Shown piece after piece: positions 1 to 64,000 of a stretch of DNA of 64,000 nt. A program made the position numbers and the translations under genes. Under the pieces are notes generated by a model, which saw nothing but the letters and a program-made list of their open reading frames with translations, ran no database searches and was not told the origin of the DNA. Positions within the stretch are counted from its first letter, which is position 1; each line of letters opens with the position of its first letter. The DNA is from Clostridia bacterium (GTDB taxonomy: Bacteria; Bacillota; Clostridia; Oscillospirales; CAG-272). The DNA lies in NCBI GenBank assembly GCA_017482055.1, contig JAFUOH010000011.1:26133-90132 (forward strand), written 5' to 3'.

Positions 1-741
1 CGAAAGCGTAACATCCACAAGCTGCACGGTGGGACGCTCATGACCGACACCGGTATCAAGGGGCGGAGTCAGCACGGGAGTGAGGATCATATTGATACCG
101 CATCTTGCCGCCGCTTCCATATAGTTGCCGATCAGCTCCCAGTGCCGCTCGGAGAAGATCTCACAGCCGTAATAGGTGGCGATGCAGTCATTGTGGAACC
201 ACTGTGTATGGATAAGCTCCTGCTCGGGAAGCATTGCGTCTATAACGGTAACGTTAAGCGTTTCGGATACGGTAACAGGCTCTGCACCCGCCGCAAGCGT
301 ATAGGTAAGACTTACGGTAACCGGATACTCGCCCGCCGCGATCCCGTTTACATCTTCAACGGTAAACAGAAGCGCGTGAAGCCGTCCGGCACCGGGAATC
401 GGCAGGGGCAGTACCATGTTGAGAGGAGTCAGCAGATCCGGATAGAGACCGGGAGTCATACGGAGGTAGTCGGTATCAGTACATCCGGCAAGCGTGGGCA
501 TGGTCACGGGAACGGACTCCACCTTAAATGCGCTTATCTTATCCGCAAGCGGACTGTCTATTTTGATATTGCAGTATTTATGATTCGGAGACGGCGTTCC
601 GTCAAGGATATATGCAAGCTGAAATGACAGCCTTTCGTTTTTCAGCATGGAAATCTCCGAAAGCGACTGTTTTTTTGCAATGTCATCGTCAAGGAAGCAT
701 TTTTCGGTGGAGGGCATAAGCTTGATCTTAAGTTCGGGCAT
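1..741 (-). CDS. DUF4091-like protein, N-terminal part (cut by window edge)
   Basis: The reading frame starts at an ATG at 741 with AAGGAG seven bases upstream and stays open for 247 codons to the window edge, so the C-terminus is missing. It begins MPELKIKLMPSTEKCFLDDD. The visible part looks like an N-terminal beta-sandwich followed by the start of a barrel-like domain (HTQWFHNDCI, then ARCGINMILTPVLTPPLDTG). This order resembles the DUF4091/glycoside-hydrolase-like proteins of gut Clostridia, which are thought to act on sugars. There is no signal peptide, so a cytoplasmic location is likely. It has its own promoter with paired direct repeats upstream. The family assignment rests on recall of the layout; the catalytic part is not in view. 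Confidence 0.6.
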   Translation of the reverse strand, partial: MPELKIKLMPSTEKCFLDDDIAKKQSLSEISMLKNERLSFQLAYILDGTPSPNHKYCNIKIDSPLADKISAFKVESVPVTMPTLAGCTDTDYLRMTPGLYPDLLTPLNMVLPLPIPGAGRLHALLFTVEDVNGIAAGEYPVTVSLTYTLAAGAEPVTVSETLNVTVIDAMLPEQELIHTQWFHNDCIATYYGCEIFSERHWELIGNYMEAAARCGINMILTPVLTPPLDTGVGHERPTVQLVDVTLS

Positions 742-778
742 GATTGTTCTCCTTTACAAAAAATATGTTGCCGCTTCA

Positions 779-838
779 ATTATATCATACAAACTCTCGC
801 GGTTAAATGGACAATTCGCTAAACTAAGTGGACAATTC
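779..838 (-). promoter_or_regulatory. Promoter with two upstream direct repeats (21-bp spacing)
   Basis: On the minus strand a -35 TTTAAC (802-807) and a -10 TATAAT (779-784) are separated by 17 bp and serve the gene starting at 741. Directly upstream lie two direct repeats, GAATTGTCCA at 808-817 and 829-838, exactly 21 bp apart and abutting the -35. Two half-sites in the same orientation, two helical turns apart and next to the -35, are the arrangement known for AraC-type activators. That an AraC-type protein binds here is inference. Confidence 0.55.
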
Positions 839-842
839 TACC

Positions 843-2297
843 TCATCTGCTTCGCCAGGTAGAGGGTGCCAGCAGCATGATCATGGGGAATATCTCAAGT
901 CTGCCTGCCAGCATATCAAAGGACAACAGCAGTTTGGTAAAGTCCGTAAAGCCGGCAAAGCTGCCCATTGGTCCGACCTCTCCGAGTCCGGGACCTATAT
1001 TGTTTATGGTCGCAGCCACCGCCGTAAAGCCTGTGACGAGATCGCACTCCTCCGCAAAGGTGAGACAGAAGAAGGATACCACATACAGCATGTTGTAAAC
1101 AATTATGAACGCAGCCGCACTCCGTATAACCTCGCGTTCAGCCGGCTTTCCCTCCATGTTGATAGCGATGACCGCACGCGGGTGAAGCATGTACTTGATC
1201 TCACGCAGTCCCATCTTTACAAGCAGGATAATGCGGCTCACCTTGATGCCGCCCGCAGTCGAGCCCGCGCATGCACCGCAGAACATAAGAAGCACAAGTA
1301 TTGTCTGTGACAACACGGGCCAGGTATTGAAATCCGCTGTGGCAAAGCCTGTGGTAGTTATAACAGACGAGACCTGGAAAAAGGCATAGCGTACCGAATC
1401 GCCCACGTTTCCGTATATACGGTAAATATCCCATGCTATAAGCGCCGCAGCTCCCGTCACAATAGCGGCATACCAGCGCAGCTCCTCGCTCTTTAACGCC
1501 TGTACACCCTGTCCTATAAGGATAAAATAATAAAGGTTAAAGTTTACTCCGAACAGTACCATGAAGATACCGATGACATAATCGATATACGCACTGTCGT
1601 AAGCGGCAATGCTTGCGGCTTTTATGCCAAATCCGCCCGTACCCGCAGTGGCGAAGGAGTTTAGCAGACTGTCAAAAAACGGCATGCCGCCGATAAGCAG
1701 GAGTACGATCTCAATTGCCGTCATTACGATATAGATGCCATACATGATGCGTGCCGTGCGGCTGATTTTAGATACCAATTTGCCGACCTTTGGTCCCGGC
1801 ACCTCGGCGCGCATAACATGCATTAATTTTACCGAACGAGTGTCCGCCTGCGGCAGTATCGCCATCACGAACACCAGCACGCCCATACCTCCGATCCACT
1901 GTGTAAAGCTGCGCCAGAACAGCATGCAGTGATCCATAGCCTCCACATCGGTAAGTATGCTTGCTCCCGTAGTGGTAAAGCCGGACACCGTCTCAAAAAA
2001 TGCGTCAACATATGAAGGTATTGCTCCGCCAATCACAAACGGTAAGGCTCCGATAAGCGACATGATTATCCATGAAAGAGCCACCGATACAAAACCTTCC
2101 TTGGCAAATATCTGTGTGTTTTCGGGCTTTTTTACAGTAAAAAGCGTACCGATCATCAGCGCCGCGGCTATCGGTATCAAAAACGCGAGCCATGAGCCCT
2201 CGCCGTATATAAGCGCACAGATAAGAGGGAGCACCATAAGTATGCCCTCCACCCGCACGATGTGCCCGATTATATAGGCTATCATTCTGTAATTCAT
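843..2297 (-). CDS. trkH: TrkH/KtrB-type potassium uptake membrane subunit
   Basis: This 484-residue integral membrane protein is the ion-conducting subunit of a Trk/Ktr K+ uptake system. It shows repeated pore-loop segments typical of the family (VSGFTTTGASIL, FATAGTGGFG, SSVITTTGFAT, AATINNIGPGLG), each with a selectivity-filter glycine, and ends with the family-typical GRLEIFPMIMLLAPSTWR. Length is normal. It starts 12 bases after the trkA stop, so the two are co-transcribed. The cytoplasmic TrkA protein gates it through nucleotide binding. Confidence 0.93.
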   Translation of the reverse strand: MNYRMIAYIIGHIVRVEGILMVLPLICALIYGEGSWLAFLIPIAAALMIGTLFTVKKPENTQIFAKEGFVSVALSWIIMSLIGALPFVIGGAIPSYVDAFFETVSGFTTTGASILTDVEAMDHCMLFWRSFTQWIGGMGVLVFVMAILPQADTRSVKLMHVMRAEVPGPKVGKLVSKISRTARIMYGIYIVMTAIEIVLLLIGGMPFFDSLLNSFATAGTGGFGIKAASIAAYDSAYIDYVIGIFMVLFGVNFNLYYFILIGQGVQALKSEELRWYAAIVTGAAALIAWDIYRIYGNVGDSVRYAFFQVSSVITTTGFATADFNTWPVLSQTILVLLMFCGACAGSTAGGIKVSRIILLVKMGLREIKYMLHPRAVIAINMEGKPAEREVIRSAAAFIIVYNMLYVVSFFCLTFAEECDLVTGFTAVAATINNIGPGLGEVGPMGSFAGFTDFTKLLLSFDMLAGRLEIFPMIMLLAPSTWRSR

Positions 2298-2309
2298 AGT
2301 GTTTTCCTT

Positions 2310-3680
2310 TTACTTCACGGGATTTTCGAGAATATCGTCAAGGTCATGCACCGCCTGCTCGGTCTTTGCCACAATGATAACAGTGTCCCCGCGCTCAATG
2401 GTATCGTCACCGTGCGGATAGATCACGCGGTTGCCCCTTATTATGCAGGCGATGAGGACATTCTTTCTTATCTTCATATTTTTGATCGGCACGCTGAGAT
2501 CGTCAAAACCCTCCGCCGCCACAAATTCGATAGCCTCCACTTCGCCGTCCACGATCTTGTAAAGAGTCTCGATACTGCTGCTGTCGGAATGCTCCAGCCC
2601 GCGCAGATAACGCAGAATACTGTTGGCGGTGATGGACTTCGGCGAAACCACGCATTCAAGTCCGATTGAGGAAAGCAGCTTAATAACGCTTGGGCGGTTT
2701 ATCTTGGTGATCACCTTGTCCACTCCGCATTTTGCGGCATACAGCGAGATTATGATGTTCTCCTCGTCAACGCCGGTCAGTGTGACCGCCGCATCCGTGC
2801 CGGCGATGCCTTCTTCATCAAGCAAATCACTGTCGGTAGCATCACCGTGGATTATCATAGACTTCGGAAGCAGCTCGGCAAGCTGTTCTGCCCTCTCACT
2901 GTCGCGCTCCACGAGCTTTACGCCGATACCGAGGTTTTCGAGTCTCCTCGCAAGGAAATAAGCGATCTTTCCGCCGCCGAGTATCATCACGCTGCGTATA
3001 CGCTTGTCCGCGATACCGAGCTTTTTGAAGAAGCTTACAAGATCTGCGTGGGACGCGGTGATGTGTATCACATCTCCTGACTCAGGGGTAAAATCGCCCC
3101 TCGGTATAATGACCTCGTCACCGCGTTTTACGGCGCAGACGAGCACATTCACACCGCAGACAGACACAAGCTCGCTGAGTCTGCGCCCGCAGAGGGGATG
3201 CTCTTTGCCGATCTTTATTTCCACAAGGTCTACTCTCCCCTTGCAAAAGGTATCGACCTTCAAAGCGGCGGGGAAACGTATGATGCGCTGTATTTCCTGT
3301 GCCGCGTCATATTCGGGGTTCACCGCCATGGAAAGTCCAAATTCCTTATGCATGAATACGATCTGCTCAGCGTATTCGGGATTGCGTACCCGTGCGATTG
3401 TATGGCGCGTTCCAAGCTTTCGCGCCACCATGCAGCACATAATATTAAGCTCGTCCGAAGCTGTAACGGCGATCAACAAATTTGCCTTATCTGCCCCTGC
3501 TTCCAGCTGTACCGAGTTGCTGGCGCCGTTTCCGACAACACCCAGCACGTCATATTCGTTTACAATGTTCTCGATCACCGTCTGTTCGGTATCAACAACG
3601 GTAACATCGTGTCCCTCGGCTGAAATATATGAAGTCAGCAGGTCTCCGACCTTGCCGCAGCCCACAATTATTATTCTCAT
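2310..3680 (-). CDS. trkA: Trk system potassium uptake protein TrkA (peripheral NAD-binding subunit)
   Basis: This is a 456-residue cytoplasmic gating subunit with two RCK units in tandem. The first Rossmann motif GCGKVG lies at residues 7-12 and a second one, GGGKIAYFLARRLENLG, begins near residue 235; each unit is followed by a TrkA-C lobe. The ATG at 3680 has AAGGAG upstream. The open frame continues further upstream, but that part lies in an interspersed repeat and is not expected to be translated. It heads the trkA-trkH operon. Confidence 0.93.
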   Translation of the reverse strand: MRIIIVGCGKVGDLLTSYISAEGHDVTVVDTEQTVIENIVNEYDVLGVVGNGASNSVQLEAGADKANLLIAVTASDELNIMCCMVARKLGTRHTIARVRNPEYAEQIVFMHKEFGLSMAVNPEYDAAQEIQRIIRFPAALKVDTFCKGRVDLVEIKIGKEHPLCGRRLSELVSVCGVNVLVCAVKRGDEVIIPRGDFTPESGDVIHITASHADLVSFFKKLGIADKRIRSVMILGGGKIAYFLARRLENLGIGVKLVERDSERAEQLAELLPKSMIIHGDATDSDLLDEEGIAGTDAAVTLTGVDEENIIISLYAAKCGVDKVITKINRPSVIKLLSSIGLECVVSPKSITANSILRYLRGLEHSDSSSIETLYKIVDGEVEAIEFVAAEGFDDLSVPIKNMKIRKNVLIACIIRGNRVIYPHGDDTIERGDTVIIVAKTEQAVHDLDDILENPVK

Positions 3681-3700
3681 AACAGTTCTCCTTGAATTAT

Positions 3701-3856
3701 GTAAATTATCGTATAGCCGAGGCGAGCGGGGGGTGTCGGGGGGCGGATTGCATCGGCGTATGAGAGCAAAGCAGCCCCCCGACCCGCGCCGCCCGAAGGG
3801 CGGCACGGAACGCGGGGTGTGGGGCAACCGCCCCACGACACTAAACGATAATTTAC
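3701..3856. repeat. Interspersed palindromic repeat, copy 1 (MITE-like)
   Basis: This is a 156-bp GC-rich block bounded by near-perfect inverted ends: GTAAATTATCGTATAG on the left and the complement of GTAAATTATCGTTTAG on the right. Inside are strong palindromes, including GCCGCCC-gaa-GGGCGGC (3788-3804) and long G-tract/C-tract arms. Two related copies lie at 18207-18461 and 31234-31388, all in the same orientation. It has no reading frame of its own. Spread by a transposase acting in trans is inference. Confidence 0.8.
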
Positions 3857-3975
3857 GCTTTACTACATATCAACAATATTTTAATACATCTTACGCAAAT
3901 TTGCAATAGAGTTCCCGTAAAAATATCGTTTTTCGCGAAAAAATCCATTTTTTATAAAAACCACCACAATATCTA

Positions 3976-4030
3976 TTGACAAATCGCGCCGTGTGTGGTA
4001 TAATGCAACTGTACTATTACAGATAGTACA
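3976..4030 (+). promoter_or_regulatory. Promoter and palindromic operator of the GntR/ABC operon
   Basis: A consensus -35 TTGACA (3976-3981) and -10 TATAAT (3999-4004) with a 17-bp spacer and a TGG extension precede the operon. A perfect palindrome TGTACTAT-tacag-ATAGTACA (4010-4030) covers the expected transcription start. Its position and symmetry suit a dimeric GntR repressor, most simply the product of the first gene. Confidence 0.8.
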
Positions 4031-4060
4031 CATAGAACACCTATAGAAGGAGGAACGCAT

Positions 4061-4429
4061 ATGGGTGTCATAAACGTTGACACGCGCGACCGCAAGCCGA
4101 TATATGAGCAGCTTATCGACAATATTAAAAGCCTTGTGCTCCACGGTATACTGAAGCCGGGTGAGCAGCTTCCGGGTGTACGCACTCTGGCGGTCGAGCT
4201 TGCGATCAACCCCAACACCATTCAAAAATCCTATGCGGAGCTTGAGCGGCAGGGGATAATCTATACCCTGCAGGGACGCGGCAGCTTTGTTTCGGACAAT
4301 GTGGGTGAACTTTCGCGTCTGCAGCGCGAAAAATCGCTTGCACAACTGCAGCTCTCCCTTGAGGCGGCACGTGATGCCGGTGTGGGAAAAAATGGGATAC
4401 TCGAACTTATAGACAAGGTCTGGAGGTAA
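4061..4429 (+). CDS. GntR-family transcriptional regulator, YtrA subfamily
   Basis: This is a 122-residue regulator. A winged-helix GntR domain occupies about residues 8-78 (PIYEQLIDNIKS, LPGVRTLAVELAINPNTIQK, GIIYTLQGRGSFVS), followed by a short helical tail rather than a ligand-binding domain. This size and layout define the YtrA group, whose members usually repress a neighbouring ABC transporter operon. The start follows AGGAGG. A palindromic operator lies at the promoter, so autorepression is likely. Confidence 0.93.
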   Translation: MGVINVDTRDRKPIYEQLIDNIKSLVLHGILKPGEQLPGVRTLAVELAINPNTIQKSYAELERQGIIYTLQGRGSFVSDNVGELSRLQREKSLAQLQLSLEAARDAGVGKNGILELIDKVWR

Positions 4430-4434
4430 GAAAA

Positions 4435-5334
4435 TTGATCGAAATAAATAACGTCAGCATGAGCTACGGCAAGATACGCTCGCTTGAAAACGTAAACGCA
4501 GTGGTCAAGGACGGATCCATATTCGGGCTGATCGGCTCAAACGGTTCCGGTAAATCCACCATGCTGCGCATCCTCTGCGGCATCATAAGACCCGACAGCG
4601 GCACTGTCACCTATGACAGTCTTCCCGTTTGGGAAAATGAGCTTGTCAAGCAGGATATAGTTTATCTGTCCGACGAACAGTACTTTATGCCGCACTGCAC
4701 CATAAACGACATGCGGAAGCTTTACAAGACCGTATATACAAGCTTCTCGGATGAAACCTTTGGCAAATTGAAGAATATCTTCACCCTTGACTGCGACCGT
4801 AAGATAAACACCTTCTCCAAAGGAATGAAAAAGCAGGCATCGGTAATGCTCGGCATCTCGGCACGCCCGAAATATCTTTTGTGCGATGAGACCTTTGACG
4901 GTCTTGACCCTGTAGTTCGTCAGCTCGTCAAGCGTATACTCGCCGAGGAATCGGCAGAGGGTGGCATGACCACCATCATCGCTTCTCACAATCTGCGCGA
5001 GATGGAGGATATCTGCGACACTGTCGGACTGCTTCATAAGGGCGAGCTATTATTCGTGCGCGAGCTTGACGACATGAAATCCGGGCTTCACAAGGTTCAG
5101 GCTATCTTTGAGGGCGAATTTGACGCAGGCATGCTCACCCCCATGAAGATACTCGGCTTCAGCCGCCGAGGGAGTCTCGTCTCGTTTATCGCACGCGGCA
5201 CCGTCGATGAGATAAACGCTCAGATGATCGCAAAAAACCCCACCTTCTACGAGACCGTACCACTCACGCTGGAGGAAATATTCATCTGTGAAATGGAGGA
5301 AAAAGGCTATGACTTCTCAAAACTCGATTACTAA
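4435..5334 (+). CDS. ABC transporter ATP-binding protein (YtrB-like)
   Basis: This 299-residue ABC ATPase starts at a TTG preceded by GGAGG at 4422. Walker A is GSNGSGKST near residue 37. The signature is the divergent FSKGMKKQ, and Walker B reads LLCDETFDGLD, with Thr where Pro is usual. About 80 residues follow the nucleotide-binding domain, as in ATPases that pair with ABC-2 type membrane proteins. It overlaps the start of the permease gene. In B. subtilis the related ytr genes respond to cell-wall antibiotics; whether this operon does is not known. Confidence 0.9.
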   Translation: MIEINNVSMSYGKIRSLENVNAVVKDGSIFGLIGSNGSGKSTMLRILCGIIRPDSGTVTYDSLPVWENELVKQDIVYLSDEQYFMPHCTINDMRKLYKTVYTSFSDETFGKLKNIFTLDCDRKINTFSKGMKKQASVMLGISARPKYLLCDETFDGLDPVVRQLVKRILAEESAEGGMTTIIASHNLREMEDICDTVGLLHKGELLFVRELDDMKSGLHKVQAIFEGEFDAGMLTPMKILGFSRRGSLVSFIARGTVDEINAQMIAKNPTFYETVPLTLEEIFICEMEEKGYDFSKLDY

Positions 5335-7447
5335 AAATAAACGCGCGGGATTTATGCCGCTGTTTAATTTTACGGCAAAGCAGTTTTGGACGACCATACT
5401 GCTGTTTACGATAATATTATTCTTCGTCCTGCCCGTTCCGATACTTATGATGGTCAGCGAGCGCTCGATAATTGATGCGGACGATCTTTTAAGATTAAAA
5501 CAGGATATTTCCGAGGATTGGGCAGAATCCATCCGCTACATCATAGTGGTTCTCATGTCGGTATTCGGTGTGGTCGTTTCCTGCTCGAGATTCAAATATC
5601 TCAAGAACAAGGTCTCCATTGACTTTTATCACAGTCTTCCCGTAAAACGCGGACAGCTTTTCTTGACGCAGCTCGGTGTCAGTGCGCTGTCTCTTGCGAT
5701 ACCTTATATTTTCAACATCCTGTTTACGTTGATAGTAATCGCTTCCAACGGGCTTATCACCGAAACGCTTATAGTCAATGTACTAATAATGTCCGCTGAT
5801 GCTTTTGTGTACACCACCTTCTTCTTTGCGCTCTGCACTTTAGTTGGTATGGTGAGCGGTCTCACCGCGGTACAGCTCACGCTGACTGTCGTTGCTGTAT
5901 TCATCATCCCCGCCGTCTATATAACGATACTCGCATTCATCAATATTTTTAACGAAAACATGTGGTTCACCTTTTATGCCGATCCCGCACTGTTTGAAAA
6001 GCTCTCCCCAGCTCTCCGCTTCGTATTCGAAGCCGAGCCGCTGCATGTATTTGAAGCAATCACCCTGCTGCTTGTTTCCGTGCTGATCTTCGGCGCGGCA
6101 TATGCAATATATATGCACCGCAAGAGTGAGCGGGCGGGCACTCCCGTGGTATTCGCACCGCTGGGCGAGGTCATCAAATATGTACTGGTGTTCCTCGGCA
6201 CAATGCTGGGAGGACTGCTGTTCTACTATATCATGGACAGCTTCTTCTGGACGGTATTTGGTATGATCTGCGGCATGGTGCTGGTGTTCATGCTGGTCAA
6301 CACCATCCTAAATAAGACCGCACGCGCCATGTTCAAGGGCTGGAAGGGGCTGTGCATATTCGGCGCGGCGGCGGCAGTTGCATTCACCATGCTCATGACC
6401 AATGCATTCGGTATCAATTCGAATATTCCAAAGCCCGAGAATACCTCTCGAGTAGTGGTGAATTTTGACAGCGCCGTCAGCGATATGGAGTTCACAGATA
6501 AAGAAGTGATAAAAGCGCTCCACACAGTTTACACCGACAGCGATTGGACAGAATTCGACGGTCGTTACGACTCGGTCATGTGGTACGATTACATATACAT
6601 GGAGATCGTATTCTATCCCGACTTCGGCATCCCGGTTGCCAAAACCGTACGTATCTACAACAAATCCGATTTCGCGGAGGAATTTCGTACCATACTTGAC
6701 AGCGAAGAATTTAAGACGCAGTATGTCAATGCTTTCAATAAGCTCGGAAACGGTGATGGGTATGCATACATCAACATTCCGGAATACGCCTTTGATGAGA
6801 ATAACGGGGTGGTGGACTCCTATGACAGCACACATTGGAACTACGACGAATTTGATCTTTCCTATATAAACGCTCGGCAGATGGGACTCGATCTGCTTGC
6901 CGAAGCCAACAAAGCCTGCGGCTACGACTTTTTCCAACAGCCGTCTTTCGGAGATTTTTACGCCTATGCGTACGATGACTACTACGCAGAAACGATCAAT
7001 CTTGCACTTATGAACTCAATGACAGAGCTCATAGATCATTACATCGAAAACGGCATGATGGAACGCACCCCCGATGAATATATAGAAAAGCTGGCAAGTT
7101 GTATAGATGCGATCAAGGTCTATAAGATCACTAATGATAACATTGAGGATGACGAGTGCCTTATTGTTTCCGATAAAGCAGAGATACGCGAAATACTGTC
7201 AAGCGCCGTCAGCCCCACCGGCAACAGGCACAGCACTTATACCTTCGTCGAGACAGAATACTATGCAGAATATTCCATAGACATAATCGAGCGCTATGAG
7301 TTTACCGCTTATTATGATGAGGACGGAAATGAATATATAGAGGAAAGCTCTATGGATGAAGAAAACATCCGTACTTACACCGAAACCTTCGAGCTTGCAT
7401 TTCTCCTCGGTCAGATCCCCAATTTCATCACCGAACAGCTCGGTTAA
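5309..7447 (+). CDS. ABC transporter permease with large C-terminal extracytoplasmic region
   Basis: This is a 712-residue membrane protein. The start chosen is the ATG at 5309, which has GGAGGA eight bases upstream inside the 3' end of the ATPase gene. The first ~370 residues hold about eight membrane segments in the ABC-2 permease pattern (FWTTILLFTIILFFVLP; SVLIFGAAYAIYM; VFGMICGMVLVFMLV). The last ~340 residues are acidic, rich in Tyr and Asp and non-membrane, probably outside the cell. It forms an exporter or sensor complex with the upstream ATPase. The substrate cannot be read from the sequence. Confidence 0.85.
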   Translation: MTSQNSITKNKRAGFMPLFNFTAKQFWTTILLFTIILFFVLPVPILMMVSERSIIDADDLLRLKQDISEDWAESIRYIIVVLMSVFGVVVSCSRFKYLKNKVSIDFYHSLPVKRGQLFLTQLGVSALSLAIPYIFNILFTLIVIASNGLITETLIVNVLIMSADAFVYTTFFFALCTLVGMVSGLTAVQLTLTVVAVFIIPAVYITILAFINIFNENMWFTFYADPALFEKLSPALRFVFEAEPLHVFEAITLLLVSVLIFGAAYAIYMHRKSERAGTPVVFAPLGEVIKYVLVFLGTMLGGLLFYYIMDSFFWTVFGMICGMVLVFMLVNTILNKTARAMFKGWKGLCIFGAAAAVAFTMLMTNAFGINSNIPKPENTSRVVVNFDSAVSDMEFTDKEVIKALHTVYTDSDWTEFDGRYDSVMWYDYIYMEIVFYPDFGIPVAKTVRIYNKSDFAEEFRTILDSEEFKTQYVNAFNKLGNGDGYAYINIPEYAFDENNGVVDSYDSTHWNYDEFDLSYINARQMGLDLLAEANKACGYDFFQQPSFGDFYAYAYDDYYAETINLALMNSMTELIDHYIENGMMERTPDEYIEKLASCIDAIKVYKITNDNIEDDECLIVSDKAEIREILSSAVSPTGNRHSTYTFVETEYYAEYSIDIIERYEFTAYYDEDGNEYIEESSMDEENIRTYTETFELAFLLGQIPNFITEQLG

Positions 7448-7453
7448 TATCCT

Positions 7454-7488
7454 AACGGCACCGCTAAACCAGTGGTGCCGTTCTTTTT
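7454..7488 (+). terminator. Rho-independent terminator of the GntR/ABC operon
   Basis: The perfect stem AACGGCACC (7454-7462) / GGTGCCGTT (7474-7482) is followed by CTTTTT, a few bases after the permease stop codon. Confidence 0.9.
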
Positions 7489-7583
7489 GCACATTCCTGC
7501 ATGCATTCACATTTTCGTAATATTTTTCTTTAACTTCCTCCGCGAAATTTCAATTTTGTTCACTCATTTTCACAAAAGTGTGG

Positions 7584-7589
7584 TATAAT
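7584..7589 (+). promoter_or_regulatory. Extended -10 promoter of ispD
   Basis: TGGTATAAT (7581-7589) gives a TGn-extended -10. No good -35 lies at 17 bp. It sits about 40 bases before the chosen ispD start and therefore argues against an earlier in-frame start at 7578. Confidence 0.55.
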
Positions 7590-7628
7590 ATATGTATGAC
7601 TATTCTACCGCAGGAGGAAACAGCATAT

Positions 7629-8399
7629 ATGCAGATATCCGCAAAAGAAATAGCCTCACTGCTTCGCACACTGTCGCGTACCGCAAACAAACCGCACTTC
7701 ACCTCGGCGATTATCGCCGCCGCAGGCTGCGGTTCACGTATGTGTGACGAGTCGGGCAAGACCAAGCAGTTAATGGAGCTGTGCGGCATACCCGTTATTG
7801 TGCATACGCTGAGAGCGTTTGAGAAATGCGAGCAGATAAACGAAATCATCGTAGTCGCACGACGTGACGAGGTTGAAATATACGAAAAATACAAGAGCGA
7901 TTACGGCTTTTCCAAAATCTCCGCAGTTGTGGTCGGAGGGGATACCCGCCAGGAGTCGGTGCTTCGCGGCTTTGAAGCCATCTCCGACAAATCGGATTTC
8001 GTTGCAATACACGATGGCGCACGCTGTCTCACCACCTCCGAAATGATAGACGCGGTGCTGTTCGAAGCCTTTCGAAAGGGTGCGGCGACTGCGGCGACAA
8101 AAGCTACCGACACCGTAAAGCGCGCCGACGGCAAGGGCTTTATATCCGAAACAATCGAGCGCGAGGGCTTGTGGCTTGCTCAGACACCGCAGGTGTTCAA
8201 AACCGAGCTTTACCGTGCGGCGGCATACGTTTCAAAAGAAGATGGTTTTGCCGCCACCGATGACAATTCCCTCGCCGAGCACGTAGGCTTTCAGGTAAAA
8301 TTAGTTGACTGCGGCTCCGAAAATATCAAGATCACCACTGCCGTGGACCTTTCTATCGCCGAGGTCATTCTGAGACGTCGGGAAGCATGCGGCAAATAG
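7629..8399 (+). CDS. ispD: 2-C-methyl-D-erythritol 4-phosphate cytidylyltransferase
   Basis: This 256-residue enzyme joins CTP and methylerythritol phosphate in the non-mevalonate isoprenoid pathway. The nucleotide-binding signature AAAGCGSRM lies near residue 30, followed by family motifs VVGGDTRQESVLRG, VAIHDGARCLTT, TDTVKRADG and LAQTPQVFKTELYRAA. The start is the ATG at 7629, with AGGAGG at 7612 and the promoter immediately before. A 20-residue extension precedes the Rossmann core. It stands alone; ispF is not adjacent. Confidence 0.92.
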   Translation: MQISAKEIASLLRTLSRTANKPHFTSAIIAAAGCGSRMCDESGKTKQLMELCGIPVIVHTLRAFEKCEQINEIIVVARRDEVEIYEKYKSDYGFSKISAVVVGGDTRQESVLRGFEAISDKSDFVAIHDGARCLTTSEMIDAVLFEAFRKGAATAATKATDTVKRADGKGFISETIEREGLWLAQTPQVFKTELYRAAAYVSKEDGFAATDDNSLAEHVGFQVKLVDCGSENIKITTAVDLSIAEVILRRREACGK

Positions 8400-8402
8400 A
8401 AA

Positions 8403-8436
8403 CGCGCATTCCCACCAAATACAGCGAGAATGCGCG
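8403..8436. terminator. Inverted repeat between ispD and the Asn/Gln-rich gene
   Basis: The arms CGCGCATTC (8403-8411) and GAATGCGCG (8428-8436) form a 9-bp stem a few bases after the ispD stop and just downstream of the convergent small gene. There is no clear T-tract, so termination is only probable. Confidence 0.45.
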
Positions 8437-8456
8437 AAGCAGTTCAGCCGTCGAGC

Positions 8457-8618
8457 TTAATACTGCTTGTCAACAGGCTTGTTGTTCTTGCAGTTTGTGG
8501 AGTTGTTCTCCGATGCTCTGTTCTGATTGTTGTTTGTCTTGTTTTCGTTCTTGTTCTGATTGCTGTTCTGCTGGTTCTGATTCTGCTGGTTACGGTTCTG
8601 ATTCTTTTCGTTATTCAT
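8457..8618 (-). CDS. Small Asn/Gln-rich protein (53 residues)
   Basis: This short gene has an excellent ribosome site (AAAGGAG, then ATG at 8618) and encodes 53 residues, mostly Asn, Gln and Lys (MNNEKNQNRNQQNQNQQNSN at the start, KNNKPVDKQY at the end). There is one Cys and almost nothing hydrophobic, so the protein should be disordered and soluble. The mRNA leader holds several small palindromes. I do not recognise the family. Small Asn/Gln-rich proteins in spore formers include acid-soluble spore proteins and coat components, so a spore role is a possibility only. Confidence 0.7.
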   Translation of the reverse strand: MNNEKNQNRNQQNQNQQNSNQNKNENKTNNNQNRASENNSTNCKNNKPVDKQY

Positions 8619-8789
8619 CACGAATACTCCTTTTCTTTGACCAAAGTCAAATAGATCTGCATTGATGCAGTCTCTATTCGAAATTTCAATGCGAAGATAT
8701 CGTGTTCGAGAGCTTCGCATCAAAATTTACATAATAAGTATTCACCGATTCAAAAAAAATATACACAAACTATTTTCGGAGGTATCACC

Positions 8790-9749
8790 ATGAAGCTTTA
8801 TCCACTCAAATTAACTCCCGCTGTCAAGGAGATCATCTGGGGCGGCGACAAATTAAAGACCGCTTACGGTAAGGAAGCCCCATTTGAAAAGCTCGCCGAG
8901 AGCTGGGAGCTGACAGTTCGTCCCGACGGCATGAACATCATCGAAAACGGCGAATATGCGGGCATGACGCTCGGCGAATATGTTGACAAGGCAACCTACG
9001 CTGTCATCGGCGAAGGCTATAACGGCGACCGTTTCCCGTTGCTCATTAAGTTTATCGACGCTCGTGACAAGCTGTCGATACAAGTACATCCTGCCGACGA
9101 ATATTCACTGAAAAACGAAAATGAGTTCGGCAAGACCGAGATGTGGTACATAGTCGAAGCCGACGAGGGTGCGGAGCTTGTTATCGGCACAAAACCCAAC
9201 TACACCGTAGAGGCTTACAACAAAGCGGTTGCGGATAATACTGTCGAAGAACTTTTCACCAAGGTAAAGGTCAAAGCGGGTGAGGTGTATTTTATCCCGG
9301 CAGGCCTGGTTCATGCCATCGGCGCAGGTATCCTCATCTGCGAGATACAGCAAAATTCCAACGTCACCTACCGTGTCTACGACTACGGCAGACTTGGCAA
9401 AGACGGCAAGCCTCGCGAGACCCACGTTGAAAAGGCGCGCGATGTTATCGTAAACTACACCACTGCCGATATCGAAAAAATGCGTTTTGCGGCGGCTTCC
9501 GATCGTACACCGTCACTTCTTGCCGCGTGCGATAAGTTTAAGGTGAACAAGTACTATTTCACTGACCTGACACTCAATGCAGGCAAGGAAAGCTTTGTTT
9601 CACTTACCTTCATCGAGGGCGACGGCGTTATCATAGCCGATGGTATCGAATACACATTCAAGAAGGGCGAAACTTATTATATCCCCGCAGGCATGGGCGA
9701 GTTCACGCTTAAGTCGAGCGGTGCGACGGTCATTGCGGCGGAGATATAA
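8790..9749 (+). CDS. manA: Mannose-6-phosphate isomerase, class I
   Basis: This is a 319-residue zinc-dependent isomerase linking mannose 6-phosphate and fructose 6-phosphate. Metal and substrate motifs of the cupin fold are visible: LSIQVHPADEYS, FGKTEMWYIVEA, IPAGLVHAIGAGILICEIQQ and SNVTYRVYDYGR. Its length matches the short Firmicute form. The ATG follows CGGAGG. It sits alone next to a sugar-importer ATPase gene on the opposite strand. Confidence 0.94.
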   Translation: MKLYPLKLTPAVKEIIWGGDKLKTAYGKEAPFEKLAESWELTVRPDGMNIIENGEYAGMTLGEYVDKATYAVIGEGYNGDRFPLLIKFIDARDKLSIQVHPADEYSLKNENEFGKTEMWYIVEADEGAELVIGTKPNYTVEAYNKAVADNTVEELFTKVKVKAGEVYFIPAGLVHAIGAGILICEIQQNSNVTYRVYDYGRLGKDGKPRETHVEKARDVIVNYTTADIEKMRFAAASDRTPSLLAACDKFKVNKYYFTDLTLNAGKESFVSLTFIEGDGVIIADGIEYTFKKGETYYIPAGMGEFTLKSSGATVIAAEI

Positions 9750-9824
9750 CGCCGAATTTACAATTACTTAACATACACAAGTCGAGCTTGAATTATTATA
9801 AAAATTTGGGAAATATGTAGCCTG

Positions 9825-9860
9825 AAAAAAAGCTGCCCTCCGCTTTCGCGGATGGGCAGC
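9825..9860 (-). terminator. Rho-independent terminator of the MsmX-type gene
   Basis: On the minus strand the stem GCTGCCCATCCGC/GCGGAGGGCAGC is followed by a run of seven T (complement of 9825-9831). It lies about 30 bases beyond the stop codon of the ATPase gene. Confidence 0.85.
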
Positions 9861-9890
9861 GATTCTTTTATAATTATGTGCTCACTAAGA

Positions 9891-11006
9891 TTAGTGAAGG
9901 ATGCACTTCTCGGTGTCTTTATCAAAGATATGGAGTCTGGAGATATCGAGAGCAACCTTGATGGAGTCGCCTGCTCTTGCGCTGGAACGAGAGGAAACGC
10001 GAGCGGTAAGGCTCTGCTCCTCGTCTGCAGCGAGGTACAGGAAGATCTCGTTACCCATAAGCTCGGTAACGTCAACGTTGCAGGTGATAACGCTCTCAGC
10101 CATGCTGGAGAGATACATGGGCTCGTCGTGGATACACTCGGGACGCAGACCTGCGATAACTTCCTTACCGATGTAATCCTTGAGATCCTCATTGTTAGCC
10201 TTATCTGCGGGAAGCTTGATGGAGTTGCCTGCGAACTCGATGTTAACGCCGTCGCCTGCCTTAACAAGCTTTGCGTTGATGAAGTTCATCTGAGGAGTTC
10301 CAATGAAGCCTGCAACGAAGATGTTGCAAGGATAATCGTAAAGGTTCTGAGGAGTATCTACCTGCTGGATAAGACCGTCCTTCATAACAACGATACGGCT
10401 CGCCATGGTCATAGCCTCGACCTGGTCATGGGTAACGTAGATAAAGGTGGTACCGAGTCTCTTGTGGAGCTTGGTAAGCTCGGTTCTCATGGCAGCACGG
10501 AGCTTCGCGTCGAGGTTGGACAGCGGCTCGTCGAGAAGGAATACCTTAGGATCGCGGACGATCGCACGACCGAGCGCAACACGCTGCTTCTGACCACCGG
10601 ACAGAGCCTTCGGCTTTCTGTCGAGAAGGTGGGTAATGTCGAGGATACGAGCTGCTTCCTCAACCTTTCTCTTGATCTCTTCCTTGGGGGTCTTGCGGAG
10701 CTTAAGACCGAATGCCATGTTATCAAACACGGACATGTGCGGATACAGAGCGTAGTTCTGGAACACCATCGCGATATCTCTGTCCTTCGGAGCTACGTCG
10801 TTAACGAGCTTGTCGCCGATGAAAAGCTCGCCCTCGGTGATCTCTTCAAGACCTGCGATCATACGAAGGGTGGTGGACTTACCGCAACCGGAAGGTCCGA
10901 CGAAAATAATGAATTCCTTGTCCTTGATTTCAAGGCAGAAGTCGGATACAGCGGTAACGCCGCCCGGATACTTCTTGTAAATGTGCTTCAGGGAAAGACT
11001 TGCCAT
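9891..11006 (-). CDS. Carbohydrate ABC transporter ATP-binding protein (MsmX/UgpC type)
   Basis: This 371-residue ATPase energises sugar importers. Walker A is GPSGCGKST (about residue 37), the signature LSGGQKQR, Walker B FLLDEPLSNLD, and a switch His lies in YVTHDQVEAM. A C-terminal TOBE/OB-fold region (residues ~240-371) is present, as in MalK/MsmX. No permease or binding protein lies beside it, which fits a shared ATPase serving several importers, as MsmX does in B. subtilis. The solute-binding lipoprotein at 14 kb could be a partner. Confidence 0.92.
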   Translation of the reverse strand: MASLSLKHIYKKYPGGVTAVSDFCLEIKDKEFIIFVGPSGCGKSTTLRMIAGLEEITEGELFIGDKLVNDVAPKDRDIAMVFQNYALYPHMSVFDNMAFGLKLRKTPKEEIKRKVEEAARILDITHLLDRKPKALSGGQKQRVALGRAIVRDPKVFLLDEPLSNLDAKLRAAMRTELTKLHKRLGTTFIYVTHDQVEAMTMASRIVVMKDGLIQQVDTPQNLYDYPCNIFVAGFIGTPQMNFINAKLVKAGDGVNIEFAGNSIKLPADKANNEDLKDYIGKEVIAGLRPECIHDEPMYLSSMAESVITCNVDVTELMGNEIFLYLAADEEQSLTARVSSRSSARAGDSIKVALDISRLHIFDKDTEKCILH

Positions 11007-11310
11007 TTTTAATTTCCTCCTAAGTATTTATAGAACGGCACCTGTGGTGTCGATTTCAATGCAGTCTACTTCAACGTATAATATTGTACCAAATTTGAGT
11101 CTAAATTGGAAGAGCCCTTTTTCCCAAATTTTCATAGTATTATTTGTAGCAGATGCACAATCAAATGCCGTTATTTATTAATTTTCGGCAACATGGATTT
11201 AATTTAATTTTAATTTATTAAATTCCTATATCCTCCAAGCAGTCCGACAAGCGGCGCCGAAGGTCGAAATTTTCGTCACCTTTGATAAAAATGCACAACG
11301 CTTTGCCGGC
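11007..11310. other. AT-rich intergenic region with a weak promoter
   Basis: This 304-bp gap holds no convincing reading frame. On the minus strand TTCCAA (complement of 11106-11111) and TACAAT (complement of 11083-11088) are 17 bp apart and could drive the ATPase gene. An AT-only stretch lies near 11195-11225. Nothing else is evident. Confidence 0.4.
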
Positions 11311-12219
11311 TTACCCACGAGGAACCATTGAAATAATGTTGATATCTCCGGCCGCAATATCGACATCAATAATATTCTCGGTCGGAACATCGTTATTTTC
11401 AAGATATCCGCCGTGATCTACTCCGTCAACTGTGATCTTTCCGACATTTGAAAAGAGCGACAGATTCGTAAGCCCGAGAATACCGTAACAGTTATAATTA
11501 AAATCGCCTGCCGTAAGACTCGCATCGACTTTACCGAACTGTGCCGTAGCATCGAGCGAACCGTTTTTTAACTCTGCCGCCAGCTTCGTGATATCACAGT
11601 CGTCAAGCTTCGCATCGCCGTCGGTGATGACCAGATTCAGCGCCGAGGTCGTGCTTACGTTTTCTGCTGCAAAATCGCCTGTACCGATGGTCACATTATA
11701 GTCGGTGGCTGTATCGCAGTCCTCAATGATCACATTTCCCGTTTCCGCCGTGCAGTCCACGATCTTAACGGGATTTGCGTCGCACAGATAAATATTGACG
11801 ATTTTCGGAAGTCCGCCAAGGTTATAATAGTTTACAAAGCCGCGAAGTCCTTTAAAGCTCATCGCCAGACTCGCGATATTTGCCGGGCTTGAAAGATCGG
11901 TATTATTGTTCACCGTAAGTATACGGTTGGTGCTTGAAAACTCATACATTCCCTCGGAAAAATTGACAAGCTCGATGTACGGCTTTTCCGCTCCTCCGAT
12001 GATGTTGATATCGGCTTCCTTTACATTAACGGTTATCCTGCCGATGCTGTCCTGACTGTAGTCGTATGTATATACATATCCCGAACCGTCCTCGGAAGCT
12101 TCGTCTGTCAAAACAATTCCCTCGGATGCGGCAAGCTGCTTTGCAACGCCTACTGTGGCAAAGCCTCCAATCACAAGCAATACGGACACAATTAAAAATA
12201 TGATCGAGGTCGGTTTCAC
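11311..12219 (-). CDS. DUF4097-like membrane-anchored beta-helix protein
   Basis: This 302-residue protein has one N-terminal membrane segment (SIIFLIVSVLLVIGGFATVGV) and an extracytoplasmic part rich in short beta repeats (ITVNVKEADINIIGG, GNVIIEDCDTATDYNV, ENIIDVDIAAGDINII), the pattern of the DUF4097 putative-adhesin family. The start chosen is the GTG at 12219, which overlaps the preceding stop codon as GTGA and has AAAGGAG 11 bases upstream; another GTG four codons earlier has no proper spacing. It is translationally coupled to the DUF1700-like gene, the usual arrangement for this pair. Confidence 0.72.
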   Translation of the reverse strand: MKPTSIIFLIVSVLLVIGGFATVGVAKQLAASEGIVLTDEASEDGSGYVYTYDYSQDSIGRITVNVKEADINIIGGAEKPYIELVNFSEGMYEFSSTNRILTVNNNTDLSSPANIASLAMSFKGLRGFVNYYNLGGLPKIVNIYLCDANPVKIVDCTAETGNVIIEDCDTATDYNVTIGTGDFAAENVSTTSALNLVITDGDAKLDDCDITKLAAELKNGSLDATAQFGKVDASLTAGDFNYNCYGILGLTNLSLFSNVGKITVDGVDHGGYLENNDVPTENIIDVDIAAGDINIISMVPRG

Positions 12220-13097
12220 AGCTTGACACACTCCTTTCTTAAGAAATTAAACAAATACTTGAGCTGTTTAAGAACAAACAGGAACAGCTTCCATAAAAGC
12301 CTCATAAGAAGCGGCACGAGTCTCACGGCAAAGTTATAGACAAGGATACCCGCAAACATGACCGCCCCTGCGACAATAACTCCGAGACCGATCTCATAAA
12401 GTCCCACAGGCACCGAGGTAAATAACTGTATGATACCGTATACGATTCCGACAAGCGAGACTGCAGCACCGCCTGCTACAAGCGCCACAAGCGCCGCCAC
12501 CGCGACCACAACGACCGCTGCCAGTCCGACCCACACCGCCGCAAAAGCGCCGACGATAAAAACAAACAGCGGAAGCGTGATGGGCAGACTGATTCCGAAT
12601 AGTATCCAGAACATCTTACTGTTCTGCACAGGCTCCTCTGCAGTATAGTCGGGAAGGCGTGTGGGTTCATCGGTAAATTCCACCGCATCCTGCATGTCTA
12701 GGGACGCCAGCTCCTCTGCGGGAATAAGCGCCTCATCTGACACAAGCTCAGCAGGCTCATATTCATCAGCCATACCTGCGATTTCGGTAATATCGGTGGT
12801 AACCGTGGGCTCCGCATCTATTTCCGGCTCCGTATCCTGCGCGCGAACCGTATCAACGGTCATGGTGCGCTCGGCGAGGCGGTTGATCTCATCATAGCGG
12901 TCAGAAACCTGCGCTGCGATATTGTCGGCGATAGCTTCTATATCCTCAAGCGCGCCTTGAGTCTGCGGGGATTCACTTACCATTCGATCATAGAAGCGGT
13001 CAAATCGCTCAATGTACGGTCGGATATCGGTATCCGATATATTCCGCTCATAAAGCGCCGCGGTCAGTTTGTCAAGAAAACTCTGTTTATCTGTCAT
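12216..13097 (-). CDS. DUF1700/HAAS-type membrane protein
   Basis: The N-terminal ~65 residues (FLDKLTAALYERNISDTDIR, then YIERFDRFYDRMVSES) resemble the helical HAAS/DUF1700 domain. An acidic low-complexity linker of about 60 residues follows. Then come several strongly hydrophobic segments (FGISLPITLPLFVFIVGAFA; LGVIVAGAVMFAGILVYNFA) and a basic tail. The downstream gene is a DUF4097-like protein. Such pairs often follow a PadR-type regulator; none is present here. The function is unknown and probably at the envelope. Confidence 0.72.
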   Translation of the reverse strand: MTDKQSFLDKLTAALYERNISDTDIRPYIERFDRFYDRMVSESPQTQGALEDIEAIADNIAAQVSDRYDEINRLAERTMTVDTVRAQDTEPEIDAEPTVTTDITEIAGMADEYEPAELVSDEALIPAEELASLDMQDAVEFTDEPTRLPDYTAEEPVQNSKMFWILFGISLPITLPLFVFIVGAFAAVWVGLAAVVVVAVAALVALVAGGAAVSLVGIVYGIIQLFTSVPVGLYEIGLGVIVAGAVMFAGILVYNFAVRLVPLLMRLLWKLFLFVLKQLKYLFNFLRKECVKL

Positions 13098-13286
13098 CGG
13101 TTATTATCATCCTCCATTATTTAAATTGGGGAAAAACGAGCTTCGCATAAAAAAATCCGTAAAAATTTTGAAAACAGTATATCTTTTATAACAAATCCGT
13201 GGTATAATATTAGATAATGCATACTGTCATGATGTCAAAAATACGGCCACACTACTATTCTACCAAAAAAGGGAGCAAAATGCAAT

Positions 13287-13934
13287 ATGAGAATGCGAAA
13301 AAAAAAGCACGGAGCCGAAAGAATTAACGCATGTTCCGAGTTTCTTATCCAAAATACGACAATTAATACTGATAATGTAAACGAAATCTACGGATGCGAT
13401 ACCGCTCGCCCTCTGTGGCTGGAGATAGGCTGCGGTAAGGGCGCGTTTGTCAGCAAGCTTGCGGAACGAAATCCGGAGGTCAATCTCATAGCGCTGGAGC
13501 GCATAGCCGACGTCGCCATGCTGGCTATGGAGAGATGTAAAGCCGCTGAGCTTCCGAATGTACGTTTTATCATCGGAGACATGGCAAAGCTGTGGGATAT
13601 CTTCGAGGATCACACGGTTGACCGCATCTACTTAAACTTCTCCGATCCGTGGCCCAAGGCGGGACACGCCAAGCGTCGTCTGACACACAGAAACTTTCTT
13701 GCAGAATACCGTCGAATACTTAAGCCCGGCGGAGCGATCTTTTTCAAGACCGACAACCGCGACCTCTTCGACTTCTCCGTTGAAGAATTCCGTGACTGTG
13801 GCTTCCGCCTTGAAAATCTTACATACGATCTTCACGGCAGTGAATGGGCAAAAGACAACATAATGACCGAATACGAGAAGAATTTTTCCGAGAAGGGCTT
13901 CTCCATCAACCGCGTGGAAGCCTTTACGGAGTAA
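13287..13934 (+). CDS. trmB: tRNA (guanine-N7-)-methyltransferase
   Basis: This 215-residue SAM-dependent enzyme methylates G46 of tRNA. Visible motifs are LEIGCGKGAFVSKLAERNPE (SAM binding), LIALERIADVAM, NVRFIIGDM, and the family signature YLNFSDPWPKAGHAKRRLTH. The C-terminal part (FFKTDNRDLFDFS) is complete. The start follows GGGAG. A TGGTATAAT extended -10 lies at 13200-13208. Confidence 0.94.
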   Translation: MRMRKKKHGAERINACSEFLIQNTTINTDNVNEIYGCDTARPLWLEIGCGKGAFVSKLAERNPEVNLIALERIADVAMLAMERCKAAELPNVRFIIGDMAKLWDIFEDHTVDRIYLNFSDPWPKAGHAKRRLTHRNFLAEYRRILKPGGAIFFKTDNRDLFDFSVEEFRDCGFRLENLTYDLHGSEWAKDNIMTEYEKNFSEKGFSINRVEAFTE

Positions 13935-14029
13935 CAAATTTTCTTCATTACATTTTGTTTTGACGCAGCTTTGATCGATTTTGTTCCCGTTTGTTTGGGT
14001 ATTTATTATTTTTTTCGGAGATCTTTCCA

Positions 14030-15532
14030 ATGAATAAAAAGCTTTTACGTTCCGTCGGCATCACCTTACTGCTTTCCCTGACGCTCACCGCCGAGACCTC
14101 ATGCGGACTGATCGTCTTTAACACGGGCGAGGATACATCCGCCGAGCCGATCACAGAGAGTACCGACACGACTGCACCGGATACCACAGTCGCAGAGAAT
14201 ACCACTGTGGCAGATGAGACTACCGCAGCACCCGATCCGTCAGCCGAAGCTCGTGAGCGCCTCAGCGCACTTCCCGATCGCGATCTCAGCTCTACAGCGG
14301 TCATCGTTGCAACGGTTGACGATACAACGATCTGTCCCATTGATTCAGAGAATCCCGTTATTATGGCGCGAGCCGACAGCAAGCGTGCTGTGGAAGAAAA
14401 ATACAACACCACCGTCATCGCAAGCCTCACCGATGCAGCTTCCATGCTGAACGCCGCACGCCAGGCATATAATACCGACATGTATTATGCCGATCTGCTT
14501 GCGATACCGCAGTCCATGCTCGGAGCCTTCTATGCCGAAGGTATTCTTGCCAACCTTTACAGTCTGCCGCACGTTGATTTTGATGCCCCCTATTACGACC
14601 GTGATATAAATTCCGCCGCCGTGGCGGGAAGCGGACTTTACGCCATCTCTGGAGCCGCCAATTTCAATCCCGATTATCTGAACTGTGTGTATTTTAACCG
14701 TTCCATTGTAGAGCAGTTTGTTGGAGAGGATCTTTACGCCCTTGTAAACGACGGCAAATGGACCTGGGACAAGTTCGCCGAATATTCAAAGACCGTTGAT
14801 GCGGTTGACAGCATACACGGTCACGGCTCCACTGCAGTGCTTGAGGATTATATTGATATCGCCGTATCCTCACAGGGACTTTCCTATGTAAATAATACCG
14901 CAAACATGGTTCCGACGGTAAACTATCTTGATAACTCCGCTTTTACTCCCGCGAAAACCATAGTTGACAAGCTTTATTCTCTGCTCTACACCGACAACTC
15001 CTTTGTAAGCTCCTCCGCCGCCGAGCTTCGAGAGCTGTTTCTTACCGATACGCTTATGTTCATGACCGACAGGCTGTATGTTATGGAATGGATCGCCAAC
15101 AGCAGCGTAAATTGGGGGATTCTTCCGCTTCCGAAATATGACGAGTCGCAGGCGGAGTACCTCTCGCCTCTTCCGGATGAGGCGCCGGTGTTCTGCGTAC
15201 TCAAAAATACCGCAAGCTACGAGACCTCGGGGCTTATTCTCGAAGCGCTCAACGCAGCATCCTTTGAGTACGTGACCGATGCCTATATAAACGAGCGTAT
15301 CGACTATATTCTCCGCGACAACGGCTCCATTCACATGCTTGAGACGATATGCGGCAGTGCTACCACCGATTTTGCTCATATGTACGCATCCGGCATGTCA
15401 AACCTTGAAAACGCCACCTACGGCGCAGTGTATAAAGCAGTCACCACACGTTCCACCCTTGACTCGCTTTACAGAGGCTATAAAAATGCTGCCAACCGCA
15501 CATTGGCATCAAAGATCAAGGTGTACGGGTGA
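14030..15532 (+). CDS. Extracellular solute-binding lipoprotein (family 1-like)
   Basis: This 500-residue secreted protein has a signal peptide (KLLRSVGITLLLSLTLTAET) ending at a Cys in ETSCGL, a weak lipobox. A Thr/Ala/Glu-rich linker of about 50 residues follows. The mature domain resembles type-1 sugar-binding proteins: YADLLAIPQSMLGAFYAEGI, LYALVNDGKWTWDKFAEYSK and WGILPLPKYDESQAEYLSPL. The start at 14030 has CGGAG upstream. No permeases are adjacent, so it may be an orphan binding protein using a distant importer. Confidence 0.8.
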   Translation: MNKKLLRSVGITLLLSLTLTAETSCGLIVFNTGEDTSAEPITESTDTTAPDTTVAENTTVADETTAAPDPSAEARERLSALPDRDLSSTAVIVATVDDTTICPIDSENPVIMARADSKRAVEEKYNTTVIASLTDAASMLNAARQAYNTDMYYADLLAIPQSMLGAFYAEGILANLYSLPHVDFDAPYYDRDINSAAVAGSGLYAISGAANFNPDYLNCVYFNRSIVEQFVGEDLYALVNDGKWTWDKFAEYSKTVDAVDSIHGHGSTAVLEDYIDIAVSSQGLSYVNNTANMVPTVNYLDNSAFTPAKTIVDKLYSLLYTDNSFVSSSAAELRELFLTDTLMFMTDRLYVMEWIANSSVNWGILPLPKYDESQAEYLSPLPDEAPVFCVLKNTASYETSGLILEALNAASFEYVTDAYINERIDYILRDNGSIHMLETICGSATTDFAHMYASGMSNLENATYGAVYKAVTTRSTLDSLYRGYKNAANRTLASKIKVYG

Positions 15533-15772
15533 GTTTATATAGAAATTCGACCTGATTATGTCCATTGGTTTATATTTTCGCACACACTTCCGAACATTCG
15601 GCGGTGTGTGCGATATTTTTGTGCGGCGAGAGTTTATAAAATCGCTCACAAGCGTGCCAAAACCTTCAGAAAAGCAACCGATCCTAAATCTGTTTGTGCG
15701 TTTTGTATGTTTATTGTAGTAATCCCGAGCCGAATTTTAACATTTTGCACATCACATCGGCAATTTCTCACC

Positions 15773-15801
15773 TTGACTCAGAAAAAATCTCATGGTATAA
15801 T
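15773..15801 (+). promoter_or_regulatory. Promoter of the oxidoreductase operon
   Basis: TTGACT (15773-15778) and TATAAT (15796-15801) with a 17-bp spacer lie 43 bases before the first start codon. The -10 carries the TGG extension. Confidence 0.8.
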
Positions 15802-15843
15802 TACTGTACCGACTTTATGAAATCAAGAAAGGATACTGCCATT

Positions 15844-16842
15844 ATGAAAGCTATATTCATGTCAAAAAGCAGAAAAAACCTTGAAAATGTCTATACCCCC
15901 GCCACACGCGAAAAGCTTTGTGAAAAGTTTGAGTTTTTCGAACCGTTATGCGACCTTGCCGAGCTGGATGCCCGTGCCAACGAGCTGTGTGAGGTCGAGG
16001 TGATATTCTCCACCTGGGGAATGTTCTCCCTCACAAGTGAACAGATCGCAAAGTATCTGCCAAAGCTAAAGTCCGTTTACTATGGCGCGGGCACGGTGCA
16101 GGCATTCGCCCGTCCCTTTATCGAAGCAGGCATTGCTGTGCATAGTGCATGGGCGGCAAACGCCGTTCCCGTGGCAGAGTTTACCGTAGCACAGATAATT
16201 CTTGCAAACAAAGGTTACTTTCAGCGATTCCATCGTCCGTCAAACGGAACATGGATAAATCGCACCGCTGTAATTCCATGTCCCGGAAATTACAATAACA
16301 AGATCGGTCTCATCGGTATCGGAATGATCGGCTCGCTTGTGGCAAAAATGCTGCAGTCCTACAAATTCGAGGTACTGGCATTCGACCCGTTTCTGTCAGC
16401 CGAGCGTGCAAAGGAGCTTAATGTTGAGATCACCTCTCTGGAGCGCATCTTCTCGGAGTGTACAGTCATCTCAAATCATCTTGCCAACAATCCACAGACC
16501 GTCGGAATGCTTAACGGCAAGCTGTTCGATCTGATGCAGAAGAATGCGGTATTCATCAATACCGGCAGAGGCGCACAGGTAGTGGAAGACGATCTCATCG
16601 CCGCCATGATCGCCGAGCCTCAGCGAGTGGCACTCCTTGATGTTACCCTTCCCGAACCGCCGGAGCCCGACAGCAAGCTCTATACCCTTGACAATGTAAT
16701 CCTCTCTCCTCACATTGCAGGCTCGCTCGGGAACGAGGTCTCGCGCATGGGCGAATACATGTGCGAGGAATGCCTCCGAGTGATGGATGGCGATGCTCCC
16801 AAGTGGCAAGTATCGCTGAAAATGCTCGAAACCATGGCGTGA
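15844..16842 (+). CDS. D-isomer-specific 2-hydroxyacid dehydrogenase
   Basis: This is a 332-residue NAD(P)-dependent dehydrogenase. The Rossmann motif GLIGIGMIGSLVAKML lies near residue 155. Also visible are AVFINTGRGAQVVEDDLIAA (catalytic Arg neighbourhood) and LSPHIAGS with the catalytic His. The ATG at 15844 follows AAAGGA; the frame is open further upstream but would overlap the promoter. It opens a run of four oxidoreductase genes. The substrate, probably a small 2-keto or 2-hydroxy acid, cannot be told from sequence. Confidence 0.9.
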   Translation: MKAIFMSKSRKNLENVYTPATREKLCEKFEFFEPLCDLAELDARANELCEVEVIFSTWGMFSLTSEQIAKYLPKLKSVYYGAGTVQAFARPFIEAGIAVHSAWAANAVPVAEFTVAQIILANKGYFQRFHRPSNGTWINRTAVIPCPGNYNNKIGLIGIGMIGSLVAKMLQSYKFEVLAFDPFLSAERAKELNVEITSLERIFSECTVISNHLANNPQTVGMLNGKLFDLMQKNAVFINTGRGAQVVEDDLIAAMIAEPQRVALLDVTLPEPPEPDSKLYTLDNVILSPHIAGSLGNEVSRMGEYMCEECLRVMDGDAPKWQVSLKMLETMA

Positions 16843-16887
16843 TGCCGCTATCTGAGTCCACAATATTATCAATAAGGAGTATAATAT

Positions 16888-18201
16888 ATGCCGTTTGAGT
16901 TTAAATATCAGTCGCTTGACGACGTTAAAGCCGATGCGGCGGTGCTGGGGCTGGACCTGCCTTTTTCCGCGGATCTTTCCTGCCTTGCAAAGCCGATATG
17001 CGTTAAGGGTGATAATATCACTTTAAAAAATGCGGTCGCCATTCATCCCATGGAGGGCTTCGACAGCACCCCGAACGGTGCGCCGAGTGAGCTCACCCGC
17101 CGCCGCTATTTGAGATTCGCAAACAGTGATGCCGGGCTTTATTGGTTCGAAGCCGTGGCGATCTCTCATGAGTCCCGCTCCAATGCCCGTCAGCTTTGGA
17201 TAAACCGCGATAACGTTGATGAATACAAAAAGCTCGTGGACGAGCTTCATAGGATAACGGATGGTGCACCTGTTATTTGTCAGCTCACCCATTCAGGGCG
17301 TTTTTCACGTCCTGAGAATCTTCCCGCACCAATAATCGCTTATCATAATCCCATATTAAATCGCCCGTTTAATATTCCCGCCGAACACAAGGTCGTGACG
17401 GATGAATATCTCGACACGCTTGTACCTCAGTATGTGGAAGCCGCCAAGCTCGCATATGAGGCGGGCTTTGACGGTGTGGACATCAAGGCTTGTCACCGTT
17501 ATCTTTTAAGCGAACTGCTGTCCGCGTTTACACGCGAGGGCAAGTATGGCGGCAGCTTCGAAAACCGAACACGTCTTTACCGCGACATTATTGCCGCTGT
17601 GAAAGCAGAGCTTGGAAACAAGCTCATCGTGGCTACACGCCTCGGTGTACATGATGCCATCGGTTACCCATACGGCTTCTGTGATGACCGTGAAAAGCCC
17701 GAAAATTTCGCCCCCGACGAAGCGATACGCTTGATCGACGACATTCACAAGCTTGGCGTAAATCTCATCAACATAACCATGGGCACGCCCTATTTTAACC
17801 CACATGTAAACCGTCCCTACTGCAAGGGCGGTTACGAGCCTCCGGAGCACCCGCTTGTGGGAGTTGCACGCATGCTTGACGGTGCGGCACTGCTTACAAA
17901 GGAATTTCCCGACATCACCTTCATAGGTACGGGCTACACCTTTCTGCGACAGTTTGCGCCTTACCTTGCGGCAGGAGCCGTCGGAAGCGGCATGATCTCC
18001 GCCGCAGGCTTCGGACGTATGGCGTTCGCCTATGACGGATTCGCTAAAGATCTTATGGCAGGTGAAATGAAGCCTAACAAATGCTGTGTTACCTGCGGCA
18101 AGTGTACCGAGCTCATGCGTGCCTACACCACAACAGGCTGCCCTGTACGCGACAGCGAGGTATACGCGCCCATCTACAAAGCCGCGTGCGCGAATAAGTG
18201 A
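16888..18201 (+). CDS. Old Yellow Enzyme-type NADH:flavin oxidoreductase
   Basis: This 437-residue FMN-binding TIM barrel shows the OYE order: AVAIHPMEGFDS near residue 50, QLTHSGRFSRPE, GFDGVDIKACHRYLLSELLS with the substrate-binding Cys/His in place of the usual His-Asn pair, RTRLYRDIIAAVKAELG, and GAVGSGMISAAGFGRMAFA. The C-terminus has a cysteine cluster (CCVTCGKCTELMR, then GCP), similar to iron-sulfur-binding members such as dienoyl-CoA reductase. No separate FAD/NAD domain follows. Confidence 0.88.
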   Translation: MPFEFKYQSLDDVKADAAVLGLDLPFSADLSCLAKPICVKGDNITLKNAVAIHPMEGFDSTPNGAPSELTRRRYLRFANSDAGLYWFEAVAISHESRSNARQLWINRDNVDEYKKLVDELHRITDGAPVICQLTHSGRFSRPENLPAPIIAYHNPILNRPFNIPAEHKVVTDEYLDTLVPQYVEAAKLAYEAGFDGVDIKACHRYLLSELLSAFTREGKYGGSFENRTRLYRDIIAAVKAELGNKLIVATRLGVHDAIGYPYGFCDDREKPENFAPDEAIRLIDDIHKLGVNLINITMGTPYFNPHVNRPYCKGGYEPPEHPLVGVARMLDGAALLTKEFPDITFIGTGYTFLRQFAPYLAAGAVGSGMISAAGFGRMAFAYDGFAKDLMAGEMKPNKCCVTCGKCTELMRAYTTTGCPVRDSEVYAPIYKAACANK

Positions 18202-18206
18202 AGCGA

Positions 18207-18461
18207 TAAATAATCGTTTATCGTCCCATTGTAGAGGTGCCGGTAGCCGAGCCAAGGGGGGGAGTGCAGCAGTTGCAAAGCAACTGCATAGAGTTCGCCA
18301 AAGGCGAACTCCGAAGCAGGTCGGCTTTGCCGACCTGCTGGGGAACCCTTCGGATCGGCGTTTGAGAGCAGATGGTTCCCCCCCTCTGCCCGCGCCGCCC
18401 GGAGGGCGACACGGAACGCGGGGTGTGGGGCAGCCGCCCCACGCATATAAACGATAATTTA
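18207..18461. repeat. Interspersed palindromic repeat, copy 2, enlarged by three hairpins
   Basis: This 255-bp copy has ends TAAATAATCGTTTA and TAAACGATAATTTA and shares its right half with the copies at 3701 and 31234. Its left half carries three extra perfect palindromes: GCAGTTGC-aaa-GCAACTGC (18269-18287), GAGTTCGCC-aaa-GGCGAACTC (18291-18311) and GCAGGTCGGC-ttt-GCCGACCTGC (18316-18338). It separates the OYE gene from the SDR gene and could terminate or attenuate transcription between them. There is no coding sequence. Confidence 0.8.
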
Positions 18462-18495
18462 CCGAATCAATATTGTATACAAGGAGAATAAAGCT

Positions 18496-19251
18496 ATGCC
18501 AACTGCAATCGTTACGGGAGCATCCCGCGGTATCGGACGCGGTATATCGCTGATGCTCGCCGAAAAGGGTTATAAAATAATCGCCGCCGCTACACGTGAG
18601 CCCGATGCGGTGGAAGAATACATATCCGAATTAAAAAACCGCTCACCCGAATCTTTTTATGTTTCCTGCGATATATCAAAACCCGAATGTCGCGCAAGGC
18701 TGCTTGATGAAGCGGAAAAGTCGGGCGGGTTCGATATTCTCATCAACAATGCGGGCGCAGCACCGCTCGTCAGAGAGGATCTTCTTGACATGAGCGAGGA
18801 AAGTCTTGACCGCCTGCTCTCCATTAATTTAAAAGGCACATTCCTGCTCTCACAGGCTGCGGCAAAGGCGCTTATCAAGCGTGAGAGTGATGCTCGCAAA
18901 ATGATAATCAATATCACATCCATATCCGCCGACACTGCAAGCATCAACCGCGGCGAATACTGCATCTCCAAGGCGGGGCTGTCCATGGTCACCAAGCTGT
19001 TTGCCGATCGTCTCGCACCTCACGGCATCAATGTTTACGAGCTGCGCCCGGGTATCATCGAAACCGATATGACTGCGATTGTCAAGGACAAATACACCGC
19101 TATGATCGAGGGCGGACTGCTTCCCATCAAGCGTATGGGCAAGCCCGAGGACATCGCCAAGGCGGTATATGCGCTCACCGAAGGCTATTTCACCTACACC
19201 ACGGGCAGTGTAATGAACATCGACGGCGGTTTTACGCTTTCAAGACTATGA
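18496..19251 (+). CDS. Short-chain dehydrogenase/reductase (FabG-like)
   Basis: This 251-residue Rossmann enzyme has the classical SDR set: GASRGIGRGIS (cofactor), NNAGAAP, a catalytic Ser in ITSISAD and YCISK with catalytic Tyr and Lys, then LRPGIIETDM. It lies between two other oxidoreductases with its stop overlapping the next start (ATGA), so it is more likely part of this catabolic operon than of fatty-acid synthesis. Start at an ATG after AAGGAG. Confidence 0.9.
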   Translation: MPTAIVTGASRGIGRGISLMLAEKGYKIIAAATREPDAVEEYISELKNRSPESFYVSCDISKPECRARLLDEAEKSGGFDILINNAGAAPLVREDLLDMSEESLDRLLSINLKGTFLLSQAAAKALIKRESDARKMIINITSISADTASINRGEYCISKAGLSMVTKLFADRLAPHGINVYELRPGIIETDMTAIVKDKYTAMIEGGLLPIKRMGKPEDIAKAVYALTEGYFTYTTGSVMNIDGGFTLSRL

Positions 19252-21236
19252 TCATCACAAAGAAAGAGCTTGCGCATGAGCTTCGCGAGTTGAAAATAAA
19301 CGAAAGATCGCTCAGAGTCCCCGTATACACCTTCGGTACCGCCGTTGTGGGAAGCGGTGCGGCCGGGCTTAACTGTGCCGATCTACTCTCTGTTTCCGGG
19401 CAAAGCGTGGCAGTCATAACCGAGGGCATCAGCATGGGCACCTCCCGCAACACGGGTTCCGACAAGCAGACCTACTATAAACTCACCCTCTCGGGTGATA
19501 CTCCCGATTCGGTGGGCGACATGGCAAAGTCGCTGTTTGACGGCGGCGCGATGCACGGTGATCTTGCACTGCGGGAAGCGGCGGGAAGCACGCGTGCGTT
19601 CATGCGTCTTGTGGAGCTGGGCGTTCCCTTTCCACGTAACGAATACGGAGAGTTCGCGGGCTATCAAACCGATCACGATACTCGTACACGCGCCACCTCC
19701 TGCGGGCCGCTTACCTCAAAATACATGACCGAAGCATTGGAGCGCGCAGTACGAGCTCATGATGTACCGATCTTCGACGGTCACCGCGTTGTGCGCATCC
19801 TCACAGAGAGCGGACGGGCGATAGGTGTTGCCTCACTCTGCACCGATGAGATCGACTGCTTTAATGAATACGGACTTACGCTGATCCTCGCCAATAACAT
19901 CGTATGGGCGACAGGCGGGCCTTCGGCAATATACGCCGCCACCGTGTATCCCGAGAGCCAAACCTGTGCTCACGGCATTGCGCTTGAAGCAGGTGCGGCG
20001 GCGGTGAATGTGACGGAAAGCCAATACGGGCTCGCCTCGGTGAAATTCCGCTGGAACCTGTCGGGAACCTATCAGCAGGTTCTGCCGCGCTATGTTTCCA
20101 CTCTCCCCGACGGCTCGGACGAACGGGAATTTCTCGATGAATATTTTGACGGCACCACCGAGACCCTCACCGCTATCTTCCGAAAAGGCTACCAATGGCC
20201 CTTTGATCCCGCAAAGCTCGGCGGAGGCGGCTCGTCTATGGTGGACATCGCCGTATTCTGTGAGAGGCAAAAGGGACGGCGCGTGTTTATGGACTTCCGC
20301 CGCAATCCGTCGCCGGCAGACAAAGACGGGACGCTTGATTTTTCGCTGACGTCCGATGAGGTACATACCTATCTTGAAAACTCCGGCGCACTGCTTGCGA
20401 CTCCCATAGAACGGCTTGCAAAAATGAATACCCCCGCAATCGAGCTTTATATGAGCCATGGAATCGACCTGTATTCCGAGCCACTGGAGATCGACATGTG
20501 CGCACAGCACAACAACGGCGGTTTTTCTGTGGACATGAACTACGAAAGCATGACTCTGCCGCATTTTTTTGTCATCGGTGAAGCGGCGGGCGTATTTGGC
20601 ATCCACCGTCCCGGCGGAAGTGCGCTTAACTCAACGCAGGTGGGCTCATGTGCCGCTGCGGAACGCATCTCGGAGTATGAAAGGGACAGGCAAGCTACTT
20701 TACTGCCTGACGATACGGCAACACAGCTTTCCGAGCTGATTTGTCTTTACAGTAAAGACAAAAACGGCATGACTCGCAGCGATATTCTGAAAAAACGCGC
20801 AGAATATGCCAAGCGAATGAGCGAATGCGGCGCATTCATCCGAAGTGAAACCGAAATCGGCAAGCTTATTTCGGAAATAAAATCAGAACTTGCTGATTTC
20901 GCGGCGTATACCGTCAGCGATACGGCACTTCTTATTGAACTGCTCATTAACCGCGATATTTTGATAACACAGCTTGTATACCTCTCTTCAATACTTGAAT
21001 ATATCCAAGACGGCGGAATGAGCCGCGGCTCCTATCTTATCCTGCGCAAAGGTGATGCGCTTCCGAACGCCAATTCATGTATTGCTATCGACACCGTCCA
21101 CCGCGGCAAGGTGTGCGAAGTATTGTACACAGACGGCGAGATAAACGCCGCGTGGAAGCCGGTGCGCCCCATTCCCACGCGCGATAACTGGTTTGAAAAT
21201 GTCTACAACTCCTACAGAAAGCGATTTTCCGAGTGA
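19248..21236 (+). CDS. FAD-dependent oxidoreductase (fumarate reductase/succinate dehydrogenase flavoprotein-like)
   Basis: This 662-residue protein has a dinucleotide-binding motif GTAVVGSGAAGLNCADLL near residue 30, the GMGTSRNTGSDKQ loop, the conserved WATGGPSAIYA, and the C-terminal FAD motif HRPGGSALNSTQVGSCAAA. No signal peptide is present, so it is cytoplasmic. The last ~150 residues are helical, as in the succinate dehydrogenase/AprA-type fold. It is translationally coupled to the SDR gene. The substrate is unknown; the neighbouring enzymes suggest a four-step route for one carbonyl or hydroxy compound. Confidence 0.85.
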   Translation: MIITKKELAHELRELKINERSLRVPVYTFGTAVVGSGAAGLNCADLLSVSGQSVAVITEGISMGTSRNTGSDKQTYYKLTLSGDTPDSVGDMAKSLFDGGAMHGDLALREAAGSTRAFMRLVELGVPFPRNEYGEFAGYQTDHDTRTRATSCGPLTSKYMTEALERAVRAHDVPIFDGHRVVRILTESGRAIGVASLCTDEIDCFNEYGLTLILANNIVWATGGPSAIYAATVYPESQTCAHGIALEAGAAAVNVTESQYGLASVKFRWNLSGTYQQVLPRYVSTLPDGSDEREFLDEYFDGTTETLTAIFRKGYQWPFDPAKLGGGGSSMVDIAVFCERQKGRRVFMDFRRNPSPADKDGTLDFSLTSDEVHTYLENSGALLATPIERLAKMNTPAIELYMSHGIDLYSEPLEIDMCAQHNNGGFSVDMNYESMTLPHFFVIGEAAGVFGIHRPGGSALNSTQVGSCAAAERISEYERDRQATLLPDDTATQLSELICLYSKDKNGMTRSDILKKRAEYAKRMSECGAFIRSETEIGKLISEIKSELADFAAYTVSDTALLIELLINRDILITQLVYLSSILEYIQDGGMSRGSYLILRKGDALPNANSCIAIDTVHRGKVCEVLYTDGEINAAWKPVRPIPTRDNWFENVYNSYRKRFSE

Positions 21237-21251
21237 GCGCTCACATTTATC

Positions 21252-21322
21252 TTGCACTATTTTGCACACATCTTGCATTATATTGCTCTCCTCTTGCTTT
21301 TTCGGAATTTTTGTATTATAAT
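21252..21322 (+). promoter_or_regulatory. nagB promoter with helically phased TTGC repeats
   Basis: The -35 TTGCTT (21294-21299) and -10 TATAAT (21317-21322) are 17 bp apart. Upstream, TTGC recurs at 21252, 21262, 21273, 21283 and 21294, at intervals of 10, 11, 10 and 11 bp, i.e. once per helical turn. The first three are TTGCA and the last is the -35 itself. This could be intrinsic curvature or a cooperative binding site. Confidence 0.65.
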
Positions 21323-21371
21323 GTAATTGTAAAATTGTGTTTTTATAATACGAAAGGATTGGTATAAACTT

Positions 21372-22094
21372 ATGAAGCTCTATGTTTGCAAGAATTATGA
21401 TGAAATGTCTGCAAAAGCCGCAGATGTAGTCGCAAGCGTTATCACGCTGAAGCCTGACTGTGTGCTCGGTCTGGCAACCGGCTCTACCCCTGTTGGAATG
21501 TACAAGTGTCTCGCCGAAATGAACAAGGCAGGCAAGCTGGATTTTGCGGGTGTCAAGACCTATAACCTTGACGAGTACTACCCCATCAAGGCGTCCGACC
21601 CTCAGAGCTACCGTTACTTCATGAACAAGAACCTGTTCAACAATATCAACATTGATATTGAAAACACCCACGTTTTAAACGGTGAGGCTCCCGACACCGA
21701 CGCAGAGTGCGCGGCATACGACAAGGCTATCGAAGCCGCAGGCGGCATCGACATTCAGGTACTCGGCATCGGCAACAACGGTCACATCGGCTTCAACGAG
21801 CCCGCAGACGAGCTTGTTGCCGCAACTCATGTACAGGGTCTGACCGAATCCACCATCGAAGCAAACTCCCGTTTCTTTAGCAGTGCGGACGAGGTTCCGA
21901 AGCACGCGCTGACCATGGGCATGGCTCCCATCATGAAGGCTAAGCGCATCATCATACTTATCAGCGGCAAGGGCAAGCACGCCGCGCTCAAGGAGATGCT
22001 CTCCGGCGGCATCACCACAAAGAATCCCGCAACCATCTTAAACCTTCACAGCGACGTTACCGTCGTCTGCGATGAGGACGCTTACAACGGCTGA
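21372..22094 (+). CDS. nagB: Glucosamine-6-phosphate deaminase
   Basis: This 240-residue isomerase/deaminase turns glucosamine 6-phosphate into fructose 6-phosphate and ammonia. Motifs are GLATGSTPVGMYK (phosphate loop), YNLDEYYPI, and GIGNNGHIGFNEPAD (catalytic). The ATG follows GAAAGGA. No nagA or PTS gene is adjacent, so it is a single-gene unit with its own promoter and terminator. Confidence 0.95.
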   Translation: MKLYVCKNYDEMSAKAADVVASVITLKPDCVLGLATGSTPVGMYKCLAEMNKAGKLDFAGVKTYNLDEYYPIKASDPQSYRYFMNKNLFNNINIDIENTHVLNGEAPDTDAECAAYDKAIEAAGGIDIQVLGIGNNGHIGFNEPADELVAATHVQGLTESTIEANSRFFSSADEVPKHALTMGMAPIMKAKRIIILISGKGKHAALKEMLSGGITTKNPATILNLHSDVTVVCDEDAYNG

Positions 22095-22110
22095 TATCGA
22101 TAAAACGTCA

Positions 22111-22144
22111 AACGCACCCTCGACACGAACGTCGAGGGCGCGTT
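22111..22144. terminator. Shared terminator between nagB and the XRE gene
   Basis: AACGCaCCCTCGAC (22111-22124) and GTCGAGGGcGCGTT (22131-22144) form a long stem followed by TTCTT. It lies 17 bases after nagB and immediately before the convergent regulator's stop, so it can serve both strands. Confidence 0.8.
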
Positions 22145-22146
22145 TC

Positions 22147-23295
22147 TTATTGCTTAAGTTTACCTGCAGGCTCCCATTTATCTGCATATACCTTCAATCT
22201 GTCTGTGACAGCAACGAACTCCGGCTTATCACGTACAAAATCATAAATCGATGCCTCCATATCGCGCAGGAGCTCCATTGCATCGTTTTCGCTGGAGCCT
22301 GTGGTGAATGACGTGTTGTGCGTATGATCACGGAACAACAAGGATGTGCAGGTATATGTATGGGTATTGTTTATAGCGGCTGCATACTTGACAAATCCAA
22401 TAGCGTGCTCGGCGGCTTTTTCGAGATGGGCAAGCGTCTTTGCCGCATTCGCGCCCTTTGCATAATACCGCGCCTGATTTTCGTGAGTTCGAGCAAGGTG
22501 GCAGTGGTAAAAGCCCATATCACCATCCTCATACATGAGCTCGAGAAAAGCGATTCGTTTATCGCGAAGCACGGCTCTGTCATCGTCCGTATAGTAAAAT
22601 TCGCCGTTGTCACGCTTTCTGCCGGATGCAACTATCTGATTTGATAGATGCTGAATAAGGTTATCAAGTAAATACTTGTCGCTCTCGTAGCCCTCGCTTC
22701 CGCTGTATATCCGGGTCGCAAGAAATTCTTTGGAAATAACCATCGTCGGCATTTTCCCCGCAAGCTCTGCGGCGCGCTCACGCTTGCCGATTTCCGGGTA
22801 TATAAAGCAAAGTATCTGTATCGCACTGTGCCGCTTTCCGTCATCGGTACACTTTTCAAGTATCAGCTCCGCAATACGAACAGCCTCGTCTCTGAAGCGC
22901 TCACGCTCCTCCTTACTATAGGAATTGTCTCGCGAGGAGTTGAAACTGTCATACATTAAAAAGAACATGATCTCAAAGCTGTCGGGGAACTCGCGCAGTC
23001 CCGCGCTGAGTATCTCATGCGCTCTTTTTCCGTAACCCCGACTGCTGTAGGAATGCGCCTCATCGGTTATCTCATCGATCCGCTTCTGCTTGGCTTCAAG
23101 GTCGATTCCGAGAAGCTCGTCTGAGGTTACATTAAGCAGACTGCACAGCGGCGGTATCAGCGACAGATCGGGAGCGGTTTTACCTGCCTCCCACTGTGAA
23201 ACGGCGGACACGGACACATTAAGATACTCCGCAAGGTCTTCCTGCGTCATATCCTTGGCGCGACGAAGTTTTTTGATCGTTGATCCGATGTTCAT
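22147..23295 (-). CDS. XRE-family regulator with helical-repeat C-terminus
   Basis: This is a 382-residue protein. An N-terminal helix-turn-helix (residues ~5-60: STIKKLRRAKDMTQEDLAEY, VSVSAVSQWEAGKTAPDL) is followed by about 310 residues of helices in a TPR-like pattern. It has the same build as the XRE gene inside the mobile element at 53.5 kb (same HTH grammar and a similar linker), so the two are paralogues or distant homologues. No signal peptide or catalytic motif is seen. It has its own promoter and is probably a cytoplasmic sensor-regulator. Confidence 0.85.
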   Translation of the reverse strand: MNIGSTIKKLRRAKDMTQEDLAEYLNVSVSAVSQWEAGKTAPDLSLIPPLCSLLNVTSDELLGIDLEAKQKRIDEITDEAHSYSSRGYGKRAHEILSAGLREFPDSFEIMFFLMYDSFNSSRDNSYSKEERERFRDEAVRIAELILEKCTDDGKRHSAIQILCFIYPEIGKRERAAELAGKMPTMVISKEFLATRIYSGSEGYESDKYLLDNLIQHLSNQIVASGRKRDNGEFYYTDDDRAVLRDKRIAFLELMYEDGDMGFYHCHLARTHENQARYYAKGANAAKTLAHLEKAAEHAIGFVKYAAAINNTHTYTCTSLLFRDHTHNTSFTTGSSENDAMELLRDMEASIYDFVRDKPEFVAVTDRLKVYADKWEPAGKLKQ

Positions 23296-23329
23296 TATAT
23301 GCCTCCCTCTGCTAAGTAGAAATATTCAC

Positions 23330-23377
23330 GAAGCGCTTCTTTAATTTTATTATACCAAATAAATGCGGCATTGGCAA
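23330..23377 (-). promoter_or_regulatory. Promoter and palindrome of the XRE gene
   Basis: On the minus strand TTGCCA (23372-23377) and TATAAT (23349-23354) are 17 bp apart. The perfect palindrome GAAGCGCTTC (23330-23339) lies just after the expected transcript start and could be an operator. Confidence 0.6.
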
Positions 23378-23451
23378 CGGAGAATTTCTTTATTTTGATT
23401 TAAGCTCGGCTTAATTTTTTACAAGCAGGCTGTGTGCTGTCATTAAAGATA

Positions 23452-23480
23452 AAAGAGCGAACCCAAAGGTTCGCCCTCTC
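23452..23480 (-). terminator. Stem-loop downstream of the 195-residue membrane protein gene
   Basis: GAGCGAACC-caaa-GGTTCGCCCTC makes a compact hairpin about 40 bases after the stop codon at 23520. On the minus strand it is followed by TCTTTTATC, a modest T-rich tail. Confidence 0.6.
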
Positions 23481-23519
23481 AAAATGACACCGTACTCACG
23501 CGTAAGTCTCTTGCACAGA

Positions 23520-24107
23520 TCAATGTGTGGTCTTAACGACCTCAACGTCTGAATTGTAATACTTTATCACCTTAAGCGTCTTTTCCGTCGCTTCAAAGAA
23601 TACCACACGTTTTGTGCCGTCCTTATCATTGAAGATAGCAAAATAGATGTCGGGATTTTCCATGGTGGAAACGCCGTATATACGAGCGGACTCGTCTACC
23701 GCATTCGCTTTTATTTTTGCCGAGCCTTTATACGGTGCGATCATTTCCATGGCACTTATACGTACACGGCACAGCTCGCGCATGCTTTTTGAACCGAACA
23801 CCTCCAGCAGCCTGAACTCACCGTCGAGTATGTAGTATTCGTATTCAATCGAGACATAGCGCCAGGTGAAGAAAGTAATTATCCAGGTAAACACAGGGAG
23901 AAGCGCTATAACCGGCAGAATATTCATGCTGACGAAAAACATGAAATATGACAACGCAAATGCAACATATCCGCATACCATCAGTATACGTGCTATCTTA
24001 TATTTTCCCTCGACCTTCTTTTTTACGCCATAGTTTACAAATGTACTCGCCGCATTGTCGCCCATGTCGGCAGAGCGCATATATTTTTCGATCTTGGCTT
24101 TAGTCAT
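23520..24107 (-). CDS. Membrane protein with two TM segments, function unknown
   Basis: This is a 195-residue protein. A cytoplasmic N-terminus of ~38 residues is followed by two close membrane helices (IARILMVCGYVAFALSYFMF; LPVIALLPVFTWIITFF) and a ~115-residue beta-rich cytoplasmic domain that looks PH-like (YEYYILDGEFRLLEVFG). I do not recognise a named family. The promoter is TTGCAA (24175-24180) with TATAAT (24152-24157), 17 bp apart. Confidence 0.7.
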   Translation of the reverse strand: MTKAKIEKYMRSADMGDNAASTFVNYGVKKKVEGKYKIARILMVCGYVAFALSYFMFFVSMNILPVIALLPVFTWIITFFTWRYVSIEYEYYILDGEFRLLEVFGSKSMRELCRVRISAMEMIAPYKGSAKIKANAVDESARIYGVSTMENPDIYFAIFNDKDGTKRVVFFEATEKTLKVIKYYNSDVEVVKTTH

Positions 24108-24206
24108 CTCGACTACCTCCCAAACAATAAAATCGGTATAACACGTAGTTTATTATACCATACGAGTTTCCAAATTGCAATAAAATTTTGTTTTTTTTCA
24201 AAGCTC

Positions 24207-24235
24207 TTTACAAAATACTCGCAGAGTGATATAAT
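24207..24235 (+). promoter_or_regulatory. Promoter of the HAD phosphatase gene
   Basis: TTTACA (24207-24212) and TATAAT (24230-24235) with a 17-bp spacer lie about 30 bases before the start codon. Confidence 0.7.
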
Positions 24236-24266
24236 TAGAGGTATAAAACCAAGCAAGGAGACTAAA

Positions 24267-24920
24267 ATGCCCTATAAACTCGCCATCTTCGACCTCGACG
24301 GTACTATTTTAAGCACTCTCGACGATCTTACCGATTCCACCAATCACGCCCTCGCCGTAAACGGCTTACCAATAAGAACCACAAACGAAATACGCAGCTT
24401 TGTGGGTAACGGCGCTCGACTGCTTATTGAGCGTGCAGTTCCCAAAGGATGTCCCATGGATGTCACAGACAAGGTATTCGACGAATTTCGGTCATACTAC
24501 GCCGCCCATTCCGACATCAAGACCTGCCCATACGACGGCATTCTCGATATGCTGCACGAGCTCCGCAAAAACGGATGCAGGACTGCCGTGCTGTCAAACA
24601 AGCCCGACTTTGCGGTGCAAACGCTGTGCAAACAGTATTTTGACGGTCTGCTCGACTTTGCGGCAGGAGAAAAAAACGGCATTCCACGAAAGCCCGCCCC
24701 CGATTCAGTCAACGCCATCTTATCAGAGCTTTCGGTTGATCGACAGGATACAGTATACATCGGTGACTCCGATGTGGACATCGACACCGCAAAAAATGCG
24801 GGCATGGACTGCATCAGCGTCGACTGGGGCTTCCGTGACAGGGATTTTCTCCTTGCCCATGGTGCAAAAAATATAGCTTCCACCGCAAAAGAGCTGGAAG
24901 CTAAGATTCTCGGAGCGTAA
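24267..24920 (+). CDS. HAD-superfamily hydrolase, phosphoglycolate phosphatase-like
   Basis: This 217-residue phosphatase shows HAD motif I (IFDLDGTIL, nucleophile Asp in DLDGT), a helical cap (residues ~18-85), motif II (AVLSNKP), motif III Lys in PRKPAP, and motif IV (YIGDSDVDIDTA). Its length and cap match Gph/PpaX-type enzymes. The substrate is not certain; phosphoglycolate or another small phosphate ester is likely. Start at ATG after AAGGAG. Confidence 0.88.
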   Translation: MPYKLAIFDLDGTILSTLDDLTDSTNHALAVNGLPIRTTNEIRSFVGNGARLLIERAVPKGCPMDVTDKVFDEFRSYYAAHSDIKTCPYDGILDMLHELRKNGCRTAVLSNKPDFAVQTLCKQYFDGLLDFAAGEKNGIPRKPAPDSVNAILSELSVDRQDTVYIGDSDVDIDTAKNAGMDCISVDWGFRDRDFLLAHGAKNIASTAKELEAKILGA

Positions 24921-24955
24921 GTGTCTCACATAGATTCAAAAAAGCACAATTGTTA

Positions 24956-24984
24956 TTGAAATCCCCATCGGCATTTGATATACT
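24956..24984 (+). promoter_or_regulatory. Promoter of the sialidase-like/AraC fusion gene
   Basis: TTGAAA (24956-24961) and TATACT (24979-24984), 17 bp apart, lie 22 bases before the ATG at 25007. Confidence 0.7.
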
Positions 24985-25006
24985 CTATACAAGGGAGTGT
25001 GATCAT

Positions 25007-26701
25007 ATGATAATCAAAAGCGAGCACTTTTCGCTTGTTACCGATGAGGAGATACTGCGTAACTACTATGCCGACAAGCGTCTGTGGCAGGGAATCCCGT
25101 CTATCGCCCTGTCAAGAGGCGGACGTATTTTCGTAACCTTCTATTCCGGCGGATGGTGTGAGGACATCGGAAATGTTTCCTTCATCATCGCATCTGACGA
25201 TGACGGTGCCACCTTCTCCGAGCCTATCGTTGCGGCAGTTCCCGACAGTGAGCACCGCACATACGATGCCTGCCTTTGGCTTGACCCCTTCGGCAGACTG
25301 TGGTATATCTTCAATCTGATGCCCGATCATGCAGCATGGGCATCTATCTGCGATGATCCTGACGCAGATGAGCTTGTATGGAGTGAACCGCGTATCATCG
25401 GCTTTGATTTAATGATAAACAAGCCTATCGTTCTTACCACAGGCGAATGGCTCTTCCCCTCAGCTGTATGGCGCCGCGGAATGATCGTTCGCGGCAATCC
25501 CAAGCTTGAAACCAAACAGCCCGAGCGCGGTGTTTTCGTTTTCAAGACAAGTGACAACGGTAAGACCTTCACAAAGCACAGTCACATTGTAATTCCTCAG
25601 GTCGATTTCGAGGAACCCATGATGCTGGAACAACAGGACGGAATGATCCGTATGCTTGTCCGCACTACCTACGGAATCGGCGAAACCTATTCCTATGACC
25701 GCGGTAAGACGTGGTGCCCATCATTCCGAAGTGAGATCAAGGGTCCCGCTTCCCGCTTCCATATCACGAGACTCTCCTCCGGCAGAGTAATGCTCATAAA
25801 CCATTGGGAATTCAAGAACAGAGATAATCTTACCGTATTCCTTTCCGAGGACGACGGTGTCACATGGAAGTATCGCCTTCTGCTCGACGAGCGCAACGAG
25901 GTATCCTACCCCGATGCACAGGAGCACAATGGCTTCATCTACATAGTCTACGACCGTGAGCGCGGCGACGTAAAGCGCACGCTTGACGAGGTTTATGGTG
26001 ACGCCCGTGAAATTCTCATGGCGAAGGTAACCGAAGAGGATATAATTGTCGGCAAGCCGGTAAATCCCCAAAGCCGGCTTAAAGTAATAGTCAACAAGCT
26101 CGGCGAGTATCACGGCGACGAGCCCAATCCCTTCTTTGAGATTGATCGCTGTGCCGACAATGCCGAGGCGGCGCGTATGCTTGCGGCAAACTTTGCTAAA
26201 GGGGACATTCCGATAAAGCTGTTTGATACCTTCCCTGTAAAGTGTGCCAATATACGCAAGGTTGATACCATTCGCCTTGATGAGCTTATCGAGGAATACG
26301 AGAAGACTGATGGTATCAGTATCGCGCTGATCGAACAAATGATTGCGATCATCCGCCTTTCGAACGGAGAAAATTCCGATTTCGCACCGATAATCAATCA
26401 TATCAAGGCGGTTGTCGAGGATGGACTCGCCGAAGATATCAGCGTTAATGAAATCTCACAGCGCGTCGGTATCAGCCGTTTTTACATGGCGCATCTTTTT
26501 AAAAAGCACACAGGCACCACTGTCTCCGATTACAAAAACGAGCTTAAGCTCACAAGAGCTAAGCGTCTGCTAATCTCAGGCGATACCAAGATCAGTGATA
26601 TCGCATTCACCTGCGGATTCGGAAGCTCCAGTTATTTCTCCAAGAAATTCCTCGAGTGCGAGGGACTTACTCCCGGAGAATACCGCAAGCTCCACAGATA
26701 A
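25007..26701 (+). CDS. Sialidase-like beta-propeller fused to an AraC-type DNA-binding domain
   Basis: This 564-residue protein lacks a signal peptide. Residues ~1-370 form a sialidase-like propeller with four Asp-boxes (SDDDGATF, TSDNGKTF, SYDRGKTW, SEDDGVTW). The usual FRIP arginine motif reads QGIP, so the first catalytic Arg is missing. A linker with helical segments follows. Residues ~460-564 are a complete AraC double helix-turn-helix (VNEISQRVGISRFYMAHLFK; KISDIAFTCGFGSSSYFSKK; final PGEYRK). The natural reading is a cytoplasmic regulator using an inactive propeller as sugar sensor. The start has AAGGGAG upstream. No frame break separates the parts. Confidence 0.88.
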   Translation: MIIKSEHFSLVTDEEILRNYYADKRLWQGIPSIALSRGGRIFVTFYSGGWCEDIGNVSFIIASDDDGATFSEPIVAAVPDSEHRTYDACLWLDPFGRLWYIFNLMPDHAAWASICDDPDADELVWSEPRIIGFDLMINKPIVLTTGEWLFPSAVWRRGMIVRGNPKLETKQPERGVFVFKTSDNGKTFTKHSHIVIPQVDFEEPMMLEQQDGMIRMLVRTTYGIGETYSYDRGKTWCPSFRSEIKGPASRFHITRLSSGRVMLINHWEFKNRDNLTVFLSEDDGVTWKYRLLLDERNEVSYPDAQEHNGFIYIVYDRERGDVKRTLDEVYGDAREILMAKVTEEDIIVGKPVNPQSRLKVIVNKLGEYHGDEPNPFFEIDRCADNAEAARMLAANFAKGDIPIKLFDTFPVKCANIRKVDTIRLDELIEEYEKTDGISIALIEQMIAIIRLSNGENSDFAPIINHIKAVVEDGLAEDISVNEISQRVGISRFYMAHLFKKHTGTTVSDYKNELKLTRAKRLLISGDTKISDIAFTCGFGSSSYFSKKFLECEGLTPGEYRKLHR

Positions 26702-26727
26702 ATTCCCCTCAAAACACAGAATAATCC

Positions 26728-26762
26728 AAAAAGCATTCGCGGCTTAACCACGAATGCTTTTT
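26728..26762. terminator. Bidirectional terminator
   Basis: AAAAAGCATTCG (26728-26739) and CGAATGCTTTTT (26751-26762) form a perfect stem with A-tract and T-tract, between the convergent AraC fusion and DUF975 genes. Confidence 0.88.
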
Positions 26763-26767
26763 CTGTA

Positions 26768-27391
26768 TTAACCGTTTACTCTGAGATCTTCCTCCGTAAT
26801 TCTGCCGTTTGCCAGTGCATCGTTAAGAAATTCCTCATAACAGCCTACCTCTGTGAGATACATATACGGTGTAGTATGAAGAATAAGCGTGAGTCCGAGA
26901 GTGATAACTCCGAGAAGTGTCCATCCGATAAAGCTGAGCCCCACAACGAACATCTTCCCTTTGTTGCCGTTCATAATGCGGCGGGACAGCGTGATCGCAT
27001 CCTGAGCGGGAACATTCGGGTATTTCGCAAGTATGTACGGAGTCATGCAATAGGAATACGCCTTGACGATGCCGGGGATGATGAAGAGCAATGACCACAG
27101 GAAAATGTATACATTCATAAGAAGCATACCGGCGAGCTTTCTGCCGTAGTTTTCCTGAAATCCGCAGTTAAACATCGTTCCGAGCTCGGGCACCTCACCA
27201 TTCATAAGAAGAGCATAGGTCATATATAAGCCGACCGCCAGCGGCATCAAAAGTATCGTTGCCACACCCGGCAAAAATGAGCTTGCCGCACCCACGATAA
27301 CCGAATACAGGAATGCGGGCAGGATGCATTTACCCCAATTAGCACCAAGTACGGCTTTGGCTTCTTTTTTAATTTCCGAACGAGTTTTCAT
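26768..27391 (-). CDS. DUF975 family membrane protein
   Basis: This 207-residue protein with four to five membrane segments begins KTRSEIKKEAKAVLGANWGK, the characteristic DUF975 opening, and contains GIVKAYSYCMTPYILAKYPN and SRRIMNGNKGKMFVV, also family hallmarks. The start is the ATG at 27391 with GGAGG upstream; the open frame reaches further back without a ribosome site. The function is unknown. Confidence 0.87.
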   Translation of the reverse strand: MKTRSEIKKEAKAVLGANWGKCILPAFLYSVIVGAASSFLPGVATILLMPLAVGLYMTYALLMNGEVPELGTMFNCGFQENYGRKLAGMLLMNVYIFLWSLLFIIPGIVKAYSYCMTPYILAKYPNVPAQDAITLSRRIMNGNKGKMFVVGLSFIGWTLLGVITLGLTLILHTTPYMYLTEVGCYEEFLNDALANGRITEEDLRVNG

Positions 27392-27480
27392 ATTATACCT
27401 CCGATGATATTTGTTATAATCAGTATACACTAAAACCGCTAATCTGTCAATAATGTTTGTCGAATTTTATAAAATGGAAA

Positions 27481-27509
27481 ACGTACCGCATTTTAAACGT
27501 GCGGTACGT
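27481..27509 (-). terminator. Terminator of the gatCAB operon
   Basis: ACGTACCGCA (27481-27490) pairs with TGCGGTACGT (27500-27509). On the minus strand the stem is followed by TTTTCCATTTT, nine bases after the gatB stop. Confidence 0.75.
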
Positions 27510-27517
27510 TCCTCATA

Positions 27518-28957
27518 TCACAGCTTTAACAGCGCCGCTTCCAACAGCTCATTGATCACAGCGGGATTACCCCTGCCGCCTGTCATCGCCATGACTTTAC
27601 CCATGATGGCCTTCGCCGCTTTGGTGTTGCCCGCTTTATACGCCGTCACCGACTTTGTATCGGCAGCAACGGCTTCGTCTACATATTTTTTGAGCAGCAC
27701 GGCATCATTTATCTGCGCCAGCCCCTCCTGCTCTACCATCTTTACGGGATCAGAATCCGTCTCATAAATGCGGCGCAGCAGCTTCTTTGCAACGGAGCTG
27801 TTTATCGTACCCTCCCCCGCCATTGTAGCGAGCGCGGCAATATGGATCGGCTCGATTGGTATCGACACCTCGTCGAGATCGGGCGGCAGGAGCGCAAACA
27901 GCTCGCTTATCATCATATTGGCGGCGAGTTTTGGATAATCAGTCGCCTCCGCCACTGACTCAAAGTAATCCGCAGCCCGCTTGTTCTCAGTCAACAGTTC
28001 GGCATCATATTCAGACAGACCGTACTTCTCCGTGTAATATGCCTTGCGCTCATCCGGGAGCCTTGGTATCGCTTTTCCGAGAGCATCCACCTCTTTGTCC
28101 GTCAGAATGACGGGCGGAAGATCGGGGTCGGGAAAATAGCGATAGTCATTGGCATTTTCTTTTGTGCGCATAGAATATGTCTCGCCTGTTTCCGAATCGT
28201 AGCGACGGGTCTCCTGTACAACAGCACCGCCTGCCTCGAGTATCTCCACCTGTCTCTTGTATTCGTATTCGATAGCCTCACGTATAAACGTGAAGGAGTT
28301 GATATTCTTCATTTCGGTGCGTGTACCGAATTTTTCGGAGCCCTTCTTCCGCACAGACAGATTCACGTCACATCTGAGTGAGCCTTCATTCATGCGGCAG
28401 TCGGACACACCCGTGTACATGATAACCGCACGCAGCTTTTTGACATATGCCACTGCTTCCTCGGCACTGCGGATATCCGGCTCGGATACGATCTCAATAA
28501 GCGGTACACCGCAGCGGTTACAGTCTATCATCGTACCGTATCGCACATCGTGTATTAACTTTCCTGCATCCTCCTCAATGTGGATGCGGGTGATACCTAT
28601 CCGTTTTTTCCCTTCCTCGGTCTCGATTTCAAGATATCCCCCCTCGCACAACGGCAGGTCATACTGCGAGATCTGGTACGCCTTGGGCAGATCGGGATAG
28701 AAATAGTTCTTTCTGTCCTGTTTTGAATAGCCCGCGATCCTACAGTTTGTTGCAAGTCCCGCCATGACGGCATAATCCACCACCTGACGGTTCAAAACGG
28801 GAAGTGCTCCCGGCATACCCGTACAAACGGGACAGCACTGCGTGTTGGGCTCGGCACCGAAGGTGGTGGGACAGGAGCAAAATATTTTTGTGGAGGTCGC
28901 AAGCTCAACATGCACCTCAAGTCCGCAGACAAGCTCGTAATCCTTAATAAGCTTCAT
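27518..28957 (-). CDS. gatB: Aspartyl/glutamyl-tRNA amidotransferase subunit B
   Basis: This 479-residue tRNA-binding and kinase subunit of GatCAB converts Asp-tRNA(Asn) and/or Glu-tRNA(Gln) to the amidated forms. The N-terminus shows YELVCGLEVHVELATSTKIF and CPVCTGMPGALPVLN. Mg/Zn-site cysteines, RIHIEEDAGKLIHD and YFPDPDLPPV are present. The C-terminal YqeY-like tail ends at GRGNPAVINELLEAALLKL. The start is the ATG at 28957, nine bases after GGGAGG; it overlaps the gatA 3' end. Confidence 0.96.
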   Translation of the reverse strand: MKLIKDYELVCGLEVHVELATSTKIFCSCPTTFGAEPNTQCCPVCTGMPGALPVLNRQVVDYAVMAGLATNCRIAGYSKQDRKNYFYPDLPKAYQISQYDLPLCEGGYLEIETEEGKKRIGITRIHIEEDAGKLIHDVRYGTMIDCNRCGVPLIEIVSEPDIRSAEEAVAYVKKLRAVIMYTGVSDCRMNEGSLRCDVNLSVRKKGSEKFGTRTEMKNINSFTFIREAIEYEYKRQVEILEAGGAVVQETRRYDSETGETYSMRTKENANDYRYFPDPDLPPVILTDKEVDALGKAIPRLPDERKAYYTEKYGLSEYDAELLTENKRAADYFESVAEATDYPKLAANMMISELFALLPPDLDEVSIPIEPIHIAALATMAGEGTINSSVAKKLLRRIYETDSDPVKMVEQEGLAQINDAVLLKKYVDEAVAADTKSVTAYKAGNTKAAKAIMGKVMAMTGGRGNPAVINELLEAALLKL

Positions 28958-30425
28958 ACTGTTCACCCTCCCTTAAAAGATGATACACGCCGCATTCCGT
29001 TTCATATGCGTTTCCAACACGGTAAAGTGTTGCCTCGGAAAATGCTTTTCCGATAAGCTGCATACCGATGGGCAGCCCCTTCTTATCGGTGCCGCAGGGC
29101 AATGACAGCGATGGTATGCCCGCAATGTTCACGGGTACTGTATAGATGTCTCCCATGTACATTTCAAGCGGACTCGCGCTCTTTTCGCCAAGCTTATAAG
29201 CGGTCGTGGGTGACACGGGTGCAAGGATACAGTCACAGCGCTCAAACACGCGCGCAAAGTCGTTCATCACAAGTGTTCTGACCTGAAGTGCCTTTTTATA
29301 GTAAGCGTCATAATAACCGGAGCTGAGTGCAAAAGTACCAAGCATGATACGTCGCTTGACCTCCGTGCCGAAGCCTTCGCTGCGGGAGTTTTTGTAAAGC
29401 TCCGTGATATCCGAATAGCTTTCGCTTCGGTAACCATACCGCACTCCGTCAAAACGTGCAAGATTGCTCGAAGCCTCCGCGCTCGATATGACGTAATACG
29501 CGGGCAGAGCATAGTCGAGCATTTTTATTGACACGGGCACGATTTCAGCACCCATGCGCTCATAGACCTTCGCGGCACCGAGTACCGCTTCCTTTACCTC
29601 ACCGTTTATGCCCTCTCCGAAAAACTCGTCGGGCAAACCGAGCTTCATTCCTTTTACGCCAAGCGCAAGCTCTTCGGTAAAATCACCATACTCGCGGGAA
29701 ACGGAGGTGGCATCACGCCTGTCATGCCCGGTGATGGCATTTAAAACAAGCGCATTATCGCACACATTTTTGGTCATCGGTCCAATCTGATCGAGGGACG
29801 ATGCAAAAGCGATAAGCCCATATCGCGACACACTGCCGTAGGTGGGCTTCATGCCCACCACACCACAGAAGGAGGCGGGCTGACGAATTGAGCCGCCCGT
29901 GTCCGACCCCAGCGAAAATGGGGCTTCATCTGCCGCCACAGCAGCCGCCGAACCGCCCGAGCTTCCGCCCGGAACATATTCGATACTGCGCGGATTACGC
30001 GTTTTCTTAAAGTAGGAGCTCTCGGTGGTGGAGCCCATAGCAAACTCATCCATATTAAGCTTACCAAGCGTGACTGTACCGAGAGCGTGCAGCCTCTCAA
30101 CTACAGTGGCATCGTAAGGCGGCACAAATGCTTTAAGCATTCGCGAAGCGCAAGTCGTACGCAGTCCACGGGTACAGATATTGTCCTTTATCCCTACGGG
30201 TATACCCGCAAGTGGTGATAGTTTATCGCCTTCCGCTCGTTTTGCATCAACCCTCTCAGCCGAGTCTATAGCTTCACCGTCGCACACGGTTATATACGCT
30301 CCGATGCGCTCATCCCTGTCCGCAATCTGACGTAAATACGCCTCGGTCACCTCTTTTGAGGACAATTCCCGCTTCGCTAACTTTAAAGACAGCTCCGTGA
30401 CCGTCAGCTTTAGTATATCCTTCAT
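28944..30425 (-). CDS. gatA: Aspartyl/glutamyl-tRNA amidotransferase subunit A
   Basis: This 493-residue amidase subunit releases ammonia from glutamine. The catalytic Ser-cisSer-Lys triad lies in GIPVGIKDN (Lys), GGSSGGSAAAVAA (cis-Ser) and GSDTGGSIRQPA (Ser). Length is normal and the C-terminus (GKAFSEATLYRVGNAYE) is complete. It lies between gatC and gatB in the operon. Confidence 0.96.
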   Translation of the reverse strand: MKDILKLTVTELSLKLAKRELSSKEVTEAYLRQIADRDERIGAYITVCDGEAIDSAERVDAKRAEGDKLSPLAGIPVGIKDNICTRGLRTTCASRMLKAFVPPYDATVVERLHALGTVTLGKLNMDEFAMGSTTESSYFKKTRNPRSIEYVPGGSSGGSAAAVAADEAPFSLGSDTGGSIRQPASFCGVVGMKPTYGSVSRYGLIAFASSLDQIGPMTKNVCDNALVLNAITGHDRRDATSVSREYGDFTEELALGVKGMKLGLPDEFFGEGINGEVKEAVLGAAKVYERMGAEIVPVSIKMLDYALPAYYVISSAEASSNLARFDGVRYGYRSESYSDITELYKNSRSEGFGTEVKRRIMLGTFALSSGYYDAYYKKALQVRTLVMNDFARVFERCDCILAPVSPTTAYKLGEKSASPLEMYMGDIYTVPVNIAGIPSLSLPCGTDKKGLPIGMQLIGKAFSEATLYRVGNAYETECGVYHLLREGEQYEAY

Positions 30426-30436
30426 TTCGATCCTCC

Positions 30437-30739
30437 TTACGATTCAACCACACGAGGCACTGTAAAATATCCTTCCGCTTTTGTCGGAGCACCGCGCAGC
30501 AGTGCATCCCGCTCGGTGCTTTTTTCCGTTTTATCCTCTCGCATCACGTTGAAAAGCGGCTCCACATGCGCGGTTATCGGCACATTTTCACAATCAAGCT
30601 CCGACAGCTTGTGGGCAAACGCGACTATAGCCGCCATTTCATTCCCCATCGCCGTCCTTTCGGCATCGTTAAGTGACAGCCTCGCAAGCTCCGCCACCGC
30701 TTCCACATTGATAAATGGCTTTTTTTCGTTTTGCTCCAT
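30437..30739 (-). CDS. gatC: Aspartyl/glutamyl-tRNA amidotransferase subunit C
   Basis: This 100-residue clamp subunit stabilises GatA-GatB. The family pattern VEAVAELARLSLNDAER and the C-terminal LRGAPTKAEGYFTVPRVVES are clear. The start is the ATG at 30739 with GAGGTGG upstream. It is the first gene after the T-box leader. Confidence 0.93.
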   Translation of the reverse strand: MEQNEKKPFINVEAVAELARLSLNDAERTAMGNEMAAIVAFAHKLSELDCENVPITAHVEPLFNVMREDKTEKSTERDALLRGAPTKAEGYFTVPRVVES

Positions 30740-30819
30740 CTTCTTCCACCTCACAGGAAATATATAATTAGTATATCCACAGCACACAACATTAACATAC
30801 ATTGATATGATAAAAACAA

Positions 30820-31108
30820 AAAAGCCGCACGTCCGGAATCACCTTCCGGGACGAACGACTCAAAGTCATCCGCGGTACCACCCGCCTGCCGTATACACGG
30901 CACTCACTCACACGCAGCCAAATCGGCTGTTATATGCTTCGGCTGTAACGCTCCGACTGCGACCGAGTCTACTTGCGGCAAAAAATCGCAGCTTTCGGTC
31001 GGCGGCTCAGGGCTGTTTTTCATCCGCAGCTCCATATCGGGCTCCCACCGTCCCCGACTCTCTGTAATGTACCCTGCGGGCTACTTCTGCCCGTCATTGT
31101 CTTTTTAT
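30820..31108 (-). promoter_or_regulatory. T-box riboswitch leader of gatCAB, Asn specifier
   Basis: On the minus strand the leader holds the T-box core GGTGGTACCGCG (complement of 30871-30882) followed by a terminator hairpin CGTCCCGGAA/TTCCGGACG (30830-30853) and a T-tract. Stem I has the AGAGA motif, a GGTGGGAGCC distal loop, and a basal helix pairing CCGCAG with CTGCGG. In the internal loop below it the 3' strand reads ATGAAAAACA; the triplet AAC (31015-31017) followed by A sits where the specifier belongs. AAC means Asn, which suits an enzyme making Asn-tRNA(Asn). The T-box is seen directly; the specifier is inferred from pairing by eye. Confidence 0.9.
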
Positions 31109-31114
31109 GGTATT

Positions 31115-31143
31115 ATTATATTACATTTTTTACCTTTTGTCAA
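31115..31143 (-). promoter_or_regulatory. Promoter of the gatCAB T-box transcript
   Basis: On the minus strand TTGACA (31138-31143) and TATAAT (31115-31120) are 17 bp apart, with the T-box leader starting about seven bases later. Confidence 0.85.
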
Positions 31144-31233
31144 TAAGGATTTTGTAATTTTTTCAAATATATTGTATATTTTGGTATTTTGACGATTTTC
31201 TGCAGAAAAACGGTAAGGTTTTTTATATAATAA

Positions 31234-31388
31234 TAAATTATCGTTTAGCCGAGGCGAGCGGGGGGTGTCGGGGGGCGGATTGCATCGGCGTTTGAGAGCA
31301 AAGCAGCCCCCCCGACCCGCGCCGCCCGAAGGGCGGCACGGAACGCGGGGTGTGGGGCAGCCGCCCCACGCCGATAAACGATAATTTA
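31234..31388. repeat. Interspersed palindromic repeat, copy 3
   Basis: This 155-bp copy has TAAATTATCGTTTAG at the left and TAAACGATAATTTA at the right. It is almost identical in its interior to the copy at 3701-3856. It begins about 90 bases upstream of the gatCAB promoter and abuts a decayed AraC gene on its right. No coding sequence. Confidence 0.85.
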
Positions 31389-31391
31389 CCG

Positions 31392-31660
31392 TTACAATAT
31401 CGGCAGCCACAACTCGACATAGCGTGTATGTTTCAGGGCTTCATCGCCATCCTTGAAGCACCAATGAGTCACCGTTACCTCATATACCGATTGGCTCCGG
31501 TGGAAATGTAAAACTTCGCCACCGCGCGCCTGTGACGGTAAGATGCCGTGAAAACCTTTGCAAAGCTGTCGGGGCTGTCATAACCGTATTTCATCGCCAC
31601 GTAGTCGATATTTTGTGCGTATATCCGACGGATAACAGAAAAATGTGCGTACAATCGTAC
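31392..31660 (-). pseudogene. Remnant of an AraC-type regulator with effector-binding tail
   Basis: On the minus strand one frame reads YVAMKYGYDSPDSFAKVFTA, the second helix-turn-helix of an AraC protein. The next frame picks up GILPSQARGGEVLHF and runs on to HTRYVELWLPIL with a stop at 31392-31394; that tail is reminiscent of the end of a GyrI-type effector-binding domain. The two parts need a frameshift, and most of both domains is missing. The 3' end touches the palindromic repeat. It is a decayed fragment, not an expressed gene. Confidence 0.6.
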
Positions 31661-31670
31661 GCACATTTTC
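31639..31670 (-). terminator. Terminator of the aldose epimerase gene
   Basis: The near-perfect inverted repeat GAAAATGTGCGTAC/GTACGCACATTTTTC lies 15 bases after the stop at 31686, and T-rich on the minus strand. Confidence 0.75.
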
Positions 31671-31685
31671 AACTATCAGCAATAA

Positions 31686-32573
31686 TCAGTCAATGACCTT
31701 GACCTTATACTCCACAGCATACTCGCCGCCCACGGGAAGTGTGATCGCGTATGGTTTGTCCTCGAAGTTGCCGGTCTCATCAAGATGAGCGGGCAAACCG
31801 TTCCAAGGCTCAAGGCATACAAAGGGCGCCTGCTTCTTAGGAGGAGTCCAAACGCCAAGTGCGTTGAAGCCGTTAAAATCAAACTCGATACCCTTGCCGG
31901 TAACCTTATGTACGAGCTTTACTTTGCGGCTCTTAAGCTTCTTTGTAAGGAGCACGTCAACATCATAGTCCGCATGATTGAGTTCCCACTCATTCGTGTT
32001 CTTCAGCTTGTCAACAACAGGAAGTGTTTTATCAATGTAGCCTCCGCCGTAGTTGGTGGTATAGATAACATCCTCGTTCTCTACCTTCTCGAATACGAGC
32101 TTGTAATCAGAGAACTTTTCACCCTCATTCATGGGGCAGCGGAAGCCGGGATGACCGCCGATGCAGAATACGATGGGCTTTTCGTCTGTATTGACTACCT
32201 TAAACTCGGTAGAGAAGCCCTCGTCGGTGATCTTGTGAGTGATAAGCAGACGGAACTTGTAGGGGTAAACCTTCCTGGTTTCCGCGGAATCGGTAAGCAG
32301 ATATACAAGCTTGTCGCTCTCGGCTTCAAGCAAAGTAAATTCCATCTTACGTGCCAAACCGTGCTTCTTCAGCGGATACGCCACGCCCTCAAATTTTACA
32401 CTCTCGTCAATAGTTGCACCGACTGTGGGAAAAAGCACAGGCGCATGGCTTGCCCAGTATTCGGGGATGCCCTCCCAGATGTATTCCTTACCATCCAACT
32501 TGTAGGAAATAAGCTCGCCGCCCACTGTGGAGCATACCGCGCTTGCACGCGCTGTTTTGATCTGTGTGTTCAT
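31686..32573 (-). CDS. Aldose 1-epimerase family protein
   Basis: This 295-residue galactose-mutarotase-fold protein has family segments GGELISYKLDGKEYIWEG, HAPVLFPTVGA, HGLARKMEF, FCIGGHPGFRCPMNEGE (catalytic His) and FVCLEPWNGLPAHLDETGNF (catalytic Glu region). This type is usually annotated YeaD/LacX-like and interconverts sugar anomers, possibly sugar phosphates. Start at an ATG with AAGGA upstream. It is followed by its own terminator. Confidence 0.88.
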   Translation of the reverse strand: MNTQIKTARASAVCSTVGGELISYKLDGKEYIWEGIPEYWASHAPVLFPTVGATIDESVKFEGVAYPLKKHGLARKMEFTLLEAESDKLVYLLTDSAETRKVYPYKFRLLITHKITDEGFSTEFKVVNTDEKPIVFCIGGHPGFRCPMNEGEKFSDYKLVFEKVENEDVIYTTNYGGGYIDKTLPVVDKLKNTNEWELNHADYDVDVLLTKKLKSRKVKLVHKVTGKGIEFDFNGFNALGVWTPPKKQAPFVCLEPWNGLPAHLDETGNFEDKPYAITLPVGGEYAVEYKVKVID

Positions 32574-32635
32574 GGTCTTGATTCCTTTCTAAAAAATAAA
32601 TATCGGCGGGCACAGTACCCGCCGATAAAATGTTT

Positions 32636-34633
32636 TTATTCTTTCATTCTCGGCGGGAAGTCGTCTCTGTCATTGTCCTTGTCGCGCTTTTCCTTTTCTT
32701 CCGCCTCACGGCGTGCGCGCTCTTCCTCGTTAGCCTTGGCGCGAGCCTCGTTCTCACGCTCGCTCTTACGCTTTTTCTCGGCTGCCATTTCTTCCAGCTC
32801 CTCCACGGTGGGGTTTCCCTCCATAGCGGCATTAAACTGATCGGCATCCATAACCTCGTTCTTCATAAGGAACTCGGCAACAAAGTGAAGCTTGTCAACA
32901 TTCTCCGACAGTATCTTCATCGCGGTATCATAAGCAGCGTTAATAATACGCTTGATCTCGCTGTCGATAAGCGCCGCAGTGTCGTCGGAATAATTTTTCG
33001 AGGTGTTGAAGTCACGACCGAGGAACACCTCATCGCTCTCATGCTCAGAGCCATAGACGATAGGGCCGAGTACATCGCTCATGCCGTAGCGTGTGACCAT
33101 GCTGCGGGCAATGTTGGTAGCTCTCTGGATATCGTTGGAGGCGCCTGTGCAGATATCACCGATTATCAGCTTCTCCGCCACACGTCCGCCAAGCAGAGAT
33201 ACGATCTCATGCTCCATGTCGCTCTTTGACATATGAGACTTATCCTCGATCGGAAGCGGAAGCGTATAGCCTGCCGCACGTCCTGCGGGGATGATGGAGA
33301 TCTGATGCACCGAGGTATTCGGCTGCAGCTTCTTCATAACGATAGCGTGACCCGCCTCATGATATGCGGTGATACGCTTATCCTCGGCGTGTACGACCTT
33401 TGACTTCTTGTTGGGCCCGACGATGACCTTTATTGTAGCTTCTTCAAGCTCGTCGGTACCTATAAGACTCTTATCCTTGCGAGCCGCCAGCAGTGCCGCC
33501 TCGTTAAGCAGATTCTCAAGATCCGCGCCGGTAAAGCCGACGGTGGTCTTAGCGAGAGTGCCGAGGTCTACATTATCCTCAAACGGCTTATTCTGCGCAT
33601 GAACCTTCAAGATCTCTTCTCTGCCCTTGACATCGGGGTAGTTTACAGTGATCTGACGGTCAAAGCGTCCGGGACGCAGCAGAGCGGGGTCAAGAATGTC
33701 GGGACGGTTGGTCGCCGCCATTACGATAACGCCCTCATTCGCGCCGAAGCCGTCCATTTCCACAAGCAGCTGATTGAGAGTCTGCTCACGCTCGTCGTGT
33801 CCGCCTCCGAGACCTGCGCCGCGGTGACGTCCGACAGCGTCTATCTCATCTATGAACACGATGCTTGCGGGATTCTTCTTTGCGGTGTCAAAAAGGTCGC
33901 GCACGCGGGATGCGCCCACACCGACATACATTTCCACGAAATCCGAACCGGAGATAGAATAGAAAGGTACGCCCGCTTCACCTGCTACCGCCTTTGCAAG
34001 CAAAGTCTTACCCGTACCGGGAGGGCCTACAAGCAGTACGCCATGCGGAATATGAGCACCGAGCTTTGTAAACTTAGCGGGATCGCGCAAAAATTCCACG
34101 ACCTCCTGAAGCTCTGCTTTTTCTTCATCGGCACCTGCCACATCCTTGAAGAATACCTTCTTCTTTTCGTCGGAGCCGAGCTTTGCACGTGCCTTACCGA
34201 AGTTTGCTACCTTGCCGCCTCTGCCGCCGGATGCCTGATTCATTATGATAAACCAAAGCACAACGAAAAGGATGATCACAATAGCATAAGGCATCAGACC
34301 GATCCACCAGGGCAGCGTCTGCGGCTCTGCGATATTATAGGATTCGATCTTCCCGCTTATCAGCTGTGCGTCGATCATTTCCCCAAACTGCTGCCAGAAC
34401 AGATCAAGATCGCGCAGTGCGAAGGTTTTTATCTCATCGTCATGTGTGATGATCGTCAGCTTATCCTGGCTGTCTATCTCAAAAGACTTGACATTCTCAA
34501 TATAGAATTCCTCATAGATATCACTGTAGATCACTTCTTCGCCGGGCTGATTGCCGAAAAGCATTGCGGTGGACACCAGTATCACACCGATAAGCACGAC
34601 GTAGAAGATCAAAATTTTGTAGTTTGATTTCAT
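32636..34633 (-). CDS. ftsH: ATP-dependent zinc metalloprotease FtsH
   Basis: This 665-residue membrane protease has an N-terminal TM ([18 protein letters not shown]), a small extracytoplasmic domain, a second TM near residue 115, an AAA domain with GPPGTGKT near residue 203, the Walker [14 protein letters not shown] and the SRH arginines, then a peptidase with HEAGH near residue 424. A charged Lys/Glu/Arg tail of about 50 residues ends the protein. It degrades membrane and short-lived cytosolic proteins. Downstream of hpt, as in Bacillus (tilS-hpt-ftsH). Confidence 0.97.
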
Positions 34634-34692
34634 TACTTACCCCATGACCTAAAAAGAAGGTCTCCTTAAATATTAGATGATCCCGCGCTTAC

Positions 34693-35235
34693 TTATTTTT
34701 CGTAAACCTCGGGCTTCAGAATGCCTATGTAAGGCAATGCTCTGTATTTTTCCGCGTAGTCAAGACCGTAGCCCACAACGAACTCGTCGGGGATGACCTT
34801 TCCTCGGTAATCCGGAACAAAATCCACCTCACGGCGCGAGGGCTTGTCGAGCATTGTCACGGTCTTAACACTGCGTGCCCCCTTGAGCTTCAGATACTCA
34901 ACAAGGTAGGACAGTGTTCTGCCGCTGTCGATGATGTCCTCAACGATCAGTATGTCGGTCTCCGGAAGATCCGAACGGTAAAGGTCAAGCAGAATATTTA
35001 CGGTACCGCTTGATTTGGAGGAACGCCCGTAGGAGGATACCTTCATAAAATCGATCTCAACGGGAATGTGGATCTTTTTCATGAGATCGCCCATGAATAC
35101 CACGGAGCCTTTAAGGATGCAGACCAAAAGAAGCCGCCTGCCCCTGTATTCCTCGCTGATCTTGTCTGCAATGCGCGAAACGATCTCCTGACATTCCTCT
35201 TCGCTAACAAGTATGCTTTTAATGTCGTTATTCAT
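34693..35235 (-). CDS. hpt: Hypoxanthine phosphoribosyltransferase
   Basis: This 180-residue purine salvage enzyme has the PRPP-binding motif DILIVEDIIDSGRTL, the flexible loop around KVSSYGRSSKSSG and the C-terminal DEFVVGYGLDYAEKYR. It overlaps the tilS 3' end by eight bases, the conserved Firmicute order tilS-hpt-ftsH. Confidence 0.95.
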   Translation of the reverse strand: MNNDIKSILVSEEECQEIVSRIADKISEEYRGRRLLLVCILKGSVVFMGDLMKKIHIPVEIDFMKVSSYGRSSKSSGTVNILLDLYRSDLPETDILIVEDIIDSGRTLSYLVEYLKLKGARSVKTVTMLDKPSRREVDFVPDYRGKVIPDEFVVGYGLDYAEKYRALPYIGILKPEVYEK

Positions 35236-36646
35236 TTTCTTCTCCGTTATAATAATATATAAGCCGTAGTCCGCTGCCGTCGGACTTTACCCTGTCCGCC
35301 GTGCTGAACCCGGGCACCCATACAATGCCCTCTCCATCGCAAACGATCGGTATCTCACCGCGGCGTTTCAAAGGGAGCTTTCGGTCATTGTACAGTTTTT
35401 TTATTTTCCGCGTCATTCCGCCGAAAACATAGGAATCCCCCTCGCGGCGGGAACGCGCAAACAATACATGATTTATTTTATCAGAATTTACCTGCGTGAG
35501 TATTGATAATTTGTAAATATTTTGTAGGGTTTCGTTATCTTTTTGTAAATCCGTACTCACCTCCCCGTCTTTTGCCATAAAAATCGCAAAATCCGGGTTT
35601 TCGAAGCTGTTTGCACCATAGTGAAGTTCGCGACAAAACTCGTAAGGCGCCGCATCGGGAACGGCTGTAAAAAACAGCTCTCCCCTCTCACATTTCGCCC
35701 TCACGCCGCCGATGAGAGACACGCTTGAGCCGTCTGCGGAGTTTTTTGCAAGCTCGCACACCGTGTCAATGTGTACACGCTCAAGCGTACGCAGGCTGAC
35801 TGTCGAAAAGAGCTTCGCGATGACCCTGACGGCAATCGCGCGGTGAGCCGATGCGAGCACTGCCGCTCCGATTTTTCCGTCTCGGACGTTTTCTTTATAA
35901 AAACGCTCCGCTTCAGCTTCGAGATATTCACTGTCTGAGCGCAGATTTGAAGACAATCTTTCAGCGGCAACAACAAATGATGGATTCAATTCACGAAGGC
36001 GTGGCATGATCTCATGGCGGATGTAGTTGCGCGTGTAAACAGTATCGTCATTTGTGCTGTCAAATATATATTCTATGCCGTTTTGCTCGCAATATCCCAC
36101 AATATCGCATTTTGAGGCGCAGATAAGCGGTCTGATAATACGAACGCCCGCTTCCTCTCGTACAGGCGGAATACCGCGCAGTCCGTCAATACCGCTGCCG
36201 CGCGTGAGGTTGAATATCACGGTCTCGGCGTTATCATCGGCATTGTGCGCCGTCGCGACACAGGAAATCCGCTCATCCGAGGTGACCTTGCGGACAAATG
36301 CCGCATATCTGTACGCCCGTGCGGTCTCTTCAAGCCCGCACCCGCTCTCACGGGCAAGCCGAGGAATGTCGGCGCGCTCAACGGTGATATCCACCCCCAT
36401 CCGCTCGCATTCCCTCACACAGAGCTCCGCATCACGGTCGGCTTCAGCACCGCGTATACCATGGTGGATATGCATTGCGTGCAGATATATGCCACGTTCA
36501 TCGCATATTCTTTTAAGAATGTGCAGAAGCGCCGACGAATCGGCGCCGCCGGAATATCCGGCGAGCACACCTCGCTCACCGCAAAGCATTGAATGCTCCC
36601 GGATGGCGCTTAAAGCTGCACGGTATAAGTCAATTTTTTGTTTCAT
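35228..36646 (-). CDS. tilS: tRNA(Ile)-lysidine synthase
   Basis: This 472-residue enzyme modifies C34 of tRNA(Ile) to lysidine so it reads AUA. The PP-loop SGGADSSALLH starts near residue 30, and the family motifs HHGIRGAEADRDAELC, TAHNADDNAET and NYIRHEIMPRLRELNP follow. C-terminal TilS domains are present (RKIKKLYNDRKLPLKRR and VWVPGFSTADRVK). The length is normal. Confidence 0.94.
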   Translation of the reverse strand: MKQKIDLYRAALSAIREHSMLCGERGVLAGYSGGADSSALLHILKRICDERGIYLHAMHIHHGIRGAEADRDAELCVRECERMGVDITVERADIPRLARESGCGLEETARAYRYAAFVRKVTSDERISCVATAHNADDNAETVIFNLTRGSGIDGLRGIPPVREEAGVRIIRPLICASKCDIVGYCEQNGIEYIFDSTNDDTVYTRNYIRHEIMPRLRELNPSFVVAAERLSSNLRSDSEYLEAEAERFYKENVRDGKIGAAVLASAHRAIAVRVIAKLFSTVSLRTLERVHIDTVCELAKNSADGSSVSLIGGVRAKCERGELFFTAVPDAAPYEFCRELHYGANSFENPDFAIFMAKDGEVSTDLQKDNETLQNIYKLSILTQVNSDKINHVLFARSRREGDSYVFGGMTRKIKKLYNDRKLPLKRRGEIPIVCDGEGIVWVPGFSTADRVKSDGSGLRLIYYYNGEENE

Positions 36647-36658
36647 TGCTCACTTTCA

Positions 36659-38005
36659 TTACATCGGTGCCTCGGCAGTCCCATCGGGAGCGAGGGATGT
36701 AAATTTTGTATACTGACCGAACCAGCCCATAGGCACGGTGCCTGTCGAGCCGTGGCGATTTTTTGCCACGACAACATCGGCGACGTTCTGCTTTTCGGGA
36801 TCGGTCTGATAATAGTCACGGGAAAGGAACATGATTATATCCGCGTCCTGCTCGATCGCACCCGAGTCACGAAGGTCGGAGAGCATCGGCATTTTTTCGT
36901 TTCCTTTACGGGATTCGGGGTTACGCGAAAGTTGTGCACAGCAGATAACGGGCACCATGAGCTCCTTCGCAAGCAGCTTGAGATTACGCGAGATGTCGCT
37001 GACCTCCTGCACACGGTTATCTATCTTTCGGTCACTCTGCATAAGCTGCAGGTAGTCGATGACAACAAGTCCGAGATTCTTCACGCGGCGAAGCTTAGCC
37101 TTCATCCCCGTGGCGGTGATTCCCGTAGTGTCGTCTATGAGTATATCGCATTCGGAAAGAGTTGCGGAAGCGTGCGCCAGCTTTGACCAATCCTCGTCGG
37201 TAAGCTCACCCGAACGTATATTGTGGCTGTCAACAAGCGCTTCGCTGGAAAGCAGACGAGAAACAAGCTGCTGTGCCGACATTTCAAGTGAAAATATGCA
37301 CACCGCTTTTTTAGAATCCCGCGCAACATTTGAAGCTATATTGAGGACAAACGAGGTCTTACCCACACCGGGTCGCGCACCCACGATGATCATATCGCTC
37401 TTACCCATACCGACTAACACCTTGTCAAGGTCACCGAAGCCTGTTGGAGTACCTATAGTCTCGGCGCGATTCGTCTGAAGCTGATGCAGATGCTCATAGG
37501 TCTGAACCAGCACCTCGCGGATATGGGTGAATCCCTTCTGCTCGTTACCCTCGGCAATGGAGAAGATCTTCTGCTCGGCGTTTCCGAGAATGTGCGATAC
37601 CTCGTCCTCGGCACTGTAAGCTGATTCGGATATCTCCTCGGAGGCGGTGATAAGACTTCGGAGCAAGCTCTTGTCCTTGACGATCCTGGCATAATCCTCC
37701 ACATTTGCCGCCGACGGAACCACGTCTGCAATAAGCTTGATGTAGGATTTGCTGTTATTTTCGTCATAAACTCCGCGATGAACCAGGGTATCTATAAGCG
37801 TTACTATATCTATATCGCGGTTTTTTATATACATATCCTGCATGGCAAGATATATCTGCACATGCTCGTCAAGGTAAAAATCCTCGCTTTTAAGTATACC
37901 CGCGATGACATTGAAGCATTCGGGGTCGATGAGGATCGAGCCGAGCACGGACTGCTCCGCCTCAAGAGAGAACGGCAGCTTGCGTGCAAAAGCGTTATCA
38001 GCCAT
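36659..38005 (-). CDS. dnaB: Replicative DNA helicase DnaB
   Basis: This 448-residue hexameric helicase has an N-terminal primase-interacting domain (FSLEAEQSVLGSILIDPECF) and a RecA-like domain with GARPGVGKTSF (Walker A), FSLEMSAQQLVSRLL and VVIDYLQLMQ (Walker B), ending with the arginine-finger segment AKNRHGSTGTV. It starts two bases after the rplI stop. No intein is present. Confidence 0.97.
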   Translation of the reverse strand: MADNAFARKLPFSLEAEQSVLGSILIDPECFNVIAGILKSEDFYLDEHVQIYLAMQDMYIKNRDIDIVTLIDTLVHRGVYDENNSKSYIKLIADVVPSAANVEDYARIVKDKSLLRSLITASEEISESAYSAEDEVSHILGNAEQKIFSIAEGNEQKGFTHIREVLVQTYEHLHQLQTNRAETIGTPTGFGDLDKVLVGMGKSDMIIVGARPGVGKTSFVLNIASNVARDSKKAVCIFSLEMSAQQLVSRLLSSEALVDSHNIRSGELTDEDWSKLAHASATLSECDILIDDTTGITATGMKAKLRRVKNLGLVVIDYLQLMQSDRKIDNRVQEVSDISRNLKLLAKELMVPVICCAQLSRNPESRKGNEKMPMLSDLRDSGAIEQDADIIMFLSRDYYQTDPEKQNVADVVVAKNRHGSTGTVPMGWFGQYTKFTSLAPDGTAEAPM

Positions 38006-38007
38006 GA

Positions 38008-38457
38008 TTATTTTTCTTCATTTATGAGCACGTTGATCTTGCCAACGACCTCGGAATGAAGCTTGACATCAACAGTGTGCATACCAAAGGTCTTTAAAGG
38101 ATCGCTAAGCTGGATCTTGCGCTTGTCAACAGTGATATCCGCCTGGGTCGCCAATGCTTCCGCAATATCCTTTGTGGTAACGGAGCCATAGAGCGTGCCG
38201 TCCTTACCGGATTTGCCCGAAAGCTTAACTACAACAGTCTCTAATTTTGCCGCGGTATCCTTGGCGTTCTGAAGCTCTACCTCTTTTCTGTGCTGTTCAG
38301 CCGCTTCTCTGCCCTTTATCTCGTTGAGCGCCTTATTGTCTGCGATGATCGCCAGACCCTTTGGGAGCAGGAAGTTGCGCGCGTATCCGTCGGATACGTT
38401 TATAAGCTGACCCTTCTTACCCTGCGATTTTACATCCTGTGTTAATACGACTTTCAT
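38008..38457 (-). CDS. rplI: 50S ribosomal protein bL9
   Basis: This 149-residue protein has the bL9 signature [14 protein letters not shown] near residue 24 after [19 protein letters not shown], a long connecting helix ([20 protein letters not shown]), and the C-terminal RNA-binding domain. It lies between gdpP and dnaB, the common order in Firmicutes. Confidence 0.97.
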
Positions 38458-38488
38458 ATTTATTTTCTCCTTTTCGGTAAAATTGCTT

Positions 38489-40531
38489 TTAATTCTTCTT
38501 CATATAATCGTCTATCGCGTCTTTAAGCGAGGTGAGAGCGGAGGTCATGGATACATCTTTAAGGAATGCGCCTGCCGCCTCATAATATCCTCCGCCGCCC
38601 ATTCGTTCAAGAATGAGCTGTACGTTGATATTGCCCGCAGACCGTGCGGAAATATGCACGCTGTCTTCGATCTGTACCAGTGCGAAGCTCGCCATGACTC
38701 CGCTGACCGACAGCAGCTTATCCGCCGCCTTAGCCGCCGCAACGCGGTCCTGAGGCGTTCCGTCGCTGTCACTCATGGAAATTGCAAACATCTGACGGTA
38801 GGTGACAACATTCATGGAGAACTTTGCTTCTCTCATGAAATCCTCAAGTCCCGACTTGAAGAACCACTGTACCTCAGTGGGATTTGCGCCCTCGGAGCGC
38901 AGGTAAAGTGCCGCACTGAATGTACGCACACCTGTGTTGCGTGAAAATTGCTTTGTATCGAGCAGCATACCCGCGTAAAGCACATCCGCCTCCTCGCGGT
39001 GGAGACCGCCGATGGGAAGCGCCTGCTCCAGCATTTCGGAAACCAGCTCACATGCCGACGATGCCGACGGCTCGATGTAGGAAATGGCAGGCTCGCGTTT
39101 GTAGTCTCCCGTCTTTCTGTGGTGGTCGATGATGGCGACCATTCCAACGTTTTCGGCAATATCGGGAGCCTCGAACTGTACGGGATTGTTTACGTCAACA
39201 ATGACCAACAGCGTATCGGAGTGAATCATGTCCTGTCCCGTGATACTGTCAACAAATATGTCAGCATACTCGGGGAGAGGTGCTACACGCGTGATAGCGC
39301 TCTTTATATTGGGGTCCTCACGGTTGACAACAATATTCGCCTTCACACCGCAGAACATCGCAAGCCGCGCAATACCCACACAAGCACCGATGGAATCGTA
39401 GTCCGGGTTACGATGACCCATGATAAGCACGTTGTTTGCCTTAGCCATACACAGCGAAAGCTGATTTGCGATAACCCTCGCGCGCACCTTGGTACGTTTC
39501 TGAACGGTCTTGGTACGTCCGCCGTAAAACTCGGTGTTGTGGATATTCTTGACAACCACCTGATCACCGCCGCGCTGCAGGGCAAGATCGAGAGATGCAT
39601 GAGCATCGCGATCCTTATCCGCCAGCGTGCCCTTAACGCGAGAGATACCGATGGAAACGGTTACGGGCATACTGCCCTCACCGATACGCACCTCACGGAT
39701 ACGGTCAAGCACATCAAACTTTTTTTCAATGAACTCATCAAGATATCTCGCTTCGAATAAGAATATGAATTTATCCCGCTCGTATTCTTTTAGAATACCG
39801 CCCACGGAGTCTGCCCATTCCTTCAAAATAGCCTCAACCTGCGCCGCCGCGGCGCGGTATTTTTCCTGTACGAACTGCATCAGCTCGTCAAGATTGTCTA
39901 TCATTACATAAGCGATGATCGTCTCCTCATCAGCAAGACGCTTTGCCATCTGCTTAAGCTCTGTGCGCTCATTCCAAACAGTAATGACATAATTCTTTCC
40001 CTGAGAGGTGATCTTGTATCCCTTGATGCGGAACACACGGTCATATGCCACAGCTTCAACGCCGTCGGACGACGCGGTATTTTCGGGGGGAGTTGTGGTA
40101 TCCTCAAGAATACGGTCGATCGTAACATCAACCACGCTGTCGATATACTTTGCATACAGCACCTCGCGCGGATTTGCCGCTCCGGTGAAAGCATTGTTAT
40201 ACCAAATGATCCTGCCCGACTCGTCGCAGATGACCACCGGGAGATACAGCTTTAATATAAAATCAAGGGTGATGTTTCCAAGCAAAGGCGACAGCTTCTC
40301 GTCGTCGGGATCAGCCATTCGAAAGCTGAAGAAGCCATACAGCTTCAATGCAATAAATTCCGCCGCAAGCAGACATACGAGCAGCACACCTCCGAGTGCA
40401 AGCGTATTCAGCTCTGAGTAATGCATGAGCAGTCCGTAGAGTACGAAGAATAACGCCGCAACTACGACAACGATCATCACTCGCCTTGAAAATATGAGCG
40501 GTTTTTTTTCATGTTTGTTTTTAGGGCTCAT
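38489..40531 (-). CDS. gdpP: Cyclic-di-AMP phosphodiesterase, GdpP type
   Basis: This 680-residue membrane enzyme has two N-terminal TM segments ([40 protein letters not shown]), a PAS-like region ([18 protein letters not shown]), a degenerate GGDEF domain ([20 protein letters not shown]), then DHH and DHHA1 domains with [22 protein letters not shown] and [12 protein letters not shown]. It hydrolyses c-di-AMP, the messenger that controls K+ transport, which may link it to the trkAH genes elsewhere in the window. It is translationally coupled to the DUF2232 gene upstream. Confidence 0.95.
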
Positions 40532-41664
40532 TTCGATTCCTTTCCGTTATTTGCCATTTTGCGGCGTGCTCCGTTCTCGCGGAAGGTGACTATTACGCCC
40601 AGCGCGCACAGCAGTATGGCTATCGTTGAGGGATTGATAAATGCAAGCAAAAGTGCGGGAATGAGCACAAGTGCGCTCATTCTGCCCATGGAAGCCTTCC
40701 CGCGGAAGCCGAGAACAACATCCCGTGCACCGCAGTAGAAAAAGCCGGGGGAGAGTATGAGGATGAGATTTTCTGCCGCAATGGCAGGTATAAGTGTACC
40801 ATCAGCCGATGCAAAAAGCACGGAAACCACATACGCAGCTATATACACACCCGCACTGACGGAGTCAAGCTCGATACGCCACTTTACAGGCTCGCAGAAC
40901 ATCTCCACCATTGGTCCGTCCTCGGTGCGCTTTGCTCTCATACCGATACGCAGACCGCCGGGAAGAAGCTTATCCAAGCCGAACACCTCCGCAATAAGTC
41001 GGGCGGCAAGCGTTACAAGATATGCCCACACTATCATTACGGCGACGATGCTTCCGATGAGCAGAGTCTTGTAGTAATACAATGCTGTCTTGATGTCGGC
41101 TTCGGAGAAATAGCTTATCTTTTCTCCGCCAACCTCAACGGCGAACTCGGAAAGATATTCGCCAATCGGTTCAAACACAAGCTCCAGCACTGCGTTTATG
41201 GTTTCAATATTCACCGCACCGAGCTCTGTGTATATCGTCAGGGCAAAGGTGACAAACCAGAGTATTACCGCAGGCAATGCCGCCGCTATTATGGATACCG
41301 CACGTCCGAGTCGCATGCAAAGCGTGAGATATATCGCCATTGCCATGAGAAGCGGGTACAGCGCAGAGAGCGCCGCTGTCACCGACTGCAGATATACAGC
41401 CGATACCGCAAACGGAAGCAGGTTCGCCGCGAGCAGTATCCAAAGTACAGTTTTGGAACCACGTGCATCCAGTGCCAGCAATATATTAAGTGCCGCCACA
41501 AGTATAGCGAGTAAAAAGCCGAATATGCCAAGCACTCCCACCGCCCACGCAAATGTGAGCAGGCATATCGCTGCGACAAACGCAATGCGTGCAGGCAGAG
41601 TCAAGCGCGGTATCTCATCTGCGCCGACCTTGTTTATATCATTGTTACCGTTATCCATGCCCAC
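40528..41664 (-). CDS. DUF2232 (YybS-like) membrane protein
   Basis: This 378-residue polytopic protein has about eight TM segments (IAFVAAICLLTFAWAVGVLG, AVSIIAAALPAVILWFVTFA and others) and a Gly/Leu-rich C-terminal part. Its place directly before gdpP, with ATGA overlap, matches yybS-yybT(gdpP)-rplI-dnaB of Bacillus. The role is unknown; the family is sometimes compared with S components of vitamin importers. Confidence 0.85.
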   Translation of the reverse strand: MGMDNGNNDINKVGADEIPRLTLPARIAFVAAICLLTFAWAVGVLGIFGFLLAILVAALNILLALDARGSKTVLWILLAANLLPFAVSAVYLQSVTAALSALYPLLMAMAIYLTLCMRLGRAVSIIAAALPAVILWFVTFALTIYTELGAVNIETINAVLELVFEPIGEYLSEFAVEVGGEKISYFSEADIKTALYYYKTLLIGSIVAVMIVWAYLVTLAARLIAEVFGLDKLLPGGLRIGMRAKRTEDGPMVEMFCEPVKWRIELDSVSAGVYIAAYVVSVLFASADGTLIPAIAAENLILILSPGFFYCGARDVVLGFRGKASMGRMSALVLIPALLLAFINPSTIAILLCALGVIVTFRENGARRKMANNGKESK

Positions 41665-41708
41665 ACCTCCCGATTTGCAAAGTGGCGATATTACTCCATA
41701 TTAATCTT

Positions 41709-41737
41709 ATTATACCACTTATTTTTGATTCTGTCTA
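41709..41737 (-). promoter_or_regulatory. Promoter of the DUF2232-gdpP-rplI-dnaB operon
   Basis: On the minus strand TAGACA (41732-41737) and TATAAT (41709-41714) are 17 bp apart with the TGG extension; the start codon follows 45 bases later. Confidence 0.75.
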
Positions 41738-41860
41738 TATATTAATGAAAAAAGTTTAGATAAATTTGCGTTTTGTGCTCATTTTTCGCAAAAAAACGAA
41801 AACCGAGCCGCGTTTATGCTCGGTTTTCAAAATATTCGTTGCGAAAAGTCAGCTCTTAAC

Positions 41861-42799
41861 TCAGCCGCCGATGCCGAACGCGGTCAGCACGATCGGGATG
41901 GTGACGCAGGCTAAGATATTGGACACAAAGGCAAGGCTTGCGCCGATCTCACAGTTTTCGTCTACAAGTCTTGGGAAAATAATGGTGTTGAGTCCGCAGG
42001 GCATGGAAACGAACAGCACAGCACAGATGAACACCGTGTTGAACACCGCATTCTCCGTGAGCGACAGCGCCGCGCCTGCCGCCAGGATTAATCCGCCCAC
42101 AGTAAAGGGTATCACCAAAAGCCGTGCGGCGCTGAGGATATAGGTACGCTTATCCGTGAGCAGTGAGCGCGGCTTGAAGTCGGACATTACGATACCCGCC
42201 ATCAGCATGCTGACAGGCCCCATACAGCTGCTTCCCGAGGAGGCAATGGAGCCGATGACAGACGGCAACTGCACTTTCGTAATACCCACCACGCCGCCGA
42301 GGAAAAAGGCGATAATAACGGGATTTATGATACGCTTCAAGCTTATCTTACTCTTGGTCAGCGTGCAGTAGGCGTAGGTGTAGACGTAGATCTGTGCAGG
42401 GAGGGTAAACATCATAAAATCCATCAGCGCCGCGCTTCCAAGCAGACTTTCGGTCAGGGCATAGCCGAAATATCCGTAGTTGGCAAGCACCAGCGAGTAT
42501 TCGTAAACGCTGCGTTCGTATTTGTCACGCGAGAACAGCTTTGCGGCGAAATGCATGCATACCGCCAGCACCAACATCAGCACTATACCCGAGATGATAA
42601 GCGCATATTTTTCTTTTATGTATTCGAGGGTGAATTTCTGCGAAAAGGTGTTGTAGCCGTTGCAAGGCGAGAATACGTAAACCAACAGCGTCGATAAAAG
42701 CTTTGCGTTTCCCGATTTGATGATACCGCATTTGGCAAGAGCGTAGCCCGTGGCAATGAATACGAACAGTGTGAACACCTGTGAAAATACAGTAAGCAT
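41861..42799 (-). CDS. AEC family transporter
   Basis: This 312-residue protein with about ten TM segments resembles auxin-efflux-carrier-type permeases. It begins MLTVFSQVFTLFVFIATGYA and shows the internal repeat of five helices, with FSPCNGYNTF and the C-terminal MPCGLNTIIFPRLVDENCE typical of the family. The start at 42799 follows GGGAGA. AEC proteins export small organic anions; the substrate is unknown. Confidence 0.88.
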   Translation of the reverse strand: MLTVFSQVFTLFVFIATGYALAKCGIIKSGNAKLLSTLLVYVFSPCNGYNTFSQKFTLEYIKEKYALIISGIVLMLVLAVCMHFAAKLFSRDKYERSVYEYSLVLANYGYFGYALTESLLGSAALMDFMMFTLPAQIYVYTYAYCTLTKSKISLKRIINPVIIAFFLGGVVGITKVQLPSVIGSIASSGSSCMGPVSMLMAGIVMSDFKPRSLLTDKRTYILSAARLLVIPFTVGGLILAAGAALSLTENAVFNTVFICAVLFVSMPCGLNTIIFPRLVDENCEIGASLAFVSNILACVTIPIVLTAFGIGG

Positions 42800-42933
42800 A
42801 AATTTTCTCCCAATAAGCGGAATTATTATCAGAACACTAAGGAAAAGTATATCACAATGCTCCCGCAAAGTCAACAGTAGTTCCGCACCTTCAAAAAAAA
42901 TATCCGTATAGCTCAAATTTTTTCTTTAGCTTA

Positions 42934-42962
42934 TTGAATTTTTATGTTAAATATGATATAAT
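42934..42962 (+). promoter_or_regulatory. Promoter of the SPFH/zinc-ribbon/TPM operon
   Basis: TTGAAT (42934-42939) and TATAAT (42957-42962), 17 bp apart, lie about 45 bases before the first start codon. Confidence 0.75.
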
Positions 42963-43008
42963 CAACATTAAGCGGTATTACCGCAATTTATTTCGGAGGT
43001 ATTTACTT

Positions 43009-44322
43009 ATGGGACTTATTAAAGCAGGTATCGGCGCGCTCGGCGGCGTACTCGCCGATCAGTGGAAGGAATTTTTCTACTGTGAAGCTATTGATAATGA
43101 TACACTGATGGTAAAGGGTCAGAAACGCACCTCTGACCGCTCGTCCAATACCAAGGGCGAGGATAATATTATTTCAAACGGCTCGGGCATCGCCGTTGCC
43201 GACGGTCAGTGTATGATAATCGTCGAGCAGGGCAAGGTCGTCGAGCTTTGCGCGGAGCCGGGCGAATTTACCTGGAACGCCTCCACGGAGCCTTCCATTT
43301 TCGCAGGAAGCCTCGGCGAATCCATTATCAACTCCTTCAAGGCTATTGGTAAGCGTTTCACCTACGGTGGTGACACCGGTAAGGATCAGCGCATCTACTA
43401 CTTCAACACTAAGGAGATCGTTGACAACAAGTTCGGCACTGCCACTCCCATCTCCTTCCGTGTAGTCGATTCACGCATCAACTTCGATGTTGATGTATCC
43501 CTTCGCTGCAACGGCGTTTACTCATTCCGCATCACCGACCCAATAAAATTCTACACTAACCTCGCGGGCAACGTCACGACTTCCTACGAAAAAGAGGCTA
43601 TCGCGCCCACGATGAAGGTAGAATTCGTCAGCGCGCTCGGACCTGCGCTTGCAAAGCTGTCCACCTTGGAGCTGCGTCCGAACCAGATCCCCGCGCACAA
43701 TACCGAGCTTGAAAAGTTCCTCAACGAGGAGCTCAGTGCCGAATGGGGCGAGCGCGGCATCGGTGACGTCAAGGTGGCGATGAACCCGCCAACCCTCACC
43801 GAAGAGGATCAAGAAATGCTCAAAACCGCCCAAAAGACCGCCATGTACCGCGACCCCACCATGGCGGCGGCGACTCTCGTCGGCGCACAAGCTGACGCCA
43901 TGAAAGCCGCGGCTTCCAACTCCGCAGGCGCTATGACCGGCTTCATGGGTATGGGAATGGCACAAAACGCGGGCGGCGTCAACGCACAGAACCTGTTTGC
44001 TATGGGTCAACAGCAGCAAGCAGCGGCACCGAAAGCCGCGCCCGCCGCACCGAGCGCTGACGGCTGGAAATGCGCATGCGGCAACACCGCGACGGGCAAG
44101 TTCTGCACCGAATGCGGCGCCAAAAAGCCCGAGGACGGCTGGGTCTGCACTTGCGGCAACAAGAACAAGGGCAAATTCTGCTCCGAATGTGGCGCCAAAA
44201 AGCCTGCGGGCGCACTCCTTTACAAGTGCGACAAGTGCGGCTGGGAACCCGAGGATCCGAAGAACCCGCCGAAATTCTGCCCCGAGTGCGGTGATAAATT
44301 CGACGAGGGCGATGCAAAATAA
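43009..44322 (+). CDS. SPFH-domain protein with three C-terminal zinc ribbons (YdjI-like)
   Basis: This is a 437-residue protein. The N-terminal ~330 residues are an SPFH/virion-core-like domain (GLIKAGIGALGGVLADQWKE; FFYCEAIDNDTLMVKG; IYYFNTKEIVDNKFGTATPI). A Met/Ala/Gln-rich hinge then leads to three zinc ribbons: CACGN/FCTECG, CTCGN/FCSECG, and CDKCGW/FCPECG. The first two are near-duplicates. B. subtilis YdjI has the same SPFH-plus-ribbon plan and is linked to membrane stress with PspA. The start at 43009 has CGGAGG. It overlaps the next gene as TAATG. Confidence 0.88.
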   Translation: MGLIKAGIGALGGVLADQWKEFFYCEAIDNDTLMVKGQKRTSDRSSNTKGEDNIISNGSGIAVADGQCMIIVEQGKVVELCAEPGEFTWNASTEPSIFAGSLGESIINSFKAIGKRFTYGGDTGKDQRIYYFNTKEIVDNKFGTATPISFRVVDSRINFDVDVSLRCNGVYSFRITDPIKFYTNLAGNVTTSYEKEAIAPTMKVEFVSALGPALAKLSTLELRPNQIPAHNTELEKFLNEELSAEWGERGIGDVKVAMNPPTLTEEDQEMLKTAQKTAMYRDPTMAAATLVGAQADAMKAAASNSAGAMTGFMGMGMAQNAGGVNAQNLFAMGQQQQAAAPKAAPAAPSADGWKCACGNTATGKFCTECGAKKPEDGWVCTCGNKNKGKFCSECGAKKPAGALLYKCDKCGWEPEDPKNPPKFCPECGDKFDEGDAK

Positions 44323-45413
44323 TGAGCGAGCTATCCACTTACAAATGCCCATGCTGCGGCGGTGTCATCGAATTCGACACCGCCTCGCAGAAGCCCAAGT
44401 GCCCGTACTGCGACACAGAGTTCGAGCTTGATGACCTGAAGCATTACGACGAGGACTTAAAAAAGGACGCTGACGATGATATTAAGTGGGAGGACGAATC
44501 AAAGGACGAATGGACAGAGGGCGAAGCGGAGGGGCTTCGAGTCTACATCTGCGAGACCTGCGCAGGCGAGATCATCGCCGACGACACCACCGCCGCCTCA
44601 AAGTGCCCCTTCTGTGACAACCCGATCATCATGAAGGGTCAGCTCGCGGGCGACCTTAAGCCCGACCTCGTCATACCCTTCAAGCTCGATAAAAAAGCGG
44701 CAAAGGCGGCTTACGAACGCCACATCACCGGTAAGCCTCTGCTTCCGAAGGTATTCAAGGATCAAAACCACATCGACGAGATAAAGGGCATCTACGTTCC
44801 GTTTTGGCTCTACGACGTAAATGCCGAGGCAAGCATCCGCTACCGCGCCACCAAGGTGCGCTCCTACACCACGCCCTCCCATAACTGCGTGGAGACCCGA
44901 CATTTCTCCGTCACACGCGGCGGAAGCGTGGGCTTCGAGCATGTCCCCGTGGACGGCTCCACCAAGATGGCGGATGATCTCATGGAATCCATCGAGCCCT
45001 TCGACTTCTCCGAAGCGGTGGACTTCCGCACCGCCTACCTCTCGGGATACCTCGCCGACCGCTACGATGTCTCCGTTGAGGACAGCCGCGCACGCGCCAA
45101 CGAACGCATCAAAAAAAGCGCCGAGGACGCTTTCCGCTCCACCGTCAACGGCTACGCAACGGTCATACCCGAGCAAAGCTCCGTAAAATGCGCGGACGGC
45201 AAGAGCCGATATGTGCTCTACCCCGTATGGCTTCTCAACACCACCTGGAACGGCGAAAAATTCACCTTCGCCATGAACGGTCAGACGGGCAAATTCGTGG
45301 GAAACCTGCCGGTTGACAAGAGCGCATATTGGCGCTACCTTTTCGGCGGTACCGCCGTCATCGGCGCCATCACGTTCGCCCTGCTCAACCTCATTAATCT
45401 GATAGGAGGTTGA
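44322..45413 (+). CDS. Zinc-ribbon membrane protein (YdjG-like)
   Basis: This 363-residue protein has two N-terminal zinc-binding pairs: CPCCGG/CPYCD (residues ~9-30) and CETCAG/CPFCD (residues ~77-100), TFIIB-like in spacing. A very acidic stretch separates them. A ~230-residue beta-rich domain follows (GIYVPFWLYDVNAEASIRYR; YVLYPVWLLNTTWNG) and one TM segment closes the protein (YLFGGTAVIGAITFALLNLI). It is the equivalent of B. subtilis YdjG, which sits with ydjH and ydjI. Confidence 0.82.
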   Translation: MSELSTYKCPCCGGVIEFDTASQKPKCPYCDTEFELDDLKHYDEDLKKDADDDIKWEDESKDEWTEGEAEGLRVYICETCAGEIIADDTTAASKCPFCDNPIIMKGQLAGDLKPDLVIPFKLDKKAAKAAYERHITGKPLLPKVFKDQNHIDEIKGIYVPFWLYDVNAEASIRYRATKVRSYTTPSHNCVETRHFSVTRGGSVGFEHVPVDGSTKMADDLMESIEPFDFSEAVDFRTAYLSGYLADRYDVSVEDSRARANERIKKSAEDAFRSTVNGYATVIPEQSSVKCADGKSRYVLYPVWLLNTTWNGEKFTFAMNGQTGKFVGNLPVDKSAYWRYLFGGTAVIGAITFALLNLINLIGG

Positions 45414-45415
45414 AA

Positions 45416-46288
45416 ATGAAACGAACTCTATCCCTACTGATATCCCTCACCCTCGCCGCTCTGCTGACTCTTTCGGTCAGCGCTGATCGAACGCTTCCGC
45501 TTGTCGTTGACAATGCGGGGCTGCTCGATGCCGAAGCCGAAGCCGCCTTGACCGAGACCCTTGACGACCTCGCCCGACAGCTTGAAGCCGAGCTTGCGGT
45601 AGTCACGGTGAATGGCACCGACGGCAAGTCTGCCATGGCGTACGCCGACGACTTCTACGACGGCAACGGCTACGGATATGGCGAAAACGACGACGGAGCG
45701 CTGCTGCTTATCAACATGGCAGAGCGCGAATGGTGGATCACCACCCACGGCGAGTGCGTGTATTCCCTCGATGACTACGCGCTGAGCACCATCGAATCCG
45801 CTTTCCTTGACGATCTCGCCGCGGGCAGCTACTACGACGCATTTCTCACCTTCGCCACCATGTCCGCGGATCAAATCAAAGCCTACCGCAGCGGCGACTA
45901 CGGCAACGATTACAACTACAACTACGACTACGATTATGATTACGACTACGACTACGACTACAGCTACACCCCCGCAAAGGCAAGCCCGCTTGACTACGTG
46001 CTGCCCTCACTGATCGTAGGCTTCGTGGGAGCGCTGATCATGGTATCGGTGATGAAAAGCGGCATGAAGACCGTTAAAAGCGAGGCGGGCGCAGCAAGCT
46101 ACCTCAAAAACGGCAGCCTGAACCTCACCTCCCACAGCGACAACTTTCTCTACTCAAACGTCACCCGCACACCCCGCGCGAACAACAATTCCTCCCACCG
46201 CAGCGGCGGCGGAATGCGCAGCGGCGGCGGCAGCATACACCGCAGCTCCTCCGGTCGCTCCCACGGCGGCAGAGGCGGACGGTTTTAA
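45416..46288 (+). CDS. TPM-domain membrane protein (YdjH/YgcG-like)
   Basis: This is a 290-residue protein. A signal peptide (LSLLISLTLAALLTLSVSA) precedes a TPM domain at residues ~25-150 (VVDNAGLLDAEAEAALTETL; YGENDDGALLLINMAEREWW). A run of alternating Asp-Tyr (about residues 165-183) follows, then one TM segment (VLPSLIVGFVGALIMVSVM) and a Gly/Ser/Arg/His-rich tail. The ATG at 45416 follows GGAGG just after the previous stop. It completes the three-gene ydjG/H/I-like set. Confidence 0.87.
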   Translation: MKRTLSLLISLTLAALLTLSVSADRTLPLVVDNAGLLDAEAEAALTETLDDLARQLEAELAVVTVNGTDGKSAMAYADDFYDGNGYGYGENDDGALLLINMAEREWWITTHGECVYSLDDYALSTIESAFLDDLAAGSYYDAFLTFATMSADQIKAYRSGDYGNDYNYNYDYDYDYDYDYDYSYTPAKASPLDYVLPSLIVGFVGALIMVSVMKSGMKTVKSEAGAASYLKNGSLNLTSHSDNFLYSNVTRTPRANNNSSHRSGGGMRSGGGSIHRSSSGRSHGGRGGRF

Positions 46289-46291
46289 AGC

Positions 46292-46327
46292 AAAAAATCA
46301 CCTGCGAAGATCGCAGGTGATTTTTTT
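46292..46327. terminator. Bidirectional terminator after the TPM gene
   Basis: ATCACCTGCG/CGCAGGTGAT (46297-46321) has an A-tract on the left and seven T on the right. It serves the TPM gene and the convergent secreted-protein gene. Confidence 0.9.
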
Positions 46328-46335
46328 GTTGTGGG

Positions 46336-49300
46336 TTATTTGTCGGTATGCGAGTAGTTAATAAGGAATACTATTGTTCCATCTTCAAGGAAGCGGCTCT
46401 TGACATCTTTATGATCAACCCAAGCCACCTCGGGAGCAGTGTTGACGATCTTAGCGACAAACTCCTTATCCTTAGCATCGATCGAGCCATCGTCGTTAGC
46501 ATCTTCCTTAGTGCTCCATCTGTTTTCAACATTTTGGATGTCAATTACAACAATATCAGTTACACCATCTTCGGCTGTAAGAACAGATGTATTAGTACCT
46601 CTCGTGAATACAACATTGCCTTCTTCATCGTAGGTGACACTAACCATAGGAGCCAGCAGCTCGATGTCGTAAGCATTAGCGGGAATTTCCTCGAAATCGT
46701 CAGCAGTAATCGCAAATTCTTCTATCCACTTCGCCTGCTTTTGTTCAAGAGTCTGGGCGCCCTCGACGGTGGGATCTTCATCGGCAGTAAGTGCATTATA
46801 TTCGTCAAGGAAAGGTTTGATAAATGCCTTCACCGCAGTAAGATTGCCCTGTTTTTCAGGTATTCCGGTGTAGTCCTCAGTACCGCTAACAATTGTCTTT
46901 ACCAAGTCGGTAAGCGTTACAGCATACGCCTTAATCTTGGCATCTTTATCTGTAGCTGTATAGAGTTTACTATAGTCAGTATAATTGACAATGCCATCGC
47001 CGGTAACATCACTGATACCGTACTTAACATAGTTACGGTTGGCAGTATTAAAACCTGTCATCAACTTGTTAGCGCTTCTCCAATGGAGGCTAAAGCTTTC
47101 ACCTGCATCATTGGTGCCGTAATGATTCTTCTGTTCGCTTGCATCTTTAAGCGTAAGTCCGGGGAACAGGATATCGTCTTCACGATTTACTACACCGTTC
47201 TTATCAACGCTGTAAATACGCATGCCTGCGAGCATAACTTCCGAATATATCGTTACTATGTTGTCGCTCGTTTTGTTGGTGTAGCCGGTGTCAAGATTAA
47301 CGATTCCGGGCGAACTTTCGTATGTATAGAACTCTCTGTCGCCATATCCTTCGGGCAGTCCCAGTTCGCTCGCGGTCTTTTTCGGTGTACTGTTCTTAGG
47401 ACCGTTTACAAACACATACATATCGGTTTCATCGCTGAGACCGAGGTTCACATCTACAAGGTTTTCATAGCCCTTCCACTTAGCAATGTGACGAGCGAGA
47501 ACAACAGCGTCGGTAACATTTACATCTTCATCGCCGTTTACGTCAAGCGCATCGGGATTGACTCGCTTGGGATTGCCAATATAGCCTTCCCAGTTTGCCA
47601 TGTAACGCTGGAAATAAATAAGGTCGATGGAGTTTGTAGTGTCGCTGCCGTTAGCATCGCCGAGAATTACGGGATCCTTTTTAAGAGTAAGGTTTTCATT
47701 TTTAATCAGAATCTCATCTGCGATATCTGTCACGATTGCAATGGACTTGATCTCAACAGGATTGTCATAATCAACGCTCACAGTGTAAGAGAGATCAGCG
47801 TAATCCGAACCAACTTCAATTGCAGCGCTTTCATATTCGCTGCCTTCCTCGTCAGTTACAACTAACTGCACTTTACCGGTTGCACCTGTGGAAGCAATAT
47901 CAACAGAGAATGTATAAGTACCGGTCTTCTGATCGACATCGGTGAGGTCGTAGGTAACACCGGCTGTTTCGCCGTCAACAGGTGTTATTTTAGTAAATGC
48001 GGAAGCAATTTCATAAGGCGCTTTACTATCAACGGCAATCTCATTTCCGGTAGTGTTTAACTTACCGGAATTGAAGTCGTTTTCGTAGATGTATACCTTA
48101 TCGCCGTTATCATCAATATACCAAACCTTGATGTTGTCAATACCTATACCATTTTTATAAGTGCCACTTGGTCCGCGGTTTATATTAAGCTTTATACTAT
48201 TCGCCTCACCAACCCCTGCAACTGTAAAGTAGCCTTCAAGATATTGACACTCATAAGCACCATAGTAATATGGGAATTGACTGTAAGTACACGTGTATTT
48301 CAATTCATTGTTTTCGGTTGCTAAGAGCCAGCTATCAGTAAGGAACTCATTTTCATCCGTTGTAATTCCATTCTTTTTATCAACCACGGGACGGAATACA
48401 AAATAACCACCTTCCGCCGCACTCAAATATTCGGAATATACATCCATGCCCCAATAATACGTTCTGTCGGCAACAGGCTGCTCCGAAATGGTAATAGATA
48501 CAGGAGTGAAAACATCATCTTCGCGTTCGGGAATATAGAGGTAGCTGTCATTACCGAAGTGATTAAACGCACCTGTGTACTGTACAGCAGCACCGTCCAA
48601 GTAGTCGGATGTATCCACGGTAACGTATTCTTCATCAAACGGCTTAGAAAGCGTAAAGCTGATATTCTTTACATCAATAGGAGCATCGGGCATAGCCTTG
48701 CCGTCATATTTATTGCCGGTGAGCGGGTGATTGGAGTTAGCTGCATCTCTCTCAAGAATAGCTATAGCGTCTATTTTTTGGGTATCAAACCGTATTTCCG
48801 TAACAGTTCCGCCCTCCGGGAGAGCAACGCTCACACCAACATCCGACCAGTCATTTCCAACTTTTACTGTTGCATCGTATGCATCGCCATTTTCCATAAT
48901 CACGGTTGCCGCAACATTAACAAAACTGTCGAAATAATAGTCAAGCTCCCAGTTATATGTATCGGTAAGATGCCATGCATAGCGGAACTCACCGCTTAGG
49001 TTATATTCGCCGGGTTCGAGATAAAGTCCCTCACCCAAGGAATAGGAAATAACAATATCCCCATCTTCATCGGGAGTTACTTCAACATAATCTTCCTCAG
49101 TTACTACCTCGTATGTTGTAGACGACCGCTTAGCGAAGCCAAGCGTTGTCGATTTACCACCGAGATAAACGTCCACAGGTTCTTCGAAGGTATAAGTGCA
49201 CAAGTATTTTTTTGTCTCTGTACCGTCTTCTCCTACTTCTTTTGTATAAACCGACCAGTTGTCAATATCAAAGCAAGCGCGATATTTTATACTTCCGGCA

Positions 49301-49923
49301 GCAAACATTTGGAGATCAAGCATCTGCGATTCTCCGGTAAATTCCAATTCAATTTCGTAGCTCCGCCAAGTAGAATCGAGCTTTACGCCGTTACTTGAAC
49401 CGGAAGCATTGTTATTCACTTGGTAATAACCGTTGGGACAACCGCTCGCTACGGGCATCCAGTTAATAGTGTTGTTTAATAAAACATTCTGAGCTGACGT
49501 CGTCTTCATACGCAAAAAGCACGGGTCATTGGTAGGAGTATCGGTATACACCATATTAGTTGTAGAAACTATTACTGTGTCCTCAGAGTCTTTCTTCAAT
49601 ACTTTTACCGGGTCTACCGACGTGCGCGCATCAAAGGATATATAATAAGTACCCGCCTCAACTGTGCCGACGTAGAAGTTAATGCCGTTATTTCTATCGG
49701 CTTGTCTGTTACCAACATGCAGGTAGCGGTTGCCGCCGGCAGCCGCATCGGTTATCTCCTCCGCAGAAGCACCGGTATAAGCCGGCTCAACGCCATCCAA
49801 CAGATTCTCTCCCACTTCAATCGCCGTATCCGCAGCGGTCACTGCGGTTGCCATCATCATCGGCAGGCTCGACAGGGCGAGTGCTGCTGATAATAACAGC
49901 GAAATCAGTCTTTTGCTTTTCAT
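46336..49923 (-). CDS. Large secreted protein with dockerin-like calcium loops
   Basis: This 1195-residue protein has a signal peptide (RLISLLLSAALALSSLPMMM, cleavage near TAA). About 700 residues of beta-rich modules that resemble carbohydrate-binding domains follow (YYISFDART, YLHVGNRQ). A dockerin-like pair of loops lies at ~750-825 (DANGSDTTNSID and DVNGDEDVNVTD, with IYFQRYMANW and VVLARHIAKW helices). Two more loops stand apart: DVTGDGIVNYTD (~972) and DANDDGSIDAKD (~1141). No catalytic domain is recognised. It is probably a surface or cellulosome-like polysaccharide-binding component. No cohesin protein is in the window. Confidence 0.75.
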   Translation of the reverse strand: MKSKRLISLLLSAALALSSLPMMMATAVTAADTAIEVGENLLDGVEPAYTGASAEEITDAAAGGNRYLHVGNRQADRNNGINFYVGTVEAGTYYISFDARTSVDPVKVLKKDSEDTVIVSTTNMVYTDTPTNDPCFLRMKTTSAQNVLLNNTINWMPVASGCPNGYYQVNNNASGSSNGVKLDSTWRSYEIELEFTGESQMLDLQMFAAGSIKYRACFDIDNWSVYTKEVGEDGTETKKYLCTYTFEEPVDVYLGGKSTTLGFAKRSSTTYEVVTEEDYVEVTPDEDGDIVISYSLGEGLYLEPGEYNLSGEFRYAWHLTDTYNWELDYYFDSFVNVAATVIMENGDAYDATVKVGNDWSDVGVSVALPEGGTVTEIRFDTQKIDAIAILERDAANSNHPLTGNKYDGKAMPDAPIDVKNISFTLSKPFDEEYVTVDTSDYLDGAAVQYTGAFNHFGNDSYLYIPEREDDVFTPVSITISEQPVADRTYYWGMDVYSEYLSAAEGGYFVFRPVVDKKNGITTDENEFLTDSWLLATENNELKYTCTYSQFPYYYGAYECQYLEGYFTVAGVGEANSIKLNINRGPSGTYKNGIGIDNIKVWYIDDNGDKVYIYENDFNSGKLNTTGNEIAVDSKAPYEIASAFTKITPVDGETAGVTYDLTDVDQKTGTYTFSVDIASTGATGKVQLVVTDEEGSEYESAAIEVGSDYADLSYTVSVDYDNPVEIKSIAIVTDIADEILIKNENLTLKKDPVILGDANGSDTTNSIDLIYFQRYMANWEGYIGNPKRVNPDALDVNGDEDVNVTDAVVLARHIAKWKGYENLVDVNLGLSDETDMYVFVNGPKNSTPKKTASELGLPEGYGDREFYTYESSPGIVNLDTGYTNKTSDNIVTIYSEVMLAGMRIYSVDKNGVVNREDDILFPGLTLKDASEQKNHYGTNDAGESFSLHWRSANKLMTGFNTANRNYVKYGISDVTGDGIVNYTDYSKLYTATDKDAKIKAYAVTLTDLVKTIVSGTEDYTGIPEKQGNLTAVKAFIKPFLDEYNALTADEDPTVEGAQTLEQKQAKWIEEFAITADDFEEIPANAYDIELLAPMVSVTYDEEGNVVFTRGTNTSVLTAEDGVTDIVVIDIQNVENRWSTKEDANDDGSIDAKDKEFVAKIVNTAPEVAWVDHKDVKSRFLEDGTIVFLINYSHTDK

Positions 49924-49994
49924 AATAGCCCTCCTAAAGTTTTTTGTATTTGCAAATTATGCATAAATATTTACTCATTTGTATCCATATTATT

Positions 49995-50023
49995 ATTATA
50001 TCATGAAAAATCTGCTATGTCAA
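49995..50023 (-). promoter_or_regulatory. Promoter of the dockerin-like protein gene
   Basis: On the minus strand a consensus TTGACA (50018-50023) and TATAAT (49995-50000) are 17 bp apart, giving a leader of about 65 bases before the AGGAGG and ATG. Confidence 0.82.
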
Positions 50024-50122
50024 TGGTATTTTTGTGATTTTGGCATAACTTACAAACAGAGCCGTCTTACAGGGCACAAAATGCCCCTCACAGTTGTGAT
50101 ATTTCCAAATTTATTAAAAAAA

Positions 50123-50160
50123 CAGCCTCTCGGGAGCCGTTTTTCTGCTCCGAGAGGCTT
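50123..50160 (-). terminator. Terminator of the ylxM-ffh-rpsP-khpA operon
   Basis: On the minus strand GCCTCTCGGAGC and GCTCCCGAGAGGC form a long stem followed by TTTTTTT, directly after the khpA stop. Confidence 0.88.
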
Positions 50161-50163
50161 GCC

Positions 50164-50400
50164 TTATTTAATCTCAACGGTGACACGCTTGCCGATGGTG
50201 TTGGCGGCGGCTTTCATAACAAGGCGAATGGATTTCGCGATCTTGCCGTGTCTGCCGATGACCTTGCCCATGTCATCCTCGGCTACGTGGAGCGTAAGCT
50301 CTACGTCGTTGCCCGTCACGGTCTCGGTAACCTCAACCTTTTCGGGCTCGTCAACGATAGCTTTCGCAATGTCGGTGAGAACTTTTTTGAGCTCGACCAT
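50164..50400 (-). CDS. khpA: KH-domain RNA-binding protein KhpA
   Basis: This 78-residue single KH-domain protein (YlqC family) shows the GxxG loop in VIGRHGKIAKSIR and ends VTVEIK. It binds RNA, with partner KhpB in other Firmicutes. Its location after rpsP is conserved. The start is uncertain: ATG at 50400 is used here, but an in-frame TTG at 50412 overlapping rpsP is possible. Neither has a strong ribosome site. Confidence 0.88.
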   Translation of the reverse strand: MVELKKVLTDIAKAIVDEPEKVEVTETVTGNDVELTLHVAEDDMGKVIGRHGKIAKSIRLVMKAAANTIGKRVTVEIK

Positions 50401-50404
50401 TTGC

Positions 50405-50650
50405 TTAGTCAATAGCGCCGCTCTTCTTGAGAAGTGCGCGTACGGTATCGGTAGGCTGAGCGCCGTTCTTGATCCAGGTCTTAGCCTTTTCAGCGTCGAT
50501 CTTGATTTCAGCGGGCTCGGTCATGGGGTTGTAGGTACCGATAACTTCGATGAAGCGACCGTCTCTGGGGTAGCGGGAGTCAGCTACTACAACGCGGTAG
50601 TAGGGGTTCTTCTTTGCGCCGAGTCTGGTGAGTCTGAGTTTAACTGCCAT
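50405..50650 (-). CDS. rpsP: 30S ribosomal protein bS16
   Basis: This 81-residue protein opens with [20 protein letters not shown] and [20 protein letters not shown], the bS16 signature. Full length, with CGGAGG before the ATG. Confidence 0.97.
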
Positions 50651-50705
50651 TTTGATTTTCCTCCGAAATAATTATGTTTTGTTGTTATTTTTATTTGAAA
50701 ACCGT

Positions 50706-52046
50706 TTAGAACGGTAATTTCATCTTGCCTTTTTTGCCGAAGCGCTTGCCGCCCGTGAAGGAGGCGAACTGCTTCATCATCTGCTTCATTTGGTCGTACT
50801 GCTTTAAAAGTCGATTGACGTCCTCAACCTTCATGCCGCTGCCCGCCGCGATACGCTTTTTGCGGGAAGCGTTGATGAGATCGGGCTTGTCGCGCTCCTC
50901 GGGGGTCATGGAAAGGATAATAGCCTCGATGCGGTCGAGCTGACGCTCGTCAACCTTGACATCTTTAAGCGCATTGGCATTCATGCCGGGGATCATACCC
51001 ATGAGGTTTTCGATAGGGCCCATGCCGCGTACCTGCTTGAACTGCTCCAAGAAGTCGGTGAGCGTGAAGCTTTGCTCGCGCATCTTGCGCTCTAATTCCG
51101 CCGCCTGCTTGTCGTCGAAGCTCTGCTGGGCTTTTTCGATAAGGGAGAGCACGTCACCCATGCCGAGGATTCGGGACGCCATGCGGTCGGGGTAGAATGG
51201 CTCGATCTGGTCGAGCTTTTCGCCCATACCGACGAATTTAATGGGTTTACCGGTGACGTGGCGTACGGACAGCGCCGCACCGCCTCTGGTGTCGCCGTCC
51301 ATCTTGGTGAGCACCACGCCTGTGATGTCGAGAAGGTCGTTGAAGGATTCCGCCACATTGACGGCATCCTGACCCGTCATTGCATCGACAACGAGCAATA
51401 TCTCGGACGGTTCAACGGTGGCTTTGATGTCGCGAAGCTCGTTCATGAGCACTTCATCTATGTGCAGACGACCGGCGGTATCAATGAACACCATGTCGTG
51501 ACCGTGCTTTTTTGCGTGCTCGATGCCGGCTTTGGCAATTTCGACGGGGCTTATCTTGTCGCCCATCTGAAAAACGGGGATATCAAGCTGTCCGCCGACG
51601 ACTTCGAGCTGTTTTATAGCTGCGGGTCGGTAGACGTCGCATGCTACGAGTAAGGGGCGCTTGCCCTGCTTTTTGTACATTCCCGCAAGCTTGCCGGCGT
51701 GAGTGGTCTTACCCGCGCCCTGGAGACCGACCATCATAATGACTGTCGGCGGCTTTGAGGAAATGGTAAGCTTTGCCTGGGTGCCGCCCATGAGATTGCA
51801 GAGTTCTTCGTTGACGATCTTGACCACCTGCTGTGCGGGCATAAGGCTTTCAAGTACTTCAGCGCCCACCGCGCGTTCGGTCACGGTCTTAATAAAGTCT
51901 TTGACGACCTTATAGTTAACGTCCGCTTCAAGCAGTGCGAGCTTGACCTCGCGCATACCTGCTTTGACATCGGCTTCGGTAAGCTTGCCCTTGCTTTTGA
52001 ATTTTTTAAAAGCGGCGGACATTTTATCGACTAAGCTATCGAACAT
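50706..52046 (-). CDS. ffh: Signal recognition particle protein Ffh
   Basis: This 446-residue GTPase has an N-terminal helical domain, a G domain with GLQGAGKTTHAGK, DTAGRLHID and TKMDGDTRGGAAL, and a methionine-rich M domain (MIPGMNANALKDVK; YDQMKQMMKQF) that binds signal peptides and SRP RNA. The gene lies between ylxM and rpsP. The SRP RNA gene is not seen in this window. Confidence 0.97.
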   Translation of the reverse strand: MFDSLVDKMSAAFKKFKSKGKLTEADVKAGMREVKLALLEADVNYKVVKDFIKTVTERAVGAEVLESLMPAQQVVKIVNEELCNLMGGTQAKLTISSKPPTVIMMVGLQGAGKTTHAGKLAGMYKKQGKRPLLVACDVYRPAAIKQLEVVGGQLDIPVFQMGDKISPVEIAKAGIEHAKKHGHDMVFIDTAGRLHIDEVLMNELRDIKATVEPSEILLVVDAMTGQDAVNVAESFNDLLDITGVVLTKMDGDTRGGAALSVRHVTGKPIKFVGMGEKLDQIEPFYPDRMASRILGMGDVLSLIEKAQQSFDDKQAAELERKMREQSFTLTDFLEQFKQVRGMGPIENLMGMIPGMNANALKDVKVDERQLDRIEAIILSMTPEERDKPDLINASRKKRIAAGSGMKVEDVNRLLKQYDQMKQMMKQFASFTGGKRFGKKGKMKLPF

Positions 52047-52066
52047 TCGTATCCTCCGTATCGGAC

Positions 52067-52423
52067 TTAAATGGTAATGGTTTTTGCTTTTTCAATGATG
52101 TCGCAAAGCTCGGCGCGGGTCTTGTCGTCGGCACTGCTTGAGAGCACCTCAAGCCGCGGGATAATGTCACCGAGCGTGTCCTCGATGGCGCGGAACTTTG
52201 CAGCAAGTCCGAGCTTTTCTTCAAGCTCGGTGAGCTGTGACTTCGCCTTTGAGACGTTGTCGCGGACGCCCTGACGGGTGATCCCGACTTCTTCGGCGAT
52301 CTCGGCGAGTGAGAGATCCTCGTTGTAGTAAAGCTCCGCCGCACGACGTCTGCCGTCGGAGAGCAGCTCCCCGTAGAAATCGAGCAGCAGCCCGATCTCG
52401 AGGTTTTTCTCATGTCCCGCCAC
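52067..52423 (-). CDS. ylxM: YlxM family SRP-associated DNA-binding-like protein
   Basis: This protein of about 118 residues has a sigma-70-region-4-like HTH (AAELYYNEDLSLAEIAEEVG, ITRQGVRDNVSKAKSQL) and a helical tail. The family is encoded just before ffh in Firmicutes and modulates SRP. The start is the GTG at 52423, five bases after GGGGTGA. A GTG three codons earlier is possible, and any start at 52450 would coincide with the transcript start set by TTGACA (52480-52485) and TATACT (52457-52462). Confidence 0.88.
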   Translation of the reverse strand: MAGHEKNLEIGLLLDFYGELLSDGRRRAAELYYNEDLSLAEIAEEVGITRQGVRDNVSKAKSQLTELEEKLGLAAKFRAIEDTLGDIIPRLEVLSSSADDKTRAELCDIIEKAKTITI

Positions 52424-52456
52424 CGTTTTCACCCCTGTAAAGCAAATCACTTTACA

Positions 52457-52485
52457 AGTATACCATATAATCGTGCGCTTGTCAA
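52457..52485 (-). promoter_or_regulatory. Promoter of the ylxM-ffh operon
   Basis: On the minus strand TTGACA and TATACT are 17 bp apart. The transcript would begin at a small palindrome GTAAAG-tgatttg-CTTTAC. Confidence 0.8.
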
Positions 52486-52525
52486 TAGGTATTGAGAATT
52501 TTTTTGAGATTTTTTCAAAAAGCTC

Positions 52526-52554
52526 TTGACAGAGAGATGAAAATGTGGTATGAT
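52526..52554 (+). promoter_or_regulatory. Promoter of tRNA-Trp
   Basis: TTGACA (52526-52531) and TATGAT (52549-52554) with a 17-bp spacer, 18 bases before the mature tRNA 5' end. Confidence 0.82.
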
Positions 52555-52571
52555 ATTTGTGTTGTAAATAC

Positions 52572-52647
52572 AGGGGTATAGCTCAGTTGGTAGAGTACTG
52601 GTCTCCAAAACCATGGGTCGTGGGTTCGAGTCCTTCTGCCCCTGCCA
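52572..52647 (+). tRNA. tRNA-Trp (anticodon CCA)
   Basis: This 76-nt cloverleaf has an acceptor AGGGGTA pairing with TGCCCCT, a D-arm GCTC/GAGT, an anticodon arm TGGT-CTCCAAA-ACCA, a T-arm GTGGG-TTCGAGT-CCTTC and an encoded CCA end. The anticodon at positions 34-36 is CCA, reading UGG. Confidence 0.97.
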
Positions 52648-52649
52648 AG

Positions 52650-52684
52650 AAAAAAGCCAAGTCGAATTTCGACTTGGCTTTTTT
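52650..52684 (+). terminator. Terminator of tRNA-Trp
   Basis: GCCAAGTCG-aattt-CGACTTGGC (52656-52678) is flanked by six A and followed by six T, immediately after the CCA. A hairpin with the same CCAAGTC/GACTTGG arms is the insertion target of the mobile element at 53455. Confidence 0.93.
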
Positions 52685-52686
52685 CA

Positions 52687-52762
52687 GTGAAATTCGCCTT
52701 CGGCGAGTGAAATACTCCTTCGGAGCGTGAAATATGCTTCGCATGTGAAATGCGCTTCGCGC
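52687..52762 (+). repeat. Tandem array of four covarying hairpins
   Basis: There are four units of 20, 20, 18 and 18 bp, each starting GTGAAAT and continuing as a palindrome around TTC: TCGCC-ttc-GGCGA, CTCC-ttc-GGAG, ATGC-ttc-GCAT and GCGC-ttc-GCGC. Spacer and loop are constant while the stems differ yet stay complementary, so the fold rather than the sequence is conserved. The array joins the tRNA terminator to a truncated four-helix-bundle gene. Confidence 0.85.
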
Positions 52763-52782
52763 GTGAGGAGAGGTCACTATTC

Positions 52783-53044
52783 TCTCGTAAATCAGCTGGA
52801 GCGTTCTTCAACCTCTATCGGTGCCAATATTCACGAAGCGAATTATGCTCATAGCAAAGCTGACTTTGTTGCCAAGTTTCAAATTGCATTAAAAGAATGT
52901 TACGAAACGGAATATTGGCTTGAATTGTTTGTCAAATCTGAATTGCTTGATCGCGAGATTGCAAAAGAGTTATACAATCAGTGTGGAACGATCCGTCGAA
53001 TGTTGATTGCTTCGATCAATACAGCAAAATCAACAAATCCGTGA
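52783..53044 (+). pseudogene. Four-helix-bundle (S23/IVS-type) protein gene lacking its 5' part
   Basis: The frame reads SLVNQLERSSTSIGANIHEA then NYAHSKADFVAKFQIALKEC and ends with AKSTNP. This is the hallmark region of the four-helix-bundle family related to the 23S-intervening-sequence protein and Avd. About 40 residues of the first helix are missing; the frame continues upstream only into the hairpin array (an in-array ATG at 52727 would make 105 residues). The homologous part is intact with no stop. It is most likely a truncated gene; translation as a shortened protein cannot be excluded. Confidence 0.72.
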
Positions 53045-53123
53045 GTGCATTTCTCGTGTTTCGATTTCACAAAATATCGCAGATGCGATATAATGTATGC
53101 AAAACAAGAGAAAGGAATTCACC

Positions 53124-53258
53124 ATGAAAGATTTTTATGAAATTTTTAAAGCATTGCGCAAAGACAAAGGATGGACGATAAAAGAAGTGCAATCTCACCC
53201 TTTATATGATCAGCATCCCGAAGGCGTTGTTATTATCGAAAAAGTAATTTACGAATAG
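53124..53258 (+). CDS. Small protein of 44 residues, unknown function
   Basis: A GAAAGG ribosome site precedes the ATG at 53124, and TATAAT lies at about 53090-53096. The product begins MKDFYEIFKALRKDKGWTIK and ends EKVIYE. It is charged with no membrane segment. Part of it resembles a helix of small regulatory proteins, but I cannot assign a family. It lies between the truncated four-helix-bundle gene and the mobile element. Confidence 0.5.
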   Translation: MKDFYEIFKALRKDKGWTIKEVQSHPLYDQHPEGVVIIEKVIYE

Positions 53259-53446
53259 ATAAATTTACATACAATAGTACATAGCTTTGTTTACAAGCAT
53301 GGCGTTGCACTCCGGAAGATAGCGGTCAATTGCAGCTCCCTTCATCGCCAAGGGATAAGTGTACCCTCACGGCAAAAATCACGGATTGTTTTTGTACGAT
53401 AGCCTAATATGGATCTATTTTGTAGTGGCAACACAAAAAATCCAAG
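53259..53446. other. Intergenic stretch with a possible gene remnant
   Basis: On the minus strand a short frame reads GYTYPLAMKGAAIDRYLPEC and ends NKAMYYCM with a stop near 53265. It is open for only about 38 codons and looks like the C-terminal end of a lost protein. I do not recognise it. A hairpin arm AAAAAATCCAAG at the right edge belongs to the terminator interrupted by the mobile element. Confidence 0.3.
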
Positions 53447-53548
53447 TCGCAGGACCAATGTCATTTAGATAAAGCGGTATAAGTTTAGATAAGAAACAAG
53501 GATCCCTTATTCTCAATGTGTGTAGAAGAAGGAATCCTTATTTTATTA

Positions 53549-54706
53549 TTATTTGATATATTCAACCTGTTCAATAAGAGTTTTGTATTGTAACTTTTCT
53601 TCCAAACACTTGAATGTATCGCATTTCAGAAATCTTATGAGTTTTCCCTTAAGATCGTGATATTCCGCATTTCCGTCGTGCCCGTAACCAAACGGATAAT
53701 CTCGCAGGAGGGGAACATTTAGATATCTCTTTTTATTATAGTTTTCTGCTTGTGTGAGAATAAAATTCACACCCTCATTGAGCAGTTCCAACGCTTCCTC
53801 TTCACGACCAAGTTTCACAAGGCATTCCGCCGGGAAGCGATACATGGGATAATAATAATCATGAAACGGCGGTCTGTATTTTTCATCTCCATACATGGCT
53901 TCTATCATATTCCGAAGAAACGTATAGCAGTATATTGCATCATCGAGTTTTCCTTCATTCATATACAGATTTCCAAGCATAGATACTCTGTTACCCAATT
54001 TAGATGATAGGGTGTGAATATTGGCGAAAAGCTGCATCCTTTCCCCATCGGTATCACCGGCAGCATGTTTTAAATCTGTCATAAGGAAACAACGTATATT
54101 ATCAGGCGTGTTAGGGAAAGTTTCCGCCAAAGCGAAGGCGGCATCCCAATTCTTGCGATAAATATAAATATCGATGATTTTCCGTTTTGCCTGCAACATA
54201 AGTCCTGTAGATGAGCTGTATTTAATAACAAGCTCTGCCCATCGAATAACTTCATTCGTAAGATTGTCAATTCCTTTCTGTCCGATAATGGCTTTCAAAT
54301 CCGATTCGTTTCTTTTGATTATCATTGTTCCAAAAGACATTGCTTCCGCCAGAATTGTGTCATTGTTCGGATAAGTACGGATCGCATCACGATATTTGTC
54401 AAGAATGATCAGCGCAGTCTGTCCTTCTTCTCCGTTTTTGCATCCGTCATAAATTTGGTGGATTTCTTCAAGGCGCAGCTTCACCTCTTCCTCGTGCTCT
54501 GTACCGTATACGCCAAACAGTACGTCGGTTGGAACACCGAACAAATTAGCAAGCGGAACTACCTGTGAAATGTCAGGCATACTGGTATCGTTTTCCCATT
54601 TGGAAACAGCAGGAGCGGAGATGTTCAGTTGTTCGGCTAACTCTTCTTGGGTAAGATTATGTTCTTTTCGCAGACGTTTAATGATTTGCCCCATTGTTTC
54701 TGTCAT
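53549..54706 (-). CDS. XRE-family regulator with helical-repeat C-terminus, element-borne
   Basis: This is a 385-residue protein. The N-terminal HTH (GQIIKRLRKEHNLTQEELAE; ISAPAVSKWENDTSMPDISQ) is followed by a TPR-like helical region (GNLYMNEGKLDDAIYCYTFL; FPAECLVKLGREEEALELLN). It resembles the regulator at 22147-23295 in build. The ATG at 54706 follows GGAGG. The promoter spacer is filled by a palindrome, so autoregulation is likely. It lies wholly within a transposon-like element as apparent cargo. Confidence 0.87.
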   Translation of the reverse strand: MTETMGQIIKRLRKEHNLTQEELAEQLNISAPAVSKWENDTSMPDISQVVPLANLFGVPTDVLFGVYGTEHEEEVKLRLEEIHQIYDGCKNGEEGQTALIILDKYRDAIRTYPNNDTILAEAMSFGTMIIKRNESDLKAIIGQKGIDNLTNEVIRWAELVIKYSSSTGLMLQAKRKIIDIYIYRKNWDAAFALAETFPNTPDNIRCFLMTDLKHAAGDTDGERMQLFANIHTLSSKLGNRVSMLGNLYMNEGKLDDAIYCYTFLRNMIEAMYGDEKYRPPFHDYYYPMYRFPAECLVKLGREEEALELLNEGVNFILTQAENYNKKRYLNVPLLRDYPFGYGHDGNAEYHDLKGKLIRFLKCDTFKCLEEKLQYKTLIEQVEYIK

Positions 54707-54746
54707 ATAGACTACCTCCAATTTTTTATTCCGGTACCGTGTATAC

Positions 54747-54775
54747 AGTATAACATACAAATGGTATGTTTTGAA
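54747..54775 (-). promoter_or_regulatory. Promoter with operator palindrome in the spacer
   Basis: On the minus strand TTCAAA (54770-54775) and TATACT (54747-54752) are 17 bp apart. The palindrome AACATAC-aaatg-GTATGTT (54752-54770) fills the whole spacer, so a bound dimer would block RNA polymerase. Confidence 0.75.
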
Positions 54776-55188
54776 GATATTAAATCGAAACTTCATGTTA
54801 ACTGTCAGTTAAGTTTGTTGTGGGGTGTATTTTTGAAGTTGCCAACTTTCTTTTATATTTATTCACATCAATATAGCCTATAAAAATTCTTATACATAAT
54901 AACTTTTATATTTTTGATATACAATTCTGATATATCTGCTTGTTTTGACGCAATATAGTCCGAAAATACACACTTTTTCAGCGATTCCATACCAAAACAT
55001 GATAGGTGAATCCACCAAATGTTTTTGGCACAATTTTCTTGTTGTCTCCTTGTCACAAGCGGATCGGTTCGGTATATGCAGTAGTTTATACATATCTAAA
55101 CATCTGGTAGAAGAAAAATAAGAGCAAACCCGAAGATTTACCCTTATCTAAACTTGATGGTTAATAACTAAATGACATTGGTCGCAGG

Positions 55189-55251
55189 ACTTGGCTTTTT
55201 TCATTTGTGCCGCAGGCACAACATCATTGCCGCGCCAAGCGGCACAAATGA
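55189..55251 (+). repeat. Terminator half and hairpin cluster right of the element
   Basis: The displaced right half of the target hairpin (GACTTGG-C-TTTTTT) is followed by GTGCC-gca-GGCAC and TGCCGC-gccaa-GCGGCA, bounded by CATTTGTGCC and its complement GGCACAAATG. The order (CCAAGTC terminator, TTTTTTCA, then small hairpins, then a gene fragment) parallels the one after tRNA-Trp. Confidence 0.65.
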
Positions 55252-55403
55252 CAGATAGCTTCAAAAAGTTGGATGAGTGGCAATGGATTTCCAAGATTGA
55301 GGCTGTTCCCGATGAGATTATTTGTATTTCTGTCAAAGATTATCTCCACACAGTCACATTTTCGGAAAAAGCAAAGGAAATTCAAAAGATATTATTCGGG
55401 TAA
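55251..55403 (+). pseudogene. Probable gene fragment, C-terminal part of an unknown protein
   Basis: The frame reads DSFKKLDEWQWISKIEAVPD and IICISVKDYLHTVTF, ending QKILFG with a stop at 55401-55403. It starts within or just after the hairpin cluster without a ribosome site, like the truncated gene at 52783. The composition looks like real protein. I do not recognise the family. Confidence 0.4.
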
Positions 55404-55480
55404 TTACATAGACCTCGGTAATTATAATCGGATATATCATATTGCTGATCCTGCGTTAATACATGAATACCACACACAAA

Positions 55481-55518
55481 AAGGCGACGGCGGAGCGTAG
55501 ACTCTGCCGTCACCTTTC
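55481..55518 (-). terminator. Terminator of the isomerase-like gene
   Basis: AAAGGCGACGGCGGAG / CTCTGCCGTCACCTTT forms a long stem 15 bases beyond the stop at 55533; on the minus strand it is followed by TTTTTGTG. Confidence 0.8.
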
Positions 55519-55532
55519 ACTTCTCACTTAAC

Positions 55533-56447
55533 TCAAATAACAAACTGCTCCATATAACGCTTGCTGAGCACGAGAGAATCTTCCACGCGCTCCTTGGAGC
55601 TCTCAAACGCTCTGTCCTCCACCTCGATGCAGGTGTAACCGTCGTAACCGATATCGGTCAGCGCGGAGACGTACTTGCCCCAGTCGATATCGCCAAGTCC
55701 GGGAAGCTTGGGTGCCATCCACTTGAGCGGTGGTGCCATCACGCCGTAATCGTTAAGGCGATCGGTATAAACTCTGATATCCTTGAAATGTACATGGAAG
55801 ATCTTGTCCCTGAACTCATACAGAGGCTTTATGTAGTCGATCATCTGCCATACGAAATGGGACGGGTCATAGTTGAGACCGAAGCTCGGGCTGTCGATGA
55901 TGGAAAACAGCTCGCGCCATATTGCAGGCGTGGTGGCAAGATTCTGACCGCCGGGCCACTGATCGTTGCCGAAAAGCATGGGGCAGTTTTCGATAGCGAT
56001 CTTAACACCCTTCTTCTCCGCATATTTAACGATATTCGGCCACACCTTCTTAAACTCCTCGATATTATCCTCCACGGTCTTTTCCTGCATTCTTCCTACA
56101 AAGGTAGTGACCATGTTGACACCGAGAAGCGACGACATATTGATAACCTTCATAAGATGGTCGATGTTTGCCTGTCTCTTTTCGAGATCGGAATCCATGG
56201 GATTGGGATAGAACGCAAGCGAGGATATCTCCACATTGCCTTCGGCGCACACAGCCTTGATGTGAGCAACATATTCGTCGCTCGTATTATCCACATCTAT
56301 GTGGGAAACGCCTGCATAGCGTCTCTCAGCTTTACCCTGCGGCCAGCACGCCACCTCGACGCACTTAAAGCCGAGACGGGAAGCCGTACCCATCATTTCC
56401 TCAAACGTGTATGTATCAAGAATCGCGCTTACAAAACCAAGTTTCAT
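55533..56447 (-). CDS. Sugar phosphate isomerase/epimerase (xylose isomerase-like TIM barrel)
   Basis: This 304-residue protein begins KLGFVSAILDTYTFEEMMG and carries the metal-site pattern of the AP2Ec/IolE-like family: VEVACWPQG, IAIENCPML (Glu), GLNYDPSHFVWQMIDY (Asp, His), HVHFKDIRV (His) and CIEVEDRAF (Glu). It is cytoplasmic and probably isomerises or epimerises a sugar or inositol derivative. It is divergent from the DUF4838 gene with back-to-back promoters, so the two may share regulation. Start at an ATG after AAGGAG. Confidence 0.88.
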   Translation of the reverse strand: MKLGFVSAILDTYTFEEMMGTASRLGFKCVEVACWPQGKAERRYAGVSHIDVDNTSDEYVAHIKAVCAEGNVEISSLAFYPNPMDSDLEKRQANIDHLMKVINMSSLLGVNMVTTFVGRMQEKTVEDNIEEFKKVWPNIVKYAEKKGVKIAIENCPMLFGNDQWPGGQNLATTPAIWRELFSIIDSPSFGLNYDPSHFVWQMIDYIKPLYEFRDKIFHVHFKDIRVYTDRLNDYGVMAPPLKWMAPKLPGLGDIDWGKYVSALTDIGYDGYTCIEVEDRAFESSKERVEDSLVLSKRYMEQFVI

Positions 56448-56497
56448 ACAATTTCTCCTTTTCTCTGCACCGCGGCGCAGTTTTTTGTTACAGTTAA

Positions 56498-56596
56498 ATT
56501 ATAGCACACGAAAATCGACCTGTCAACATTGATGGTATTCTTCACATTACGAAAACGCAATAAACTGTTGACAAATGATGTACTATTTGCTATACT
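56498..56596. promoter_or_regulatory. Divergent promoters between the isomerase and DUF4838 genes
   Basis: Minus strand: TTGACA (56521-56526) and TATAAT (56498-56503), 17 bp apart. Plus strand: TTGACA (56568-56573) and TATACT (56591-56596), 17 bp apart. The 41 bp between the two -35 boxes is short enough for a shared regulator. Confidence 0.82.
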
Positions 56597-56634
56597 TATC
56601 TATAAGAATAGGACAACCTCAAAGGAGAATTACC

Positions 56635-58599
56635 ATGTATTCGATTTATAAGATAACCTCTCACCCCGTAGTGGACTTTGCGGCCGAGGAATTGAAAAAG
56701 TATCTGCGTATGATGATGCCGGAGTGCGGCGAGATATTTATAAAATACGCACCCGAAGCAAAAGACGGTCTGCGCCTCGGACTTATGTCTGACTTCGGAC
56801 TTGATACCTCAGAGGCGGAAGATTTGTTCCTTGACGACATCCTTCACATTGATACCGACGGTGAAAACGGTATCATCGCGGGAAGCAATCCCCGCTCGAT
56901 ACTGCTTGCGGTTTATCGCTACCTTCGCGAGAACGGCTGCCGCTGGCTCTTCCCCGGCATCGACGGCGAATATATTCCGATCTGCGATGTCAAGCCCACC
57001 AAGTATCACAAGATGGCAGACTGCCGTTACCGCGGTCAGTGCAACGAGGGCGCGGAATTTCAGCCAAATATGATGGAAGCCATCGACTTCACTCCCAAGA
57101 TCGGCATGAATGTATTCATGATCGAATTTGACAACCCAAAGGCATATTACGACAATTACTACAAGCACGCCTACAACACAGAAAACCGCGAACCCGAGCC
57201 TGTCAGCGCCGACACTGTCAAGCAGTGGAAGCGTCAGTGCGAGGCTGAGATTACAAAGCGCGGTCTGCAGTTCCACGATATGGGTCATGGCTGGACGGCT
57301 GAACCATTCGGCATATCCTCCACCGACGGCTGGGTACACGACGAAAACAACCCCGTACCGCCGGAATCCCGCGAAATGCTGGCAATGCTTAGCGGTGAGC
57401 GGAAGCTGTACACGGGCGTTGCGCTGAACACACAGTTCTGCATGTCCAACCCCAAAGCACGCACCATTGTGGCGAAATACATCACCGAATATGCGCGGAT
57501 GCACCAAAACGTGGACTACCTCCATGTTTGGTTGGCGGACGGCTCACACAACCACTGCGAATGCGACGAGTGCCGCAAGAAAACGCCTTCCGACTGGTAT
57601 GTGACGCTGCTTAATGAGATAGACGAGCGTCTCACCGCGGAAAAGCTCGACACCCGAGTTGTATTCATCTGCTATACAGATACCACATGGGCACCGACTG
57701 TTGAAAAGCTCAACAATAAAAAGCGTTTTTCCTTCATGCTTGCGGCGATCACCCGCACCTACTCAACCTGCGTGCCGCAGACTCTTCCCGAAATCGAGCT
57801 GCGCCCGTTCGTACTCAACGAACAGGGCAGCTTCCCGGAAAAGGTGGAGGAATACATAGCCCACGCCAAGGAATGGTGGAAAAATAATCACTGTCCGTCC
57901 ATGGTGTACGAGTACCACTTCTGGCTGCATCAGTACCACGATCCGGGCACCATGGACTTCTCCAAGCTGATATATGATGACATCCGCGGATACAAGGCTA
58001 ACGGCTTCGACGGTCTTATCGAGGACGGCTCACAGCGCAGCTATTTCCCGAACGGCTTTAATTTCTACGTATATGCCGAGACTCTGTTTGACACAAATGT
58101 AGACTATGAGGCTCTCAAGCGTGACTACTTCACTCACGCTTACGGTGAACTTGCTGACGATGTAATATCCTACCTTACCGACATCACCGAAGCCTTTGAT
58201 ATGCGTTATGTCATGAGCGGGACTAAATTTATTGACGGAGGCGGCAAAAAGTCCGCGGGCTACTATAATCCCGAGCACGCGAAAAAGGTACGGACAGTCA
58301 AGGACATCACCGCAAAATACGCGCCTGTGTTTGAAGCGCACAAGAATATGCCCCACCGTGCGCAGTCCGTCGCCATGAAGCTGCTCCGCCGTCATATCGA
58401 ATACTGCAACGGACTTTCCGAGGTCTGGACATTGAAGGCTCTCGGTGCCGATCCCGAAGCAGTAAAAGCATTTGAAGCCTTCAGAATAAGCTTCGGCAGA
58501 CACGAGATCGAGATCGAGACATATTTCGATCAGCGCATGTGCTTCAACTCATTAAACCGTGTCATCTGCGCTCCAAAGACCTTCTATGAAGCAGACTGA
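56635..58599 (+). CDS. DUF4838 domain-containing protein (glycosidase-like)
   Basis: This 654-residue protein begins YKITSHPVVDFAAEELKKYL, an alpha-glucuronidase/hexosaminidase-type N-terminal fold, followed by the DUF4838 barrel (GRQC-like region FHDMGHGWTAEPFG; VDYLHVWLADGSHNHCECDE; VVFICYTDTTWAP) and a helical C-terminus. There is no signal peptide, so it acts in the cytoplasm. The acidic residues in WLADG and CECDEC may be functional. DUF4838 proteins are thought to be glycoside hydrolases; the substrate is unknown. The ATG at 56635 follows AAAGGAG. Confidence 0.85.
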   Translation: MYSIYKITSHPVVDFAAEELKKYLRMMMPECGEIFIKYAPEAKDGLRLGLMSDFGLDTSEAEDLFLDDILHIDTDGENGIIAGSNPRSILLAVYRYLRENGCRWLFPGIDGEYIPICDVKPTKYHKMADCRYRGQCNEGAEFQPNMMEAIDFTPKIGMNVFMIEFDNPKAYYDNYYKHAYNTENREPEPVSADTVKQWKRQCEAEITKRGLQFHDMGHGWTAEPFGISSTDGWVHDENNPVPPESREMLAMLSGERKLYTGVALNTQFCMSNPKARTIVAKYITEYARMHQNVDYLHVWLADGSHNHCECDECRKKTPSDWYVTLLNEIDERLTAEKLDTRVVFICYTDTTWAPTVEKLNNKKRFSFMLAAITRTYSTCVPQTLPEIELRPFVLNEQGSFPEKVEEYIAHAKEWWKNNHCPSMVYEYHFWLHQYHDPGTMDFSKLIYDDIRGYKANGFDGLIEDGSQRSYFPNGFNFYVYAETLFDTNVDYEALKRDYFTHAYGELADDVISYLTDITEAFDMRYVMSGTKFIDGGGKKSAGYYNPEHAKKVRTVKDITAKYAPVFEAHKNMPHRAQSVAMKLLRRHIEYCNGLSEVWTLKALGADPEAVKAFEAFRISFGRHEIEIETYFDQRMCFNSLNRVICAPKTFYEAD

Positions 58600-58626
58600 C
58601 GTTAAAACCGCACATTAACATGAAAG

Positions 58627-58664
58627 CCCTCCCCCGATCTTGCCTGCCCCATCCCGGGGGAGCA
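58627..58664. repeat. GC-rich inverted repeat after the DUF4838 gene
   Basis: CTCCCCCG and CGGGGGAG form an 8-bp stem about 40 bases beyond the stop, without a T-tract. It may protect or end the transcript. Confidence 0.4.
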
Positions 58665-58714
58665 GTCATCCCGTTGGGTCATCAGGGATTCGCACTTATT
58701 AAAACATAAAATCC

Positions 58715-58750
58715 GAGGCTGACTCACATTAAAAGAAGTGTGTCAGCCTC
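58715..58750 (-). terminator. Terminator-like stem of the AraC gene
   Basis: GAGGCTGAC (58715-58723) and GTCAGCCTC (58742-58750) form a perfect stem with extra pairing inside, eight bases after the AraC stop at 58758. Confidence 0.7.
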
Positions 58751-58757
58751 TATACGT

Positions 58758-59132
58758 TTATCTATGCAGTGACCGCTTGAACTCAGTTGGTGTCATATCT
58801 GTCACACGCTTGAATACGCGGGAAAAATACTGTGGATTGTCAAACGCCAGTTTATCGGAGATCTGCGCAAAATTGTACCGTCCCTCATGGATCATCTGCT
58901 TGGCGCGGTCTATTTTGACACCGATGGCATAGCTTGCTATGGTGTTGCCTGTCTGCTCATGAAACAGCTTGCAGAGATAGCTCTTACTGTAGCCAAGCGC
59001 GGTACATATCTCGCTGACACGCAACGCCTCATATATTTTATCATCAACAAGTGCCTTTATGGCAGTAACAAGATGGTCCTCGCTGAAATTCCTGATGCGC
59101 GAGCTTTCCTTCGGGTTATAAAATACGCGCAC
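58758..59132 (-). CDS. Short AraC-family regulator (DNA-binding domain only)
   Basis: This 124-residue protein begins at a GTG (59132) with GGAGAG upstream. It consists almost only of the AraC double helix-turn-helix: SEICTALGYSKSYLCKLFHE, then FAQISDKLAFDNPQYFSRVF and the ending TPTEFKRSL. No sensing domain is present. About 45 upstream codons in another frame look unrelated. It could be a genuine minimal regulator or the surviving 3' part of a larger gene. A hairpin lies just upstream at 59152-59188. Confidence 0.75.
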   Translation of the reverse strand: MRVFYNPKESSRIRNFSEDHLVTAIKALVDDKIYEALRVSEICTALGYSKSYLCKLFHEQTGNTIASYAIGVKIDRAKQMIHEGRYNFAQISDKLAFDNPQYFSRVFKRVTDMTPTEFKRSLHR

Positions 59133-59151
59133 AACTCTCCATATACATACC

Positions 59152-59188
59152 GCAAAATAACCGTACGCCTTGTGTGTACGGTTATTTT
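59152..59188. repeat. Inverted repeat upstream of the short AraC gene
   Basis: AAAATAACCGTAC and GTACGGTTATTTT form a 13-bp perfect stem around gccttgtgt. Its A- and T-rich flanks make it look like a bidirectional terminator, but it lies 20 bases before the AraC start codon. Confidence 0.6.
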
Positions 59189-59314
59189 ACACAGTTTTGC
59201 GCTCATATTGCGGCAAGACTCATATTCGTTTTCTTCGTCGGTAAGATCGGAGGGATTTTCCTTTATCATAAAACCGCGGCTACAAAACGGATGCCGCCGC
59301 GGGTATAATATATG

Positions 59315-59343
59315 TTGACAAACACCTCGTATTATGTTAAAAT
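59315..59343 (+). promoter_or_regulatory. Promoter of the ABC exporter operon
   Basis: TTGACA (59315-59320) and TAAAAT (59338-59343) are 17 bp apart, about 45 bases before the ATPase coding frame. Confidence 0.72.
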
Positions 59344-59436
59344 ATAATTACAGCGATAAACTTACATGGACGGTGATGACACATAACATTAATTCAGTCA
59401 GACGACCTAACGTTCTCATACGGTAAGCATAAAATA

Positions 59437-60054
59437 GTGGAAGGACTCAGCTTCTCCGTCTCAGCGGGTGAATGCACTGTGCTGGCAGGTCCTAACGGTT
59501 CCGGTAAATCTACGGTTCTCGCCATGATTGCAGGCGCGCTTAAACCGTCAGCGGGAAGCATCACCCTTAACGGTACCGTGGGATATGTCCCACAGGGTAC
59601 GGCACTGCTCGAGGATGCCTCCGTAGAGGAAAACCTTAAATTCTTCGCGGGACTTTCTAAAAGTCCCGTACCCGATAAGCTTCCGTTTTCGGTTGAGGCT
59701 TGCAAAAAGCAAAAGATCTCAAAGCTGTCGGGAGGAATGAAAAAGCAGGTAAGCATTGCCTGCGCACTCATCGGCGACCCGCAGATCATACTGCTTGACG
59801 AGCCCTGCGCCGCGCTCGACATTGCGTTTCGGGATGAAATGATTTCCATTGTGGAAAAATGGCGAGCGGATGGCAAGGCTATTGTTTATGTCGGCCATGA
59901 TCCCGCAGAATTTTACACTTTTTTTGACACCATTGTATTTTTAGGTACTCCACCACTAAAATTTGCAAAAAATACCGCCGCAAACATAGCGGATACATAC
60001 GAAGGGTTTGCCGAATTTTATAAAACCACATTAATAAATCTAAAAAGAAAGTGA
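59437..60054 (+). CDS. ABC transporter ATP-binding protein (start unclear)
   Basis: Walker A is GPNGSGKSTV, the signature LSGGMKKQVS and Walker B IILLDEPCAALD. The protein is short (205 residues from the GTG at 59437). That start would cut off the family's first strand: the same frame upstream reads ITLIQSDDLTFSYGKHKIVE with the A-loop Tyr, back to about 59383, but has no ATG, GTG or TTG. An ATG at 59376 is in another frame; adding two bases (TA) near 59383 would join them. So the gene either starts at a rare codon or carries a small 5' deletion. It is the ATPase of the following lipoprotein and permease genes. Confidence 0.8.
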   Translation: MEGLSFSVSAGECTVLAGPNGSGKSTVLAMIAGALKPSAGSITLNGTVGYVPQGTALLEDASVEENLKFFAGLSKSPVPDKLPFSVEACKKQKISKLSGGMKKQVSIACALIGDPQIILLDEPCAALDIAFRDEMISIVEKWRADGKAIVYVGHDPAEFYTFFDTIVFLGTPPLKFAKNTAANIADTYEGFAEFYKTTLINLKRK

Positions 60055-60063
60055 GTTTCAAAC

Positions 60064-61566
60064 ATGAAAAAGACAACAACACGCATTGGCGCACTCGCAC
60101 TTGCGACCGTTACCACGGCTGTCTTCTCAGTCGGATGCGGCAACACAAAAACTCCCCTTGAAACTGTTGAAGCAGCATTCAAGCAGAGCTATAATGCTTT
60201 AGAGGCACAAAATACCGCACAGTTTGACGGAGATGTCGGAAGTGTGGAATATAAAATCGACATCGCGCCGCTGCTTTCCGATGCGCTCGGTTATGAGCTG
60301 AATGTGGGCGCCACCGCAAAGGCATATGTTAATCAGACAGGCGAAAAGAGCGCGCTTGAGGTCGGACTCACGCTTGACGATATCTCCGTTGCCGATGTCG
60401 CGCTGCATATAAGCGGCGAGGATGTGATAATGACCTCCGACGAGCTTTTCGGCGACACCGCATACGGTGTGGGGCTCACCGCGTTCATGGATAACTTCGC
60501 CACATCCGAGTTCGGCGAAGGCGGTGCGTTCGACCTGGGACTCGACTTCACCTCCTTAGTGAACGCTTATGCATGGCATCGGGAAAACGCCGAGATCATC
60601 ACTTCTTTTGGGGAAGATCTGGAGGTGCTTTGGAACAAGGTAAAGGCGGACATCTACGACCATATGGAAGCCCGCGGTGAGATCACCATGGCAAACGGTG
60701 AGCTGACGCTGGGAGATGAGACCGTCAAGACCACCGACGTCAACTTCGCATACACGGGCGAAGCTATAGTGGAGCTCGCAAACGAGCTTCTTACGCTTGT
60801 GCGTGACCACGAGGATATTATTGCATTTATTGATACATACGATGAGTTCATGATAAGCTATGTAAATGTCATGACAAACGGTGAGACCGAAATAAGCGGC
60901 ACCGACGATCTTGTGGGCACCTACACCGATGCCATCGACGAAGCTCTGGCAGCTATCGCCGAGCCCGATGAAGAATTCCTCACGGGAACCATAAATTCCA
61001 CCGTTCACATATCCCGCAAAAACGGCGAGGTCATCGGTTTGACACTTGATATAGCATCGAACGATACCAAGGCAAACACGAGCTTTATCATAGGTCCCTC
61101 CATAATCGAACCCACTGTGATCCGCTACAGCTTCGACATGCCCACCGCAGACATGGAAGAAGGTGTGCCGACAAGCATCGGCTTTGAGTTTGACGTCATC
61201 GAAAACAGCGAAAAGCTTTATACTGCGGTGTACACCGTCACCGGACTCGAGGAGGATCCTATTGAGGGTACCGTGACCTGGGATAAGGTGACCGGTGACT
61301 ATAGCTTCAATCTCGGCGATCAGCTCGTATACAGCGGAACAATCGAAGTCGGCGAGGACTACACTACCGTAGCCTACAACACCATCACCATAGACGGCGA
61401 GACCGTCGATCTTGGCGAGGTCTCCTATACGATAAGATACTCCGACACCATGCCCGAGGTCGGCAATTACACCGACTTCCTCACCATGAGCGAGGAGGAG
61501 CTGACCGCCTTTGCAAACGAGGTGGTTGCAAGCGCACAGAATATTCTGCTCACGCTCGTGAGCTGA
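60064..61566 (+). CDS. Secreted lipoprotein of the ABC operon, unknown function
   Basis: This 500-residue protein has a signal peptide (KKTTTRIGALALATVTTAVF) and lipobox SVGC, Cys near residue 25. The mature part is acidic and rich in beta strands, with repeated Thr/Asp/Gly segments (SALEVGLTLDDISVADVAL; TSIGFEFDVIENSEKLYTAV). I do not recognise the family. Lying between ATPase and permeases, it probably works with the exporter at the outer face of the membrane. Confidence 0.75.
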   Translation: MKKTTTRIGALALATVTTAVFSVGCGNTKTPLETVEAAFKQSYNALEAQNTAQFDGDVGSVEYKIDIAPLLSDALGYELNVGATAKAYVNQTGEKSALEVGLTLDDISVADVALHISGEDVIMTSDELFGDTAYGVGLTAFMDNFATSEFGEGGAFDLGLDFTSLVNAYAWHRENAEIITSFGEDLEVLWNKVKADIYDHMEARGEITMANGELTLGDETVKTTDVNFAYTGEAIVELANELLTLVRDHEDIIAFIDTYDEFMISYVNVMTNGETEISGTDDLVGTYTDAIDEALAAIAEPDEEFLTGTINSTVHISRKNGEVIGLTLDIASNDTKANTSFIIGPSIIEPTVIRYSFDMPTADMEEGVPTSIGFEFDVIENSEKLYTAVYTVTGLEEDPIEGTVTWDKVTGDYSFNLGDQLVYSGTIEVGEDYTTVAYNTITIDGETVDLGEVSYTIRYSDTMPEVGNYTDFLTMSEEELTAFANEVVASAQNILLTLVS

Positions 61567-61586
61567 TATAAACAGCGCTTACATAT

Positions 61587-62771
61587 ATGTTTAAACGAGA
61601 CTTAAAGCTGTTTCTTAAATGTCTTGTAAGTGCCGCAGTTTTGCTTTTGATGCTTGCGGCGATCTTTATCGGAGCGGCGGGAGCGCTTATCGCGGCTTCT
61701 GAGCCCTCGGATGAGCTTCTTCGTGTAGCAGTGGTAGATAATGAGGATTCGGTACTGAGCCGAATCCTCATTAATACTATAACGAATACCGATTACCTGT
61801 CACAGCTTATCACCGCCGTAAAAACAGACGAAGAATCCGCCATGCGCGCCCTCGAAAACGGTAACTGCGCGGCGGTATTTATCCTCCCCGAGGGCTTCAT
61901 TGATGATATTTACCGAGGTGTCGAAACTCACGGCAGAGTCTACCTCTCGTCGGGACTTTCGGCACAGTCACAGATCGTGGAATCAGCGGTACGCTTCGGC
62001 GAGAGACTGCTTGCATCCGGACAGCTCGGTGTGTTCTCGGGAGAGCGGATACTTCGGGAGCGTGGTATCACAGGGGAAGAATATTCAAGCTATGTTACAA
62101 AAGCAAACACACGCCTCCTTGCCGAAGCGCTTGCGGCAAACGACCGTTATTTCATACTTGAAACGCTAAGCTATGACGGTACCGGTATGACCTCGGAGTC
62201 TTATTATCTGCTCTGCTGGCTTTTAATGCTTCTGTTCATGTTGTCTTTGTTTTTCGTACCTCTCTTTAGACAGGACTGCACGCAAAGCATGCTTGCACGG
62301 CTGCGCTCCTGCGGCGTCGGCGGGCTGCGTTTTATGGGAGGAAAGCTGACTTTGATGCTAATGCTCCGAGTGCTTATCATTCTCGCAGCGGTGACAGCAT
62401 TAAGCTTCGGCTTCAACCAAACGCTCAATACAGTTATGCTGATTCCCTCGTCTCTGCTTTGCGCCGCTTACATTACGCTCTTATGCGCCTGCCTTGTAAT
62501 GTGCTTCGGCGACGGAATCACCGTTACCGTAATAATAAGCATCGGCGGAATGTTTCTCTGCGGAGGGCTGGTTCCACGCCAGCTGCTCCCCGATACCTTG
62601 CTCATGTTCGGCGAATTCACACCGCTCGGTGCCGCCAAGGCACTGCTCTCACCGATATTCGGTGCGGCTTGGAGTCCGATAGGCATGGTATGTGCTGTTG
62701 GATATTCACTGATTGCGATCCTTCTGATATCGAAGTATTTACGCATAGGAGGAAACGCCCATGGCAGGTAA
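61587..62771 (+). CDS. ABC-2 type permease, subunit 1
   Basis: This 394-residue protein has an N-terminal TM (CLVSAAVLLLMLAAIFIGAA), a ~170-residue extracytoplasmic domain (LLRVAVVDNEDSVLSRIL; GNCAAVFILPEGFIDDIYRG) and five C-terminal TM segments, the ABC-2/YhgE-like plan. The ribosome site is weak. It overlaps the next gene by 11 bases. Confidence 0.83.
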   Translation: MFKRDLKLFLKCLVSAAVLLLMLAAIFIGAAGALIAASEPSDELLRVAVVDNEDSVLSRILINTITNTDYLSQLITAVKTDEESAMRALENGNCAAVFILPEGFIDDIYRGVETHGRVYLSSGLSAQSQIVESAVRFGERLLASGQLGVFSGERILRERGITGEEYSSYVTKANTRLLAEALAANDRYFILETLSYDGTGMTSESYYLLCWLLMLLFMLSLFFVPLFRQDCTQSMLARLRSCGVGGLRFMGGKLTLMLMLRVLIILAAVTALSFGFNQTLNTVMLIPSSLLCAAYITLLCACLVMCFGDGITVTVIISIGGMFLCGGLVPRQLLPDTLLMFGEFTPLGAAKALLSPIFGAAWSPIGMVCAVGYSLIAILLISKYLRIGGNAHGR

Positions 62772-63861
62772 CTTATTATTGGCATTAAAACGAGTATTCA
62801 GAACCGTGTATTTCCCAATTCTGCTGATACTCCTTGCCATGGTTATCTTTCTTGCGCCGATGCTCGGTCGTGAGGAAACCATCCCGAACGCGGGTCTGTG
62901 TGACCTTGACAAGACCAAAAGTTCCGAGCGGATCGCGGCGTATCTGACCGATAACGGATACATTATATGCGAGGACGAGCATGTCATGCGCGAAATGATA
63001 CAGGACGGCATACTCAACTGCGGCTTAATTATACCTGAAGGCTTTGAGGAGCTTATGTACGCTGACAGCCTTGACGATACGGTCATTTTCATCTCCTCCC
63101 CGCTTTCATACTCACCCGAAATATACCAAAGTCACGCGGCAGCGGCGATCTTCGGCGAGCTTGCACCCATCATCACGGCGACACAGCTCGACGGCACAGG
63201 GATAACAGCTGCCGAGTCTGTAGGCGAATACCACTCTCTTACTGACAGTGGACTGCGCTTCTCATTTTTAGTGGAGACCGTAAACACCGTCGCCTCGCCT
63301 CAGGACGAACGTGCAAGCACATATCTTCTCGGCGCCGCCTCTCTGTTTATTTTTGCGGTGCTCATGTACGCGGCGTGCGACCTGCTCTCGGGTGATATAC
63401 GTATGCTTGCGCCTCGCATCGGAATGGGTAAGACCGTACTCCACGCAGTCATTCCCGGAATGGTTGTACGAGTCATCGGCGTGATGCTCTCCGCACTGAC
63501 TGCCGCGTTCATGTCATGGGCGGTGTTTGAGGATACCTTGATACTCTCTCTGCTCGTACCATTATGTGTATACACACTGTATATCGCTGCTTTTGCGATT
63601 TTTGCAGCAGCATTATTTGCCGACACGGCAAAAATGCAGATATTCACCTTTTTTATACTGATTCCCTCTCTGATACTCTGCCCGATATATGTGGACATGT
63701 CGCTGACCTACCGTTGGATATCCATTTTCCGCATACTGATACCAACCTATCAACTGTGGATATACGCCGAGCATCCCTTGAGTGCAGTCATCGTCCCCAT
63801 AGCAGCGGCGGTGTCGCTTGGGGCTCTGTACCTGCGTTTTTCGAAGAAACCTATAAGCTAA
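62761..63861 (+). CDS. ABC-2 type permease, subunit 2
   Basis: This is a 366-residue paralogue of the preceding permease with the same plan: TM near residues 15-35 (YFPILLILLAMVIFLAPML), an extracytoplasmic domain (NAGLCDLDKTKSSERIAAYL; ILNCGLIIPEGFEELMYA), then five TM segments. GGAGG inside the upstream gene precedes the ATG. The two permeases probably form a heterodimer served by the ATPase at 59437. Confidence 0.85.
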   Translation: MAGNLLLALKRVFRTVYFPILLILLAMVIFLAPMLGREETIPNAGLCDLDKTKSSERIAAYLTDNGYIICEDEHVMREMIQDGILNCGLIIPEGFEELMYADSLDDTVIFISSPLSYSPEIYQSHAAAAIFGELAPIITATQLDGTGITAAESVGEYHSLTDSGLRFSFLVETVNTVASPQDERASTYLLGAASLFIFAVLMYAACDLLSGDIRMLAPRIGMGKTVLHAVIPGMVVRVIGVMLSALTAAFMSWAVFEDTLILSLLVPLCVYTLYIAAFAIFAAALFADTAKMQIFTFFILIPSLILCPIYVDMSLTYRWISIFRILIPTYQLWIYAEHPLSAVIVPIAAAVSLGALYLRFSKKPIS

Positions 63862-63906
63862 GGGGCTGTTGCACTAAACGTATATTGTGTATAACACCGT
63901 AAACTC

Positions 63907-63998
63907 GTAGGGGCGCATCACGATGCGCCCGTCCATTCGGTATGATTTTACCGTTCGGACGGGCGAAGCAGACGAAGTCTGCTGTGAATCGCCCCTAC
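63907..63998. repeat. Palindromic interspersed repeat at the window edge
   Basis: GTAGGGGCG (63907-63915) and CGCCCCTAC (63990-63998) are perfect inverted ends. Inside are GGGCGCATC-ac-GATGCGCCC (63911-63930), GCCCGTCC/GGACGGGC (63927-63934 and 63957-63964) and AGCAGAC-gaa-GTCTGCT (63967-63983). No coding sequence. It differs in sequence from the 155-255 bp family elsewhere but uses the same 3-nt-loop palindromes. Confidence 0.75.
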
Positions 63999-64000
63999 AG

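Follow-up and report, generated by a model that had tools for sequence, protein, structure and literature searches.

The gene considered here occupies positions 25007-26701 of the forward strand in a 64,000-nucleotide stretch of DNA (the window, meaning the whole stretch analysed) and encodes, in a frame without internal stops, a protein of 564 residues that joins a sialidase-superfamily propeller to a complete AraC-type double helix-turn-helix (HTH), as the original prediction had described. Its ATG at 25007 is preceded by a Shine-Dalgarno-like AAGGGAG recognised by eye, a TTG at 24950 being a possible earlier start of the open frame, and its stop codon lies at 26699-26701 (+). A sigma-70-like promoter, TTGAAA-17-TATACT with a TG before the -10 box, is predicted at 24956..24984 (+), and is no more than supportive since promoter-like sites in 24850-26800 number 3 against 2.2 in shuffled sequence. 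Just past the stop codon is a terminator-like stem-loop of 16 pairs (26728..26762, minus strand; 7 such sites found for 1.7 expected), whose inverse may also serve the plus strand. The preceding neighbour is a HAD-type phosphatase gene (24267-24920, +), and the next gene, convergent, encodes a DUF975 protein (26768-27430, -); with the stem-loop, this arrangement indicates that the fusion gene is probably transcribed alone, as its own unit. Further upstream, the window holds a one-strand run of oxidoreductase genes (2-hydroxyacid dehydrogenase, FMN oxidoreductase, SDR and FAD-binding protein; 15694-21236), followed by a glucosamine-6-phosphate isomerase family gene (21372-22094) about 3 kb from the fusion.

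The propeller (residues ~1-360; 25007..26086, +) is matched by Pfam BNR_2 at residues 42-313 (E 7.6e-25, 88.2 bits, cut-off 31.4) and carries four Asp-boxes (residues 63-70, 181-188, 229-236 and 280-287), which were located by eye, as was the lack of any hydrophobic N-terminus or signal peptide, both in agreement with the first description. It is followed by a helical linker common to the fusions (residues ~361-455; 26087..26371, +), the start of which is resembled, again by eye, by the tails of some unfused relatives, and by the DNA-binding domain (residues ~460-564; 26384..26698, +), matched by HTH_18 at residues 484-561 (E 4.1e-22, 78.7 bits, cut-off 33.6) and by HTH_AraC (64.5 bits, cut-off 26.6). 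The protein thereby has the two adjacent HTH motifs above curated cut-off that mark the AraC family and, among the marks of GH33, the Asp-box-bearing propeller fold. Structure prediction, proposed at the outset as a check, bears this out: AlphaFold2, run on a 72-row alignment of the window protein and related loci, gives a model (pLDDT 89.9, pTM 0.75) whose N-terminal part is all beta, with helices at ~384-450 and visible AraC helices, and for which the best Foldseek matches in the PDB are sialidases (first match E 3.1e-14; 14-20% identity among the matches listed).

Recurrence of the fusion and its gene neighbourhoods

A scan of named genomes, from which the best 80 of 257 relatives were retained, found the full fusion in 50 loci and an unfused anchor in 27, the remaining three (L126, L142, L156) having no ORF called and belonging to neither class; the retained loci are the most window-like, and these shares are therefore no estimate of natural frequencies. 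The 48 aligned fusions are 40-51% identical to the window protein. The alignment used below (A3) omits, among fused loci, L087, which has an additional domain, and L111, whose called ORF lacks the N-terminus (the G175 copy has an in-frame stop), and, among unfused ones, L129 (half-HTH), L130 and L145 (long ORFs) and L151 (a near-copy), together with the half-HTH genes of L092 and L137. A class-wide search matched the N-terminal domain in 30 of 391 genomes, at least seven of which, own genome included, have the fusion, with one in-frame stop in the G175 copy; the search among relatives gave matches at E<=1e-30 in 8 of 59, with four full-length ones, again counting the own genome. Outside the class, a phylum-wide search scoring at most three candidates per genome, so that misses are possible, matched 2 of 398 genomes (the own one and a fragment). 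Many of the related genomes come from animal guts, with goat, sheep, deer or buffalo gut sites named for 50 of the 80 retained loci; unfused relatives also occur in the complete genome of Lachnospiraceae bacterium GAM79 (L107) and in a groundwater spirochaete MAG (L118). Among viral contigs, a single-protein query found no relatives and a query with alignment A2 found two, one of them fused. The fusions of L153 and of L157, an IMG/VR contig filed as viral, agree in length and scores. A literature search over titles and abstract openings, with subscription papers outside its coverage, found no report of such a fusion.

That the same in-frame fusion recurs in related genomes answers the concern, raised with the original prediction, that a frameshift might have joined two genes. 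An assembly chimera might be suspected in a source genome that is incomplete and in 26 contigs, and yet the identical fusion stands in dozens of assemblies with a common upstream site, which leaves chimerism or a sequencing frameshift with a practically negligible chance, and the chimera was rejected on this recurrence. Found across many gut Clostridia, mostly with a matching site upstream of its gene, the propeller-AraC fusion does not look accidental; it has the appearance of a genuine type of sugar sensor that has received little study.

Clues to what is sensed come from the neighbours of some relatives. By tblastn, 10 of the 50 fused loci and 8 of the 27 unfused ones have a KDPG aldolase gene; DgoK (2-keto-3-deoxygalactonate kinase) is present in five fused and three unfused, and a KDG-kinase-like PfkB in two and four, so that 10 fused and 9 unfused loci have at least one of them; Pfam confirmed representative calls, and near-copy pairs (L109/L110, L133/L138, L150/L151) are included among the loci. 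Seventeen of the 18 aldolase genes share the strand of the BNR gene, and the gap between the two is at most 80 nt in 14 cases (7 of 10 at fused loci, 7 of 8 at unfused ones), the aldolase gene overlapping the end of the fusion in L109 and L110. The order in L109 is fusion, aldolase, DgoK, with ORF positions matching those of a same-genus contig (G392:C36), and KDPG aldolase and DgoK genes come immediately after the unfused member of L121, just as they do after the fusions of L091 and L099. In L115 (3635-5212), a single ORF directly after the fusion gene combines, by Pfam, a DgoK-type kinase with a KDPG aldolase. No KDG gene was found in the available DNA of 40 of the 50 fused loci, some of which are truncated by contig ends, and neither KDPG aldolase nor DgoK in the own genome (54% complete, 26 contigs); DgoK is present in six of the nine other fusion genomes. 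Other carbohydrate genes at fused loci encode GH38 (L096) and melibiase (L095), and single unfused loci adjoin genes for GH28 (L146), a rhamnosidase (L148) and GH127 (L150/L151). A BNR homologue directly follows the fusion in nine of the 50 named loci (L092, L095, L105, L111, L119, L122, L127, L135 and L144, the L119 case being read by eye from the twin locus L053), as well as in G425, and lies about 2 kb on in L137; of the two secreted BNR homologues scanned with Pfam one, that of L122, has a dockerin, and the homologue of L105 carries a GDSL esterase domain. These neighbours point to 2-keto-3-deoxy sugar acids, probably derived from plant glycans, rather than to host sialic acid.

A conserved site upstream of the fusion genes

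Upstream of the window gene, a weight matrix marks a predicted operator, GCACAATTGTTATTG (24944..24958, +; consensus GCAnWTYTGTTATWG with an A-rich 5' flank), starting 35 nt before the -10 box. The pattern was first spotted by aligning the upstream regions of fusions (L122, L127, L135 and L144; L081, L082 and L089) and was then counted in the 48 fusions for which 200 nt or more of upstream DNA is available, L100, at a contig end, being dropped from the 49 fused rows of A3. The best match has at most one mismatch in 30 of these 48, window included, and at most two in 40, 39 of them on the strand of the gene and one on the opposite strand, against a mean of 0 at the first threshold and of 1.85 (maximum 5) at the second in 20 dinucleotide shuffles; the fusions are mutually related, and these counts are not independent samples. 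Eight of the 48 have no match at two mismatches or fewer, and in the same test neither has any of the 23 unfused relatives. When the eight rows used for spotting, window included, and the near-copies L088 and L110 are set aside, the 38 fusions left still give 20 and 30 at the two thresholds. Other upstream regions of the same loci yield 44 of 736 at up to two mismatches, nine of them at up to one, and among these matches are five divergent genes that, from their coordinates, share the intergenic DNA of the fusion (L082, L084, L092, L102, L114) and the KDPG aldolase gene of L095.

A matrix built from 35 fusion upstreams, omitting the window, L088, L090, L100 and L110, scores the window site at 22.8, the highest in the 64 kb on both strands, the next best being 10.3. 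A score of 14 is reached by 40 of 47 other fusions and by 0 of 23 unfused relatives; the seven misses comprise L077, L117 and L137, with nothing alike, and L080, L085, L104 and L153, with weak look-alikes. Across the 80 loci, most of which supplied sites to the matrix, it finds 30 sites at 22 or above against 0 in the reversed DNA, and 72 against 13 at 12 or above. The information is concentrated in two blocks, GCA and TTGTTATnG, about 10 bases apart, a layout that would suit two HTHs reading neighbouring major grooves. Of 36 sites examined, 30 have a clear -10 box, and in 23 of these the site starts 34-36 nt before it. Repeated sites are not general, occurring only in a few upstreams (31 nt apart in L127 and L144, 42 nt in L089). 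L144 has a second site pair (16929-17514), ahead of a broken fusion start and a following ORF that, judged by eye, looks like a secreted GH43; the arrangement gives the impression of a promoter copied and put to new use.

In a search for a wider regulon, the own genome showed seven sites at up to one mismatch against five for the pattern read backwards, and only the one before the fusion gene is well placed. In seven relatives a stricter 16-base pattern gave 37 matches against 14 for the control, 30 of which yielded loci; the strong, well-placed sites in these 30 are before the fusions of G392 and G425, L193 adds a weak one (14.2) upstream of an epimerase-like ORF, and the seven matches that yielded no locus include the site before the fusion of G363. 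At this strictness the site thus precedes the fusion in three of seven fusion genomes, with none before those of G439, G327, G010 and G238. Unfused BNR genes with a site are the second gene of L095 and that of L130, and L095 has separate sites before its KDPG aldolase gene, its fusion (weak, 14.5) and its standalone BNR gene.

The old active site and the origin of the fusion

GH33 enzymes use a tyrosine nucleophile with a glutamate partner, and both have counterparts, placed by alignment, in Tyr301 and Glu203 (72 of 72 aligned rows); the window propeller also retains Asp87, Arg219 and Arg272. The full arginine triad of GH33 is not there: Arg219 and Arg272 are present in 72 of 72 rows, and the place of the FRIP arginine is taken in the window protein by Gly29 (QGIP), a replacement already reported in the original prediction. 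Profile alignment with NanI pairs Gly29 with the FRIP arginine, Asp87 with Asp328, Glu203 with Glu539 and Arg219 with Arg555, the N-terminal half being mapped through a weak alignment of separate stretches of about 7 bits each; in the same way Arg272 and Tyr301 align with an Arg and a Tyr conserved in GH33 chains, and we take them to be the third arginine and the nucleophile. A study of NanI gives active-site roles for Arg266, Arg555, Arg615, Asp291, Asp328 and Tyr655, with Asp291 as the acid/base, and the first residue of the construct (PMC4014123). The counterpart of Asp291, a residue of the first blade, falls in a gap of the weak alignment, with an invariant Glu52 (72 of 72) close by. Judged by alignment, then, the family retains most of a sialidase-type site and lacks the full arginine triad.

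Gln28 is found in 72 of 72 rows and Gly29 in 70, the other two having Leu, and the WQGIP motif is common to fused, unfused and secreted members. To read QGIP as a sign that the window protein in particular had been inactivated was too strong, since the motif extends across the subfamily, and private inactivation by this route was rejected. A better hint of lost catalysis is offered by D202E and H204P, which flank the invariant Glu203 (residues 198-204; 25598..25618, +) and, in the alignment, are private to the window copy, Asp202 and His204 being present in all 71 other members. With G192S they make three columns that the window copy alters and that are invariant in the other 71, while no other row alters more than one such otherwise-invariant column. 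For the 117 columns that reach 90% conservation or more across the 23 unfused members, average retention of the residue is 93.7% in the 48 other fusions, and the window copy departs at 11.

In a quick tree of 82 propellers, fused and unfused members interleave, with 13 label changes, of which the starred branches force at least four, whereas in a short tree of HTH domains (49 fused rows and 27 other AraC domains of the same loci) the fused domains nearly form one group, with three changes, of which the starred branches force one. The simplest reading is one fusion event followed by several losses, many forks being weakly placed. Tblastn found no HTH remnants behind unfused genes, which argues against recent loss there, and the unfused tails that resemble the start of the linker argue for an older one. 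Genes of about 510 residues in which propeller and linker are followed, judging by eye, by the first HTH alone occur in L137 (10907-13978, two genes), L092 (11700-13253) and L129 (5305-6843) and form one clade on the propeller tree; that of L092 adjoins a complete fusion and the two of L137 lie about 2 kb from one, and such relatives are possibly regulators losing DNA binding, or partners. Two further architectures were seen: a 930-residue protein in L087 (7582-10374) with propeller, AraC domain and, by eye, a second, different BNR-like domain, and, in the own genome (G000:C26:79287-82001), several adjacent BNR_2 matches, only one of which weakly matches the fusion. Tentatively, and as a possible scenario only, an AraC output may have been joined, once, to a cytoplasmic enzyme of sialidase fold that took part in breaking down acidic plant glycans, giving rise to a separate class of one-component regulators; most members would still have a complete active site and may sense by catalysis, some would have lost one HTH or both, and the window copy would have become a pure, non-catalytic sensor.

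A propeller as the proposed sensor of an AraC-type regulator

The reading that we favour, and consider probable, is of a cytoplasmic, autoregulated one-component activator of the AraC family, with a captured carbohydrate-active propeller as its sensor. It builds on what sequence comparison gives directly (that the fusion exists and recurs, the fold predicted for it, a conserved site at a preferred distance from the -10 box, and the neighbourhoods of relatives), and agrees with the initial suggestion of a glycosidase fold reused as the sensor of a one-protein regulator, which fits both the recurrent fusion and the conserved site before fusion genes. The propeller would have been captured from a carbohydrate-active family, some members of which stand beside genes for KDG- or KDGal-type sugar acids, which probably derive from acidic plant glycans. 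A small acidic sugar, most likely, would bind in the old active-site cleft, its carboxylate held by Arg219 and Arg272, and binding, transmitted through the helical linker, would position the double HTH on GCAnWTYTGTTATWG at the -35 region of the gene's own promoter, so that the bound regulator would raise its own transcription; in some relatives genes for KDPG aldolase, kinase and BNR enzyme might be switched on too, through a shared unit or site. That the fusion protein binds this site we infer from its conservation before fusion genes, and another regulator could be the binder. Class II AraC-type activators have their site at the -35 region, and by this analogy activation, rather than repression, would be the expected effect. 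The window copy itself is presumably no longer catalytic.

The most serious alternative, possible and yet somewhat doubtful, is a trigger enzyme, in which the propeller would still act as a hydrolase or lyase on an acidic glycan, both turning over its substrate and regulating transcription. Asp202, Glu203, His204, Arg219, Arg272 and Tyr301 are kept in 48 of 48 other fusions and 23 of 23 unfused members, and the placement of the unfused L121 gene, like that of the L091 and L099 fusions, suits an enzyme; binding alone, however, could preserve the same residues, the family has neither the FRIP arginine nor, on the weak alignment, a clear equivalent of the acid/base Asp, and the window copy has lost Asp202 and His204. 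When half of the unfused members serve to choose the core columns, the rate of departure is also somewhat higher in fusions (4.7%) than in the held-out unfused members (3.0%), and reaches 8.3% in the window copy. Propellers frequently act as scaffolds, and this general tendency is what speaks for an oligomerisation or protein-interaction domain without a small-molecule ligand, a reading that we regard as unlikely: the cleft residues of the family are preserved in fusions, and a scaffold would not need them.

Still less probable is a sensor of sialic acid, or a true sialidase, answering host glycans. The fold is that of sialidases, animal guts are the source of many related genomes, and a glucosamine-6-phosphate isomerase family gene lies upstream, but that gene is beyond the HAD phosphatase gene and two opposite-strand genes, the arginine triad is incomplete across the family, and NanE, of sialic acid catabolism, is present in just two of ten fusion genomes, both times on a different contig from the fusion. 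The informative neighbours are of the KDG type, and the suggested response to a host glycan derivative thus finds no favour in the gene contexts.

Should the favoured reading of an AraC-type activator hold, a carbohydrate-active propeller would join the sensor domains of a large bacterial activator family, and the predicted operator makes the idea of a regulator directly testable. With members that are fused, unfused, secreted or half-HTH, the subfamily offers a natural experiment in which the change of an enzyme into a sensor, and perhaps the reverse, can be traced; its unfused members draw attention to a protein, as yet uncharacterised, encoded next to 2-keto-3-deoxy sugar-acid genes of gut Clostridia.

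Enzyme folds are known in regulators such as the ROK-family NagC and the trigger enzymes RocG and PutA, which sense a metabolite of their own pathway; the window protein likewise appears to reuse an enzyme fold for sensing, but differs in fold and DNA-binding domain, and catalysis is here judged from residues. With GH33 exo-sialidases (NanI of C. perfringens; PDB 4bbw, 4fj6) it has in common the fold, the Asp-boxes, the counterparts of NanI Asp328, Glu539 and Arg555 and a conserved Arg and Tyr; unlike them, it has Gly at the FRIP arginine, no clear acid/base Asp, no signal peptide that we could see, and a fused DNA-binding domain. With AraC/XylS regulators (AraC, RhaS and the DNA-binding domains of MarA, SoxS and RamA) it shares the complete double HTH and, with the class II activators among AraC-type proteins, the location of its predicted site at the -35 region. 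AraC itself has a cupin-like sensor domain, whereas the sensor here would be a sialidase-superfamily propeller, N-terminal and set before a helical linker. The known kind to which the protein belongs is that of the AraC one-component regulators; what is new is the putative propeller sensor and the predicted operator.
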